In this document: in pieces, positions 1 through 39,712 of the stretch
How positions within the stretch are numbered: position 1 is the stretch's first letter
Layout of the letters: the number at the start of each line of letters is the position of its first letter
The notes under the pieces: generated by a model
What the model was told of the DNA's origin: nothing
The model's input: the letters and a program-made list of their open reading frames with translations, nothing else
The model's database searches: none
Program-made: the position numbers and the translations under genes
DNA from: Oscillospiraceae bacterium
Lineage (GTDB): Bacteria > Bacillota > Clostridia > Oscillospirales > Ruminococcaceae
Assembly (NCBI GenBank): GCA_024695445.1
Contig: JAILIG010000039.1
Coordinates: 1-39,712, forward strand
DNA: 39,712 nucleotides
Direction of reading: 5' to 3'

Positions 1-905
1 TTGTCCAGCGAGGCGCGGATGATCTCACTGCGGCTGAGATAGCGCATCTGCCGCTCGATCTCGGTCTGTGTTTCGGCTGCGATGCGCTCGGAGGTCGTCA
101 CGAGAATGGCAGAGGCGAGCCTGTCGTGCTCCGCCTGCGACATCAGGTCGGCGGCGACATACTTCGGGTTTGCGGTGTCATCCGCCATGACAAGGATTTC
201 GCTTGGACCGGCAACCATGTCGATATCGACCACGCCGTACAGCAGACGCTTGGCTGTTGCCACGAAAATATTGCCCGGACCGACGATCTTATCGACACGC
301 GGAATGGAGTCGGTGCCGTATGCCAGTGCCGCGATTGCCTGCGCACCGCCCATGAGGAAGATGCGGTCCACGCCGCAGAGCGATGCCGCGACGAGAATAT
401 CGGGATTCGGCTTGCCGTCCTTTGCGGGCGGGGTGACCATAATCAGCTCTTTGACGCCGGCGATTTTCGCGGGAATCGCGTTCATCAGCACAGAGGACGG
501 ATAAGCCGCCGTGCCGCCGGGGACATAGAGGCCGACGCGCTCCAGACCGCGCAGACGCTGTCCGAGAATGACGCCGTCGGGGCGGGCGTTCGTGAAGCCC
601 TGCTCCTTCTGGCGGTTGTGGAAATCGGAAATGTTTTCGATGGCGTTCAGCAGTGCCTCGACGAACTTCGGATCAGCGGCTTCGAGCGCATCGGAAATGG
701 TATCGGCATCGACCTCGAAGGCTTCGGGGCATTTGCCGTCAAATTTTTCGGTATAGGCACGGACGGCCTCATCGCCCTTCGTGCGGACATCTTCGAGAAT
801 GGCCGTGACTGTCTCGACGACCTTCGGATCAGGTGCGGCACTTCTGCTGCGAAGCTGCGCGAAAAATGTGGCTTCGTCCGTGCCGTTGCAGCGGATGACT
901 TGCAT
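1..905 (-). CDS. hisD: Histidinol dehydrogenase, N-terminal part (cut by window edge)
   Basis: HisD performs the last two oxidations of histidine biosynthesis, L-histidinol to L-histidine, with NAD+ and zinc in the cytoplasm. The reading frame starts at ATG 905-903 (MQVIRCNGTDE) behind AAGGAGG and stays open to the left edge, giving about 301 residues of a protein usually near 430. Family segments seen include LERVGLYVPGG, LMGGAQAIAALAYGT, KIVGPGNIFVA, DMVAGPSEILV and MSQAEHD; the last carries a Gln and His expected to bind zinc. The catalytic Glu-His pair and the remaining zinc ligands lie beyond the edge. It follows hisG by 45 nt and is the third gene of the his operon. Identification is secure; integrity of the C-terminus cannot be judged. 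Confidence 0.95.
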   Translation of the reverse strand, partial: MQVIRCNGTDEATFFAQLRSRSAAPDPKVVETVTAILEDVRTKGDEAVRAYTEKFDGKCPEAFEVDADTISDALEAADPKFVEALLNAIENISDFHNRQKEQGFTNARPDGVILGQRLRGLERVGLYVPGGTAAYPSSVLMNAIPAKIAGVKELIMVTPPAKDGKPNPDILVAASLCGVDRIFLMGGAQAIAALAYGTDSIPRVDKIVGPGNIFVATAKRLLYGVVDIDMVAGPSEILVMADDTANPKYVAADLMSQAEHDRLASAILVTTSERIAAETQTEIERQMRYLSRSEIIRASLD

Positions 906-950
906 AGCGGGTTCCTCCTTTTATGAAATGCAGAATGCGGAATGCGCGGA

Positions 951-1589
951 TTACGCGTTCCCGAAATACGCTTCAATTTGTGAAACGAGCGCTTCAATTT
1001 CACTCTGCCTGAGCTTCATGCTGACGGTATTGGCAATGAGCCGTGCGGAGATCGGGCAGACATCCTCAAAAACCTCCAGACCGTTTTCCTTGAGTGTCGT
1101 GCCGGTTTCGACGATGTCCACGATGCCGTCCGAAAGCTCCAGCAGGGGCGCGAGCTCGACAGAGCCCTCGATCTTGACGATATCGACATCCATGCCCTTT
1201 GCTTCAAAGAAGCGGCGGGTGACATTCGGGTATTTCGAGGCAATGGTCTTGACGCCGTAGCCGGAATAAAAATCGGTGCCCTTTTTGACGGCGAGCGCAA
1301 ATTTGCAGCGGCCGAAGCCAAGATCGAGCAGCTCATAGAACTTGCCCTGCATCTCCAGAATCGTGTCCTTGCCGACGACGCCCAGATCGCAGACGCCGTG
1401 TTCGACATAGGTGATGACATCGTTTGCCTTGGCGAGCACGACCTCGATGCTGCCGTCTCCGACGGGAAGAATCAGGCGTCTGCCCTTTTCGCGGACAGCG
1501 GTGCAGTCAAAGCCGAGCTGTTCAAGCAGTCCGACGGTATCTTTTTCGAGTCTGCCCTTGGTCAGGGCAATGCGAAGCGGTCTCTGCAT
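951..1589 (-). CDS. hisG: ATP phosphoribosyltransferase, short form
   Basis: HisG catalyses the first committed step of histidine biosynthesis, joining ATP and PRPP to form phosphoribosyl-ATP. The protein is 212 residues and begins MQRPLRIALTKGRLEKDT, the usual HisG start; the segment EVFEDVCPISARLIANTVS near the C-terminus is typical. The length identifies the short form, which lacks the C-terminal regulatory domain and needs HisZ as partner; hisZ lies directly upstream with only 2 nt between its stop and this start. The ribosome binding site (AAAGGAGGGA) is embedded in the last codons of hisZ, so the two are probably translationally coupled and made in matched amounts. Confidence 0.96.
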   Translation of the reverse strand: MQRPLRIALTKGRLEKDTVGLLEQLGFDCTAVREKGRRLILPVGDGSIEVVLAKANDVITYVEHGVCDLGVVGKDTILEMQGKFYELLDLGFGRCKFALAVKKGTDFYSGYGVKTIASKYPNVTRRFFEAKGMDVDIVKIEGSVELAPLLELSDGIVDIVETGTTLKENGLEVFEDVCPISARLIANTVSMKLRQSEIEALVSQIEAYFGNA

Positions 1590-1591
1590 CG

Positions 1592-2779
1592 TTATCCCTC
1601 CTTTGCCTGTTCGATCGGCAGAACGCTGTCGATGCCGTGTGCGGCGGCGTATGTACGCGCTTCGTCCAGCGTTTCCGAGAGGGAGTGCTCGACGACCAGT
1701 CCCTTTTCGCGGAGATTGCGCGCCGCCTCGACGGCCTCCGCCTCACAGCCCTTTGCCGCCCAGATCAGCACATTGCTGGCGGGCAGTGCGGTCTGCGGCG
1801 CCTGCTGACGGCTCAGCACCTTGACCACGGCGTCGATGTTGACGGCAAAGCCCGTCGCGGGAACATCGTAGCCGAATTCGGCAAGCAGCTTGTCATAGCG
1901 GCCGCCGGAGAGGATTTCCTCGCCGTATCCGGAGAGATAGCCGCGCAGAATCATGCCGGTGTAATAGTCGGTGCGGTGCATCATGCCGAGATCGACACGG
2001 ACGCGCTCCTTGCCGGCAAACTGCGAAACGGACTGCCACAGGGCGTGGAGATCATCCAGAATTGCGGCAATTTCGCTGCTTTTGCAGAGTGCGGATGCCT
2101 TTGCAAAGACCTCCTCGCCGCCGTAGAGGCGGGGGAGCATCCGCAGTGCCGAGGCGGCCTCCGATTCCGGCAGCGTGTCCAGCAGATCGTTGAGCGCGGG
2201 ATAGTTCTTGGTTTCGATGCAGTCTCTGAGCTGCTCCTTGACGGCATCGGAAGCGGGCAGCTCGGCCATCAGCGTGCGGAAGAATGCCGCATTGCCGAGC
2301 TCCAGTGCATATTCCCCGCCGCAGGCCTTCAGGGCGTCAGCCGCAGCCGCGATGACCTCCAGATCGGCCATGCGGGAATCGGAGCCGATCAGCTCGATGC
2401 CGGACTGTGAAATTTCATCGTCCCGGCCCTTCAGCGACGGGGAGATGACATGGATATTCTGATTGTAGCACAGGCGCAGCGGGAGTGCGGCGTCGCGCAG
2501 TCTGGTCGCGCAGACTCTTGCGATCGGGACGGTATTGTCCGGTCTGAGCACGAGCAGTCTGCCCTTCGCATCGGTGAGCTTATACATCTGCTCCTGCGGG
2601 AAAGGCTGTGCCTTGCGGCTGAATACATCAAAGAATTCCAGCGTCGGCGTGATGATTTCGCTGTACCCGCGTGCGGCAAAGAGCCCGTGCAGGCGGCTTT
2701 CGATGTCACGGCGGAGCGTGCATTCCGCAAAGAGGGAATCTCTTGTGCCCTCCGGCGTGATGCGGTCATATTTGTTCAT
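1592..2779 (-). CDS. hisZ: ATP phosphoribosyltransferase regulatory subunit HisZ
   Basis: HisZ is a histidyl-tRNA synthetase paralogue without aminoacylation activity; it forms a complex with short-form HisG and confers activity and histidine feedback inhibition. The 395-residue protein starts MNKYDRITPEGTRD, shows class II synthetase-like core segments (IITPTLEFFDVF, LLVLRPDNTVPIARV) and ends with a weakly conserved half. It lacks the C-terminal anticodon-binding domain of a true HisRS and sits next to hisG, which together favour HisZ over hisS. It is the first gene of the his operon, with an AAAAGGAG ribosome binding site and a promoter/operator region directly upstream. Confidence 0.93.
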   Translation of the reverse strand: MNKYDRITPEGTRDSLFAECTLRRDIESRLHGLFAARGYSEIITPTLEFFDVFSRKAQPFPQEQMYKLTDAKGRLLVLRPDNTVPIARVCATRLRDAALPLRLCYNQNIHVISPSLKGRDDEISQSGIELIGSDSRMADLEVIAAAADALKACGGEYALELGNAAFFRTLMAELPASDAVKEQLRDCIETKNYPALNDLLDTLPESEAASALRMLPRLYGGEEVFAKASALCKSSEIAAILDDLHALWQSVSQFAGKERVRVDLGMMHRTDYYTGMILRGYLSGYGEEILSGGRYDKLLAEFGYDVPATGFAVNIDAVVKVLSRQQAPQTALPASNVLIWAAKGCEAEAVEAARNLREKGLVVEHSLSETLDEARTYAAAHGIDSVLPIEQAKEG

Positions 2780-2808
2780 TCGGTTCTCCTTTTTGTCACG
2801 GTTCGCTT

Positions 2809-2858
2809 TAGCGTGCTAACACGCTAGCATGGTATCATGCTACTATGATACCATATTA
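2809..2858. promoter_or_regulatory. Three phased 18-bp inverted-repeat operators at the his promoter
   Basis: Three copies of a TA-N3-TG / N4 / CA-N3-TA palindrome start at 2809, 2825 and 2841, one every 16 bp, so neighbours share two bases. Copy 1 (TAGCGTG-CTAA-CACGCTA) and copy 2 (TAGCATG-GTAT-CATGCTA) have perfect 7-bp arms; copy 3 (TACTATG-ATAC-CATATTA) matches at 6 of 7 positions and contains the -10 element. The array covers the -10, the expected transcription start and the early leader, a repressor geometry. The cognate regulator is not encoded in the window; a TrpR-family HisR/YerC-type regulator of his genes is a reasonable guess, not shown. Confidence 0.7.
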
Positions 2859-2873
2859 TCAGAGAAAAGTCAA
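2845..2873 (-). promoter_or_regulatory. Sigma-A-type promoter of the his operon
   Basis: On the minus strand TTGACT (2873-2868) is followed by a 17-nt spacer and TATCAT (2850-2845), with a TGG directly before the -10, i.e. an extended -10. The -35 begins two bases past the polC stop, so the his genes have their own promoter although they lie in line with polC. No intrinsic terminator separates polC from it. Confidence 0.75.
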
Positions 2874-2874
2874 G

Positions 2875-5800
2875 TCAGAAAAGGGAGAGCTGATTGGATT
2901 TCGGAAGATTCCCCAAAGCCCCCAGTGCTTCGAGCGCTTCGATTGTCGCTTTTGATGCACCGCTCTGCTCCTGGAATTCCGAAACAGAGATGAAGTCGCC
3001 GTGCTGCGCTGTCTCGTAGAGCTTTTCCGCTGCCTTTTCGCCGATGCCGCCGATCGCGGCAAAGGGAATGCGCAGCTTGCCGTCCTCGATCAGGTAATCG
3101 ACGGCGTGCGAACGACGCAGATCAACCTGCAAAAACTGGATGCCGCGGGACATCGCCTCATTGACGATCAGCAGGATTTCGCGCAGGTCGCCTTCCTTCT
3201 TGGTGCATTCCTTGCCCTTGGCGGCCAGCTCGCGGATCTTGCCGCGCACCGCGTCGATGCCGGCCACGGCAAGCTCTGCGTCAAAGTCTCCGCCGCGGAC
3301 AGAGAAATAGGTCGCGTAGTATTCGAGCGGGCGGTAGAGCTTGAACCAGCCGAGCTTGATGGCCGCCGTGACATAGGCCGCGGCGTGTGCCTTCGGGAAC
3401 ATATACTTGATCTTGAGGCAGGAGTCGATGTACCACTGCGGAACATCGTGGTCACGCAGCATCTGCATCCGCTCCTCGGTGAAGGTCTTGGGAGCCTTGC
3501 CTTTTCGGGTGTCCTCCATGATCTGGAAGGCCTGCTTCGGCTCGACGCCGTGATAGAGCAGATAGGTCATGATCGAGTCACGGGTTCCGATGACATTGGA
3601 AATCGTGCAGGTGCCGTTGGCGATCAGCTCCTGTGCGTTGCCGAGCCACACATCGGTGCCGTGCGACAGACCGGAAATCTGGAGAAAATCGGAAAAGAGC
3701 TTCGGCTTGGCGTCCAGCAGCATTCCGATGGTGAAGTTGGTGCCCATTTCCGGAATGCCGAGCGAGCCGGTCTTGCAGAAGATATCCTCCTCTGTCACGC
3801 CGAGCACGGAGCAGTCCGTACACATCTGAAAGACCTTCGGATCGGTCGTCGGGACATCGGCGATTTTGATGCCGGTCAGGTCTTCGAGATGCTTGTAGAG
3901 CGTCGGCACAACATGGCCGAGCTCGTCGAGCTTCAGAATGGTGTCATGCAGCTTGTGGAAGTCGAAGTGCGTCGTGATAATCATATCGGAGTCGTCGGAT
4001 TCGTCCGGATCTCCGGGCTGCTGCACGGGGGTGAAATCGAAGATATCGAAGTCCTCCGGGATGACGACCATGCCGCCCGGATGCTGGCCGGTCGTTTTCT
4101 TGACGCCGACGCAGCCCGCGACGAGACGGTTGATTTCGCTGTTGTTGACGGTGACGCCGCAGTCTTCGAGGTAGTGCTTGACATAGCCGTAGGCGATCTT
4201 GTCCTGCACGCCGGAGATTGTACCGGCCTTAAAGACATTGGCGCGGCCGAAGAGTTCCTCGGTGTAGCGGTGCGATTCGGACTGATATTCGCTGGAGAAA
4301 TTCTGGTCGATATCCGGAGCCTTGTCGCCGTCGAAGCCGAGGAAGGTCTCGAACGGAATGTCATGGCCGTCGCGCTTCATGTCAGTGCCGCATTCGGGGC
4401 AGCTTTTGGGCGGCAGGTCAAAGCCGGAGCCGACCTCGCCCTTTGTGAAGAATTCGGAATGCTTGCACTTCGGGCAGACATAGTGCGGTACGAGCGGATT
4501 GACCTCGGAGATGCCTGCCATTGAGGCGACGAAGGAGGAGCCGACCGAGCCTCTGGAGCCGACCAGATAGCCGTGCTTTTCAGAGTTTGCGACGAGCTTC
4601 TGCGCGATCATATACAAAACGGAGAAGCCGTGCTTGCAGATCGAGCCGAGCTCTCTGTCCAGACGCTTCTGCACGAGCTCCGGCAGCGGATCGCCGTAAA
4701 TGCTCTTGGCCTTTTCCGTGGTGATGCGGATGAGGTCCTCCTCTGCGCCGGGAATCGACGGGGTAAAGGTGCCCTTCGGGATCGCGTGGCAGCGGTCGAT
4801 CCTGTCCGCGATGAGATTCGTGTTGGTCACGACGACCTCATAGGCGCGGTCTGCGCCCAGATAGTCAAATTCTTCCAGCATCTCGTCGGTGGTGCGCAGG
4901 AAGAGCGGCGCCTGATGGTCTGTGTCGCTGAAGCCGTTTCCGGCCTGTAAAATCTGCCGGTAGATGCCGTCCTTTTCGTCCATGAAGTGGACATCGCAGG
5001 TCGCACAGACCGGGATGCCGAGCCGGTCGCCGAGCTCCAGCACCTTGCGGTTATAGTTCCGGAGGTCCTCCTCGGTCTGCGCGGCATATCTGTCGTCGCG
5101 CAGCATAAAGAGGTTGTTTGCAAGCGGCTGGATTTCGAGATAGTCGTAAAAACGCGCGATTTCGAGCAGCTCCTCGTCCGGTTTGCCGTCCACGATTGCT
5201 GAGAACAGCTCGCCGGCCTCACAGGCGGAGCCGTAAATCAGACCTTCTCTGTGCTTGACCAGCAGGGACTTCGGCATCAGCGGCTTTTTATAGAAATAGT
5301 CGAGCTGGGAATAGGAGACAAGCCGGTAGAGGTTCTTCATGCCGGTCTGATTCTTGGCCAGAATGATCTGGTGATGTGACCGGAGCTTTCTGAGGTCCAC
5401 ATTCGGTAGCCTGACATTCAGGTCGCCGAGCGTTGTGATGCCGTACTCCCGGACGGCGCGCTCCATGAGATTCAGATAGATTTTTGCGAGGATATAGGCG
5501 TCGTCCGCGGCACGGTGATGCTCAAATTTTCCGAGCTTTAAGTGCTTTGCGACGGTGTCGAGCTTGTGCTTGGAGAGCTCCGGCAGCATGGCGCGGCTGA
5601 GCCACAGGGTATCCAGCGTCACAAAGGGGAAGTCCATGCCGTGCCGTTCAAAGACCGCACGCAGCATGGAGGTATCAAACTCGGCATTGTGCGCGATCAG
5701 CACCGGACGCTCCCCGCAGAACGCGAGAAACTGCCGGACGGCCTCCTCCTCCTTCGGCGCGTCGGCCACCATGTCCGGCGTGATATGCGTCAGATCCTGC

Positions 5801-7236
5801 ACTTTCTGCGGGATGTCCCGCTCCGGATTGACGAAGGTGTCAAAGCTGTCCACGATGCGCATTCCCTTGACCTTCACGGCGCCGATTTCGGTCAGGCGGT
5901 CGTTTTGGAAGGAAAAGCCGGTCGTCTCGACATCAAAGACAATGACCTCGTCCTGCGGGGTGCGCGTGTCGGGCGTGTCGATGATCTTATGCACGGTCAT
6001 ATCGTCCACGACATAAGCCTCGCAGCCGTAGATGACGCGGAAATCCTTCCATTTCTCGGTCGCGTTCATCGCTTCGGGGAAGGCCTGTACGACGCCGTGG
6101 TCGGTGATGGCGACGGCGCGGTGTCCCCAGTCATGTGCGCGGCCGCAGAGTGCTTCCGCCGAGGTGACCGCGTCCATGGCAGACATATTGGTGTGCAGAT
6201 GCAGTTCGACGCGCTTCACCGGGGCATCGTCCGTGCGGCGGTCCGCGTCGTAGCGGTTGATTGCAGCCGGCTTGATGACGATATCGTGGTCATAGGTGTC
6301 GTATTCGACGGAGCCGTAGATCAGCAGGGACGCGCCCTTTTTGCACTGGTCTGACGGGAAGTCCCTGAGCTTCTGTTCATCGAGAAAGAGCTTGACGAGC
6401 AGGCTGCCCGTGTAGTCGGTGACGGGGAATGAAATGATCGTCTTGCCGTTTTTGAGCTGCCGGGATTCCGGCTTTGTGAAGATTTCCGCGGCGACAGAGA
6501 ATTTCTTTGCGCCGCCCGCCGTGCTGCCGATCTGCTGCACGACCTCGGAGATCGGCGTCGGCTTTTCCCGTACGGTCCGCCCGTAGAGGACGCTGAGATC
6601 GGATTTCGCGGGCATTTCGGGCTGAACCGGCTTGATGTCCGCATGAAGCGCCGAAAAGATCGGCGTATCGGGTTCGGGCTGCTTTTCCTCCGGCACTTCA
6701 TAGCGGTTCTGCGGCAGATCGGCCAGCACATCGCTCTGCATCCGGTTGAAGTCGTCCTCGGTGACACGCAGATGCGTGCCGGAGAATTCGACAGTCAGCG
6801 GGACGGAATAGATCGCCTGAATCGCCCGTGCAAGCTCCTCGCGGAAATGCGTCCGTTCGAGGATATCCACGCCGCCCTGCTTCAGGCCGACGGACAGCAC
6901 GCCGTTTTCGAGGCTGAGGTCCGCGCCTTCGAGAAAGCCGTTGATGAGCGGCAGATCGCGGCGCAGGGACAAAAAGAGATCGGGCAGCACCGCAACGGAG
7001 AATGCCTCTGCGGGATACCGGCAGAGCAGTCTTGCAGATTGCAGAGAAAGACGCTCCGAGAGCTCCGTCTCAAAGGCAGACAGATCGGCAAAGGGTACCG
7101 TCCGGTCAAATTCAGTTTCAAAATAAAGTCTCGTGTGGTCAGGATTCGTCAGCACCCGCCGGATCCTGCCGTCCAGTACATGTTCCGGAAGGTTTTTGGC
7201 GTATTCGCGCAGGAATTCGCGCAGGGTCTGCATCAT
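2875..7236 (-). CDS. polC: DNA polymerase III alpha subunit, PolC type
   Basis: PolC is the main replicative polymerase of low-GC Gram-positives, with built-in proofreading. At 1453 residues it has the usual length. Domains in order: N-terminal region; OB fold at about 245-325; PHP domain opening with VELHLHTN (343-350) and interrupted by a DnaQ-type 3'-5' exonuclease at about 430-595 (DVETTG at 435, HNAEFD at 516, HHRAADDA at 573); polymerase core with a zinc site (CPKC at 921, CPEC at 946) and the catalytic PDIDQNFS (974-981). No frameshift or missing catalytic residue is apparent. Two adjacent ATG codons follow AAAGGAGG; the first is used here. It is the last gene of the pyrH-to-polC operon. 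Confidence 0.98.
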   Translation of the reverse strand: MMQTLREFLREYAKNLPEHVLDGRIRRVLTNPDHTRLYFETEFDRTVPFADLSAFETELSERLSLQSARLLCRYPAEAFSVAVLPDLFLSLRRDLPLINGFLEGADLSLENGVLSVGLKQGGVDILERTHFREELARAIQAIYSVPLTVEFSGTHLRVTEDDFNRMQSDVLADLPQNRYEVPEEKQPEPDTPIFSALHADIKPVQPEMPAKSDLSVLYGRTVREKPTPISEVVQQIGSTAGGAKKFSVAAEIFTKPESRQLKNGKTIISFPVTDYTGSLLVKLFLDEQKLRDFPSDQCKKGASLLIYGSVEYDTYDHDIVIKPAAINRYDADRRTDDAPVKRVELHLHTNMSAMDAVTSAEALCGRAHDWGHRAVAITDHGVVQAFPEAMNATEKWKDFRVIYGCEAYVVDDMTVHKIIDTPDTRTPQDEVIVFDVETTGFSFQNDRLTEIGAVKVKGMRIVDSFDTFVNPERDIPQKVQDLTHITPDMVADAPKEEEAVRQFLAFCGERPVLIAHNAEFDTSMLRAVFERHGMDFPFVTLDTLWLSRAMLPELSKHKLDTVAKHLKLGKFEHHRAADDAYILAKIYLNLMERAVREYGITTLGDLNVRLPNVDLRKLRSHHQIILAKNQTGMKNLYRLVSYSQLDYFYKKPLMPKSLLVKHREGLIYGSACEAGELFSAIVDGKPDEELLEIARFYDYLEIQPLANNLFMLRDDRYAAQTEEDLRNYNRKVLELGDRLGIPVCATCDVHFMDEKDGIYRQILQAGNGFSDTDHQAPLFLRTTDEMLEEFDYLGADRAYEVVVTNTNLIADRIDRCHAIPKGTFTPSIPGAEEDLIRITTEKAKSIYGDPLPELVQKRLDRELGSICKHGFSVLYMIAQKLVANSEKHGYLVGSRGSVGSSFVASMAGISEVNPLVPHYVCPKCKHSEFFTKGEVGSGFDLPPKSCPECGTDMKRDGHDIPFETFLGFDGDKAPDIDQNFSSEYQSESHRYTEELFGRANVFKAGTISGVQDKIAYGYVKHYLEDCGVTVNNSEINRLVAGCVGVKKTTGQHPGGMVVIPEDFDIFDFTPVQQPGDPDESDDSDMIITTHFDFHKLHDTILKLDELGHVVPTLYKHLEDLTGIKIADVPTTDPKVFQMCTDCSVLGVTEEDIFCKTGSLGIPEMGTNFTIGMLLDAKPKLFSDFLQISGLSHGTDVWLGNAQELIANGTCTISNVIGTRDSIMTYLLYHGVEPKQAFQIMEDTRKGKAPKTFTEERMQMLRDHDVPQWYIDSCLKIKYMFPKAHAAAYVTAAIKLGWFKLYRPLEYYATYFSVRGGDFDAELAVAGIDAVRGKIRELAAKGKECTKKEGDLREILLIVNEAMSRGIQFLQVDLRRSHAVDYLIEDGKLRIPFAAIGGIGEKAAEKLYETAQHGDFISVSEFQEQSGASKATIEALEALGALGNLPKSNQLSLF

Positions 7237-7250
7237 GCCGGGAACCTCCT

Positions 7251-7640
7251 TTAAGGCTGCGCAGCTCTGTAAGAAAGAAGTCTGAGCGCGTCGGTGATTT
7301 CAATTTGCGGATATTTCGCGTGGATTTTGCGGAGCAGCGCTTCATGCCGCAGATCACCGGTTTCCGCGAGGATATCCGGCAGATAATCAAGCGACATTGC
7401 ATCAAAGCGCTCCCAGTGATCGGTAATCGGGCTGAAATCGAGCAGCTTTGCCGTTTTACGGTGCGTGACCAGTATCATCAGCGCATAGAAGATCATTTCG
7501 AGCACTTCGCTGTCTGTTTCCGTCTGTGTCTGCCGGATGAGTGCTTCTGCGTCCGGGATGCACGCCGCATCACTTTCATTGCCGTATTCAAACCGGTCCG
7601 CGATGGCGCCGTAATACGGATAGGCTTCCCTGCGGTTCAC
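7251..7640 (-). CDS. Small unknown protein between ispG and polC
   Basis: A 129-residue protein of unknown function. It starts at GTG 7640-7638, which overlaps the ispG stop as GTGA, so it is probably translationally coupled to ispG, and ends 14 nt before polC. The sequence is soluble-looking and mostly helical, with acidic stretches and no signal peptide, membrane segment or cysteine pair. Segments such as DAEALIRQTQTETDSEVLEM and LDYLPDILAETGDLRHEALL resemble helical-repeat (HEAT-like) packing, but this is only an impression. The tight spacing on both sides supports a real gene in the operon. Confidence 0.75.
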   Translation of the reverse strand: MNRREAYPYYGAIADRFEYGNESDAACIPDAEALIRQTQTETDSEVLEMIFYALMILVTHRKTAKLLDFSPITDHWERFDAMSLDYLPDILAETGDLRHEALLRKIHAKYPQIEITDALRLLSYRAAQP

Positions 7641-8674
7641 AGCTTTTCGATCTCCGCAAGCAGCGCGGGGATGATCTCCGCCTCCGGTACTTTTCTGAGA
7701 ATCTGATCGCCCTTGAACAGCACGGCACAGCCGTCACCGCCCGCGACGCCGATATCGGCTTCCCGCGCCTCACCGGGGCCGTTGACGATGCAGCCCATGA
7801 CCGCGACCTTGATGTTCTTCTTACAGCCGCGCAGCGCCTCCTCGACGGCCTTTGCCGTGCCGATCAGGTCGATGCGCGTGCGCCCGCAGGTCGGGCAGGA
7901 AACGAGCTGTACGCCCTCTTTTCTGCCGACTGCTTTGAGAATGTCCTGCGCGGCGGCGATTTCCTCAATCGGGTCGGCGGTCAGGGAGACGCGGATCGTC
8001 TCGCCGATGCCGTCGCAGAGCAGCGAGCCGATGCCGACCGCGGACTTAATCAGTCCCATGCGGGCGGTGCCGGCCTCTGTCACGCCGAGGTGCAGCGGAT
8101 AATTGCAGGACCGGGCCGCCAGCCGGTAGCAGGCGATCATGTTCTGCACATCCGAGGATTTGATGGAGATGACGATGTCGTCAAAATCGCACTGTTCGAG
8201 GAGCTTTGCGTGATGCAGCGCACTTTCGACGAGTGCTTCCGGCGTCGGAGCGCCGTACTTGGCCAGCAGCTCCTTTTCGAGCGAGCCGGAGTTGACGCCG
8301 ATGCGGATCGGGATGCCCTTTTCGCGGCACTTGTCCGCGACGGCCTTCACGCGGTCCATTCCGCCGATATTGCCCGGATTGATGCGGATTTTATCAATGC
8401 CGGCATCCGCTGCTGCGAGTGCCAGCCGGTAGTCAAAGTGAATGTCTGCGACGAGCGGAATCCCGATTTCCTGCTTGATCGCCGGAATCAGCGCGACCGC
8501 GGCCATGTTCGGAATGGCGGCGCGGAGGATTTCGCAGCCGGCGGCTTCAAGCGCCTTAGCCTGCTGCACCGAGCCTTCGATGTCGTCCGAGCGCGTGTTG
8601 AGCATGGACTGGATGTAAATATGCTTGCCGTCGAGCACGCACTGCCCGACCTTGACAGGATGCAGATTTCTCAT
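7637..8674 (-). CDS. ispG: 4-hydroxy-3-methylbut-2-en-1-yl diphosphate synthase (flavodoxin)
   Basis: IspG (GcpE) is the penultimate enzyme of the MEP isoprenoid pathway, converting MEcPP to HMBPP with a [4Fe-4S] cluster. The cluster cysteines are visible as CPTCGRT and GCIVNGPGEA; IYIQSMLNT, IRINPGNIGG and VTEAGTA are further hallmarks. An upstream ATG at 8710 would add 12 residues and overlap the preceding gene by 31 nt without a good ribosome binding site. ATG 8674 (MRNLHPVKVG) has AAAGG upstream, leaves a 5-nt gap and matches the usual IspG N-terminus, so 345 residues is preferred. It shares the operon with dxr, the first committed enzyme of the pathway. Confidence 0.96.
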   Translation of the reverse strand: MRNLHPVKVGQCVLDGKHIYIQSMLNTRSDDIEGSVQQAKALEAAGCEILRAAIPNMAAVALIPAIKQEIGIPLVADIHFDYRLALAAADAGIDKIRINPGNIGGMDRVKAVADKCREKGIPIRIGVNSGSLEKELLAKYGAPTPEALVESALHHAKLLEQCDFDDIVISIKSSDVQNMIACYRLAARSCNYPLHLGVTEAGTARMGLIKSAVGIGSLLCDGIGETIRVSLTADPIEEIAAAQDILKAVGRKEGVQLVSCPTCGRTRIDLIGTAKAVEEALRGCKKNIKVAVMGCIVNGPGEAREADIGVAGGDGCAVLFKGDQILRKVPEAEIIPALLAEIEKL

Positions 8675-8679
8675 AGCAT

Positions 8680-9363
8680 TCAGAACCTTTCCTCTTTGTA
8701 GGGAAGCCATGTGACCATACCGCGGTGCTTGACGATGACCACGCTGTTTGCGCTGCCGTCGCCGTCCTGGGCATGGAGCGTGTACCGGCCGTCCGGCTGA
8801 TAGAAAACGATATAGCTCTCATACCATTCACGGCCGTGCTTGCCTGTGTGCCTGACATCGTACATATGGTCAATCGGGATGATCGTGTAAACGGTGGTTT
8901 CGTCAACCGTGCTCCACAGATAGGTGTAGATCAGCTGAAACATGACAAACAGCCCGCCGGGCGCCATGGCGCAGACCGCGATGCTCGCGCCGGATTCTCT
9001 TGCGATCATCTGTGTCAGAATGCTCGCGCCGAAGATGATGCTGACGAACACCGCGGAGAAGGTGTGCCTGTTCGGAAAGTGGATGCGGTTCCGGACGGCA
9101 TCTGCCAGCGCGGGATTGGCCGGCAGCCAGAGCGGATTTTCGCAGTCATTGCAGATGGCCTTTTCGTCATCCGTCAGCGCCTGCTCGATGAAAAAGCAGG
9201 CCGTCAGCACGGCGATCGGGCAGCCGAATAACGCTGCCATCCGGTAAAACGGGCTGATGTCCGTCAGCATCAGGCCGAATGTCGGAATCAGAATCGAGGC
9301 AAGCGCCAGATACATCGGATAAATCTTTCCGCCGAACGGGCAGGAATATTTGAGTAATTTCAT
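8680..9363 (-). CDS. Unknown membrane protein with four predicted helices
   Basis: A 227-residue protein with no family that I recognise. Hydrophobic stretches at about residues 15-35, 40-60, 103-121 and 128-148 suggest two helical hairpins. Between them lies a cytoplasmic or external loop with a CNDCENP motif, and the C-terminus (about 150-227) is a hydrophilic tail rich in aromatic residues with YESYIVFYQPDGRYTL, likely beta-structured. Two cysteines three residues apart could bind metal or form a disulfide. It sits between rseP and ispG, where most relatives have no extra gene. The ribosome binding site is weak (ATGAGGTAC). Function unknown. Confidence 0.8.
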   Translation of the reverse strand: MKLLKYSCPFGGKIYPMYLALASILIPTFGLMLTDISPFYRMAALFGCPIAVLTACFFIEQALTDDEKAICNDCENPLWLPANPALADAVRNRIHFPNRHTFSAVFVSIIFGASILTQMIARESGASIAVCAMAPGGLFVMFQLIYTYLWSTVDETTVYTIIPIDHMYDVRHTGKHGREWYESYIVFYQPDGRYTLHAQDGDGSANSVVIVKHRGMVTWLPYKEERF

Positions 9364-9393
9364 ATTCTGTACCTCATGACCGGGAGCGCGCCG

Positions 9394-10443
9394 TCAGCGC
9401 GTAAAGATCTTGAATACATCCTGGAAGGTGACGGCGATCATCAGCAGCATCAGCACGGCAAGTCCGGCGAAATGAATCATGCCCTCGACCTTGGCAGGGA
9501 TCTGTTTTTTGCGGAAGGCCTCGATGATGAGGAAGACCAGACGGCCGCCGTCCAGTGCGGGGAAGGGAATCAGGTTGAAGATGCCGACATTGATCGTGAT
9601 GAAACTCATCAGCTCAAAGAGCGTCAGGCAGGCTTCGCGGAAGCTGCGGGACTGCTGGACATATTCCGCCGTCGTGTCCACGATGCCGACGACGCCGGAC
9701 AGATCGTGGAAGCCGTACTTTCCGCGCACGAGGTCGATCAGCGTAATCCAGATCAGACGCGCCGTTGAAACAAAATTGCGGCAGGTGTAGCTCAGCACAT
9801 TGCCGACGGTTTTCTTTGCGCCGACAACGCGGAAGTCGAGCAGCCCCTGCGTTTCGGTATCGAGGAACTTCACGCCTTCGAGCGGGATGCGTGCGCCGTC
9901 GCGTTCCACGACGATGTCAAAGGTCTCGCAGTCATCGTTCTGGAGCGCATAGGAGATATCCGATGCCGTAAAGATGTGCATTCCGTTGATCGAGATGAAG
10001 CGGTCGCCCTCTTTCAGCCATTGGTTGGAGGTTGCGATGTTCTCACCCGCGGCGTTTGTGTGGAAGTCCGCGATGGTGTTGGTCGTGATGGCGGTATCGA
10101 CGCTGCACGCGAGGATAATCAGCAGAAAGCCGAGAATCAGGTTCATGACCGCGCCGGCGACCGTGACCAGCATCCGCTTCCAGACTGCCTGACGGCGGAA
10201 TGCTCTGGGATCGCTGCTGCTCTCGTCCTCGCCCTCCATCGCGCAGTAGCCGCCGATCGGCAGCAGCCGCCAGGAATATTTGGTCTCGCCGCGCTGTCTG
10301 GAAACGATCGCGGGGCCCATGCCGATGGAAAATTCCAGCACCTTGATGCCGCATTTTTTTGCAACGAAGAAATGACCTGCCTCGTGAATCATGATGATGA
10401 TGCCGAAGCAGAGGATCGCAACGATCACAGTAAGAAAGCCCAT
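9394..10443 (-). CDS. rseP: Site-2 intramembrane zinc metalloprotease (RseP/RasP family)
   Basis: Membrane protease that cuts transmembrane segments of anti-sigma factors and of cleaved signal peptides. The 349-residue protein has the HEAGH zinc motif (His20, Glu21, His24) in the first membrane helix, a PDZ-like domain around residues 125-190 (KEGDRFISINGMHI) and the second active-site motif NLIPFPALDGGR in a later helix, giving the third metal ligand. Four membrane segments are expected. The position between dxr and downstream ispG follows the conserved Firmicute order pyrH-frr-uppS-cdsA-dxr-rseP. Substrates cannot be inferred from this window. Confidence 0.95.
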   Translation of the reverse strand: MGFLTVIVAILCFGIIIMIHEAGHFFVAKKCGIKVLEFSIGMGPAIVSRQRGETKYSWRLLPIGGYCAMEGEDESSSDPRAFRRQAVWKRMLVTVAGAVMNLILGFLLIILACSVDTAITTNTIADFHTNAAGENIATSNQWLKEGDRFISINGMHIFTASDISYALQNDDCETFDIVVERDGARIPLEGVKFLDTETQGLLDFRVVGAKKTVGNVLSYTCRNFVSTARLIWITLIDLVRGKYGFHDLSGVVGIVDTTAEYVQQSRSFREACLTLFELMSFITINVGIFNLIPFPALDGGRLVFLIIEAFRKKQIPAKVEGMIHFAGLAVLMLLMIAVTFQDVFKIFTR

Positions 10444-10472
10444 AGAAAAATCCTCTCTGTTCTGGAAAATAT

Positions 10473-11636
10473 TTATGCCTTAACCGGTTCGCCGGCAATC
10501 TGTCCGGCCACGAATTCTCTTGCCGCACGGTCTGCGCGGACGACATCCTCGTAGCAGGTGAGCGGGGAGACCGGCAGGGTATCAAGCGCCGCCGTGACCA
10601 GCTCGCCGATTTTGAGGAACGGAATCTTTCTGGCGAGGAACGCGGCGACGGCAGCTTCATTCGCGCCGTTTGCCGTGACCGGAGCGGTGCCGCCTGTCCT
10701 GCTGGCCCGGATGCAGGCCGTCAGGCAGTCAAAGGTCTCGTAGTCCGGCTTTGCAAAGGTCAGCGTACCGCAGTCGGTCAGCGAGAGCGGTCTGGTCGGG
10801 CAGGGGAGCCGGTCAGGGTAGAGCAGCGCATACTGAATCGGAATTTTCATGTCCGGTACGCCCATCTGCCCGATGACGGATTCATCGTTGTAGACGACAG
10901 CCGAGTGCAGAACGCTCTGCCGGTGTACGACAATTTCGATCTGATCGGCGGTCAGGTCAAAGAGCCACCTTGCCTCGATGAATTCGAGGCCCTTATTCAT
11001 CAGCGTGGCGGAGTCAATCGTAATCTTGCTGCCCATGCTCCAGTTCGGGTGCCGGAGCGCGTCCTCGACGGAGATCTCCCGCAGCTCGTCTTTCGTTTTG
11101 CCGAAGAACGGCCCGCCCGAAGCGGTCAGGATGATCTTCTTGAGCTGTTCGCGTCTGTTTCCCTGCAGACACTGGAAAATCGCGGAGTGCTCGCTGTCCA
11201 CGGGGAAGATCGGCACACCGTTTGCGGCAGCGGCGTCCATGACGAGTGCGCCGCCTGCGACCAGTGTTTCCTTGTTTGCAAGGGCGAGGGGCTTTTTGGC
11301 GGAAATTGCGGTCAGCGTCGGGAGCAGACCGACCATGCCGACCACGGAATTGAGCAGAATCTCACTGCCGGAATGCTGTGCAATTTCGCATAAACCGTCC
11401 ATTCCTGCCAAAAGGCGGCAGCCAAGACCGGCTGCCGCTTCCTTCAGTGCAGGATAACGGGATTCATCAGCGATGCACAGAAGCTCCGGCTTCAGCAGCT
11501 TTGCCTGCTGCACCAGCGCATCGACGCGGGTATTTGCGGCGAGGGCGGTGACGCGCAGACCGTGTTTCTGTGCAACCTCAATCGCCTGCGTTCCGATGCT
11601 GCCGGTTGAGCCGAGAATCGCAACACTGTTCATCAT
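10473..11636 (-). CDS. dxr: 1-deoxy-D-xylulose 5-phosphate reductoisomerase
   Basis: Dxr commits carbon to the MEP pathway, converting DXP to MEP with NADPH and a divalent metal; it is the fosmidomycin target. The 387-residue protein opens with the NADPH-binding loop ILGSTGSIGTQAIEV and contains ALANKETLVAGG, the metal/substrate region FPVDSEHSAIFQCL, ILTASGGPF and HPNWSMGSKITIDSATLMNKGLE (split here for reference) typical of the family. Start is the first of two ATG codons (MMNSVAIL) after AAAAGGAGA. It lies between cdsA and rseP, and with ispG places two MEP enzymes in the operon that also makes the undecaprenyl carrier. Confidence 0.97.
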   Translation of the reverse strand: MMNSVAILGSTGSIGTQAIEVAQKHGLRVTALAANTRVDALVQQAKLLKPELLCIADESRYPALKEAAAGLGCRLLAGMDGLCEIAQHSGSEILLNSVVGMVGLLPTLTAISAKKPLALANKETLVAGGALVMDAAAANGVPIFPVDSEHSAIFQCLQGNRREQLKKIILTASGGPFFGKTKDELREISVEDALRHPNWSMGSKITIDSATLMNKGLEFIEARWLFDLTADQIEIVVHRQSVLHSAVVYNDESVIGQMGVPDMKIPIQYALLYPDRLPCPTRPLSLTDCGTLTFAKPDYETFDCLTACIRASRTGGTAPVTANGANEAAVAAFLARKIPFLKIGELVTAALDTLPVSPLTCYEDVVRADRAAREFVAGQIAGEPVKA

Positions 11637-11669
11637 TTGACAGAATCTCCTTTTCAGATGCGTACATCA

Positions 11670-12521
11670 TCAGCGGGTGACGATGTTGAAGAACTCATTG
11701 GACTCCACATAGGCGTAGAAGAACGGCAGCACGAGCAGAACGCTGTCGAACCGGTCGAGCAGGCCGCCGTGGCCGGGCATGAGCTTTCCGAAGTCCTTGA
11801 TCTCCAGCTGACGCTTCATGACGGAAGCAGTCAGATCGCCGATGGTGCCGAGCACCGCGCAGACCATTGCCACGATGACCGAGGAGAACGGATCAATCGC
11901 AAAGCTGACATTGTTCTTTCTGCAAATGGCGTTATAGATCAGTGCAAAGAGCACAAAGTAGACGATGTTGAAGAAGATGCCGCCGATGAAGCCCTCGACG
12001 GTCTTGTGCGGGCTGATGCTCGGGCAGAGCTTGTGTTTGCCCATCGAGCTGCCGACGAAGTACGCGCCGGAGTCTGCGATCCATGCGCCGCCCAGACCGA
12101 GCAGAAGCAGTGCCAGCGCGTGCTGCTCATGTCTGTTGTTCAGCAGGATGATGGTCGAGATCGGGAGCACGATCAGCACGATGCCGGCAATCAGCGCAGA
12201 AAAGGACTTCTGTGCCATTTTGGTCTGATGCCGGATGTAATCGAGCAGAATGCAGACAACGCAGACCACGCAGAGCATTGTTCTGAAGCGTGAGATGTAC
12301 CCTCTGGAGAGGTCGGACAGAATCGGCAGACCGAAGGCGAGAAGCAGCGCACCGCCGGCGGAGAGCCGGTAGCGGAGCAGGTCATTCGCGCGCAGATATT
12401 CAAAGATCAGGATTGCGGCGATGATTCCGAGCGCAATCGGGAAAACGATGGTGTTGTGCAGAAAGAGAACCAGCAGTGTGATGACGACTCCGACTGCTGC
12501 GGAAATAATTCTAGTTGCCAT
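11670..12521 (-). CDS. cdsA: Phosphatidate cytidylyltransferase (CDP-diacylglycerol synthase)
   Basis: CdsA makes CDP-diacylglycerol from phosphatidate and CTP, the branch point for phosphatidylglycerol and related lipids. The 283-residue protein is very hydrophobic with about eight membrane helices and carries the family signature near its C-terminus: SVMKRQLEIKDFG followed by MPGHGGLLDRFD. The start ATG is the only in-frame start candidate after the upstream AAGGAG, which lies an unusual 30 nt away with a stem-loop in between (annotated separately). Operon position between uppS and dxr is the conserved one. Confidence 0.96.
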   Translation of the reverse strand: MATRIISAAVGVVITLLVLFLHNTIVFPIALGIIAAILIFEYLRANDLLRYRLSAGGALLLAFGLPILSDLSRGYISRFRTMLCVVCVVCILLDYIRHQTKMAQKSFSALIAGIVLIVLPISTIILLNNRHEQHALALLLLGLGGAWIADSGAYFVGSSMGKHKLCPSISPHKTVEGFIGGIFFNIVYFVLFALIYNAICRKNNVSFAIDPFSSVIVAMVCAVLGTIGDLTASVMKRQLEIKDFGKLMPGHGGLLDRFDSVLLVLPFFYAYVESNEFFNIVTR

Positions 12522-12557
12522 GATAATACAATGCGGCGGCTGCTCGCCGCACTCCTT
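12522..12557 (-). promoter_or_regulatory. cdsA ribosome binding site separated from start by a hairpin
   Basis: AAGGAG (12557-12552) precedes a perfect 7-bp stem (TGCGGCG, loop AGCAGC, CGCCGCA; 12551-12532), then 10 nt and the cdsA ATG at 12521. The linear Shine-Dalgarno spacing of 30 nt is far too long, but folding the hairpin leaves about 10 nt. No ATG, GTG or TTG lies in frame between the two elements. Confidence 0.6.
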
Positions 12558-12592
12558 TCTGTGTACTCTGCGGGACGCTTCCGCGCCCGATG

Positions 12593-13321
12593 TCAGACAG
12601 CGCCGAACCGTCTGGTCCGGTTTGCATATTCTACGATTGCTTTGTCAAATTCCTTCGGAGAGAAATCCGGCCAGAGCGTGTCGCAGAAATAGAGCTCCGC
12701 GTAGGCGGACTGCCAGAGCAGGAAGTTGGAGATGCGCTGCTCGCTGCCCGGCCGGATCAGCAGATCGACATCGGGCATTTCCCGTGTATAGAGATGCTGC
12801 GAAATCGTCTCCTCAGTGATGTCGGCGGGATCGAGCTTGCCCTCCTTGACGAGCTCCGCAATCTCCTGCATGGCCTGTGTGATCTCGCGGCGGGAGCCGT
12901 AATTGGCGGCCATGCCGACGGTCATCAGGTCAAAGTCGCGGGTTTTCTGCTCGACATCGGTATACATCGCGGCGATGTCCGGTGCAAAATCCCTGCGGTC
13001 GCCGAGCAGGACGAACCGGACGCGCTCGTCGAAGAAATTGTAGACATCCTTCAGATACTTGCGCATCAGCTCCATGAGCTTGCTGACCTCGTCGTTCGGA
13101 CGGTTCCAGTTTTCGGTGGAAAAGGCATAGAACGAGATGTACTCGATGCCGATTTCCTTGGCGTGGCGGATGATTTTCCGGAGCATCAGGCCGCCCTTGA
13201 CATGGCCGGCCGTGCGCGGAAGTCCGCGCTTTTTCGCCCATCTGCCGTTGCCGTCCATGATGATTGCGACATGACGGGGCAGCTTATCCGCCGGCACCGG
13301 CGGCTCAACTTTTCTTGCCAT
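12593..13321 (-). CDS. uppS: Isoprenyl transferase (undecaprenyl diphosphate synthase)
   Basis: Cis-prenyltransferase that elongates farnesyl diphosphate with isopentenyl diphosphate to the C55 carrier used for peptidoglycan. The 242-residue protein contains the P-loop signature HVAIIMDGNGRWAKKRG with the catalytic Asp, then FYAFSTENWNRP, and near the C-terminus the substrate-binding DVDLLIRPGSEQRISNFLLW region. Size and motifs are standard. ATG at 13321 follows AAGGAG at a spacing of 11 nt. A 71-nt gap containing the cdsA leader hairpin follows. Its product feeds MraY and MurG encoded on the other side of the window. Confidence 0.97.
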   Translation of the reverse strand: MARKVEPPVPADKLPRHVAIIMDGNGRWAKKRGLPRTAGHVKGGLMLRKIIRHAKEIGIEYISFYAFSTENWNRPNDEVSKLMELMRKYLKDVYNFFDERVRFVLLGDRRDFAPDIAAMYTDVEQKTRDFDLMTVGMAANYGSRREITQAMQEIAELVKEGKLDPADITEETISQHLYTREMPDVDLLIRPGSEQRISNFLLWQSAYAELYFCDTLWPDFSPKEFDKAIVEYANRTRRFGAV

Positions 13322-13379
13322 AACGGTGGAGTCTCCTTGATATAGAATGCAGATTTCCGGGAATCGGTCATGCAGCAGC

Positions 13380-13946
13380 TCAGATGCTCATGATCTCCTT
13401 TTCCTTGTCAGCGACGAGCTTATCGACTTCGTCGATGAAACGGTCGGTCAGCGTCTGCACCTTCTTGTCGGCGCTCTTCAGATCGTCCTCGGTGATCTCG
13501 GAGTTTTTCTTCATGGTCTTGTAGGCATCCATCAGGTCTCTGCGGGCGCCGCGCACCGCGACCTTTGCCTCCTCGCCGTACTTTTTGACCGTCTTTGCGA
13601 GCTCGCGGCGGCGGTCCTCGGTCGGCTGCGGGAAGACGAGGCGGATGGTCTTGCCGTCGTCCGTCGGGTTGATGCCGAGGTCAGAGGCGAGAATTGCCTT
13701 GGAGATCGGGCGGATCATGCTCGGATCCCACGGCGTAATCAGCAGGTTTCTGCCCTCGGAGACCGAGACGGCAGCAACCTGGTTGATCGGTGTCGGAGAG
13801 CCGTAGTAATCAACGGGAATCTTGTCGAGCACAGCCGGATTGGCTCTGCCGGCGCGGATGGAGCCGAATTCGCTCTGCAGGTGGTCAAGGACCTTTTGCA
13901 TCTGCTTCGCGGCGGCATCGTATTTTGCCTGCATCATTTCATTCAT
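13380..13946 (-). CDS. frr: Ribosome recycling factor
   Basis: RRF splits post-termination ribosomes together with EF-G. The sequence has the family core segments FGSIRAGRANPAVLDKI, YYGSPTPINQVA, ITPWDP and PQPTEDRRRELAK, and ends in the usual charged helix (VDKLVADKEKEIMSI). Two closely spaced ATG codons exist: 13952 leaves only 3 nt after AGGAG, whereas 13946 (MNEMMQAKYDAA) leaves 9 nt, so the latter is chosen, giving 188 residues. The order pyrH-frr-uppS is conserved in Firmicutes. Confidence 0.97.
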   Translation of the reverse strand: MNEMMQAKYDAAAKQMQKVLDHLQSEFGSIRAGRANPAVLDKIPVDYYGSPTPINQVAAVSVSEGRNLLITPWDPSMIRPISKAILASDLGINPTDDGKTIRLVFPQPTEDRRRELAKTVKKYGEEAKVAVRGARRDLMDAYKTMKKNSEITEDDLKSADKKVQTLTDRFIDEVDKLVADKEKEIMSI

Positions 13947-13996
13947 GGTCATTCACTCCTTATAATCAGATTTATCATATGCAGCGGGCGGGGTGC

Positions 13997-14707
13997 TTAT
14001 TCAGGGACAACCAGCGTGCCGACGGATTCACCCATGCAGGCATCGTAGATGTTGTCCGGTCTGCTGAGATCAAACACAAGCATGGTCATGCCGTTGTCGC
14101 GGCAGAGGGCCGCGGCGGTCGTATCCATGACGCCGAGCTGGGCGTTGACGACCTCGGTGAAGGTGAGCCTGTCATACTTGACGGCATCGGCGAAGCGGTG
14201 CGGATCCTTGTCATAGACGCCGTCCACCATCGTGGCCTTCATGAGGATGTCCGCCTCGATTTCGGCGGCGCGGAGAGCGGCTGCGGTATCGGTCGAGAAG
14301 AAGGGATTTCCGGTGCCGCATCCGAAGATGACGACTCTGCCTTTTTCAAAGTGCCGGATGGCACGGCTGCGGATGTAGGGTTCTGCGACCTTGGTCATCG
14401 TGATGGCGGTCTGCACGCGCACCTCACAGCCCAGATGTTCGAGTGCGTCTGCGAGCGCAAGGGCGTTCATGGCAGTGGCGAGCATTCCGATGTGGTCGGC
14501 TCTGGTGCGGTCCATTGCACCGGACGACCGTCCGCGCCAGAAGTTTCCGCCGCCGACGACGATGCCGATTTCGACGCCGGCATCGACGCACCGCTTGACG
14601 GCACGGCAGATCGGCGTGATGACATCAAAGTCGAGGCCGCTTTTCTTTTCGCCTGCGAGAGCCTCGCCGCTGATCTTCAGCAGGACGCGCTTGTATTTGA
14701 GATTCAT
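13997..14707 (-). CDS. pyrH: UMP kinase
   Basis: PyrH phosphorylates UMP to UDP, the entry to UTP, CTP and UDP-sugars. Family features seen are [36 protein letters not shown], the triphosphate-binding [20 protein letters not shown] (about 20 residues) and [11 protein letters not shown]. The frame is open upstream, but ATG 14707 ([10 protein letters not shown]) has GGAGG at a good distance and the standard N-terminus, giving 236 residues; the 14743 start would include the ribosome binding site. It is the promoter-proximal gene of the operon; rpsB and tsf, often upstream, are not here. Confidence 0.96.
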
Positions 14708-14745
14708 GATCGTTGCACCTCCGGATAGTCTGGTATACAACATCT

Positions 14746-14774
14746 ATTATACATGATTTTCCTGAAGATGTAAA
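14746..14774 (-). promoter_or_regulatory. Sigma-A-type promoter of the pyrH-polC operon
   Basis: On the minus strand TTTACA (14774-14769), a 17-nt spacer and a perfect TATAAT (14751-14746) lie 38 nt upstream of the pyrH start. This is the only strong promoter found before polC, supporting one ten-gene transcript. Confidence 0.75.
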
Positions 14775-14890
14775 GGGGGAAATCGGAGAAAAATGCAAAA
14801 ATTTGCAGAAGCGGTTCAAAAGCTGTCGGAGCCGGGACGGGTTTGTGCCGTCCTGCCGCGGAAAACGCTTCCGGCATTTCTGCGGCGGAA

Positions 14891-16138
14891 TCAGCCGGAA
14901 ATGCTGCCGGACTGCGGCTCAGCGGACGGAGCCGGCTGCCCGCAGAAGACGGCGAGGAACTGCGTACCGGAGCCGGGCGCGGAAAAAACGGTCAGCGCGC
15001 CGCCGTGAGCCGAGAAGATGCGGTTTGCGATGGCCATGCCGATGCCGGTGTGGTTCGGTGCGCTGCTGCCGGAGCTGAAGCGGTCGAAGAGGTGACGGAG
15101 CCGGTCGGGCGGGATGCCCGCGCCGTTGTCGGTGACGGTCAGCTTGACGGCGCCGGGGAGCTGCTCCAGCGCGATGACGGTCTCGGTGCAGCCGGCGTGT
15201 TCTGCGGAATTGCGGAGCAGGTTTTCGAGGGCTTCGCAGAGCCAGACGCGGTCATGCGGAAACAGAATGCCGGAATCGGCGTCCAGCGTGAGCGCAATGC
15301 CCTTCTGCCGGAAGAGCGGCCTGACGCGCTGTTCCGCGATGCGGCAGGTTTCGGCAAGGCTCTGCTCGGTGAAGCGGTACTGAACGGCTGCGGCATCGAG
15401 CTTTGCGAGCTTCAGGCCCTCCAGCACGAGGGCTTCCGTGCGGTCGAGCTGCTCGGTGATTTCACCGGAGAGGCGCTCCCGTTCGTCCTGCGGCAGGTCG
15501 AGCTCGTCCAGCATATCGCGGTTCAGCCGGATGACGGAGAGAGCGCCCTTGATCTGGTGCGAGAAATCGGCGAGAAAGTCCGTGAGCTGCTGCTTGTCCT
15601 TTTGCAGCGCGGATTCCGCGTGCCGGAAGCGGTCGGAGAGCCGGCCGATGCCGCTGCACACCTTCCGCAGGCTGCCGGATTCCGAGCCGTAGCCGGTGAA
15701 CCGGTCACCGGGGTGATCGGCGAGGCGCAGACAGTCCTGATAGATCTGCTCCAGCGAACGGTAAATCCGGTCTGTCTGCCGGTAGGCACAGAGGGCAAAT
15801 CCCGTCAGCAAGAGGGCGGAAAACCCGAACAGTGCAAGAAATGCGGCGGTCCGCACGGCGCCGTAGTCCGGAAAAAGCTGCGAGGGCGCGGCTTCGGAAA
15901 CGCCGATGCCGGCATACTGTGCATAGCCCGCTGCGATCCGGGCGGGATCGGGCGGCTCGGTGGGGCTGCCGCCGCCCGCCGTATGCAGAACGGCACGGAT
16001 CTCCCGCGCAAGGAAGCCGGCGGCGATCTTTCCGGAGAGCAGCCATGCGCCGGCCGCGGCGAGCAGCAGTCCGGCGATCCAGCAGAGAAGGATTCTCCGG
16101 CTGCCGCGGTTGGAGATCAGTCTTTCTGCGCGGTCCAT
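14891..16138 (-). CDS. Sensor histidine kinase of a two-component system
   Basis: A 415-residue membrane kinase. Two helices at about residues 15-35 and 97-117 bracket a short extracytoplasmic domain of about 60 residues. The cytoplasmic part has a HAMP-like linker, a HisKA domain with His194 in DFSHQIKGALSVI, then the ATPase domain: N box ENLLRNSAEHA (305-315), G1 DNGAGIPP (337-344) and G2 TGIGMAIANRIF (364-375). All catalytic motifs are intact. The start overlaps the response regulator by 22 nt, indicating translational coupling. The small external loop suggests detection of a membrane or wall-proximal cue, as in BceS/VanS-like small-loop sensors, but no ligand can be named. Confidence 0.92.
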   Translation of the reverse strand: MDRAERLISNRGSRRILLCWIAGLLLAAAGAWLLSGKIAAGFLAREIRAVLHTAGGGSPTEPPDPARIAAGYAQYAGIGVSEAAPSQLFPDYGAVRTAAFLALFGFSALLLTGFALCAYRQTDRIYRSLEQIYQDCLRLADHPGDRFTGYGSESGSLRKVCSGIGRLSDRFRHAESALQKDKQQLTDFLADFSHQIKGALSVIRLNRDMLDELDLPQDERERLSGEITEQLDRTEALVLEGLKLAKLDAAAVQYRFTEQSLAETCRIAEQRVRPLFRQKGIALTLDADSGILFPHDRVWLCEALENLLRNSAEHAGCTETVIALEQLPGAVKLTVTDNGAGIPPDRLRHLFDRFSSGSSAPNHTGIGMAIANRIFSAHGGALTVFSAPGSGTQFLAVFCGQPAPSAEPQSGSISG

Positions 16139-16728
16139 CGGTATCCCATTCCTCTCTTGGTCTGAATCTGGCCGCAGTGTGCGTCACGGAGCTTGTCCCG
16201 CAGCCGGCTGATGTGAACGGACAGCGTATTGTCATTGACAAAGCAGCCCTTGGCGTCCCAGAGCGCCGCGAGGATCTGTTCTCTGGTGACATAGCGGTCG
16301 GCGTTGGCACGGAAGTAGTCCAGCAGCTTCTGCTCGGTCGCGGTCAGCTCCGGCAGGGCTTCGGTGTTCTCGCTGCTTCTCCGGCGGAGGTTGGCGCGGA
16401 TGCGCGACAGCAGCTCCTGCAGGCGGAAGGGCTTTGTGATATAGTCGTCGGCGCCCGCGTCCAGCCCGTGTACGATGTCCTGCTCCTCGCTGCACGAGGT
16501 CAGAAAGAGAATCGGCGCATCGGTCACGGTGCGGAGCTGCTCGCAGCAGGAAAAGCCGGTGCCGTCCGGCAGCATGACATCCAGCAGAATCAGGTCGCAG
16601 CCGGGCGCAGACGCAAGTGCCTCCTCTGCGGTCGCGGCCAGACGGGTGCCGTATCCGGCTGTTTTCAGCGCCAGCGCGATGTTGCGGCAGAGCGCGGTAT
16701 CATCATCGGCAATCAGAACGGTATACAA
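16117..16728 (-). CDS. OmpR-family response regulator
   Basis: A 203-residue DNA-binding regulator paired with the downstream kinase. The receiver domain (about 1-115) shows the acidic DDD at 8-10, phosphoacceptor Asp50 in LILLDVMLPDGTG, Ser/Thr at FLTS and Lys in YITKPF; the winged-helix domain (about 125-203) shows LTATEQKLLDYF and VNDNTLSVHISRLRDKL and ends RGMGYRW. The frame is open far upstream, but the receiver must begin at YTVLIADDD: a TTG codon at 16728-16726 directly precedes it, 8 nt after GGAGGG, so a TTG start is assigned. The promoter is flanked by inverted repeats suggestive of autoregulation. Confidence 0.92.
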   Translation of the reverse strand: MYTVLIADDDTALCRNIALALKTAGYGTRLAATAEEALASAPGCDLILLDVMLPDGTGFSCCEQLRTVTDAPILFLTSCSEEQDIVHGLDAGADDYITKPFRLQELLSRIRANLRRRSSENTEALPELTATEQKLLDYFRANADRYVTREQILAALWDAKGCFVNDNTLSVHISRLRDKLRDAHCGQIQTKRGMGYRWTAQKD

Positions 16729-16740
16729 TGTCGTTTCCCT

Positions 16741-16803
16741 CCATTCGCGGAAATCCGATTCTATTATACCACATCTGCCCGCGAATGGGCAAGTACGGGC
16801 AGA
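16741..16803. promoter_or_regulatory. Nested inverted repeats around the two-component promoter
   Basis: CCATTCGCGG at 16741-16750 is repeated in perfect inverse at 16779-16788, placing the -10 in the middle. A second perfect pair, TCTGCCCG (16774-16781) and CGGGCAGA (16796-16803), overlaps the -35. These are candidate binding sites, most simply for the response regulator itself; binding is inferred. Confidence 0.5.
16763..16792 (-). promoter_or_regulatory. Promoter of the two-component operon
   Basis: Minus-strand TTGCCC (16792-16787), 18-nt spacer with TGG just before the -10, then TATAAT (16768-16763). The transcript leader would be about 30 nt. Confidence 0.65.
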
Positions 16804-16961
16804 CGATTTTTTGTGTGATTGAGAGGCATGAAAGGGCATGGATACCGTTTTTTTACCGCTCCTGCGCGGAAAACAGTACGAAAACCGCCGCTCGCAGGCG
16901 TATGCCCATTTATGGGCAGCGCCTTCCGCCGCGCACGGAAACCGCCTGCCGGCACATCGGG

Positions 16962-16985
16962 AAAAGCCCGGTTTCAGGGCTTTTT
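16962..16985. terminator. Terminator-like hairpin
   Basis: AAAAGCCC (16962-16969), 7-nt loop, GGGCTTTT (16977-16984) followed by another T. The A/T flanks make it usable in either direction, yet no gene on either strand obviously ends here. Confidence 0.55.
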
Positions 16986-17074
16986 CTGCCCGTTCATGCC
17001 CGTCTGCTTTCCGGCGGGGAACGCCGGAGCGCCGCCGGATTTCCGCTTCCGTTTGAAGCATCGTCCGGAAATGA

Positions 17075-17101
17075 AAAAAGCGGCAGAATCCGCCGCTTTT
17101 T
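17075..17101. terminator. Bidirectional terminator-like hairpin
   Basis: AAAAAGCGGC (17075-17084), 7-nt loop, GCCGCTTTTT (17092-17101): a perfect 10-bp stem with A and T flanks. It insulates the two divergent operons and may end an unannotated short transcript from 16.8-17.0 kb. Confidence 0.7.
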
Positions 17102-17158
17102 GAAAAAATTTTTTTGAGATGCCGGAAACGGCGTATCTGCGCAGAAATGCCAATAAAT

Positions 17159-17248
17159 CAAACAAATGTTCCTAAAAATGCGTACAAAAACACAGTTCAC
17201 CGAAAAGTCAGAATGTACGCGGATTTCGCAGGAAAGAACATTCGTTTG
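17159..17248. repeat. Nested interrupted inverted repeat upstream of the dcw promoter
   Basis: CAAACAAATGTTC (17159-17171) and GAACATTCGTTTG (17236-17248) are inverse copies with one mismatch. Inside them GCGTACA (17180-17186) and TGTACGC (17214-17220) form a perfect second pair. The structure ends 46 bp before the -35 of the mraZ promoter; it could be a regulator site or a folded RNA. Confidence 0.5.
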
Positions 17249-17294
17249 CGCGTATTTGCTGGATTTTTGTTTGCGTGAAATTTGAAAAAAGTAC

Positions 17295-17323
17295 TTGACA
17301 TTTTCAAAGGAGTGTTGTATACT
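17295..17323 (+). promoter_or_regulatory. Sigma-A-type promoter of the dcw cluster
   Basis: A consensus TTGACA (17295-17300), 17-nt spacer and TATACT (17318-17323), about 250 nt before mraZ. It is the strongest-looking promoter in the window and the probable start of the mraZ-to-divIB transcript. Confidence 0.8.
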
Positions 17324-17329
17324 GATAGA

Positions 17330-17575
17330 GCAGGGATGGGCATGGTAACCCATGAATTGGAATCCGAGGGCATGAGAGCGGACCTTCACCCGCTCCGGGC
17401 CGCATACCGGATTCCCCTCCAAAAACAAAAACAAAAATCAAAACATCCTCCAAGATGTGCAGAACAAAGGAAAGACGAGACAGAGACAGCGCTGCCCTGC
17501 TGCATTCCGCCGTGAGCCTGCCGCTCAGCGGAATGCGCTGCGCTCTGCCGTCCGGCAGAAAGGGGGCGCGTCCGC
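17330..17575 (+). promoter_or_regulatory. Long structured 5' leader of mraZ
   Basis: About 246 nt of untranslated leader. Visible pairings are ATGGG/CCCAT (17336-17353); an 8-bp stem GGAATCCG/CGGATTCC (17359-17366 with 17408-17415) enclosing GAGCGG/CCGCTC (17376-17395); an unstructured A-rich linker (17420-17442); a 14-bp stem with a 2-nt bulge, GCATTCCGC...GCGGAATGC (17502-17536); and TCTGCC/GGCAGA (17544-17559) ending just before the GGGGG ribosome binding site. It does not match a riboswitch that I recognise. Confidence 0.5.
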
Positions 17576-18076
17576 GTGGCAAATTCCAGCTTGTCCGGCC
17601 GGTACACGGTCTTAATGGACAACCGCGGGCGCATCAGCTTTCCCGCAGCGTTCCGCGCAGCAATCGGGGAGAAGCTGTATATTTCCCCGAAGCTTTATCA
17701 GAATGTACTGGTCGTCCGTTCCGAGGCGGATTACATTGCGTACCGCGACAAGCTGCTTGCAGCGGGCGAGAAGAACGGCGACTCCGATCTGGATACAGAA
17801 GAAGACATCCGCGATTTCTGCATGATGACCGCGACGGTTGTGCCGGACAAAAACGGCAGAATCACGATCCCGGACGAGCTGGTGTCCTATGCGGGCATCA
17901 CGAGCGGCAAGGCTGCCGTGCTCGGCATCGTGGACTACGCGGAAATCTGGGATTCCGAGGAGCTCAAGGCTTACGAGGAAAAGAGAAAGGCCATCAGAGA
18001 GCGCAAACGCCGCTTAATGGAAATGGACAGAGACGCACGCTACAAAGCGCGTGAGAAAGCGGTGGACGGCGTATGA
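17576..18076 (+). CDS. mraZ: Transcriptional regulator MraZ
   Basis: MraZ is an AbrB-fold DNA-binding protein that heads dcw clusters and, in the species tested, regulates its own operon. The 166-residue protein shows the two family repeats: LSGRYTVLMDNRGRISFPAAFR (about 22 residues, N-terminal) and TVVPDKNGRITIPDELV, each with the Asp-x-x-Gly-Arg core. It is some 20 residues longer than the usual 143 because of a basic C-terminal tail (KRKAIRERKRRLMEM). Start is GTG 17576 after AAAGGGGG, and its stop overlaps the rsmH start as ATGA, so the two are coupled. Confidence 0.94.
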   Translation: MANSSLSGRYTVLMDNRGRISFPAAFRAAIGEKLYISPKLYQNVLVVRSEADYIAYRDKLLAAGEKNGDSDLDTEEDIRDFCMMTATVVPDKNGRITIPDELVSYAGITSGKAAVLGIVDYAEIWDSEELKAYEEKRKAIRERKRRLMEMDRDARYKAREKAVDGV

Positions 18077-19005
18077 CGGGCGGGCAGTATCATCTGCCGG
18101 TCATGCTCGGTGAGGTGCTCGAAGACCTGAATATCCGACCCGACGGCATTTATCTGGACGGCACGGCGGGCGGCGGCGGTCACTCCTTTGAGATTGCGCG
18201 CCGGCTGACCGGCGGCGGACACCTCTTTGCAATGGATCAGGATCCCGACGCCGTCGCAGAGGCGTCAAAACGGCTCAGCGGCCTGCCGGCAACGGTAATT
18301 CACGCGAATTTCACCTCGCTGAAATCCGTGCTCGATGCAAACGGTACCGGCGCGGACGGCATTCTGCTCGACCTCGGCGTCAGCAGCCACGAGCTCGATG
18401 AAGATGCACGCGGCTTTTCCTATCACCGGGACGCCCCGCTCGATATGCGGATGTCCCAGCAGGGGAGAACGGCGGCCGATCTCGTCAACACACTGGAAGA
18501 AAACGCGCTGGCGGAGATCATTTTCCGCTACGGCGAAGAGAAATACGCCCGCAGCATTGCCGCAAAGATCGCGGCGGCAAGGGCGGAAAAACCGATTGAA
18601 ACCACGCTGGAGCTTGCAGAGCTGATCCGGCTCGCCGTCCCCGCAAAGGCCAGACGGGACAAGCATCCGGCGCGAAAGACCTTTCAGGCGCTGCGCATCG
18701 CGGTCAATGACGAGCTGAACTGTCTCGGCATTGCACTCGAAGAAGCGTTCGCCGCCCTGAAGCCGCACGGCAGACTGGTCATCCTGACCTTCCACAGCCT
18801 CGAAGACAGAATGGTCAAGCAGGCGTTTGCGAAATGGTGTACGGGCTGTACCTGCCCGCCGTCGTTCCCGGTCTGCGTCTGCGGACAGAAGGCAGAGGGA
18901 TTTCTGCCGCATAAGAAGCCGATCACAGCTTCGGCGCAGGAGCTCTCGGAGAATCCGAGAAGCCGCAGTGCCAAGCTGAGATGCATAGAGAAAGCTGAGA
19001 CCTGA
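18073..19005 (+). CDS. rsmH: 16S rRNA (cytosine1402-N4)-methyltransferase
   Basis: RsmH (MraW) methylates N4 of C1402 in the ribosomal P site using S-adenosylmethionine. The 310-residue protein starts MTGGQYHLPVMLGEVLEDL; the SAM-binding motif is YLDGTAGGGGHS, followed by MDQDPDA, the conserved LLDLGVSSHELDEDARGFS, and near the end LTFHSLEDRMVKQAF. Standard length and motifs. Its start overlaps the mraZ stop by 4 nt; a 130-nt A-rich spacer follows before the next gene. Confidence 0.97.
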   Translation: MTGGQYHLPVMLGEVLEDLNIRPDGIYLDGTAGGGGHSFEIARRLTGGGHLFAMDQDPDAVAEASKRLSGLPATVIHANFTSLKSVLDANGTGADGILLDLGVSSHELDEDARGFSYHRDAPLDMRMSQQGRTAADLVNTLEENALAEIIFRYGEEKYARSIAAKIAAARAEKPIETTLELAELIRLAVPAKARRDKHPARKTFQALRIAVNDELNCLGIALEEAFAALKPHGRLVILTFHSLEDRMVKQAFAKWCTGCTCPPSFPVCVCGQKAEGFLPHKKPITASAQELSENPRSRSAKLRCIEKAET

Positions 19006-19135
19006 TAAACAAAACGAACAAAGAACAAAAGACAACCGGCAAAACGAGTGTGCGGTGCGGCAGTTCGGCGGGCAGAAAAACAAAACGCCTGCCGGACGCT
19101 GCGGACACGGTGCTGCGGAAAGGAGGGCGTGACCG

Positions 19136-20278
19136 GTGCTGGAGGAATATGTCAGACCGATTTCCCGTGATGCACTGCTGACCGATGAGGAACGGCGGCG
19201 CATGACGGAAGAGAATCACCGCCGGGCAAGAGCCGGCAGACCGGCAGAGCCCGAAGTGCTTTCTGCGGAGCCAGAACCGCGGATGTGGGACACCGTGCGC
19301 GAAAAGACACGGTTTGCCAGACGCAGCAACCGGAGCGAATTTGCCTTCCGGACGGCAGCCGCGGACGATACCGCCGGCGCCTTTGCGGCGTATGAAGAAG
19401 GCTCTGAGCGCAAGCGTGCACAGGACCGCAGAAGAATGTCAGAACAGAACCGCATTGCGGCACATTATTGTGCAGAGGAGCAGCCCGTGCGGAGAGAGCC
19501 GCGCTACCGCGTCCCGACCGATGAGGAGCTGATTGCGGAGCTCCGCGCCAAAAAGGCGGAGGAGCAGCAGGATACGGAGAAGGCGCGCATCCGGCGGATG
19601 CAGCAGAGCAGCGCAAACCGGAGCCGTGCGGATTCCGGTTCGTCCGGAGGGGGCGGGGGATACTATCCGCCGCTTGCCATGCACAGCGCATCGCCGTTCC
19701 CGTATGTATCGGGAAGCAGCGCGATTGCCGTGAACACGGAAACGGAACGGCAGGAGCAGCAGGAGCGGGAGGTTGTCCGTCCTGCGGTCCGGCAGCCCGA
19801 ACCGGAGCGGCAGACGGCTGATCTGCCGGAGGCGGCAGAAAATTCAGACCGGAAGAGAGCCGTTCGCGGCGGGAGGTTTTCGTTGGCAAGGAGAGTAAGA
19901 ATCTATCCGAAGCGCATGAATGCAGTCCGCATCATTCTGATCGGTGCCGTTGCCGTTGCATTGCTCGGCATGGTCATCTACGGCAGAGTGCAGACGAACG
20001 AGCTGTATACCGAGATTTCGGCGCTGAAGGCGCAGTATGACGATATCGAAGCCAGAAATGTCAGTATGCGTTCCGAGATGGAAGGCAAGATGACGGTCAA
20101 GAACATCGAGGAGTACGCGGCGGATGTGCTGAAGCTGCGGCCTCTGGACAAATCGCAGATTCAGTACATTCAGATTCAGACCGAGGACGAGGTCACGGTG
20201 ACCGAGCCCGAAAGCAACTGGGTTGTGGGCCTGAAGGACTTTTTCTCGGATATCTGGAATTTCCTGCGCGGTGCATGA
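19136..20278 (+). CDS. FtsL/DivIC-like division protein with long N-terminal extension
   Basis: A 380-residue single-pass protein in the ftsL position. The C-terminal third is FtsL-like: one membrane helix (about 262-282), then a short coiled coil (NELYTEISALKAQYDDIEAR) and a conserved-looking tail (IEEYAADVLKLRPLDKSQIQYI) typical of the FtsL/DivIC family. The first 260 residues are cytoplasmic and low-complexity, rich in Arg, Glu, Gln and Ala, with GSSGGGGGYYPP at about 168-179 and a basic cluster just before the membrane. Normal FtsL proteins are about 100-120 residues with a short tail. GTG start after AGGAGGG. The FtsL role is inferred from topology and position. Confidence 0.8.
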   Translation: MLEEYVRPISRDALLTDEERRRMTEENHRRARAGRPAEPEVLSAEPEPRMWDTVREKTRFARRSNRSEFAFRTAAADDTAGAFAAYEEGSERKRAQDRRRMSEQNRIAAHYCAEEQPVRREPRYRVPTDEELIAELRAKKAEEQQDTEKARIRRMQQSSANRSRADSGSSGGGGGYYPPLAMHSASPFPYVSGSSAIAVNTETERQEQQEREVVRPAVRQPEPERQTADLPEAAENSDRKRAVRGGRFSLARRVRIYPKRMNAVRIILIGAVAVALLGMVIYGRVQTNELYTEISALKAQYDDIEARNVSMRSEMEGKMTVKNIEEYAADVLKLRPLDKSQIQYIQIQTEDEVTVTEPESNWVVGLKDFFSDIWNFLRGA

Positions 20279-20592
20279 CATAGGATACAAAGAGAGATCC
20301 CGGAAGCCGTGCAGCGGAACAATATAAAAAGAAACAGTCGGCAGAAGAAAATAAAATGCCGGTCAAAAAATGTGGAGAACAAAAGAAGAGCTGAATACAT
20401 CTGCGGCAATCACCGCTGCCCGCCGGCGCGTCCCGGCGGGGGCGATGTGCTGCCCGTCAGATGTCCGCGCAGACCGCTGCAAGGCGGCGCGTGCGGCAGC
20501 GAAAGCGGGCGGGAGACAGAAATCTCACGCCCTTCATTTTTGTCCGGATGCGAAAGACAGAGCGTTTGCATCCGCGGGAAAGGAGCAGTGTC
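20279..20592 (+). promoter_or_regulatory. Structured spacer before the division PBP
   Basis: A 314-nt gap without a supported gene; the PBP frame is open through part of it. It begins A-rich (20320-20395). It contains a GC-rich 8-bp stem CCCGCCGG/CCGGCGGG (20419-20440) and a 10-bp stem with one G-U pair, CGGATGCGAA/TTTGCATCCG (20545-20574), that ends 2 nt before the GGGAAAGGAG ribosome binding site. No convincing promoter was seen. Possible translational control element. Confidence 0.4.
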
Positions 20593-23037
20593 ATGCCGGA
20601 AAGACCGGAGCGCAGGGCGGGCGGAATCAGCCGTCTGCGCGCATCCCGAAACCAGACATGGAAGCGCGGAAGGCGCGCTGCGGGCGCAAAGCCGTCCGTC
20701 AGCATGAAAAAGCGTGCGAATGCCGTGATTTTGTCCGCGCTGTTTGTTGCGGCGGCCGCACTGAGCGTCAATCTGTTCAAGATCATGATCGTCGATCACG
20801 ACATCTACATTGAGCGTGCAAATTCCCGTCAGTTTGATTCGATCACACTGCCGGCGGCACGCGGTTCCATTTATGATGCAACCGGCACCGTGCTCGCGCA
20901 GAGCGCAACGGTGTACCGGATCTTTGTCGATCCGGGCCTGTTCCGGCGCGAAATGGCGTCGATTGAGGAGCGGAACGAAAAGCTTGCAATGGAGGCGGCC
21001 GGCAAGGTCGGCGAGGACGGCCTGCCGGTGACGCCCGATCTGGTCAACACCGAGGAGCTGCGCCGGGACCTGACTGTTTTCCTCGCGGAACAGCTTGAGA
21101 TTCCGGAGGAGAAGGTCACGGAGGCGCTCGACAAGAAGGACAGCCGGTTTGTCGTGCTGAAGCCGAAGGTGGAAAAGAGCCGCGCCGACCGGATCATGGA
21201 CTATGTGAGCCACATCCAGAAGACGGGCAGCTCCCGCAAGATCTCGCTGGAATCCATCAGCCGGCAGTCCGATACCAAGCGCTATTATCCGCAGAACGAG
21301 CTTGCGGCATCCGTCATCGGCTTTCTGAACAACGACGGTCGGGGCGTTTACGGCATCGAGTCATACTATGAAAGCAATCTTTCGGGCATAGACGGAAAGA
21401 CGGTCACGGCAGTCGATGCCAACGGCAATGAAATGCCCTACCGCTACTCCAAGACCTATCCCGCACAGGACGGCGACGATGTCTATGTCACGATTGACAT
21501 GACGCTCCAGACCTATCTGGAAAACGCAATCACGGACATGGTGGACACCTTCCAGGTCGCAAACCGTGCCTGCGGCATCATTCTGGATGCCAAGACCGGT
21601 GCGGTGCGCGCAATGGCGTCAGTGCGCGGCTTTGATCCGAACGATCCGAATACGATCTACGATCAGGTGACACAGTCGCAGATCATGCTGCTGCCGGAGG
21701 GCAGCGAGCGCGACAAGGCGGTTGCGACGGCGCGTGAGACGCAGTGGCGCAACAAATGCGTGACGGAGACCTATATTCCGGGCTCGGTCTTTAAGGTGTT
21801 CACGGCGTCGAGCGGCCTCGAGGAAAATGCGATTACCTATCAGGATCACTTCAACTGCACCGGCGAATACCCGATGGCGGGCAAACCGGAGCCTTTCCAC
21901 TGCTGGAAGCGCAGAGGCCACGGCATCGAAACCTTTGAGGAGATCCTCACGAATTCCTGCAACCCGGCGTTTATCAGCATCGGCCTCAAGCTCGGTGCGG
22001 AGAAGTTCTGCCGGTATTTCGAGGCGTTCGGCCTGACGGAAAAGACCGGCATCGACCTGCCGGGCGAGACCTCCTCGGTCTATATCCCCGCCAGCCGGAT
22101 GGGCGATATCGAGCTTGCATCGAGCTCCTTCGGACAGACCAACTCGCTGAGCCCGATCGAAATGGTTACGGGCTACGCGGCGGTCGTCAACGGCGGCTAT
22201 CTGCTTCAGCCGTATGTGGTCAGCAAGATCGTCGATAAGGACGGCAATGTCGTGCAGTCGAACGAAAAGACGATCCGCAGACAGGTGATCTCCGAGGAGA
22301 CCTCCGCGGAGATGCGCCGCGCACTGCAGGCGGTTGTCGAGAACAACGGCGGCAGCAATGCGTACATCAAGGGCTACAAGATCGGCGGCAAGTCCGGCAC
22401 GGCCCAGAAGGTCGTCAAGGGCGTCAGCGAGCGGGACTGGGAATATGTCGCGTCCTACTGCTGCTTTGCGCCGGCGGACGATCCGGAAATCGTCATGCTG
22501 ATTATGGCGGACGAACCGAACCGCAAAATTGACTACTACGGCTCGTCGGTTGTCGTGCCGTACTCCCGTTCCGTGCTGGAAAAAGCGCTGCCGTATCTCG
22601 GATACTATCCGGAATACACGGCGGAGGAGCAGGCGAAGCTCGATGTGACGGTCCCGCTGCTGATTGATGTCAGCGTAGAGGATGCGAAGTCGCGTCTGGC
22701 CGAGCTGGGACTCAAGTGCGAGGTCGTGGGCGACGGCGGCGAGGTCAACAAGCAGGCGCCGATCACGGGCTCTGTGGTTTCCAAGGGCAGCACTGTGCTG
22801 CTGTATACCGGAAGTGCCGTGCAGGAGCAGCAGGTGATCGTGCCGTATGTCGTCGGCAAGAAGATGTCTGAGGTCAACGACCAGCTCGCCGCAGCCGGCA
22901 TCAACTATGTTGCGAAGGGCGCGGCGGCAGAGCGGAAGGATGTCAAGGTGCTGCTGCAAAGTATTCCGGCGGGTACGACCGTGGACAAATGGACGGTCAT
23001 CAGCCTCGACCTCGGAACATCGGATGAATCGGGCTGA
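20593..23037 (+). CDS. Class B penicillin-binding protein with two PASTA domains (FtsI/SpoVD-like)
   Basis: Transpeptidase that crosslinks septal or spore-cortex peptidoglycan. With ATG 20593 (7 nt after AAAGGAG) it has 814 residues: basic N-terminus, membrane helix at about 43-65, dimerisation domain, transpeptidase domain with active Ser398 in SVFK, SCN at 455-457 and KSGTA at 600-604, then PASTA repeats at about 685-742 and 750-810. An upstream ATG at 20461 would add 44 residues lacking family character and run through the ribosome binding site. Two C-terminal PASTA repeats make it closer to SpoVD or PBP2x than to E. coli FtsI. As the only class B PBP in the cluster it probably serves division; a sporulation role is possible. 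Confidence 0.93.
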   Translation: MPERPERRAGGISRLRASRNQTWKRGRRAAGAKPSVSMKKRANAVILSALFVAAAALSVNLFKIMIVDHDIYIERANSRQFDSITLPAARGSIYDATGTVLAQSATVYRIFVDPGLFRREMASIEERNEKLAMEAAGKVGEDGLPVTPDLVNTEELRRDLTVFLAEQLEIPEEKVTEALDKKDSRFVVLKPKVEKSRADRIMDYVSHIQKTGSSRKISLESISRQSDTKRYYPQNELAASVIGFLNNDGRGVYGIESYYESNLSGIDGKTVTAVDANGNEMPYRYSKTYPAQDGDDVYVTIDMTLQTYLENAITDMVDTFQVANRACGIILDAKTGAVRAMASVRGFDPNDPNTIYDQVTQSQIMLLPEGSERDKAVATARETQWRNKCVTETYIPGSVFKVFTASSGLEENAITYQDHFNCTGEYPMAGKPEPFHCWKRRGHGIETFEEILTNSCNPAFISIGLKLGAEKFCRYFEAFGLTEKTGIDLPGETSSVYIPASRMGDIELASSSFGQTNSLSPIEMVTGYAAVVNGGYLLQPYVVSKIVDKDGNVVQSNEKTIRRQVISEETSAEMRRALQAVVENNGGSNAYIKGYKIGGKSGTAQKVVKGVSERDWEYVASYCCFAPADDPEIVMLIMADEPNRKIDYYGSSVVVPYSRSVLEKALPYLGYYPEYTAEEQAKLDVTVPLLIDVSVEDAKSRLAELGLKCEVVGDGGEVNKQAPITGSVVSKGSTVLLYTGSAVQEQQVIVPYVVGKKMSEVNDQLAAAGINYVAKGAAAERKDVKVLLQSIPAGTTVDKWTVISLDLGTSDESG

Positions 23038-23063
23038 TCCGCTGCCTGACAAAGGGGTGTAAT

Positions 23064-24521
23064 ATGAAATTATACAAGATTCTGGAGAGTTTGTCAAGTC
23101 GTTTGCCGGACTGTGAAATCACCGGCATCACCGACAATACCGAAAAGCTGGCGGAGGGCATGATTTTCGTCTGCATCAAAGGCTTCCGCCGCGATGCGCA
23201 CGAATTTGCGGCAAAAGCGCTCGAACAGGGTGCGGCGCTGGTGATCGTCGAGCGGGACATGGGGCTCGGCGACCGGCAGCTTATCGTGGAGAACACGAGA
23301 AAAGCCCTCGGTGACTTCTTTGCGGCATGGTACGGGCATCCGGAGCGGGAGATGCGCCTGATCGGCGTCACCGGCACCAACGGCAAGACGACGACGACCA
23401 CGCTCATCAAGGAGATGCTGTGCAGGGCGGGCCGGAAGGTCGGCCTGATCGGCACCGTGCAGTATGAGATCGGCGACGAGGTGATCCCCTCGCCGAACAC
23501 CACGCCGGTTCCGGAGGAATTTTACGGTCTGCTCCGCCGCATGGCGGATGCGGGCTGTCAGGATGTCGTCATGGAGGTCTCGTCCTTCGGGCTCGATCAG
23601 TACCGCATCGGACCGGCACATTTCGCCGCCGCAGTCTTTACGAACCTGACGCAGGATCACCTCGACATTCACGGCAGCATGGAGAACTACTATCTCGCCA
23701 AGAAAAAGCTCTTTGACCGCTGCGATTTCGCGCTGATCAACGGCAATGACGCCTACGGCCGCCGGCTGTATGACGAAATCACCTGCGAGAAGGCGACTTA
23801 CGGTATCGCGCCGGAGGAGGGCGGCAGCTTTGACGCCATGGCATCGGAGATTTCGCTCAGCACGGAGGGGACAAAGTTCCGCCTGAAGCTGTTTGCGATC
23901 ATCATGCCGGTGTCGATGCGGATGACCGGCCTGTTCAATGTCAGCAATGCGGTTGCGGCGCTGGCGGTCGGCAAGCGCCTCGGCGTTCCGGTTGCGGTGA
24001 TGACGGAGCTGCTGCTTGATTACGCCGGTGTCCGCGGCAGATGTGAGATCATCCCGACGGCGCTGGACTTCACGGTTGTCTGTGACTACGCCCACACGCC
24101 GGATGCGGTCGAAAAAATCCTGTCGAGCCTTCGAGCCTGCACGGTCGGCCGGCTGATCTGCCTGTTCGGCTGCGGCGGAAACCGCGACGCGGCAAAGCGT
24201 CCGAAGATGGCGCGGGCAGCGGCAAAATACGCCGATCTGCTGGTCGTGACCTCGGACAATCCCCGCGACGAGGATCCGCTTGCGATCATCGGCGAGATCC
24301 TGACGGGACTGGAGGACACGGCGGTGCCGTATCAGACGGAGCCGGACCGTGCCGAAGCGATCTACCTTGCGATGAAGCAGGCCAGGACCGGCGATGTGGT
24401 CGTGCTCTGCGGCAAGGGGCATGAGGATTATCAGATCATTGCAAACAATGTGCATCTGCACATGGACGAGCGGGAGCTGGTCGCAGATGCGGCAAAGCGC
24501 ATCTTTGCAGAGCGCGCCTGA
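23064..24521 (+). CDS. murE: UDP-MurNAc-tripeptide synthetase, meso-diaminopimelate type
   Basis: MurE adds the third amino acid to UDP-MurNAc-L-Ala-D-Glu with ATP. The 485-residue protein has the UDP-binding N-terminal domain (GMIFVCIKGFRRDAHEF), the P-loop GVTGTNGKTTTTT, the Mur-ligase MEVSSFGLDQYR and LTQDHLDIHGSMENY, and the substrate-selecting motif SDNPRDEDP. DNPR is the signature of ligases that use meso-diaminopimelate, so the wall is likely of that type. ATG start 26 nt after the PBP stop, behind AAAGGGG. murF does not follow. Confidence 0.96.
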   Translation: MKLYKILESLSSRLPDCEITGITDNTEKLAEGMIFVCIKGFRRDAHEFAAKALEQGAALVIVERDMGLGDRQLIVENTRKALGDFFAAWYGHPEREMRLIGVTGTNGKTTTTTLIKEMLCRAGRKVGLIGTVQYEIGDEVIPSPNTTPVPEEFYGLLRRMADAGCQDVVMEVSSFGLDQYRIGPAHFAAAVFTNLTQDHLDIHGSMENYYLAKKKLFDRCDFALINGNDAYGRRLYDEITCEKATYGIAPEEGGSFDAMASEISLSTEGTKFRLKLFAIIMPVSMRMTGLFNVSNAVAALAVGKRLGVPVAVMTELLLDYAGVRGRCEIIPTALDFTVVCDYAHTPDAVEKILSSLRACTVGRLICLFGCGGNRDAAKRPKMARAAAKYADLLVVTSDNPRDEDPLAIIGEILTGLEDTAVPYQTEPDRAEAIYLAMKQARTGDVVVLCGKGHEDYQIIANNVHLHMDERELVADAAKRIFAERA

Positions 24522-24559
24522 GGGCGCAGACAAGCGAATCATCTGGAGGCAAACGAACT

Positions 24560-25588
24560 ATGTCAATGTGGCTGACACTGACTGCGGCAGTGACCGCGGC
24601 GGTCATCGCGGCGATCGGCGGCTTTGTGCTGATCCCGTATCTGAGAAAGATTCATTTCGGGCAGACCATTCTGGAGGAGGGCCCCGCGTGGCACAAGTCC
24701 AAGCAGGGAACCCCGATCATGGGCGGATTTCTGTTCATCGGCGGCAGCATTCTGGCGTCGGCGCTGGGCTATACGGTCTACCGGCTGTCGGGGCAGCTCG
24801 ACACGACGACGCACGAGGCTGCGGTACAGGGGCTCCGCCTGCTGACGGTCGTGCTGTTCTCGCTGCTGTATTCGCTGACGGTCGGCTTCACGGATGATTA
24901 TATCAAGGCGGTCAAGAAACAGAATCTCGGCCTGAATCCAAAGCAGAAAATTGCGGCACAGCTTGTATTGAGTACGCTGCTTCTGGGCATTCTATATCTG
25001 CTGGGCGATCACGAAACGACGGTTGACCTGATCTTTGTCAAGCTGAATTTCGGCATCTTCTACTATCCGCTGATGATCGTGTTCATCATTTACATTTCCA
25101 ACGCAGTCAACCTGACGGACGGCATCGACGGACTCTGCGGCTCGGTCACGGTCGTCTCGATGCTGGCGCTGACGATTCTATGCGCGGCGCTGCACTTCCC
25201 GGAGATGTCGCTTTATGCGATCACGATTGCGGGCGCGTGCATCGGGTTCCTTGTCTGGAACCTGCACCCTGCAAAATGCTTTATGGGCGACACGGGCTCG
25301 ATGTATCTGGGAGGTGCGCTGTCGGCCATCGGTGTGGCCTGCCGGATGCACCTGATGCTGGTTCTGGTCGGCATCGTCTATGTGCTCGATGCGCTGAGCG
25401 TCGTGGTGCAGGTGCTCTATTTCAAGTACACGAAGAAAAAGTACGGCGAAGGGCGGCGTATTTTTAAGATGTCGCCGATCCACCACCATTTTGAGCTGTG
25501 CAAGTGGAGCGAATACAGGATTGTGGCGGTATTCTCTCTGGTCGGTCTGGCCGCAGGGGCGGCAGCGGTTCTGATACAGCTCATCTGA
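24560..25588 (+). CDS. mraY: Phospho-MurNAc-pentapeptide-transferase
   Basis: MraY transfers phospho-MurNAc-pentapeptide to undecaprenyl phosphate, forming lipid I in the membrane. The 342-residue protein has about ten membrane helices and the catalytic motifs FTDDYIK, NLTDGIDGL, FMGDTGSMYLGG and PIHHHFEL in order; KQGTPIMGG near the N-terminus is also typical. Start ATG (MSMWLT) after CTGGAGG. In most relatives murD follows; here ftsW is 20 nt downstream. Confidence 0.97.
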   Translation: MSMWLTLTAAVTAAVIAAIGGFVLIPYLRKIHFGQTILEEGPAWHKSKQGTPIMGGFLFIGGSILASALGYTVYRLSGQLDTTTHEAAVQGLRLLTVVLFSLLYSLTVGFTDDYIKAVKKQNLGLNPKQKIAAQLVLSTLLLGILYLLGDHETTVDLIFVKLNFGIFYYPLMIVFIIYISNAVNLTDGIDGLCGSVTVVSMLALTILCAALHFPEMSLYAITIAGACIGFLVWNLHPAKCFMGDTGSMYLGGALSAIGVACRMHLMLVLVGIVYVLDALSVVVQVLYFKYTKKKYGEGRRIFKMSPIHHHFELCKWSEYRIVAVFSLVGLAAGAAAVLIQLI

Positions 25589-25608
25589 ACGACGATTGGA
25601 GCGATATC

Positions 25609-26811
25609 ATGTCAAATCTCGCAAGAAGCACGGCGGCACGCAGCCGGACCGGATCTGTCGGGCGCGGCTGGCGCCTCTTTGACGGTGAAATCGACGGTGT
25701 CCTGCTCGGAACCGTCATCGCGCTGCTGGCAATCGGCCTGCTGATGATGTTCTCGGCATCGTATCCCGCCGCGATTCAGGACGGCCAGAAGGGTACCTTT
25801 TACGCCTACAAGCAGATGATCTTTGCGGTCGGCGGCCTGGTGCTGATGGCGTTCGCAAGTGTCGTCAACTATCATTTCTACGAAAAGCTCTGGGTGTCAG
25901 GCAGCGCCTTTGCGGTGTCGCTGCTTCTGCTGGTCGTCGTCCTGATTCCGGGTATCGGCATCACACGCGGCGGTGCAACCCGCTGGATCCAGATCGGCGG
26001 CAAAAACGGCATGACCTTCCAGCCGTCCGAGCTGATGAAGATTGCGATTGTCCTGTTTTTCGCCATGCTGATTGTCCGGAACGAGCACCGGATGTCGAAG
26101 TTCATGTACGGCATCGTGCCGTATATGCTGATGCTCGGACTGGTCGCCGGCCTGATGATGAAGGAGCCGCACCTCTCCGGCACGCTGATTATCGCGGCGC
26201 TGGCGCTGACGCTGATTTTCGTCGGCGGAGCGCGCCCGCTGCACTTCGTAATCCTGATTATCATCGGCGCAGTCTGTATCACGGCGGTGGTTCTGTTCCT
26301 GATTAAATTCAAAGGCATCGGCTATTTCCAGACGCGCATTCTCTCGTGGCGCGATCCGTTTAATCCGGAGTATATGCAGGATCAGACCTGGCAGACGAGC
26401 CAGTCTTTGATTGCAATCGGCTCCGGCGGAATGTTCGGGCTGGGACTCGGCGCCTCGCGCCAGAAGTTCCAGTATCTCCCGGAAGCGCAGAACGACTTTG
26501 TGTTTGCGATTCTATGCGAGGAGTTCGGTCTGGTCGGCGCGATTACGGTGATTCTGCTGTTCTGCCTGCTGATTTTCCGCGGCTTTTATATCGCGGCGAA
26601 GGCAAAGGATAAGTTCGGAATGCTTGTGGCGGTCGGCCTGACCATGCACATCGGACTTCAGGCCCTGCTCAACATCGCGGTGGTCAGCAATGCGATCCCG
26701 AATACGGGCATTTCGCTGCCGTTCTTCTCATACGGCGGCACGGCACTGATGATGCAGCTCGTGGAAATGGGCATTCTGCTCAATATTTCACGGCAGGCAA
26801 GACTTGACTGA
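25609..26811 (+). CDS. ftsW: FtsW septal peptidoglycan polymerase (SEDS family)
   Basis: SEDS-family glycosyltransferase that polymerises lipid II with its partner class B PBP. With ATG 25609 (after TTGGAG, 20 nt past the mraY stop) it has 400 residues and about ten membrane helices. Motifs seen are GLLMMFSAS in the first helix, RWIQIGG.. and FQPSELMKIA after it, and the C-terminal PNTGISLPFFSYGGTALM. A frame extension upstream to 25498 lies within mraY and is not used. Position in the dcw cluster next to the PBP and murG favours FtsW over RodA or SpoVE, though SpoVE is close in sequence. Confidence 0.94.
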   Translation: MSNLARSTAARSRTGSVGRGWRLFDGEIDGVLLGTVIALLAIGLLMMFSASYPAAIQDGQKGTFYAYKQMIFAVGGLVLMAFASVVNYHFYEKLWVSGSAFAVSLLLLVVVLIPGIGITRGGATRWIQIGGKNGMTFQPSELMKIAIVLFFAMLIVRNEHRMSKFMYGIVPYMLMLGLVAGLMMKEPHLSGTLIIAALALTLIFVGGARPLHFVILIIIGAVCITAVVLFLIKFKGIGYFQTRILSWRDPFNPEYMQDQTWQTSQSLIAIGSGGMFGLGLGASRQKFQYLPEAQNDFVFAILCEEFGLVGAITVILLFCLLIFRGFYIAAKAKDKFGMLVAVGLTMHIGLQALLNIAVVSNAIPNTGISLPFFSYGGTALMMQLVEMGILLNISRQARLD

Positions 26812-26837
26812 TTCTGACGGACAGAGGAGGCGGACGC

Positions 26838-27893
26838 ATGACGGAATATCTCGAACTGTTTGATGCGGAAAAGCGTTCGCTCGGCAGAACCATGCGGCGC
26901 GGCAGCCCGGTTCCGCCCGGCACCTTTGCGGAGGCGGTTCAGGTGATGACGGTCAGCCGGGAAGGAAAAATTCTGGTGACACAGCGTGCGCCGGAGAAAT
27001 CGCACGCCGGCTGCTGGGAGATCACAGGCGGCGCGAAGCGCGCCGGCGAAACGGAGCGCGGGGCGGTCTGCCGCGAGCTCCGCGAGGAAACAGGCATTGC
27101 CGTGCAGCCGGACGACCTGATCTACTGCGGCACAACACGCGGCAGACTGGTGCTGTTTGCATATTATCTGGTATTTGCGGAGGTATCCGAAGCGGATCCC
27201 GTCACATTGCAGTCCTGCGAAACGGCCGCGGCGCGCTGGCTGACGGTTCCGGAGTTTCTGGCTCTGGCCGTCACGGAACGCTTTACGGGTGCTGCACCGC
27301 AGCTTTTGTTATCGTTGTACGCCGGCGTACTGGAAGCCGCTTCGCTTCCGGTCCGGAAACCGCCTGCCCGCCGGACGGAGCAGCGACTTTCCGAGCAGCT
27401 GGATTTATACGACAGTCAGCGCCGTCCGACCGGACAGCGCGTGACACGCGGAAAAGCCGCGCCGCCCGATACATACCGCCTGATCGTCAGCATTCTGACG
27501 CTCCGGCAGGACGGGCGCCTGCTCCTGACCAGACGCGCCCGCAGCAAGTCCTACGCAGGATGCTGGGAGATTTCCGGCGGCTGCGTGCAGGCAGGAGAGA
27601 CACCGAAGCAGGCGGCGGTCCGGGAGCTCTGGGAGGAGACCGGCATTCTCTGCCGGATTCCGGAGCTGGAACCGCGGGGCTTTTACCGCGGCCGAAATGT
27701 CCATTTCTGTTATTTTCTGCTTCGGCGGGATGTACCGCTTTCTGCGGTGCGGCTTCAGCCGGGCGAAACGGATGCGGCGGATTTTGTGACGCCGGCGGAG
27801 TTCCGGCAGCTTGTCGCGGATGACCGCACGATCACGGCGGAATCGCTGCTGATCTGCGAGCGGTACCCGGAGCTGTTCGGTCAGCATGAATGA
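26838..27893 (+). CDS. Tandem NUDIX hydrolase-domain protein
   Basis: A 351-residue protein with two complete NUDIX domains, about 1-165 and 185-351. Each opens with a similar pattern (ELFDAEKRSLGRTMRRG; DLYDSQRRPTGQRVTRG) and has an intact catalytic box: GAKRAGETERGAVCRELREE and GCVQAGETPKQAAVRELWEE, with the REx2EE metal-binding glutamates present in both. The flanking WEI.GG pattern is like the IPP-isomerase/YfcD-type NUDIX group. Substrate is unknown; such enzymes cleave nucleoside diphosphates linked to another group. Start ATG after GAGGAGG. It lies between ftsW and murG, where wall-precursor genes usually sit. Confidence 0.9.
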   Translation: MTEYLELFDAEKRSLGRTMRRGSPVPPGTFAEAVQVMTVSREGKILVTQRAPEKSHAGCWEITGGAKRAGETERGAVCRELREETGIAVQPDDLIYCGTTRGRLVLFAYYLVFAEVSEADPVTLQSCETAAARWLTVPEFLALAVTERFTGAAPQLLLSLYAGVLEAASLPVRKPPARRTEQRLSEQLDLYDSQRRPTGQRVTRGKAAPPDTYRLIVSILTLRQDGRLLLTRRARSKSYAGCWEISGGCVQAGETPKQAAVRELWEETGILCRIPELEPRGFYRGRNVHFCYFLLRRDVPLSAVRLQPGETDAADFVTPAEFRQLVADDRTITAESLLICERYPELFGQHE

Positions 27894-27915
27894 AAACGAA
27901 TCGAGGAAGCAAAGC

Positions 27916-29037
27916 ATGAAAATCCTGATCGCCTGCGGCGGAACGGGCGGACACATCAATCCGGCACTGGCAATCGCCGGCATCATTTCCGCACACGAGC
28001 CGGACGCGGAGTTCCTGTTCGCGGGGACGCCGGACGGCATGGAGGCGACTCTGGTGCCCGCAGCGGGCTACAAAATGGAAACGGTGCAGGTCGCCGGATT
28101 CCAGCGCTCGTTCACGCCGTCCAATATCGCCCGGAATTTCAAGGCGGTGCGCTACCTGATGACATCGGGCAGCCGCGCAAAGCAAATCGTCCGGAAGTTT
28201 CAGCCCGATCTGGCCATCGGCACGGGCGGCTATGCGGCAGGTCCGGTCATCCGGGCGGCGCAGCAGCTCGGCATCCCGACGGTCATCCACGAGCAGAATG
28301 CCTATCCCGGCGTGACGAACAAGCTGCTTGCGAAGAAGGCGGCTGCCGTCATGATGAATTTTGAAGCGGCAAAGCAGTATTTCCCGCCGGAGACCAGAAC
28401 CGTCGTGACCGGTCTGCCGGTGCGCGGCGCACTGAAAAAGCGCACGCGGGAGCAGGCGCGCCGTCAGCTCAATTTCAGCGGAAAGATGACGGTTCTGTCC
28501 TTCGGCGGCAGTCAGGGCGCGAAGTGTCTGAATGACCTGATGCCCGATCTGATCGAGTGGCATCTTCAGTCCGGCATGGAAATCAACCACATCCACGCCT
28601 ACGGCAAGCACGGCAGGGAGACCGTGCCGCAGGCGCTCGCAGCACGCGGCATTGCGGATGATCCGCGGATCCGCGTGACGGAATACATCCACGACATGGA
28701 CATCTGTCTGGCGGCGGCGGATCTTGTGATTTCGCGCGCGGGCGCTTCGACGCTCAGTGAGCTGGAGGCCGTCGGCAGAGCGTCCGTTCTGATTCCCTAT
28801 CCGGCCGCAGCGGAAAACCACCAGTATCACAATGCGATGGTGCTGGGAAAAGCGGGCGCGGCGATTGTCATTGAGCAGAAGGACCTGAAGCCGGACGACC
28901 TCAAAAAGATCATCACCGACCTGTACGAACATCCGGAAAAGCGCACGGCCATGGGGCAGCGCGCCGGCGAACTGTTCCGGCAGGACACCGATGTCCTGAT
29001 CTGGGAGGTCATCCGCAGCGTTTTGTCCGGAAGCTGA
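27916..29037 (+). CDS. murG: UDP-GlcNAc:lipid I N-acetylglucosaminyltransferase
   Basis: MurG converts lipid I to lipid II on the inner face of the membrane. The GT-B protein shows the acceptor-side loop ACGGTGGHINPALAIA, HEQNAYPGVTNK, the second G loop LSFGGSQGAKCLN and the donor-binding SRAGASTLSELEAVGR with PAAENHQYHNA. ATG 27916 (MKILIACGG) has GAGGA 8 nt upstream and matches the family start, giving 373 residues; an ATG 30 nt upstream overlaps the NUDIX gene and lacks a ribosome binding site. Confidence 0.97.
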   Translation: MKILIACGGTGGHINPALAIAGIISAHEPDAEFLFAGTPDGMEATLVPAAGYKMETVQVAGFQRSFTPSNIARNFKAVRYLMTSGSRAKQIVRKFQPDLAIGTGGYAAGPVIRAAQQLGIPTVIHEQNAYPGVTNKLLAKKAAAVMMNFEAAKQYFPPETRTVVTGLPVRGALKKRTREQARRQLNFSGKMTVLSFGGSQGAKCLNDLMPDLIEWHLQSGMEINHIHAYGKHGRETVPQALAARGIADDPRIRVTEYIHDMDICLAAADLVISRAGASTLSELEAVGRASVLIPYPAAAENHQYHNAMVLGKAGAAIVIEQKDLKPDDLKKIITDLYEHPEKRTAMGQRAGELFRQDTDVLIWEVIRSVLSGS

Positions 29038-29138
29038 CACGCTTCGGCAGCCCGGAACGCGGAATCGCACAAAACTGCGCATATTGCATAGGATAACAGC
29101 ATCAAGGCGAATGCCGGAACTGCAAGAGGTGATGCAAT

Positions 29139-30437
29139 ATGGCAGAGGAGCTTCTGCGCATCCGCGGCGGAAGCACACTGCACGGCGAGGTGCCGGTGCA
29201 GGGAGCAAAAAACAGCGCACTGCCGCTGATGGCGGCTGCTCTGATGTGCAGCGGGGAGACGGTTCTGCACCGTGTCCCGCGCCTGACGGACATCCGCACG
29301 GCAGGCCGCATTCTGGAAGGACTCGGATGCGCCTGCCGGACAGAGGAAAATACGGCGGTCATCCGGCAGCACGGGCTGTCCGGGAGCGAGATCCCCGATG
29401 CGGAAATGCGCAGGATGCGGTCATCCATCATGTTTCTCGGCCCGCTGCTCGGCAGTGCGCAGGAGTGCATTCTGACGATGCCGGGCGGCTGCGAGCTGGG
29501 GCCGCGCCCGATCGACCTGCATCTGGACGCGATGCGGCGGCTTGGTGCTGAGATTTCGGAGCAGGGCGGCAGGATCTGCTGCCGTGCGAAAAGGCTGCGC
29601 GGCGCCAGAATCACGCTGCCGCTGCCGTCTGTCGGCGCAACGGAAAATGTCCTGACCGCGGCGGCAGTCGCAGAGGGGGAGACCGTGCTCTGCAATGCGG
29701 CACGCGAACCGGAAATCTGCGATCTCGCACGGTTTCTGAACCAGTGCGGCGCCAGAATCAGCGGGGCGGGCGGCGGAACCGTGACGGTTGCCGGCGTCGG
29801 AACGCTGCACGGCACCGAATACACAGTGATGCCTGACCGCATCGCCGCAATGACATGGCTCTGTGCGGGCGCGGCGGCAGGCGGATGTGTCTGTGTCAGC
29901 GGCGCAGTCCCGCAGGAAATGGAAACGGCGCTGTCCGTGCTGGAGGCAGCCGGCTGCCGGCTCCGCATCCGGGACGGCAGAATCGAACTACGGCGGACGG
30001 GAGTGCTGCGGGGTGTGCGGTACATCCGCACGATGCCGTATCCGGGCTTCCCGACCGACGATCAGGCGCCGGTCTGCGCGATGCTTTCCGCGGCACGCGG
30101 CACCACGGTCATGGAAGAAACGCTCTTTGAGAGCCGCTATAAATATGTCGGGGAGCTGCTGCGCATGGGGGCAGATATCCGCATTTCGGGGCGCACAGCG
30201 GTCATCACCGGTGTGCCGGCACTGCACGGTGCCGATGTCTCTGCAATGGATCTGCGGGGCGGCGCGGCACTCGGCATCGCGGCGGCTGCGGCATCGGGCG
30301 AAACGCTCCTGCGCGGGCTCGGTCACATCGACCGCGGCTATGAAGATTTTGCGGGAGTTTTCAACAGTCTGGGCTGCGAGACAGTCCGGCTTCCGGTTTT
30401 CTCCGCAAGTACAGAAAAAACCGGCTGTACGGCCTGA
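29139..30437 (+). CDS. murA: UDP-N-acetylglucosamine 1-carboxyvinyltransferase
   Basis: MurA transfers enolpyruvate from PEP to UDP-GlcNAc, the first committed step of peptidoglycan synthesis. The 432-residue protein opens with the QGAKNSALP motif and has the catalytic loop MPGGCELGPRPIDLHL with Cys118, equivalent to the fosfomycin-target Cys115 of E. coli; GATENVL and PGFPTDDQAP are also present. Start ATG after AAGAGGTG. murB usually occupies this place in Firmicute clusters; having murA here is less common. Firmicutes often carry a second murA, so redundancy is possible. Confidence 0.96.
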   Translation: MAEELLRIRGGSTLHGEVPVQGAKNSALPLMAAALMCSGETVLHRVPRLTDIRTAGRILEGLGCACRTEENTAVIRQHGLSGSEIPDAEMRRMRSSIMFLGPLLGSAQECILTMPGGCELGPRPIDLHLDAMRRLGAEISEQGGRICCRAKRLRGARITLPLPSVGATENVLTAAAVAEGETVLCNAAREPEICDLARFLNQCGARISGAGGGTVTVAGVGTLHGTEYTVMPDRIAAMTWLCAGAAAGGCVCVSGAVPQEMETALSVLEAAGCRLRIRDGRIELRRTGVLRGVRYIRTMPYPGFPTDDQAPVCAMLSAARGTTVMEETLFESRYKYVGELLRMGADIRISGRTAVITGVPALHGADVSAMDLRGGAALGIAAAAASGETLLRGLGHIDRGYEDFAGVFNSLGCETVRLPVFSASTEKTGCTA

Positions 30438-30440
30438 GAA

Positions 30441-30584
30441 TGTGGAAAACCCTGTTGAAACAGGCCGGTTTTGTGGAAAACATTTCCGACAGATGCCGAA
30501 ATCGGCGTGAATGCGGCACGAAACTGTTGAAAAATCTGTGGATATTGTGGGAAACCGGCGGCGCGGCCGTTTCGGTTTTCCACA
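30441..30584. promoter_or_regulatory. Cluster of DnaA-box-like 9-mers between murA and divIB
   Basis: Five 9-mers resembling the DnaA box (TTWTNCACA) lie in 144 bp. Full matches are TGTGGAAAA at 30441 and 30472 (minus orientation) and TTTTCCACA at 30576 (plus). TGTGGATAT at 30537 and TGTGGGAAA at 30546, back to back, each miss by one base. Also here is the palindrome CCTGTT-GA-AACAGG (30451-30464). The non-coding gap is 199 nt. DnaA binding is inferred from sequence only. Confidence 0.5.
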
Positions 30585-30636
30585 GCAAAATGCTCCGATT
30601 TTATGAAACCGGACAGCAGCAGAGAGGAGACTTGCC

Positions 30637-31488
30637 ATGCGAGATGTGGTAAAAACAAATGTGAAGCGCCAGCAGAGCAGCAAGCGGCAGCACCGCCGGA
30701 GCCGGCTGAATCCGCTCTATTTCCTGCTTGTCGTGGTGCTGGTCATCGGCATCGGAACGGCACTTTCCATGACACTGTTCTTCAATGTGACAGACATCGT
30801 CGTGGACAACGAAACGGACGCCTCAAACGAGGAAATCGTCCGGCTGAGCGGCATTCAGTATCAGGACAATCTGGTGCGGCTGGACACGGCCGCGGCGGAA
30901 AAGGCGATCACGAACGCCGTGGTGTATGCAGAGAATGTCAAGGTGAAAAAGCAGTTTCCCTCTACCATCGAAATCACGGTCAAAAAGGCGGCACCGGTTG
31001 CGAACATTTCGTGCAGCTACGGCTATCTGCTCGTCAGCTCATCCGGCCGGATTCTGGAGATGCTGAAGGACGATGCGCCGCGGGAGGGACTGCTGCTGGT
31101 CACGGGATACAACCCTGCCGTCAGCGCGCCCGGCGAACAGATCCAGTCGGAGGATCAGCGGCTCGATTCCGCGCTCCGGACGATGACCGCCGCGGTTGCC
31201 GCCTGCGACAGCGACAAGATCGTTTCGGTGGACCTCAGAGACCAGAGCGATATTCTCGTGCAGATCGGCGAGCATGTGACCTATCACATGGGTAACAGCA
31301 ATGATGCCGTCTACAAGCTGAAGCTCGCGCTGAAAGCGGAATCGGAGGTCAATCCGCAGAAGAAATACCGGTTCACGATGGTCGGCAACAATCAGATTTC
31401 CGTGATTCCGGAGGAGCCGGCTGCCGAAACCACCGCAGCTTCTCCCGAAACAACCGCATTTTCAGAGACAGAAACGACGACATTTTGA
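30637..31488 (+). CDS. divIB: Cell division protein DivIB/FtsQ
   Basis: Bitopic divisome protein that links FtsL/DivIC and the septal synthase. The 283-residue protein has a basic cytoplasmic tail of about 25 residues, one membrane helix (about 27-47), an FtsQ-type POTRA domain (FNVTDIVVDNETDASNEEIV onward, about 48-118, with VKVKKQFPSTIEITVKKAAP), a beta domain and a Thr/Glu/Ala-rich, low-complexity C-terminus (ETTAASPETTAFSETETTTF). Start ATG after AGAGGAG. Length and topology match Gram-positive DivIB. Confidence 0.9.
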   Translation: MRDVVKTNVKRQQSSKRQHRRSRLNPLYFLLVVVLVIGIGTALSMTLFFNVTDIVVDNETDASNEEIVRLSGIQYQDNLVRLDTAAAEKAITNAVVYAENVKVKKQFPSTIEITVKKAAPVANISCSYGYLLVSSSGRILEMLKDDAPREGLLLVTGYNPAVSAPGEQIQSEDQRLDSALRTMTAAVAACDSDKIVSVDLRDQSDILVQIGEHVTYHMGNSNDAVYKLKLALKAESEVNPQKKYRFTMVGNNQISVIPEEPAAETTAASPETTAFSETETTTF

Positions 31489-31549
31489 CTATAAACAGCT
31501 TTTTTGAGTTGACAGATATTGTTGAATTACAAAAAAATTGATTTTGCTC

Positions 31550-31578
31550 TTGCAATCAGCGGGCAGCTGTGATAAAAT
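31550..31578 (+). promoter_or_regulatory. Promoter of ftsZ
   Basis: TTGCAA (31550-31555), 17-nt spacer ending TGA, then TAAAAT (31573-31578): an extended -10 promoter, 64 nt before the ftsZ start. The same TTGCAA-N17 with TGA pattern recurs before the divIVA-like gene. Confidence 0.65.
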
Positions 31579-31641
31579 ACAGATATATGTATCGTGACGG
31601 CTCTGCCCCGATCGCTCGGGCTGTCGAATGGAGGAACATTG

Positions 31642-32772
31642 ATGACTGATTTTGTTTACGAAGACTCATTTGATCCGCAGGTCAATATCAAGGTTGTCGG
31701 CGTCGGCGGAGGCGGCGGCAACGCGCTTGACTGCATGGTGCAGGCGGATGTAAAAAACATCGAGTATATTGCGATCAACACGGACGCCAAAGCACTGATG
31801 AACTCCAAGGCACCTACCCGCATTCAGATCGGTGCAAAGCTGACAAGAGGCCGCGGTGCCGGCAATAAGCCGGAGGTCGGCAGACAGTCCGCCGAGGAGA
31901 ACCGCGATGAAATCAGCAATGCGCTGAAGGGTGCAGACATGATCTTCATTACGGCAGGCATGGGCGGCGGCACCGGTACCGGTGCAGCACCTGTTGTCGC
32001 ACAGATCGCACAGGAGCTCGGCATCCTGACCGTCGCGGTCGTCACTAAGCCCTTTGCCTTCGAGCGCGAGCAGAAGATGGCACAGGCAGAGCGCGGCATC
32101 GAGACGCTGAAGCAGTATGTCGATTCGCTCATCATCATCCCGAACGAGCGTCTGCTGGTCGGCCTGGACAAGCCGCTGACCATGCGTCAGAGCTTCGCAA
32201 TGGCCGATGACATCCTGAAGACCGGTGTCAAGTCAATCTCCGACCTGATCGTCGAGGACGGCTATATCAACCTGGACTTCGCCGATGTGTCCACGATCAT
32301 GAAGGGCGCAGGCTATGCACATATGGCAATCGGCCACGGCTCCGGCAAGAACAAGGCGGACGAGGCTGCGAGAGCGGTCATTTCCAGCCCGTTGCTGGAG
32401 ACTTCGATCACCGGCGCAAAGCGCCTCCTCATCAACATTGCGATGAGCGAGGATGCGCTGTCCTCCGAGGTCGATTCCGCAACGAAGATGATTACCGAAA
32501 CCGCTGCGCAGGGCGTCGAGGTCATTCTCGGTACGGCTTTCAAGGAAGACCTCAGCGACGAAATGGTCATCACGGTCATCGCTGCCGGCTATGAGACCGA
32601 TGCTGACAAGATTCCGGTCGAGGAGCCGATCGCAATCAGCAATCCGCTGGTCGAGGGCTTCACCGCAGTCGAGCCGAGAAAGCCCGCTGCACAGAAGCAG
32701 TCCTCCGCAATCCCGCGTCTGGACGATGACGATGATCTCTCCGAGATCTTCAAGATTCTCGATAAAAAATAA
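31642..32772 (+). CDS. ftsZ: Cell division GTPase FtsZ
   Basis: Tubulin homologue forming the Z ring. With ATG 31642 (7 nt after GGAGG) it has 376 residues: N-terminal GTPase domain with VGVGGGGGNALD, INTDAKAL, the signature GMGGGTGTGAAPVVA and the T7 loop NLDFADVSTIMK, a short variable linker, and the conserved C-terminal peptide (DDDDLSEIFKILDKK) used by FtsZ partners such as SepF. An in-frame ATG at 31594 lies upstream of the ribosome binding site and is not used. ftsA is not adjacent. Own promoter upstream and terminator downstream. Confidence 0.98.
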   Translation: MTDFVYEDSFDPQVNIKVVGVGGGGGNALDCMVQADVKNIEYIAINTDAKALMNSKAPTRIQIGAKLTRGRGAGNKPEVGRQSAEENRDEISNALKGADMIFITAGMGGGTGTGAAPVVAQIAQELGILTVAVVTKPFAFEREQKMAQAERGIETLKQYVDSLIIIPNERLLVGLDKPLTMRQSFAMADDILKTGVKSISDLIVEDGYINLDFADVSTIMKGAGYAHMAIGHGSGKNKADEAARAVISSPLLETSITGAKRLLINIAMSEDALSSEVDSATKMITETAAQGVEVILGTAFKEDLSDEMVITVIAAGYETDADKIPVEEPIAISNPLVEGFTAVEPRKPAAQKQSSAIPRLDDDDDLSEIFKILDKK

Positions 32773-32786
32773 AACATAGCAAGAGG

Positions 32787-32825
32787 AGCGGACAGCCCGG
32801 TTTGACGGCGCTGTCCGCTTTTTTT
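32787..32825 (+). terminator. Intrinsic terminator after ftsZ
   Basis: Perfect 10-bp stem AGCGGACAGC (32787-32796) / GCTGTCCGCT (32810-32819) with a 13-nt loop, followed by seven T. It ends the dcw transcript 14 nt past the ftsZ stop. Confidence 0.9.
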
Positions 32826-32902
32826 GTATAAACTGTTTAAACTTCGGACGCGCTTTCGTCAAAATGCACGAAAACGATTCAGCTTTTTCTACATAATGCA
32901 CC

Positions 32903-32931
32903 TTGCAAAACTAGCGAAAATATGATATTAT
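32903..32931 (+). promoter_or_regulatory. Promoter of the divIVA-like gene
   Basis: TTGCAA (32903-32908), 17-nt spacer ending TGA, TATTAT (32926-32931). The design matches the ftsZ promoter. The transcript would have a leader of about 170 nt. Confidence 0.7.
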
Positions 32932-32937
32932 AGATAT

Positions 32938-33106
32938 GATCAAAGTAGGATGTTTCCCTGAGAATGCCGAAGTGCAGACCGTATCCGCGACGGTCCGGAC
33001 TGCGGCATCGGAAATGCAGTGCGGAGATGCGCGGACAATCGCATTCCGTGTTCCTGACTGTTTTGGATCGCCTTTATTTTTTGCGGAGGATTGGAGCGTT
33101 TAATTT
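32938..33106 (+). promoter_or_regulatory. Structured 5' leader of the divIVA-like gene
   Basis: About 170 nt between promoter and start. It can fold into an interrupted stem (CCGA, GCAG, ACCGT at 32970-32985 against ACGGT, CTGC, TCGG at 32993-33014, approximate) and a second one whose base is CGGAAATGC (about 33008) with GCATTCCG (about 33041), with one bulge. No known regulatory RNA recognised. Confidence 0.35.
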
Positions 33107-34546
33107 ATGGATCAGCCAAGCGTTTTGAGAACAGCCCGAATGGGCGGATTTGTGAAAGAGGATGTACTGAAATACATCGACGAACTGAATTCTAAAATCT
33201 ATGCACTCGAGGAAGAACGCGACGAGTGGAAGGAAAAAGCTGCTTCCGGCGGCGGAATGACCGAGACCAGAGAGCAGGAGTATGAAGCTGAGCTTTCCCG
33301 TCTTCGCGGCGAACTCGGAACCACGAAAAACCAGCTCCGCGCAGCACAGGAGGAACTGAAAAACCGTCCTGTGATCGAAGGCGGCGAGTCTGCGGGTGCA
33401 ACGGAGGAACTGCTCCAGCTGAGACAGCAGGCTGCGGCGGCTGCCGAGCAGCTGACCAATGCCAATGCCGATCTGGAAGCATCCCGTGCGGAAACCCAGC
33501 TCGCACAGGAGGAAGCTTCGGAGCTTCAGGCGCAGGTTGCACAGCTCCGCGATGAAGTCGCAAGACTGAACGGCGATATTGAAGTCCTTCGTTCGACGGC
33601 CGGCGATGCCGGTGCGGCGGAGGCGGTTGTGGCAGAGCTTCAGGCAAAGCTGACGGATGCGACTGCTGAGGTCACCTCCCTGACGGCTGAACTCGAAGCC
33701 AAGAAGGCCATGATCGAGGAGCAGGCAGGTCTCTCCAGCGAGGCCGATATGCAGAAGCTCGCCGAGTATGAGGCGCTGCTCTCTGAGCAGACCAGCCAGC
33801 TGGCCGACAAGGACCGCGAGATTGAACAGCTGAATCAGCAGGTTGCCGAGCTGAAGGAAAACAGCAACGATTCCAGCTTCGATATGAGCGCACTCTTCAT
33901 GGAGGCGCAGATGACTGCGAAGAAGGTTGCGTCCGAGGCGCGCAGCAAGGCTGATAAGCTGACGAAGGATGCACAGGCACAGGCCGATGCAATCGTCAGC
34001 GAGGCGAATGCCAAGGCAGAGCAGACCGTTTCGGATGCCGAGAAGAAGGCCGCGGATATGATCGCAGAGGCCGACGCCAAGGCGACCGAGACCGTTGCAA
34101 ACGCCGATGCCGAGGCAGAGCGCAAGATCAATGAGGCGGATGCAAAGGCCATTCAGACCGTTGCAGATGCAGAGGCTTCCGTCCGCGATTCCGTGCAGGA
34201 AGCGGAGGCACGCAACAAGAGATCGACCGAGACTGCCCGTACAGTCCGTGCGCTGCTGCGCAGTGAGATTGATGCAGTTTCCAAGAAGTTCAACGAAATG
34301 ACGCTGATCCTCGACAATCTTTCCAGCCAGGCAGGCAGCCGTCTGTCCGAGGCCAAGAGCGTGATTACCGATGCGCGCAATACCGTCAACGATGACGACG
34401 ATGTGCCGGCGTTCGAGAGCTTCGACGAAGTCGCTTCCAAGAGCAGCTTCGGCAAGAGCGGCGATAAGAAGGATGCCGATTTCGGTTCGAGCTTTGATGA
34501 GCTGACCGAGATGGCGGGCGAGAGCAGCGACGGCTGGAACAGCTGA
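33107..34546 (+). CDS. DivIVA-like coiled-coil protein with 11-residue repeats
   Basis: A 479-residue protein, almost entirely coiled coil. The N-terminus (RTARMGGFVKEDVLKYIDELNSKI) resembles the DivIVA/GpsB membrane-binding start, where a short loop with aromatic and basic residues precedes a coiled coil. Residues about 30-250 are heptad-rich; a short break (ENSNDSSFDMSALFMEAQ) is followed at 267-376 by ten consecutive 11-residue units, then another helix and an acidic, Ser-rich tail. DivIVA proteins mark poles and septa and recruit division or sporulation factors. The ftsZ-distal position supports this; the exact class is uncertain. Start ATG 10 nt after TTGGAG. Confidence 0.8.
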   Translation: MDQPSVLRTARMGGFVKEDVLKYIDELNSKIYALEEERDEWKEKAASGGGMTETREQEYEAELSRLRGELGTTKNQLRAAQEELKNRPVIEGGESAGATEELLQLRQQAAAAAEQLTNANADLEASRAETQLAQEEASELQAQVAQLRDEVARLNGDIEVLRSTAGDAGAAEAVVAELQAKLTDATAEVTSLTAELEAKKAMIEEQAGLSSEADMQKLAEYEALLSEQTSQLADKDREIEQLNQQVAELKENSNDSSFDMSALFMEAQMTAKKVASEARSKADKLTKDAQAQADAIVSEANAKAEQTVSDAEKKAADMIAEADAKATETVANADAEAERKINEADAKAIQTVADAEASVRDSVQEAEARNKRSTETARTVRALLRSEIDAVSKKFNEMTLILDNLSSQAGSRLSEAKSVITDARNTVNDDDDVPAFESFDEVASKSSFGKSGDKKDADFGSSFDELTEMAGESSDGWNS

Positions 34547-34549
34547 TTC

Positions 34550-35113
34550 ATGGATTATCATTGTCATGTATCCGAGTTGCCGGCAATCGTGCGGGAGCAG
34601 CAGCTCCTGCACGCCGGCGACCGGGTGTTCCTTTCCGGAACCGTTTATACCTCCCGCGATGCCGCCCATAAGCGTATTGCAGCCGCGATGCGCGGGGAGG
34701 GCAGTCTGCCGTATCCGCTCAGGGATGCGGTAATCTATTATGCGGGACCGACAGCGGCACCGCCCGGCCGCCCGATCGGCGCCTGCGGCCCGACAACCTC
34801 AAGCAGAATGGATCCTTATGCGCCCATGCTGCTGGATGCCGGCTTGCTTGCGATGATCGGAAAAGGGGAGCGCTCCGAGGCTGTCTGTGAAGCAATCCGG
34901 CGCAACCGCGCTGTATATTTTTGCGCGGTCGGCGGGGCAGGCGCACTGGCTGCGTCCCACATTACGGCGTGTGAGGTCATCGCGTATGAGGACCTCGGAT
35001 GTGAGTCGGTCAAGCGGCTGACCTTTTCGTCATTCCCGCTTCTGACCGCGATCGATTCCCACGGCGGAAACCTGTTTCAGGACGGCAGAGCGGCATTTTC
35101 GCAGTCCGGCTGA
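34550..35113 (+). CDS. Class I fumarase/tartrate dehydratase-type beta subunit
   Basis: A 187-residue protein matching the C-terminal/beta part of Fe-S hydro-lyases (fumarase A/B, L-tartrate dehydratase beta). Recognisable are DAVIYYAGPTAAPPGRPIGACGPTTSSRMDPY, given here in parts as YYAGP, PIGACGPTTS and RMDPY, and AVYFCAVGGAGALAA. The [4Fe-4S]-binding alpha subunit that should accompany it is not in the window. It begins 3 nt after the divIVA-like stop without a strong ribosome binding site, suggesting coupling to that gene. It may pair with an alpha subunit encoded elsewhere. Confidence 0.85.
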   Translation: MDYHCHVSELPAIVREQQLLHAGDRVFLSGTVYTSRDAAHKRIAAAMRGEGSLPYPLRDAVIYYAGPTAAPPGRPIGACGPTTSSRMDPYAPMLLDAGLLAMIGKGERSEAVCEAIRRNRAVYFCAVGGAGALAASHITACEVIAYEDLGCESVKRLTFSSFPLLTAIDSHGGNLFQDGRAAFSQSG

Positions 35114-35199
35114 TTCAGCCGAATTCACAATTTTACTTGTTGAAAGATATGCAAATTGCCGTTTTGTTGCGAAATGAACAGGAAATTTCACATTATCTC

Positions 35200-35228
35200 T
35201 TGACAAATATCCGCTTTTCGGATATGAT
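35200..35228 (+). promoter_or_regulatory. Sigma-A-type promoter of the sigma factor gene
   Basis: Consensus TTGACA (35200-35205), 17-nt spacer, TATGAT (35223-35228), preceded by an AT-rich stretch (35120-35199) and followed by a leader of about 93 nt. Confidence 0.8.
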
Positions 35229-35327
35229 GTAATCAGGTCATTATCTGCCTTCGGCGGTTCTGCGCAGCAGGCGGATTTGACGGGTTGACTGCAAGCAGCA
35301 CGGCCGCGGGACGGTGAGGAGGTTTCG

Positions 35328-35930
35328 ATGGAAGAGTATTCTGTTGAAGCACTTTCTGCATTGTCTGACGAGGCTTTGGTCGCTGTCATGCGGGAGCAAC
35401 CGCAGGCAGATTCGGTTTTAATTCTGCGCTACCGGCAGCTTGTGCTGCGGATCGCCTCTGACTACGCTGCTTCGGCGGCGGATGCGGAGGATTATGTGCA
35501 GGAGGGACTGATCGGACTGCTGACGGCTGTTTCTGCTTATGATCCCGACCGTGCAGCGAGCTTTCGTACCTTTGCAGCGGTGTGTATCCGGAACCGCATC
35601 CGGAATGCAGTGCGTGCCGCGCATCCTTCTGACCGGCCGGTCGGACTGTCTCTGGACGATCCGGACATCGGCGCAGAATCCCTGCTCGCGGACGATGAGG
35701 AATCGCCGGAGCAGCTTTATCTGACGAAGGAGCGAGTCACCGAGCTGTACCGGGAGCTGACGGATGTGCTGAGCAGACAGGAGCGGGAGGTCATCTGTCT
35801 GGCGGCGGGCGGTTTTTCGTATCGGGAAATTGCCGGGCGTCTGCATATCTCCGAAAAGAGCGTGGACAACGCAGTTCAGCGTGGCCGGCGCAAACTCCGA
35901 GCTGTCCGGAGCCGCGGGGAGGAATCCTGA
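35328..35930 (+). CDS. SigH-like RNA polymerase sigma-70 family factor
   Basis: A 200-residue alternative sigma factor. Region 2 is clear (DAEDYVQEGLIGLLTAVSAYDP then FRTFAAVCIRNRIRNAVRAA), followed by a short linker and region 4 with a helix-turn-helix (SRQEREVICLAAGGFSYREIAGRLHISEKSVDNAVQRGRRKL, in parts). The SEKSVDNAVQRGRRKLRA end is characteristic of SigH (Spo0H), the early stationary-phase and sporulation factor, so SigH is the best guess; another small sigma of the SigH/SigI type cannot be excluded. No anti-sigma gene lies next to it. Start ATG after GAGGAGG. Confidence 0.85.
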   Translation: MEEYSVEALSALSDEALVAVMREQPQADSVLILRYRQLVLRIASDYAASAADAEDYVQEGLIGLLTAVSAYDPDRAASFRTFAAVCIRNRIRNAVRAAHPSDRPVGLSLDDPDIGAESLLADDEESPEQLYLTKERVTELYRELTDVLSRQEREVICLAAGGFSYREIAGRLHISEKSVDNAVQRGRRKLRAVRSRGEES

Positions 35931-35944
35931 CGGGATGACAGCCG

Positions 35945-36175
35945 CAGAACGCTGCACAGAACGGCAGACGGTCTGTCCGCACAGTCCGGTTGACTGTCCC
36001 TCCGAGGGTGGGGCCATTGGGCGACCCTGAAATCACATGACCCGGCAGCATTTCTTCCAGCGCGTGTGAAGCTTTTCACCTGCAAACACCTTCGCTTCGA
36101 GGGCAATGCCCGCAGCGATGATCAGCAACCAGTGGTGGCGCAAATACGACCGCGGTCCAAAATTCAAGAATCGAG
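35945..36175 (+). ncRNA. Candidate structured non-coding RNA
   Basis: About 230 nt between the sigma factor and a zinc-ribbon gene without a coding frame that has a ribosome binding site. Pairings visible from about 36003: AGGGT/ACCCT (36005-36028); TCACATG/CGTGTGA (36033-36039 with 36062-36068, one G-U); CTGC/GCAG around CCTTCG-CTT-CGAGGG (36080-36114); GTGGT...ACCGC near the 3' end (36132-36154), closed by the self-complementary GACCGCGGTC. CATTG (36015) can also pair with CAATG (36104), a possible pseudoknot. It resembles a large Firmicute RNA of the raiA-motif kind, but I cannot confirm the family. No promoter is visible, so it may be cut from the sigma factor mRNA. Confidence 0.5.
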
Positions 36176-36185
36176 GAAAAACCAA

Positions 36186-36464
36186 ATGTTTGAAGACAGA
36201 ACCTTAATCTGCAATGAGTGCGGACAGGAATTCGTATTCACCGCCGGTGAGCAGGAGTTCTACCAGGAAAAGGGCTTCACCAATGATCCGAAGAAGTGCA
36301 AGGCTTGCCGTGACGCAAGAAAGAACGCAGGCAGAACCGAGCGCGAGACCTTCACCGCTGTTTGTGCAAACTGCGGCCGTGAGGCAAGAGTGCCGTTCCG
36401 TCCGAAGGAGGATCGTGCGGTTTACTGCAGCGAGTGCTATGCACAGATGAAGAATCAGGAGTAA
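36186..36464 (+). CDS. Small zinc-ribbon protein
   Basis: A 92-residue protein with three CxxC knuckles plus a fourth: CNECGQEF, CKACRDARK, CANCGREARVPF and CSECYAQM, consistent with two zinc ribbons of the probable zinc-binding domain type. FYQEKGFTNDPKKCKACR is the typical first-domain continuation. Such proteins are abundant in Clostridia and may bind nucleic acid or ribosomes; function is not established. ATG 36186 follows GAGGA at 8 nt; a longer frame from 36066 runs through the structured RNA and is not used. Confidence 0.88.
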   Translation: MFEDRTLICNECGQEFVFTAGEQEFYQEKGFTNDPKKCKACRDARKNAGRTERETFTAVCANCGREARVPFRPKEDRAVYCSECYAQMKNQE

Positions 36465-36475
36465 TCTGATTACAA

Positions 36476-36510
36476 GGCTGGGCACGGTTTTGATCGTGCC
36501 CGGCTTTCTT
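36476..36510 (+). terminator. Intrinsic terminator after the zinc-ribbon gene
   Basis: Stem GCTGGGCACG (36477-36486) / CGTGCCCGGC (36495-36504) with one G-U pair, 8-nt loop, followed by TTTCTT. The imperfect T tract suggests partial read-through into the next gene 20 nt on. Confidence 0.75.
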
Positions 36511-36529
36511 AATGAAAGGAATGCTTGCT

Positions 36530-36727
36530 ATGGAAATCACAAAAGATACCGTGATCGGCGAAATCCTCGATACCGATCCTTCGACCGCACCCTTCTTCCT
36601 TGAGATGGGAATGCACTGCCTCGGCTGCCCGGCCTCGCGCGGCGAGTCGATTGAGCAGGCCTGTGCGGTTCACGGCGTCAGCGCAGATGAGCTGGTCGCA
36701 AAGCTGAATGCACATCTCAGCAAATAA
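36530..36727 (+). CDS. DUF1858 redox-disulfide domain protein
   Basis: A 65-residue single-domain protein of the DUF1858 (ScdA-N-like) type. The hallmark is MGMHCLGCPASRGESIEQAC with the CxxC pair, followed by HGVSADELVAKLN. Related domains occur beside hybrid-cluster and iron-sulfur repair proteins, so a redox or Fe-S role is plausible but unproven. ATG 36530 (MEITKDTV) is 9 nt after AAAGGA; an in-frame ATG at 36512 precedes that site. It is enclosed by terminators on both sides. Confidence 0.92.
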   Translation: MEITKDTVIGEILDTDPSTAPFFLEMGMHCLGCPASRGESIEQACAVHGVSADELVAKLNAHLSK

Positions 36728-36739
36728 TCCAGTCCGCCG

Positions 36740-36775
36740 GACTGCCGCCGGTTTGCAGGGCGGCAGTCTTTTTTT
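36740..36775 (+). terminator. Intrinsic terminator after the DUF1858 gene
   Basis: Perfect 10-bp GC-rich stem GACTGCCGCC (36740-36749) / GGCGGCAGTC (36759-36768), 9-nt loop, seven T. Confidence 0.9.
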
Positions 36776-36799
36776 GTCCCGTGAAAGAGAGGAGCAGAG

Positions 36800-37978
36800 A
36801 TGAACCGTAAAGAACTGAGTGAAATCCGGAATCATTTCAACCCGGAAGCAAAATATTTTATCATGCACCGTGTCCTGACGGCGTACATCGACGGGCAGCA
36901 GAATGTCCGCGGCGTCTGTCTGCGGAATGCCTCGTCGATCCCGACCGCAGAGAGCCAGATTTTATACGATACGATGAAGCGCGTGCTGAACACAAGCCTC
37001 GGCAAGCAGAGCACGGAGCTGCCGTTCCGCAATCACGCCTACGGCGAGGACGGCGCGCAGACCTTCCTGACGGCGGTACTGAAATCCGGACTGAAGCAGG
37101 AGGATGCTGCGCTCGATTTTCTGGGCAAGCTCGCGTCCGCACTGGAATCCGACGAGCCGTATGCGGTTCTCGCGGCGTACTGTCAGTACGATCCGCCGCG
37201 GAAGAATAAAATGGACGAGCTGGACGAGGAAAACTCCGACCGCGTGTTCCGGTATCTGGTCTGTGCGCTCTGCCCGATCAAAAAGGCGGAGGGCACGCTG
37301 GTTTACAATCATTCCGACGACGAGATTCTCCGGCTGGAAAACCCGAACGCGATCATCAGCAAGGCACCGATGGACGGCTTTTTCTTCCCGGTGTTCTCCG
37401 ACCGCGCAACGGATGTCCACCATGTGCTCTACTACACGAAAACGCCGAATGCACCGAACGAGAATCTCGTTGACACATTTCTGGAATGTGATGTGGAGCC
37501 GACGATTGAGGCGGAGCAGGACGACATGAAGCAGGTGCTCGACACGCTGCTCGGCGACGACCTGACCTACGAGACCGTGACGGCGGTGAACGAGAAGCTG
37601 GAGCAGATCGTGGCAAAGAACAAGACCGACGATGCGCCGACCGAGGTGACGGGCAGAATTCTGCACCGGATGCTTTCGGAGGCGGGTGTGCCGGAGGAGC
37701 GTCTGACGCGGACCGAGGAGGTCTTTGCGGAGACCGTCGGCACAACGCTGAAGCCGGAGCGTCTGGTTTCGCCGAAAACGGTCATCCGGACGCCGGAAAT
37801 CGTCGTCAATGTCAAGAACGAGGCGAAGGACAAGGTACGGCTTGACCAGATCAACGGCCGCCACTGCATGGTCATCGAGCTGGACGACGCCGTGATTGAG
37901 GTCAACGGCTACGACCTCAAGGTGCCGGGCGTGCGCGATGATTCCGCGGCACCGTGGGAGGAAACGCCGATTGGCTGA
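36800..37978 (+). CDS. DUF4317 family protein
   Basis: A 392-residue soluble protein that fits the DUF4317 family of Clostridia: N-terminus MNRKELSEIRNHFNPE, then YIDGQQNVRG and SQILYDTMKRVLNTSLGKQ. The middle has LYYTKTPNAPNENLVDTFLEC and the C-terminus a helical then beta segment with VEVNGYDLKVPG-like sequence. No membrane helix or signal peptide. Function unknown. ATG follows GAGAGGAG. No promoter is visible in the 24 nt after the preceding terminator, so transcription must come by read-through or from a weak promoter. Confidence 0.9.
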   Translation: MNRKELSEIRNHFNPEAKYFIMHRVLTAYIDGQQNVRGVCLRNASSIPTAESQILYDTMKRVLNTSLGKQSTELPFRNHAYGEDGAQTFLTAVLKSGLKQEDAALDFLGKLASALESDEPYAVLAAYCQYDPPRKNKMDELDEENSDRVFRYLVCALCPIKKAEGTLVYNHSDDEILRLENPNAIISKAPMDGFFFPVFSDRATDVHHVLYYTKTPNAPNENLVDTFLECDVEPTIEAEQDDMKQVLDTLLGDDLTYETVTAVNEKLEQIVAKNKTDDAPTEVTGRILHRMLSEAGVPEERLTRTEEVFAETVGTTLKPERLVSPKTVIRTPEIVVNVKNEAKDKVRLDQINGRHCMVIELDDAVIEVNGYDLKVPGVRDDSAAPWEETPIG

Positions 37979-37999
37979 GGCTTATGAAGGAGTATTATG

Positions 38000-38443
38000 A
38001 TGAAGAAACAGAAGCTGATTGGGATGTTGGCAGTCTCTTTGCTGCTGCCGTGTCTGCTCTGCGGATGCGGCACACCGGAGCTGACCGCTCCGCATTACGG
38101 GACCTATTACCTGAACGGGGAGCAGAGCGAAGAAGCGGAGGCTGTCGTGCTGACAGAGTCGGAATTTCAGTTTGTAAACTGCGATACAAACTATTACCTT
38201 TCGTTTCTGATGCGCGGGCTGGAAGGGATGGATGTTGACCTGAACCAATACCGGGAAAAGGCGCTCAGCTGTATGGCTGCGCCCTATTCCTATGAATTCC
38301 GGCAGGGTGACGACACATATTTTCTCTCTGTACTGGATTTTGACGGAACAGGGGAGGCAAATCTGAAAGTCGAATATCAGGAAGAAAAAAAGCAGGCAAA
38401 GCTTACGGTCAGGGACAAAGCATTCATTTGCAGCATCCCGTGA
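38000..38443 (+). CDS. Small predicted lipoprotein of unknown function
   Basis: A 147-residue protein with a lipoprotein signal: KKQK, hydrophobic stretch LIGMLAVSLLLPCLL, then lipobox LCGC with the modified Cys at residue 23. The mature part is short, acidic and beta-looking (YGTYYLNGEQSEEAEAVVLTES, SVLDFDGTGEANLKVEYQEE). I do not recognise a family. Two adjacent ATG codons exist; the second (38000) is 7 nt from AAGGAG and preferred over 37997. It follows DUF4317 by 21 nt and probably shares its transcript. Confidence 0.8.
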   Translation: MKKQKLIGMLAVSLLLPCLLCGCGTPELTAPHYGTYYLNGEQSEEAEAVVLTESEFQFVNCDTNYYLSFLMRGLEGMDVDLNQYREKALSCMAAPYSYEFRQGDDTYFLSVLDFDGTGEANLKVEYQEEKKQAKLTVRDKAFICSIP

Positions 38444-38458
38444 ATCTGAACAGGAAAC

Positions 38459-38754
38459 AACGAGGCATTCCCTATTGAGAATGCCTCGTCAGTCTGTCGA
38501 AAAAGTTACCATCGTCTTTTTAGGGGGACGCCCTCTATCGCAGGGCGTCCCCCTCTTGCCGCTCTGCGGCAATTCACCCCCTTGCGGAGCTCTTATCAAG
38601 TCCAGAGTGTTTCGCGCTCTGCGGAGCGCGATGAGGGGCGCTGCCCCTCAACCCTGCAAGCTTTTTGAAAAAAGCTCGACCAAAAACTTTAGTTTGGGCT
38701 CCCGGCGGGTTGATCGACAAGCTGACGAGGCATCCCTTTTGCGAATGCCTCGTT
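38459..38754. repeat. Hairpin-rich intergenic element with inverted terminal repeats (MITE-like)
   Basis: A 296-bp element between two convergent genes. Its ends are inverse copies of about 41 nt: each reads inward as AACGAGGCATTC, a loop of about 10 nt, ATGCCTCGTCAG, two variable bases, TGTCGA. Inside are perfect stems: AGGGGGACGCCCT/AGGGCGTCCCCCT (38521-38553), TTGCCGC/GCGGCAA, GCGCTC/GAGCGC, GAGGGGC/GCCCCTC and AGCTTTTT/AAAAAGCT. No coding frame is supported. It may be a mobile or dispersed repeat and may terminate both genes; copy number is unknown. Confidence 0.6.
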
Positions 38755-38761
38755 TTCTGCG

Positions 38762-39712
38762 TCAGCGCGGATTCCAGTTCCCCTGTGACAACTTTCGCAG
38801 CAGCACGGAGAGATCGGCCGCCGAAAGCTGCTGATCGCCGTTCATGTCGGCATTTTCCAGGCCGGGCTGCGTGAGCACCGCGGCAGAATCCTCTGCCAGC
38901 AGCCGCATCAGCAGTATGGCGTCCGCGAGGCTGACCGTTCCGTTTGCGCTGACATCGCCCTTTGATATGTAGGTGTGACCGCTGTGTCCGCAGGCGGGGA
39001 GATTCCGCAGATAGCAGTCGTTCGGGGGATTGTGCGTCAGGGACATTTCCTCCAGCGACAGCGCAAAGAAGCTGTGATTGGTCGGAAATGTCCAGGAGTT
39101 GTCCCAGGTCGGATCCGTGTAGACGCAATCGCCGTCCATCCATTGCAGCACCCATGCGTGTCCGTCGCCGCCGGTAAATCCGGTGATGATCCATGCGGGA
39201 ATGCCGGCACGGCGCAGCAGCAGGGCGTAGGCATTTGCGAAGCCGTGGCAGATCGCTTCTCCCATGACCAGCGCACCGTATGCAGTCTGGTCATCCTGTG
39301 TCTTCCGTCCGGATGCATCCATGGAGAATTCATATCGGGTGTGCGTTGCCACATAATCGTGCAGATACAGAGATTTTGCGTAGTCCGTGTCGGCAGTGGG
39401 CGGCATTCCCGCCAGAATGGCGTCCGCCTTGTCGTCCAGTGCCTTTTTGCATTCGCGCAGACGGGCAACGGTTTCTTCATTCACGGGCTGCGGCTCGGCC
39501 ATGCCGGGGATCAGCAGCTTCATCTCGATGACCGTATCGCCGTTTGCAGACTGCTGTGCCAACATATCCGAGCAGATGTAAAACAGCTCCGGATCGTACT
39601 GAAAATAAGTCAGGACGGCCTGCTGCACATCTTCATAGGGCACGCCGGCGCTTTTCGGAAACCGAATATCAAATTGCAGGTTCCGGAAGCTCTCCGCCAT
39701 TTGCTGATAAAC
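38762..39712 (-). CDS. Transglutaminase-like protein with C-terminal dockerin, 3' part
   Basis: The frame is open to the right edge, so the N-terminus, including any signal peptide, is missing; 316 residues are visible. The transglutaminase-like domain has a complete Cys-His-Asp triad: GEAICHGFANAYALLLRRAG, GDGHAWVLQ and YTDPTWD. The last 65 residues form a type I-like dockerin with two calcium-loop repeats, GDVSANGTVSLADAILLMR and ADMNGDQQLSAADLSVLLRK; the first loop is degenerate. Dockerins bind cohesins on scaffoldins, so the protein is probably exported and cellulosome- or surface-attached, acting as a peptidase or amidase-like enzyme. An in-frame ATG at 39700 is not a convincing start. 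Confidence 0.88.
   Translation of the reverse strand, partial: VYQQMAESFRNLQFDIRFPKSAGVPYEDVQQAVLTYFQYDPELFYICSDMLAQQSANGDTVIEMKLLIPGMAEPQPVNEETVARLRECKKALDDKADAILAGMPPTADTDYAKSLYLHDYVATHTRYEFSMDASGRKTQDDQTAYGALVMGEAICHGFANAYALLLRRAGIPAWIITGFTGGDGHAWVLQWMDGDCVYTDPTWDNSWTFPTNHSFFALSLEEMSLTHNPPNDCYLRNLPACGHSGHTYISKGDVSANGTVSLADAILLMRLLAEDSAAVLTQPGLENADMNGDQQLSAADLSVLLRKLSQGNWNPR

Follow-up and report, generated by a model that had tools for sequence, protein, structure and literature searches.

The translational operator of E. coli thrS is a tRNA-like leader that precedes the Shine-Dalgarno sequence of a synthetase gene and mimics anticodon arms. RNase P and RNase Z read the acceptor end, the T-arm, U(-1) and G(+1) of their substrates. 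tRNA-like folds are also found within longer transcripts, such as mascRNA of MALAT1 and the Arabidopsis mitochondrial t-element, both cut by RNase P (mascRNA by RNase Z as well), and RNase P is reported to process some bacterial mRNAs, riboswitches and eukaryotic tRNA-like structures (PMC4919922). Among the structured RNAs of Bacillota, the raiA motif (ModT; RF03072) is reported to be tied to sporulation-phase biology (PMC11706538).

The RNA described here lies in a window of 39,712 nucleotides (the whole stretch of DNA that was analyzed), where a non-coding gap of 255 nt (35931-36185) separates a SigH-like sigma factor gene on its 5' side (35328..35930, + strand) from a zinc-finger gene, hereafter zf, on its 3' side (36186..36464, + strand, start ATG at 36186). 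The sigma gene carries Sigma70_r2 and r4_2 domains (Sigma70_r2 match at E 7.4e-20), and the best SigH model matches it at E 8.4e-32 with 110 bits, below the equivalog cut-off of 208. The zf product is a two-domain treble-clef zinc-finger protein of 92 aa with zf_Tbcl (PF13451) and zf_Tbcl_2 (PF23477) / CxxC-x17-CxxC (TIGR04272) domains, and it is present in 273/295 genomes of the order Oscillospirales. Searching the PDB with its predicted fold (mean pLDDT 87.7, pTM 0.49) returned nothing informative (best E 0.16), and the best match of a sequence search of the PDB was E 0.27. Consensus scanning alone placed a sigma-70-type promoter-like site 5' of the sigma gene (TTGACA-17-TATGAT, 35200..35228, + strand), and neither a promoter-like nor a terminator-like site between the sigma and zf genes at 35931-36185. 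Further 3' of zf, at 36512-36727, is a gene with a DUF1858 / hybrid-cluster-protein-associated redox disulfide domain. Counts based on the sigH C-terminus motif under-detect sigH and give no rate.

A sequence-only reading of the window had proposed that a large structured RNA occupies this gap, beside a sporulation-type sigma factor and shortly before a zinc-ribbon start with its own ribosome binding site, and these proposals were borne out: the gap is conserved with the same gene order in genus loci, a Shine-Dalgarno sequence (GAGGA, 36173-36177) lies within a conserved linker recognized by alignment (36158..36185, + strand), and covariation was found, mainly in relatives outside the genus. 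The family suggested for comparison, raiA, did not hold. A Clostridia host, a similar size and a sporulation-type neighbor spoke for it, and both are conserved structured RNAs of Bacillota, but the relatives of the element are tRNA-like instead, and RF03072 (cut-off 101.3 bits) gave no match to 35931-36185, whether at the gathering threshold or with E allowed up to 10. No other Rfam family matched the gap, and the whole window produced one chance-level match to Rfam 15 at E up to 10. A search of 61 related genomes for raiA was also negative (0/61), which alone proves little because the control genomes were silent too. The conserved RNA at 35931-36185 is real and is not raiA, such that raiA or any other known Rfam class is refuted at Rfam 15 sensitivity, with a probability we place close to nil.

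Within the genus, all 29 genomes carry the element, 28 by blastn (54-224 nt matched, 72-92% identical) and one, G014, by a 69.5-bit match to the covariance model R1 at the position of locus L031; blastn against 31 genomes of other genera found it in none. The sigma gene lies upstream and zf downstream in 29/29 loci (that of the window plus 28 others), as they also do at L031, and in 8 genus genomes R1 found one clear copy apiece, the only further matches standing at E 0.42 and E 0.97. Conservation is strongest over the ~150 nt leading up to the zf start. The statement that the stretch lacks a usable frame held in one respect, in that cross-species comparison excludes a protein-coding reading of the gap through indels and stops: in 85 genus pairs at >=85% identity (that is, at least 85%), 197 of 218 gap runs measured 1 or 2 nt, and any given one of the three reading frames stayed open across 120 nt in no more than 3-7 of 26 genus sequences. 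A GTG-start frame in the window (36066-36464) is nonetheless open into zf and in phase with it, so that the statement is valid by comparison only. By eye, L029 also has an uninterrupted frame running into zf.

The proposed stems fared unevenly. Two 5' hairpins, both genus-specific, are kept across species. The first, H1 (CAGTC..GACTG, 35982..35996, + strand), is found in 27/28 sequences (not L020) and exchanges one pair among T-A, T-G and C-G (CAGTC/GACTG 14, CAGTC/GGCTG 6, CAGCC/GGCTG 5, CAAGTC/GACTG 2). The second, H2 (AGGGT..ACCCT, 36005..36028, + strand), has arms that vary by species, such that by eye its shape stays constant while its letters vary in many genus sequences; it is absent from L004, L020 and L027 and its folding energy is ordinary (mean z -0.83; below -1 in 10/25). 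The single-sequence fold of the gap RNA, on the other side, is no stabler than shuffles (z = +1.13; 169/200 shuffles equally good), the suggested CATTG/CAATG pseudoknot is present in 1/28 homologues, and GACCGCGGTC, the end of the suggested compact 3' domain, is found in 2/28 and is the point where the 3' strands of T-arm and acceptor meet rather than a closing hairpin. A first genus structure of our own, with CCA/TGG and CGC/GTG helices, P5 and a TCGC/GCGA pseudoknot, was dropped because it competes with the T-arm and has lower covariation than shuffles (92.4% of cells paired; covariation 0.063 vs 0.072 shuffled; 499/500 shuffles as high), and R1 retains its nested pairs. The genus core is too conserved for covariation to show.

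Comparison with other genera revealed what the slot before zf holds elsewhere. Loci L041, L056, L057 and L058, all from other genera, have a tRNA-like stretch upstream of zf, and across the order the slot often holds such an element, composed of an acceptor stem, a D-arm, a minimal anticodon arm without an anticodon, and a T-arm, with no CCA. A frequent pattern by eye is AUAUGCCCnnnUAGCUUAA..AGAGCGUUGn(4-5)CAAAGGnGnCGGUGCRAAUCCGUCnnNGGGCAAAU, followed by the linker and the Shine-Dalgarno sequence, with the anticodon arm frequently UUG-n4/5-CAA. The order sample comprised 110 loci (30 including that of the window, plus 80), all among the better zf protein matches. In an alignment of 40 elements, A2, 85.6% of cells in a 16-pair acceptor/D/T structure are paired vs 80.9% after shuffling, both partners change in 8 pairs, and double changes fill 42 cells vs 21.9 shuffled; for percentage, cells, pair types and covariation score, none of 500 shuffles came up to the observed value, and 5/500 reached the pair count. 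Two acceptor pairs are often broken (pair 5, 6-76, in 26/40; pair 6, 7-75, in 21/40), so the fold is supported, but its acceptor is poor as a tRNA acceptor.

The order-level covariance model of the element, R2, with matches counted at E<0.01, found it in 41/100 order loci (28 in the R2 training set, 13 not) and in 8/9 additional order loci (all 8 in the training set). The remaining 59 of the 100 had no match at this threshold and some have other or smaller hairpins, which suggests that the full fold is not needed everywhere. In a class-wide set, R2 matched 14/26 loci (3 of the 26 from the same order), a count of elements that falls to 11 because L223, L230 and L237 are real tRNA-Gly by position. 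Searching 8 whole genomes ranked the zf leader top in 6 (59.6-76.6 bits, 150 candidates per genome), with the remaining matches at <=43.9 bits and the five of these inspected being tRNAs; in G000 and G278 every match fell in this lower class (<=43.9 bits). The general tRNA model RF00005 exceeded its cut-off (29 bits) at the zf-leader place in 17 of 45 scanned loci, which were mostly preselected as tRNA-like (batches of 2/5, 4/20 and 11/20; best 51.2 bits), and no other Rfam model was above cut-off at that place in these loci. A loose descriptor that required only acceptor and T-arm pairing could not distinguish real from shuffled sequence and was discarded.

Several other observations concern these leaders. 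Six loci (L146, L150, L153, L163, L186 and L187; 481-nt oriented loci, last 130 nt before zf) have another leader type, by eye a GGCGA..AGC / CGCAUAUA-like pattern, and L187 seems to combine the GGCGA..AGC type with a tRNA-like remnant. In L128, L144 and L230 the slot seems, by eye, shrunk to a bare hairpin, e.g. GCCC-n3-GGGC, followed by an A-rich linker. A start codon falls at -2..+1 in 33/40 A2 elements (29 ATG, 3 GTG, 1 TTG), with 24 of these 33 frames ending after exactly 3 codons (e.g. AUG CCC NNN UAG) and with positions -4 to -1 mostly ATAT; either a start-stop mini-ORF or a side effect of tRNA U8-A9-G10 could explain this. L114 shows a PyrG_leader match below threshold (46.6 bits, cut-off 65) at the 3' end of its zf gene (1749-1824).

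In the window, alignment and profile place an expanded tRNA-like core at 36038..36158 (+ strand), with U(-1) at 36038 and acceptor strands GACC (5', 36039-36042) and GGTC (3', 36154-36157). The D-arm position (GC..AGC, 36048..36061, + strand) is a weakly supported assignment from by-eye alignment with L219, a locus from another genus of the same family, and the expanded anticodon-arm region (36062..36133, + strand) has CCTGC (36079-36083) facing GCAG (36112-36115) in a long insertion similar to one in L219. The T-arm (36134..36151, + strand) has a GGTGG/CGACC stem with 4 of 5 pairs and the loop CGCAAATA, as indicated by T-stem pairing across the genus, where many species read GATGG-CGTRAAT-CCGTC. 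With the 3' strand positioned for best pairing, the genus T-stem has 5/5 pairs in 21/26 sequences, 4 in 3 and 3 in 2; its second pair changes from A-T to G-C in L001, L002, L004 and L028, and the loop is 4-8 nt long.

R2 did not match the element of the window, reaching at best 1.6 bits when its filters were switched off, and RF00005 did not match the gap at 29 bits. An R2 search of 5 chosen loci found genus members L016 (19.3 bits, E 0.0003) and L011 (13.6 bits, E 0.015), and a larger search at E up to 10 found only the same two in the genus (L016 at E 0.01, L011 at E 0.53), with the locus of the window and 23 other genus loci absent. L219 is matched by R2 at 40.8 bits and has, in its D-arm/anticodon region, a 57-nt stretch also with a CCTGC..GCAGG pair. 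From A2, with genus sequences excluded, a profile was made that covers the T-arm and the 3' strand of the acceptor; in 25/28 genus sequences it scored best at the equivalent position (11-28 nt upstream of the start used), the exceptions being L012, L023 and L024. Against a null of 1,120 mononucleotide shuffles, 15 of these 25 scored above the 99th percentile, and the element of the window scored 4.7 (null 99th percentile 1.03, null maximum 10.9, with that top shuffle beating all but two genus scores). We consider it probable that the genus form descends from the order-level element, and as related bacteria have a shortened, anticodon-less tRNA-like structure in the slot that is longer here, the RNA looks like a former tRNA turned control or processing element.

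Like the tRNA model RF00005, the order element has an acceptor stem, UA at 8-9, a D-arm, a T-arm and U(-1)/G(+1), but unlike tRNA it has an undersized anticodon arm, no CCA, acceptor mismatches and a fixed place in one gene's leader, and the version in the window adds a long insertion and the absence of a model match. ARAGORN made 122 tRNA calls over 281 loci, with none on 64 R2 elements and none in 29 genus loci, and CCA followed the element in 0/40 (next bases AAA 16, AAT 12, other 12). With no anticodon call and no CCA, the zf-leader element is not a functional tRNA. One could then suppose a decaying tRNA gene, functionless at present and kept by chance between two genes, as the graded series from near-canonical elements (L119, L131, L210) down to bare hairpins and the ARAGORN silence on all 64 elements would allow. 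Compensatory changes across the order, the extent and identity of the genus blastn matches, and a T-stem kept fully paired in most genus sequences while its loop varies in length all count against such decay, and covariation in these alignments is what disfavors it; we regard it as highly improbable.

The source of the element was sought among real tRNAs. In other orders, the space separating the sigH-like gene from the zf leader holds a canonical tRNA-Gly(CCC) with CCA in 11/26 loci (L222, L223, L224, L228, L230, L233, L237, L238, L239, L243, L245), five of which also have an R2 element (L222, L224, L233, L238, L245), starting 6 nt 3' of the tRNA-Gly in L222 and L245. Gly-CCC was the closest of 8 isoacceptor types for 9/14 elements. 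A comparison with 29 types, which come from 30 tRNA loci of one genome with no Gly-CCC and no Leu among them, gave Thr-TGT as closest for 6/14, an Arg tRNA for 6, Phe for 1 and Asn for 1. Among the 10 elements in both comparisons, Gly-CCC beat the second set only for L210; the neighboring tRNA-Gly, tried as the origin, is no more than a candidate ancestor. The highest-scoring real tRNA under R2 in the genome that supplied the 29 types is Arg-CCT. In other Clostridia, L095 (2127-2390) and L106 (1991-2419) have tRNA-Ala and tRNA-Ile shortly before a short zf gene (2501).

What the element might do is suggested by which of its parts persist. In the A2 elements T stands at -1 in 36/40 and G at +1 in 36/40, and the best-kept parts appear to be those recognized by RNase P and RNase Z, with the anticodon arm apparently able to contract or expand freely. 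The element seems to belong with the downstream zf rather than with the sigma gene, because at two loci promoter-like sites come immediately before it: in L057 it lies behind a TTGACA/TATCCT site with no sigH gene seen adjoining, and in L041 it follows TTGAAT/TATAAT, itself preceded by a terminator-like site (both by consensus scan only). Retention of the parts that these RNases read, the association with zf and the lack of an intergenic promoter- or terminator-like site in the scan together favor a cis element for processing and for the message end. Our leading reading, which we hold tentatively and at somewhat less than an even chance, is thus of a cis-acting, tRNA-derived 5' leader of zf with RNase P-type processing. 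The tRNA-like element from which it would descend occupies the place just 5' of zf in many genera of the order and some other orders of the class, where it retains an acceptor-like stem and T-arm without anticodon or CCA, and the genus form would have gained a long anticodon-arm insertion and two 5' hairpins. RNase P, perhaps with RNase Z, would recognize the acceptor/T-arm module and cut a putative joint sigH-zf transcript between U(-1) and G(+1) (36038/36039), which would give the zf message a structured or defined 5' end of its own and uncouple its amount from sigH. Broken acceptor pairs 5 and 6 and the lack of CCA would weaken recognition by either enzyme. Conservation, synteny, the fold of the order-level element and its kinship with tRNA are shown by the comparisons; a function of the leader in processing or control, joint transcription, cleavage and an effect on zf expression are all predictions from sequence.

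The same tRNA-like ends could instead release an independent, trans-acting small RNA from the sigH-zf transcript through RNase P and RNase Z, for which mascRNA is a precedent (PMC4919922). The conserved linker to the Shine-Dalgarno sequence and the tight spacing to zf (22-45 nt from element end to zf start in 40/40) suggest cis action, however, no terminator-like site was found by consensus scan between element and zf, and in the 6 genomes with the element as top R2 match it always lies before zf, so we think a trans-acting product improbable. In form, mascRNA and the t-element resemble this tRNA-like element, but they are eukaryotic, whereas this element is bacterial, lies 5' of a coding sequence and has a predicted cleavage (PMC4919922).

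The main rival to the processed leader is an operator that mimics tRNA, in which the zf protein would bind its own leader, and perhaps real tRNA, and block the Shine-Dalgarno sequence. It resembles thrS in having a tRNA-like leader before the Shine-Dalgarno sequence, but differs from it in keeping the acceptor and T-arm without an anticodon and in serving a small zinc-finger protein rather than a synthetase. Such an operator fits the persistence of the element by zf in L057 and L041, its ending within 22-45 nt of the ATG in 40/40 and the breadth of the zf protein across the order; it fits poorly with the 59/100 order loci where zf has no recognizable element and with a predicted zf fold that has no informative PDB relative, RNA binding by zf being putative. 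We rate it unlikely, if worth serious attention. Somewhat less likely again is an ex-tRNA regulatory leader, in which the order-wide, anticodon-less RNA would act as a receptor and zf would sense tRNA, or tRNA processing, to set its own synthesis. Among the matches listed in the open-license PMC literature, we recognized no description of a tRNA-like zf leader.

The processed-leader reading and its rivals concern a core protein to which the libraries searched assign no role, and the leader offers a testable handle on it. The loci form a graded series from tRNA to mRNA leader, with a neighboring tRNA-Gly, near-canonical and anticodon-less elements, the expanded form of the window and bare hairpins elsewhere. 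If the receptor reading were true, living intermediates would span the path from a near-canonical tRNA to a 120-nt elaborated RNA. The locus also gives a way to ask whether RNase P influences how the sigH operon is expressed in gut Clostridia.
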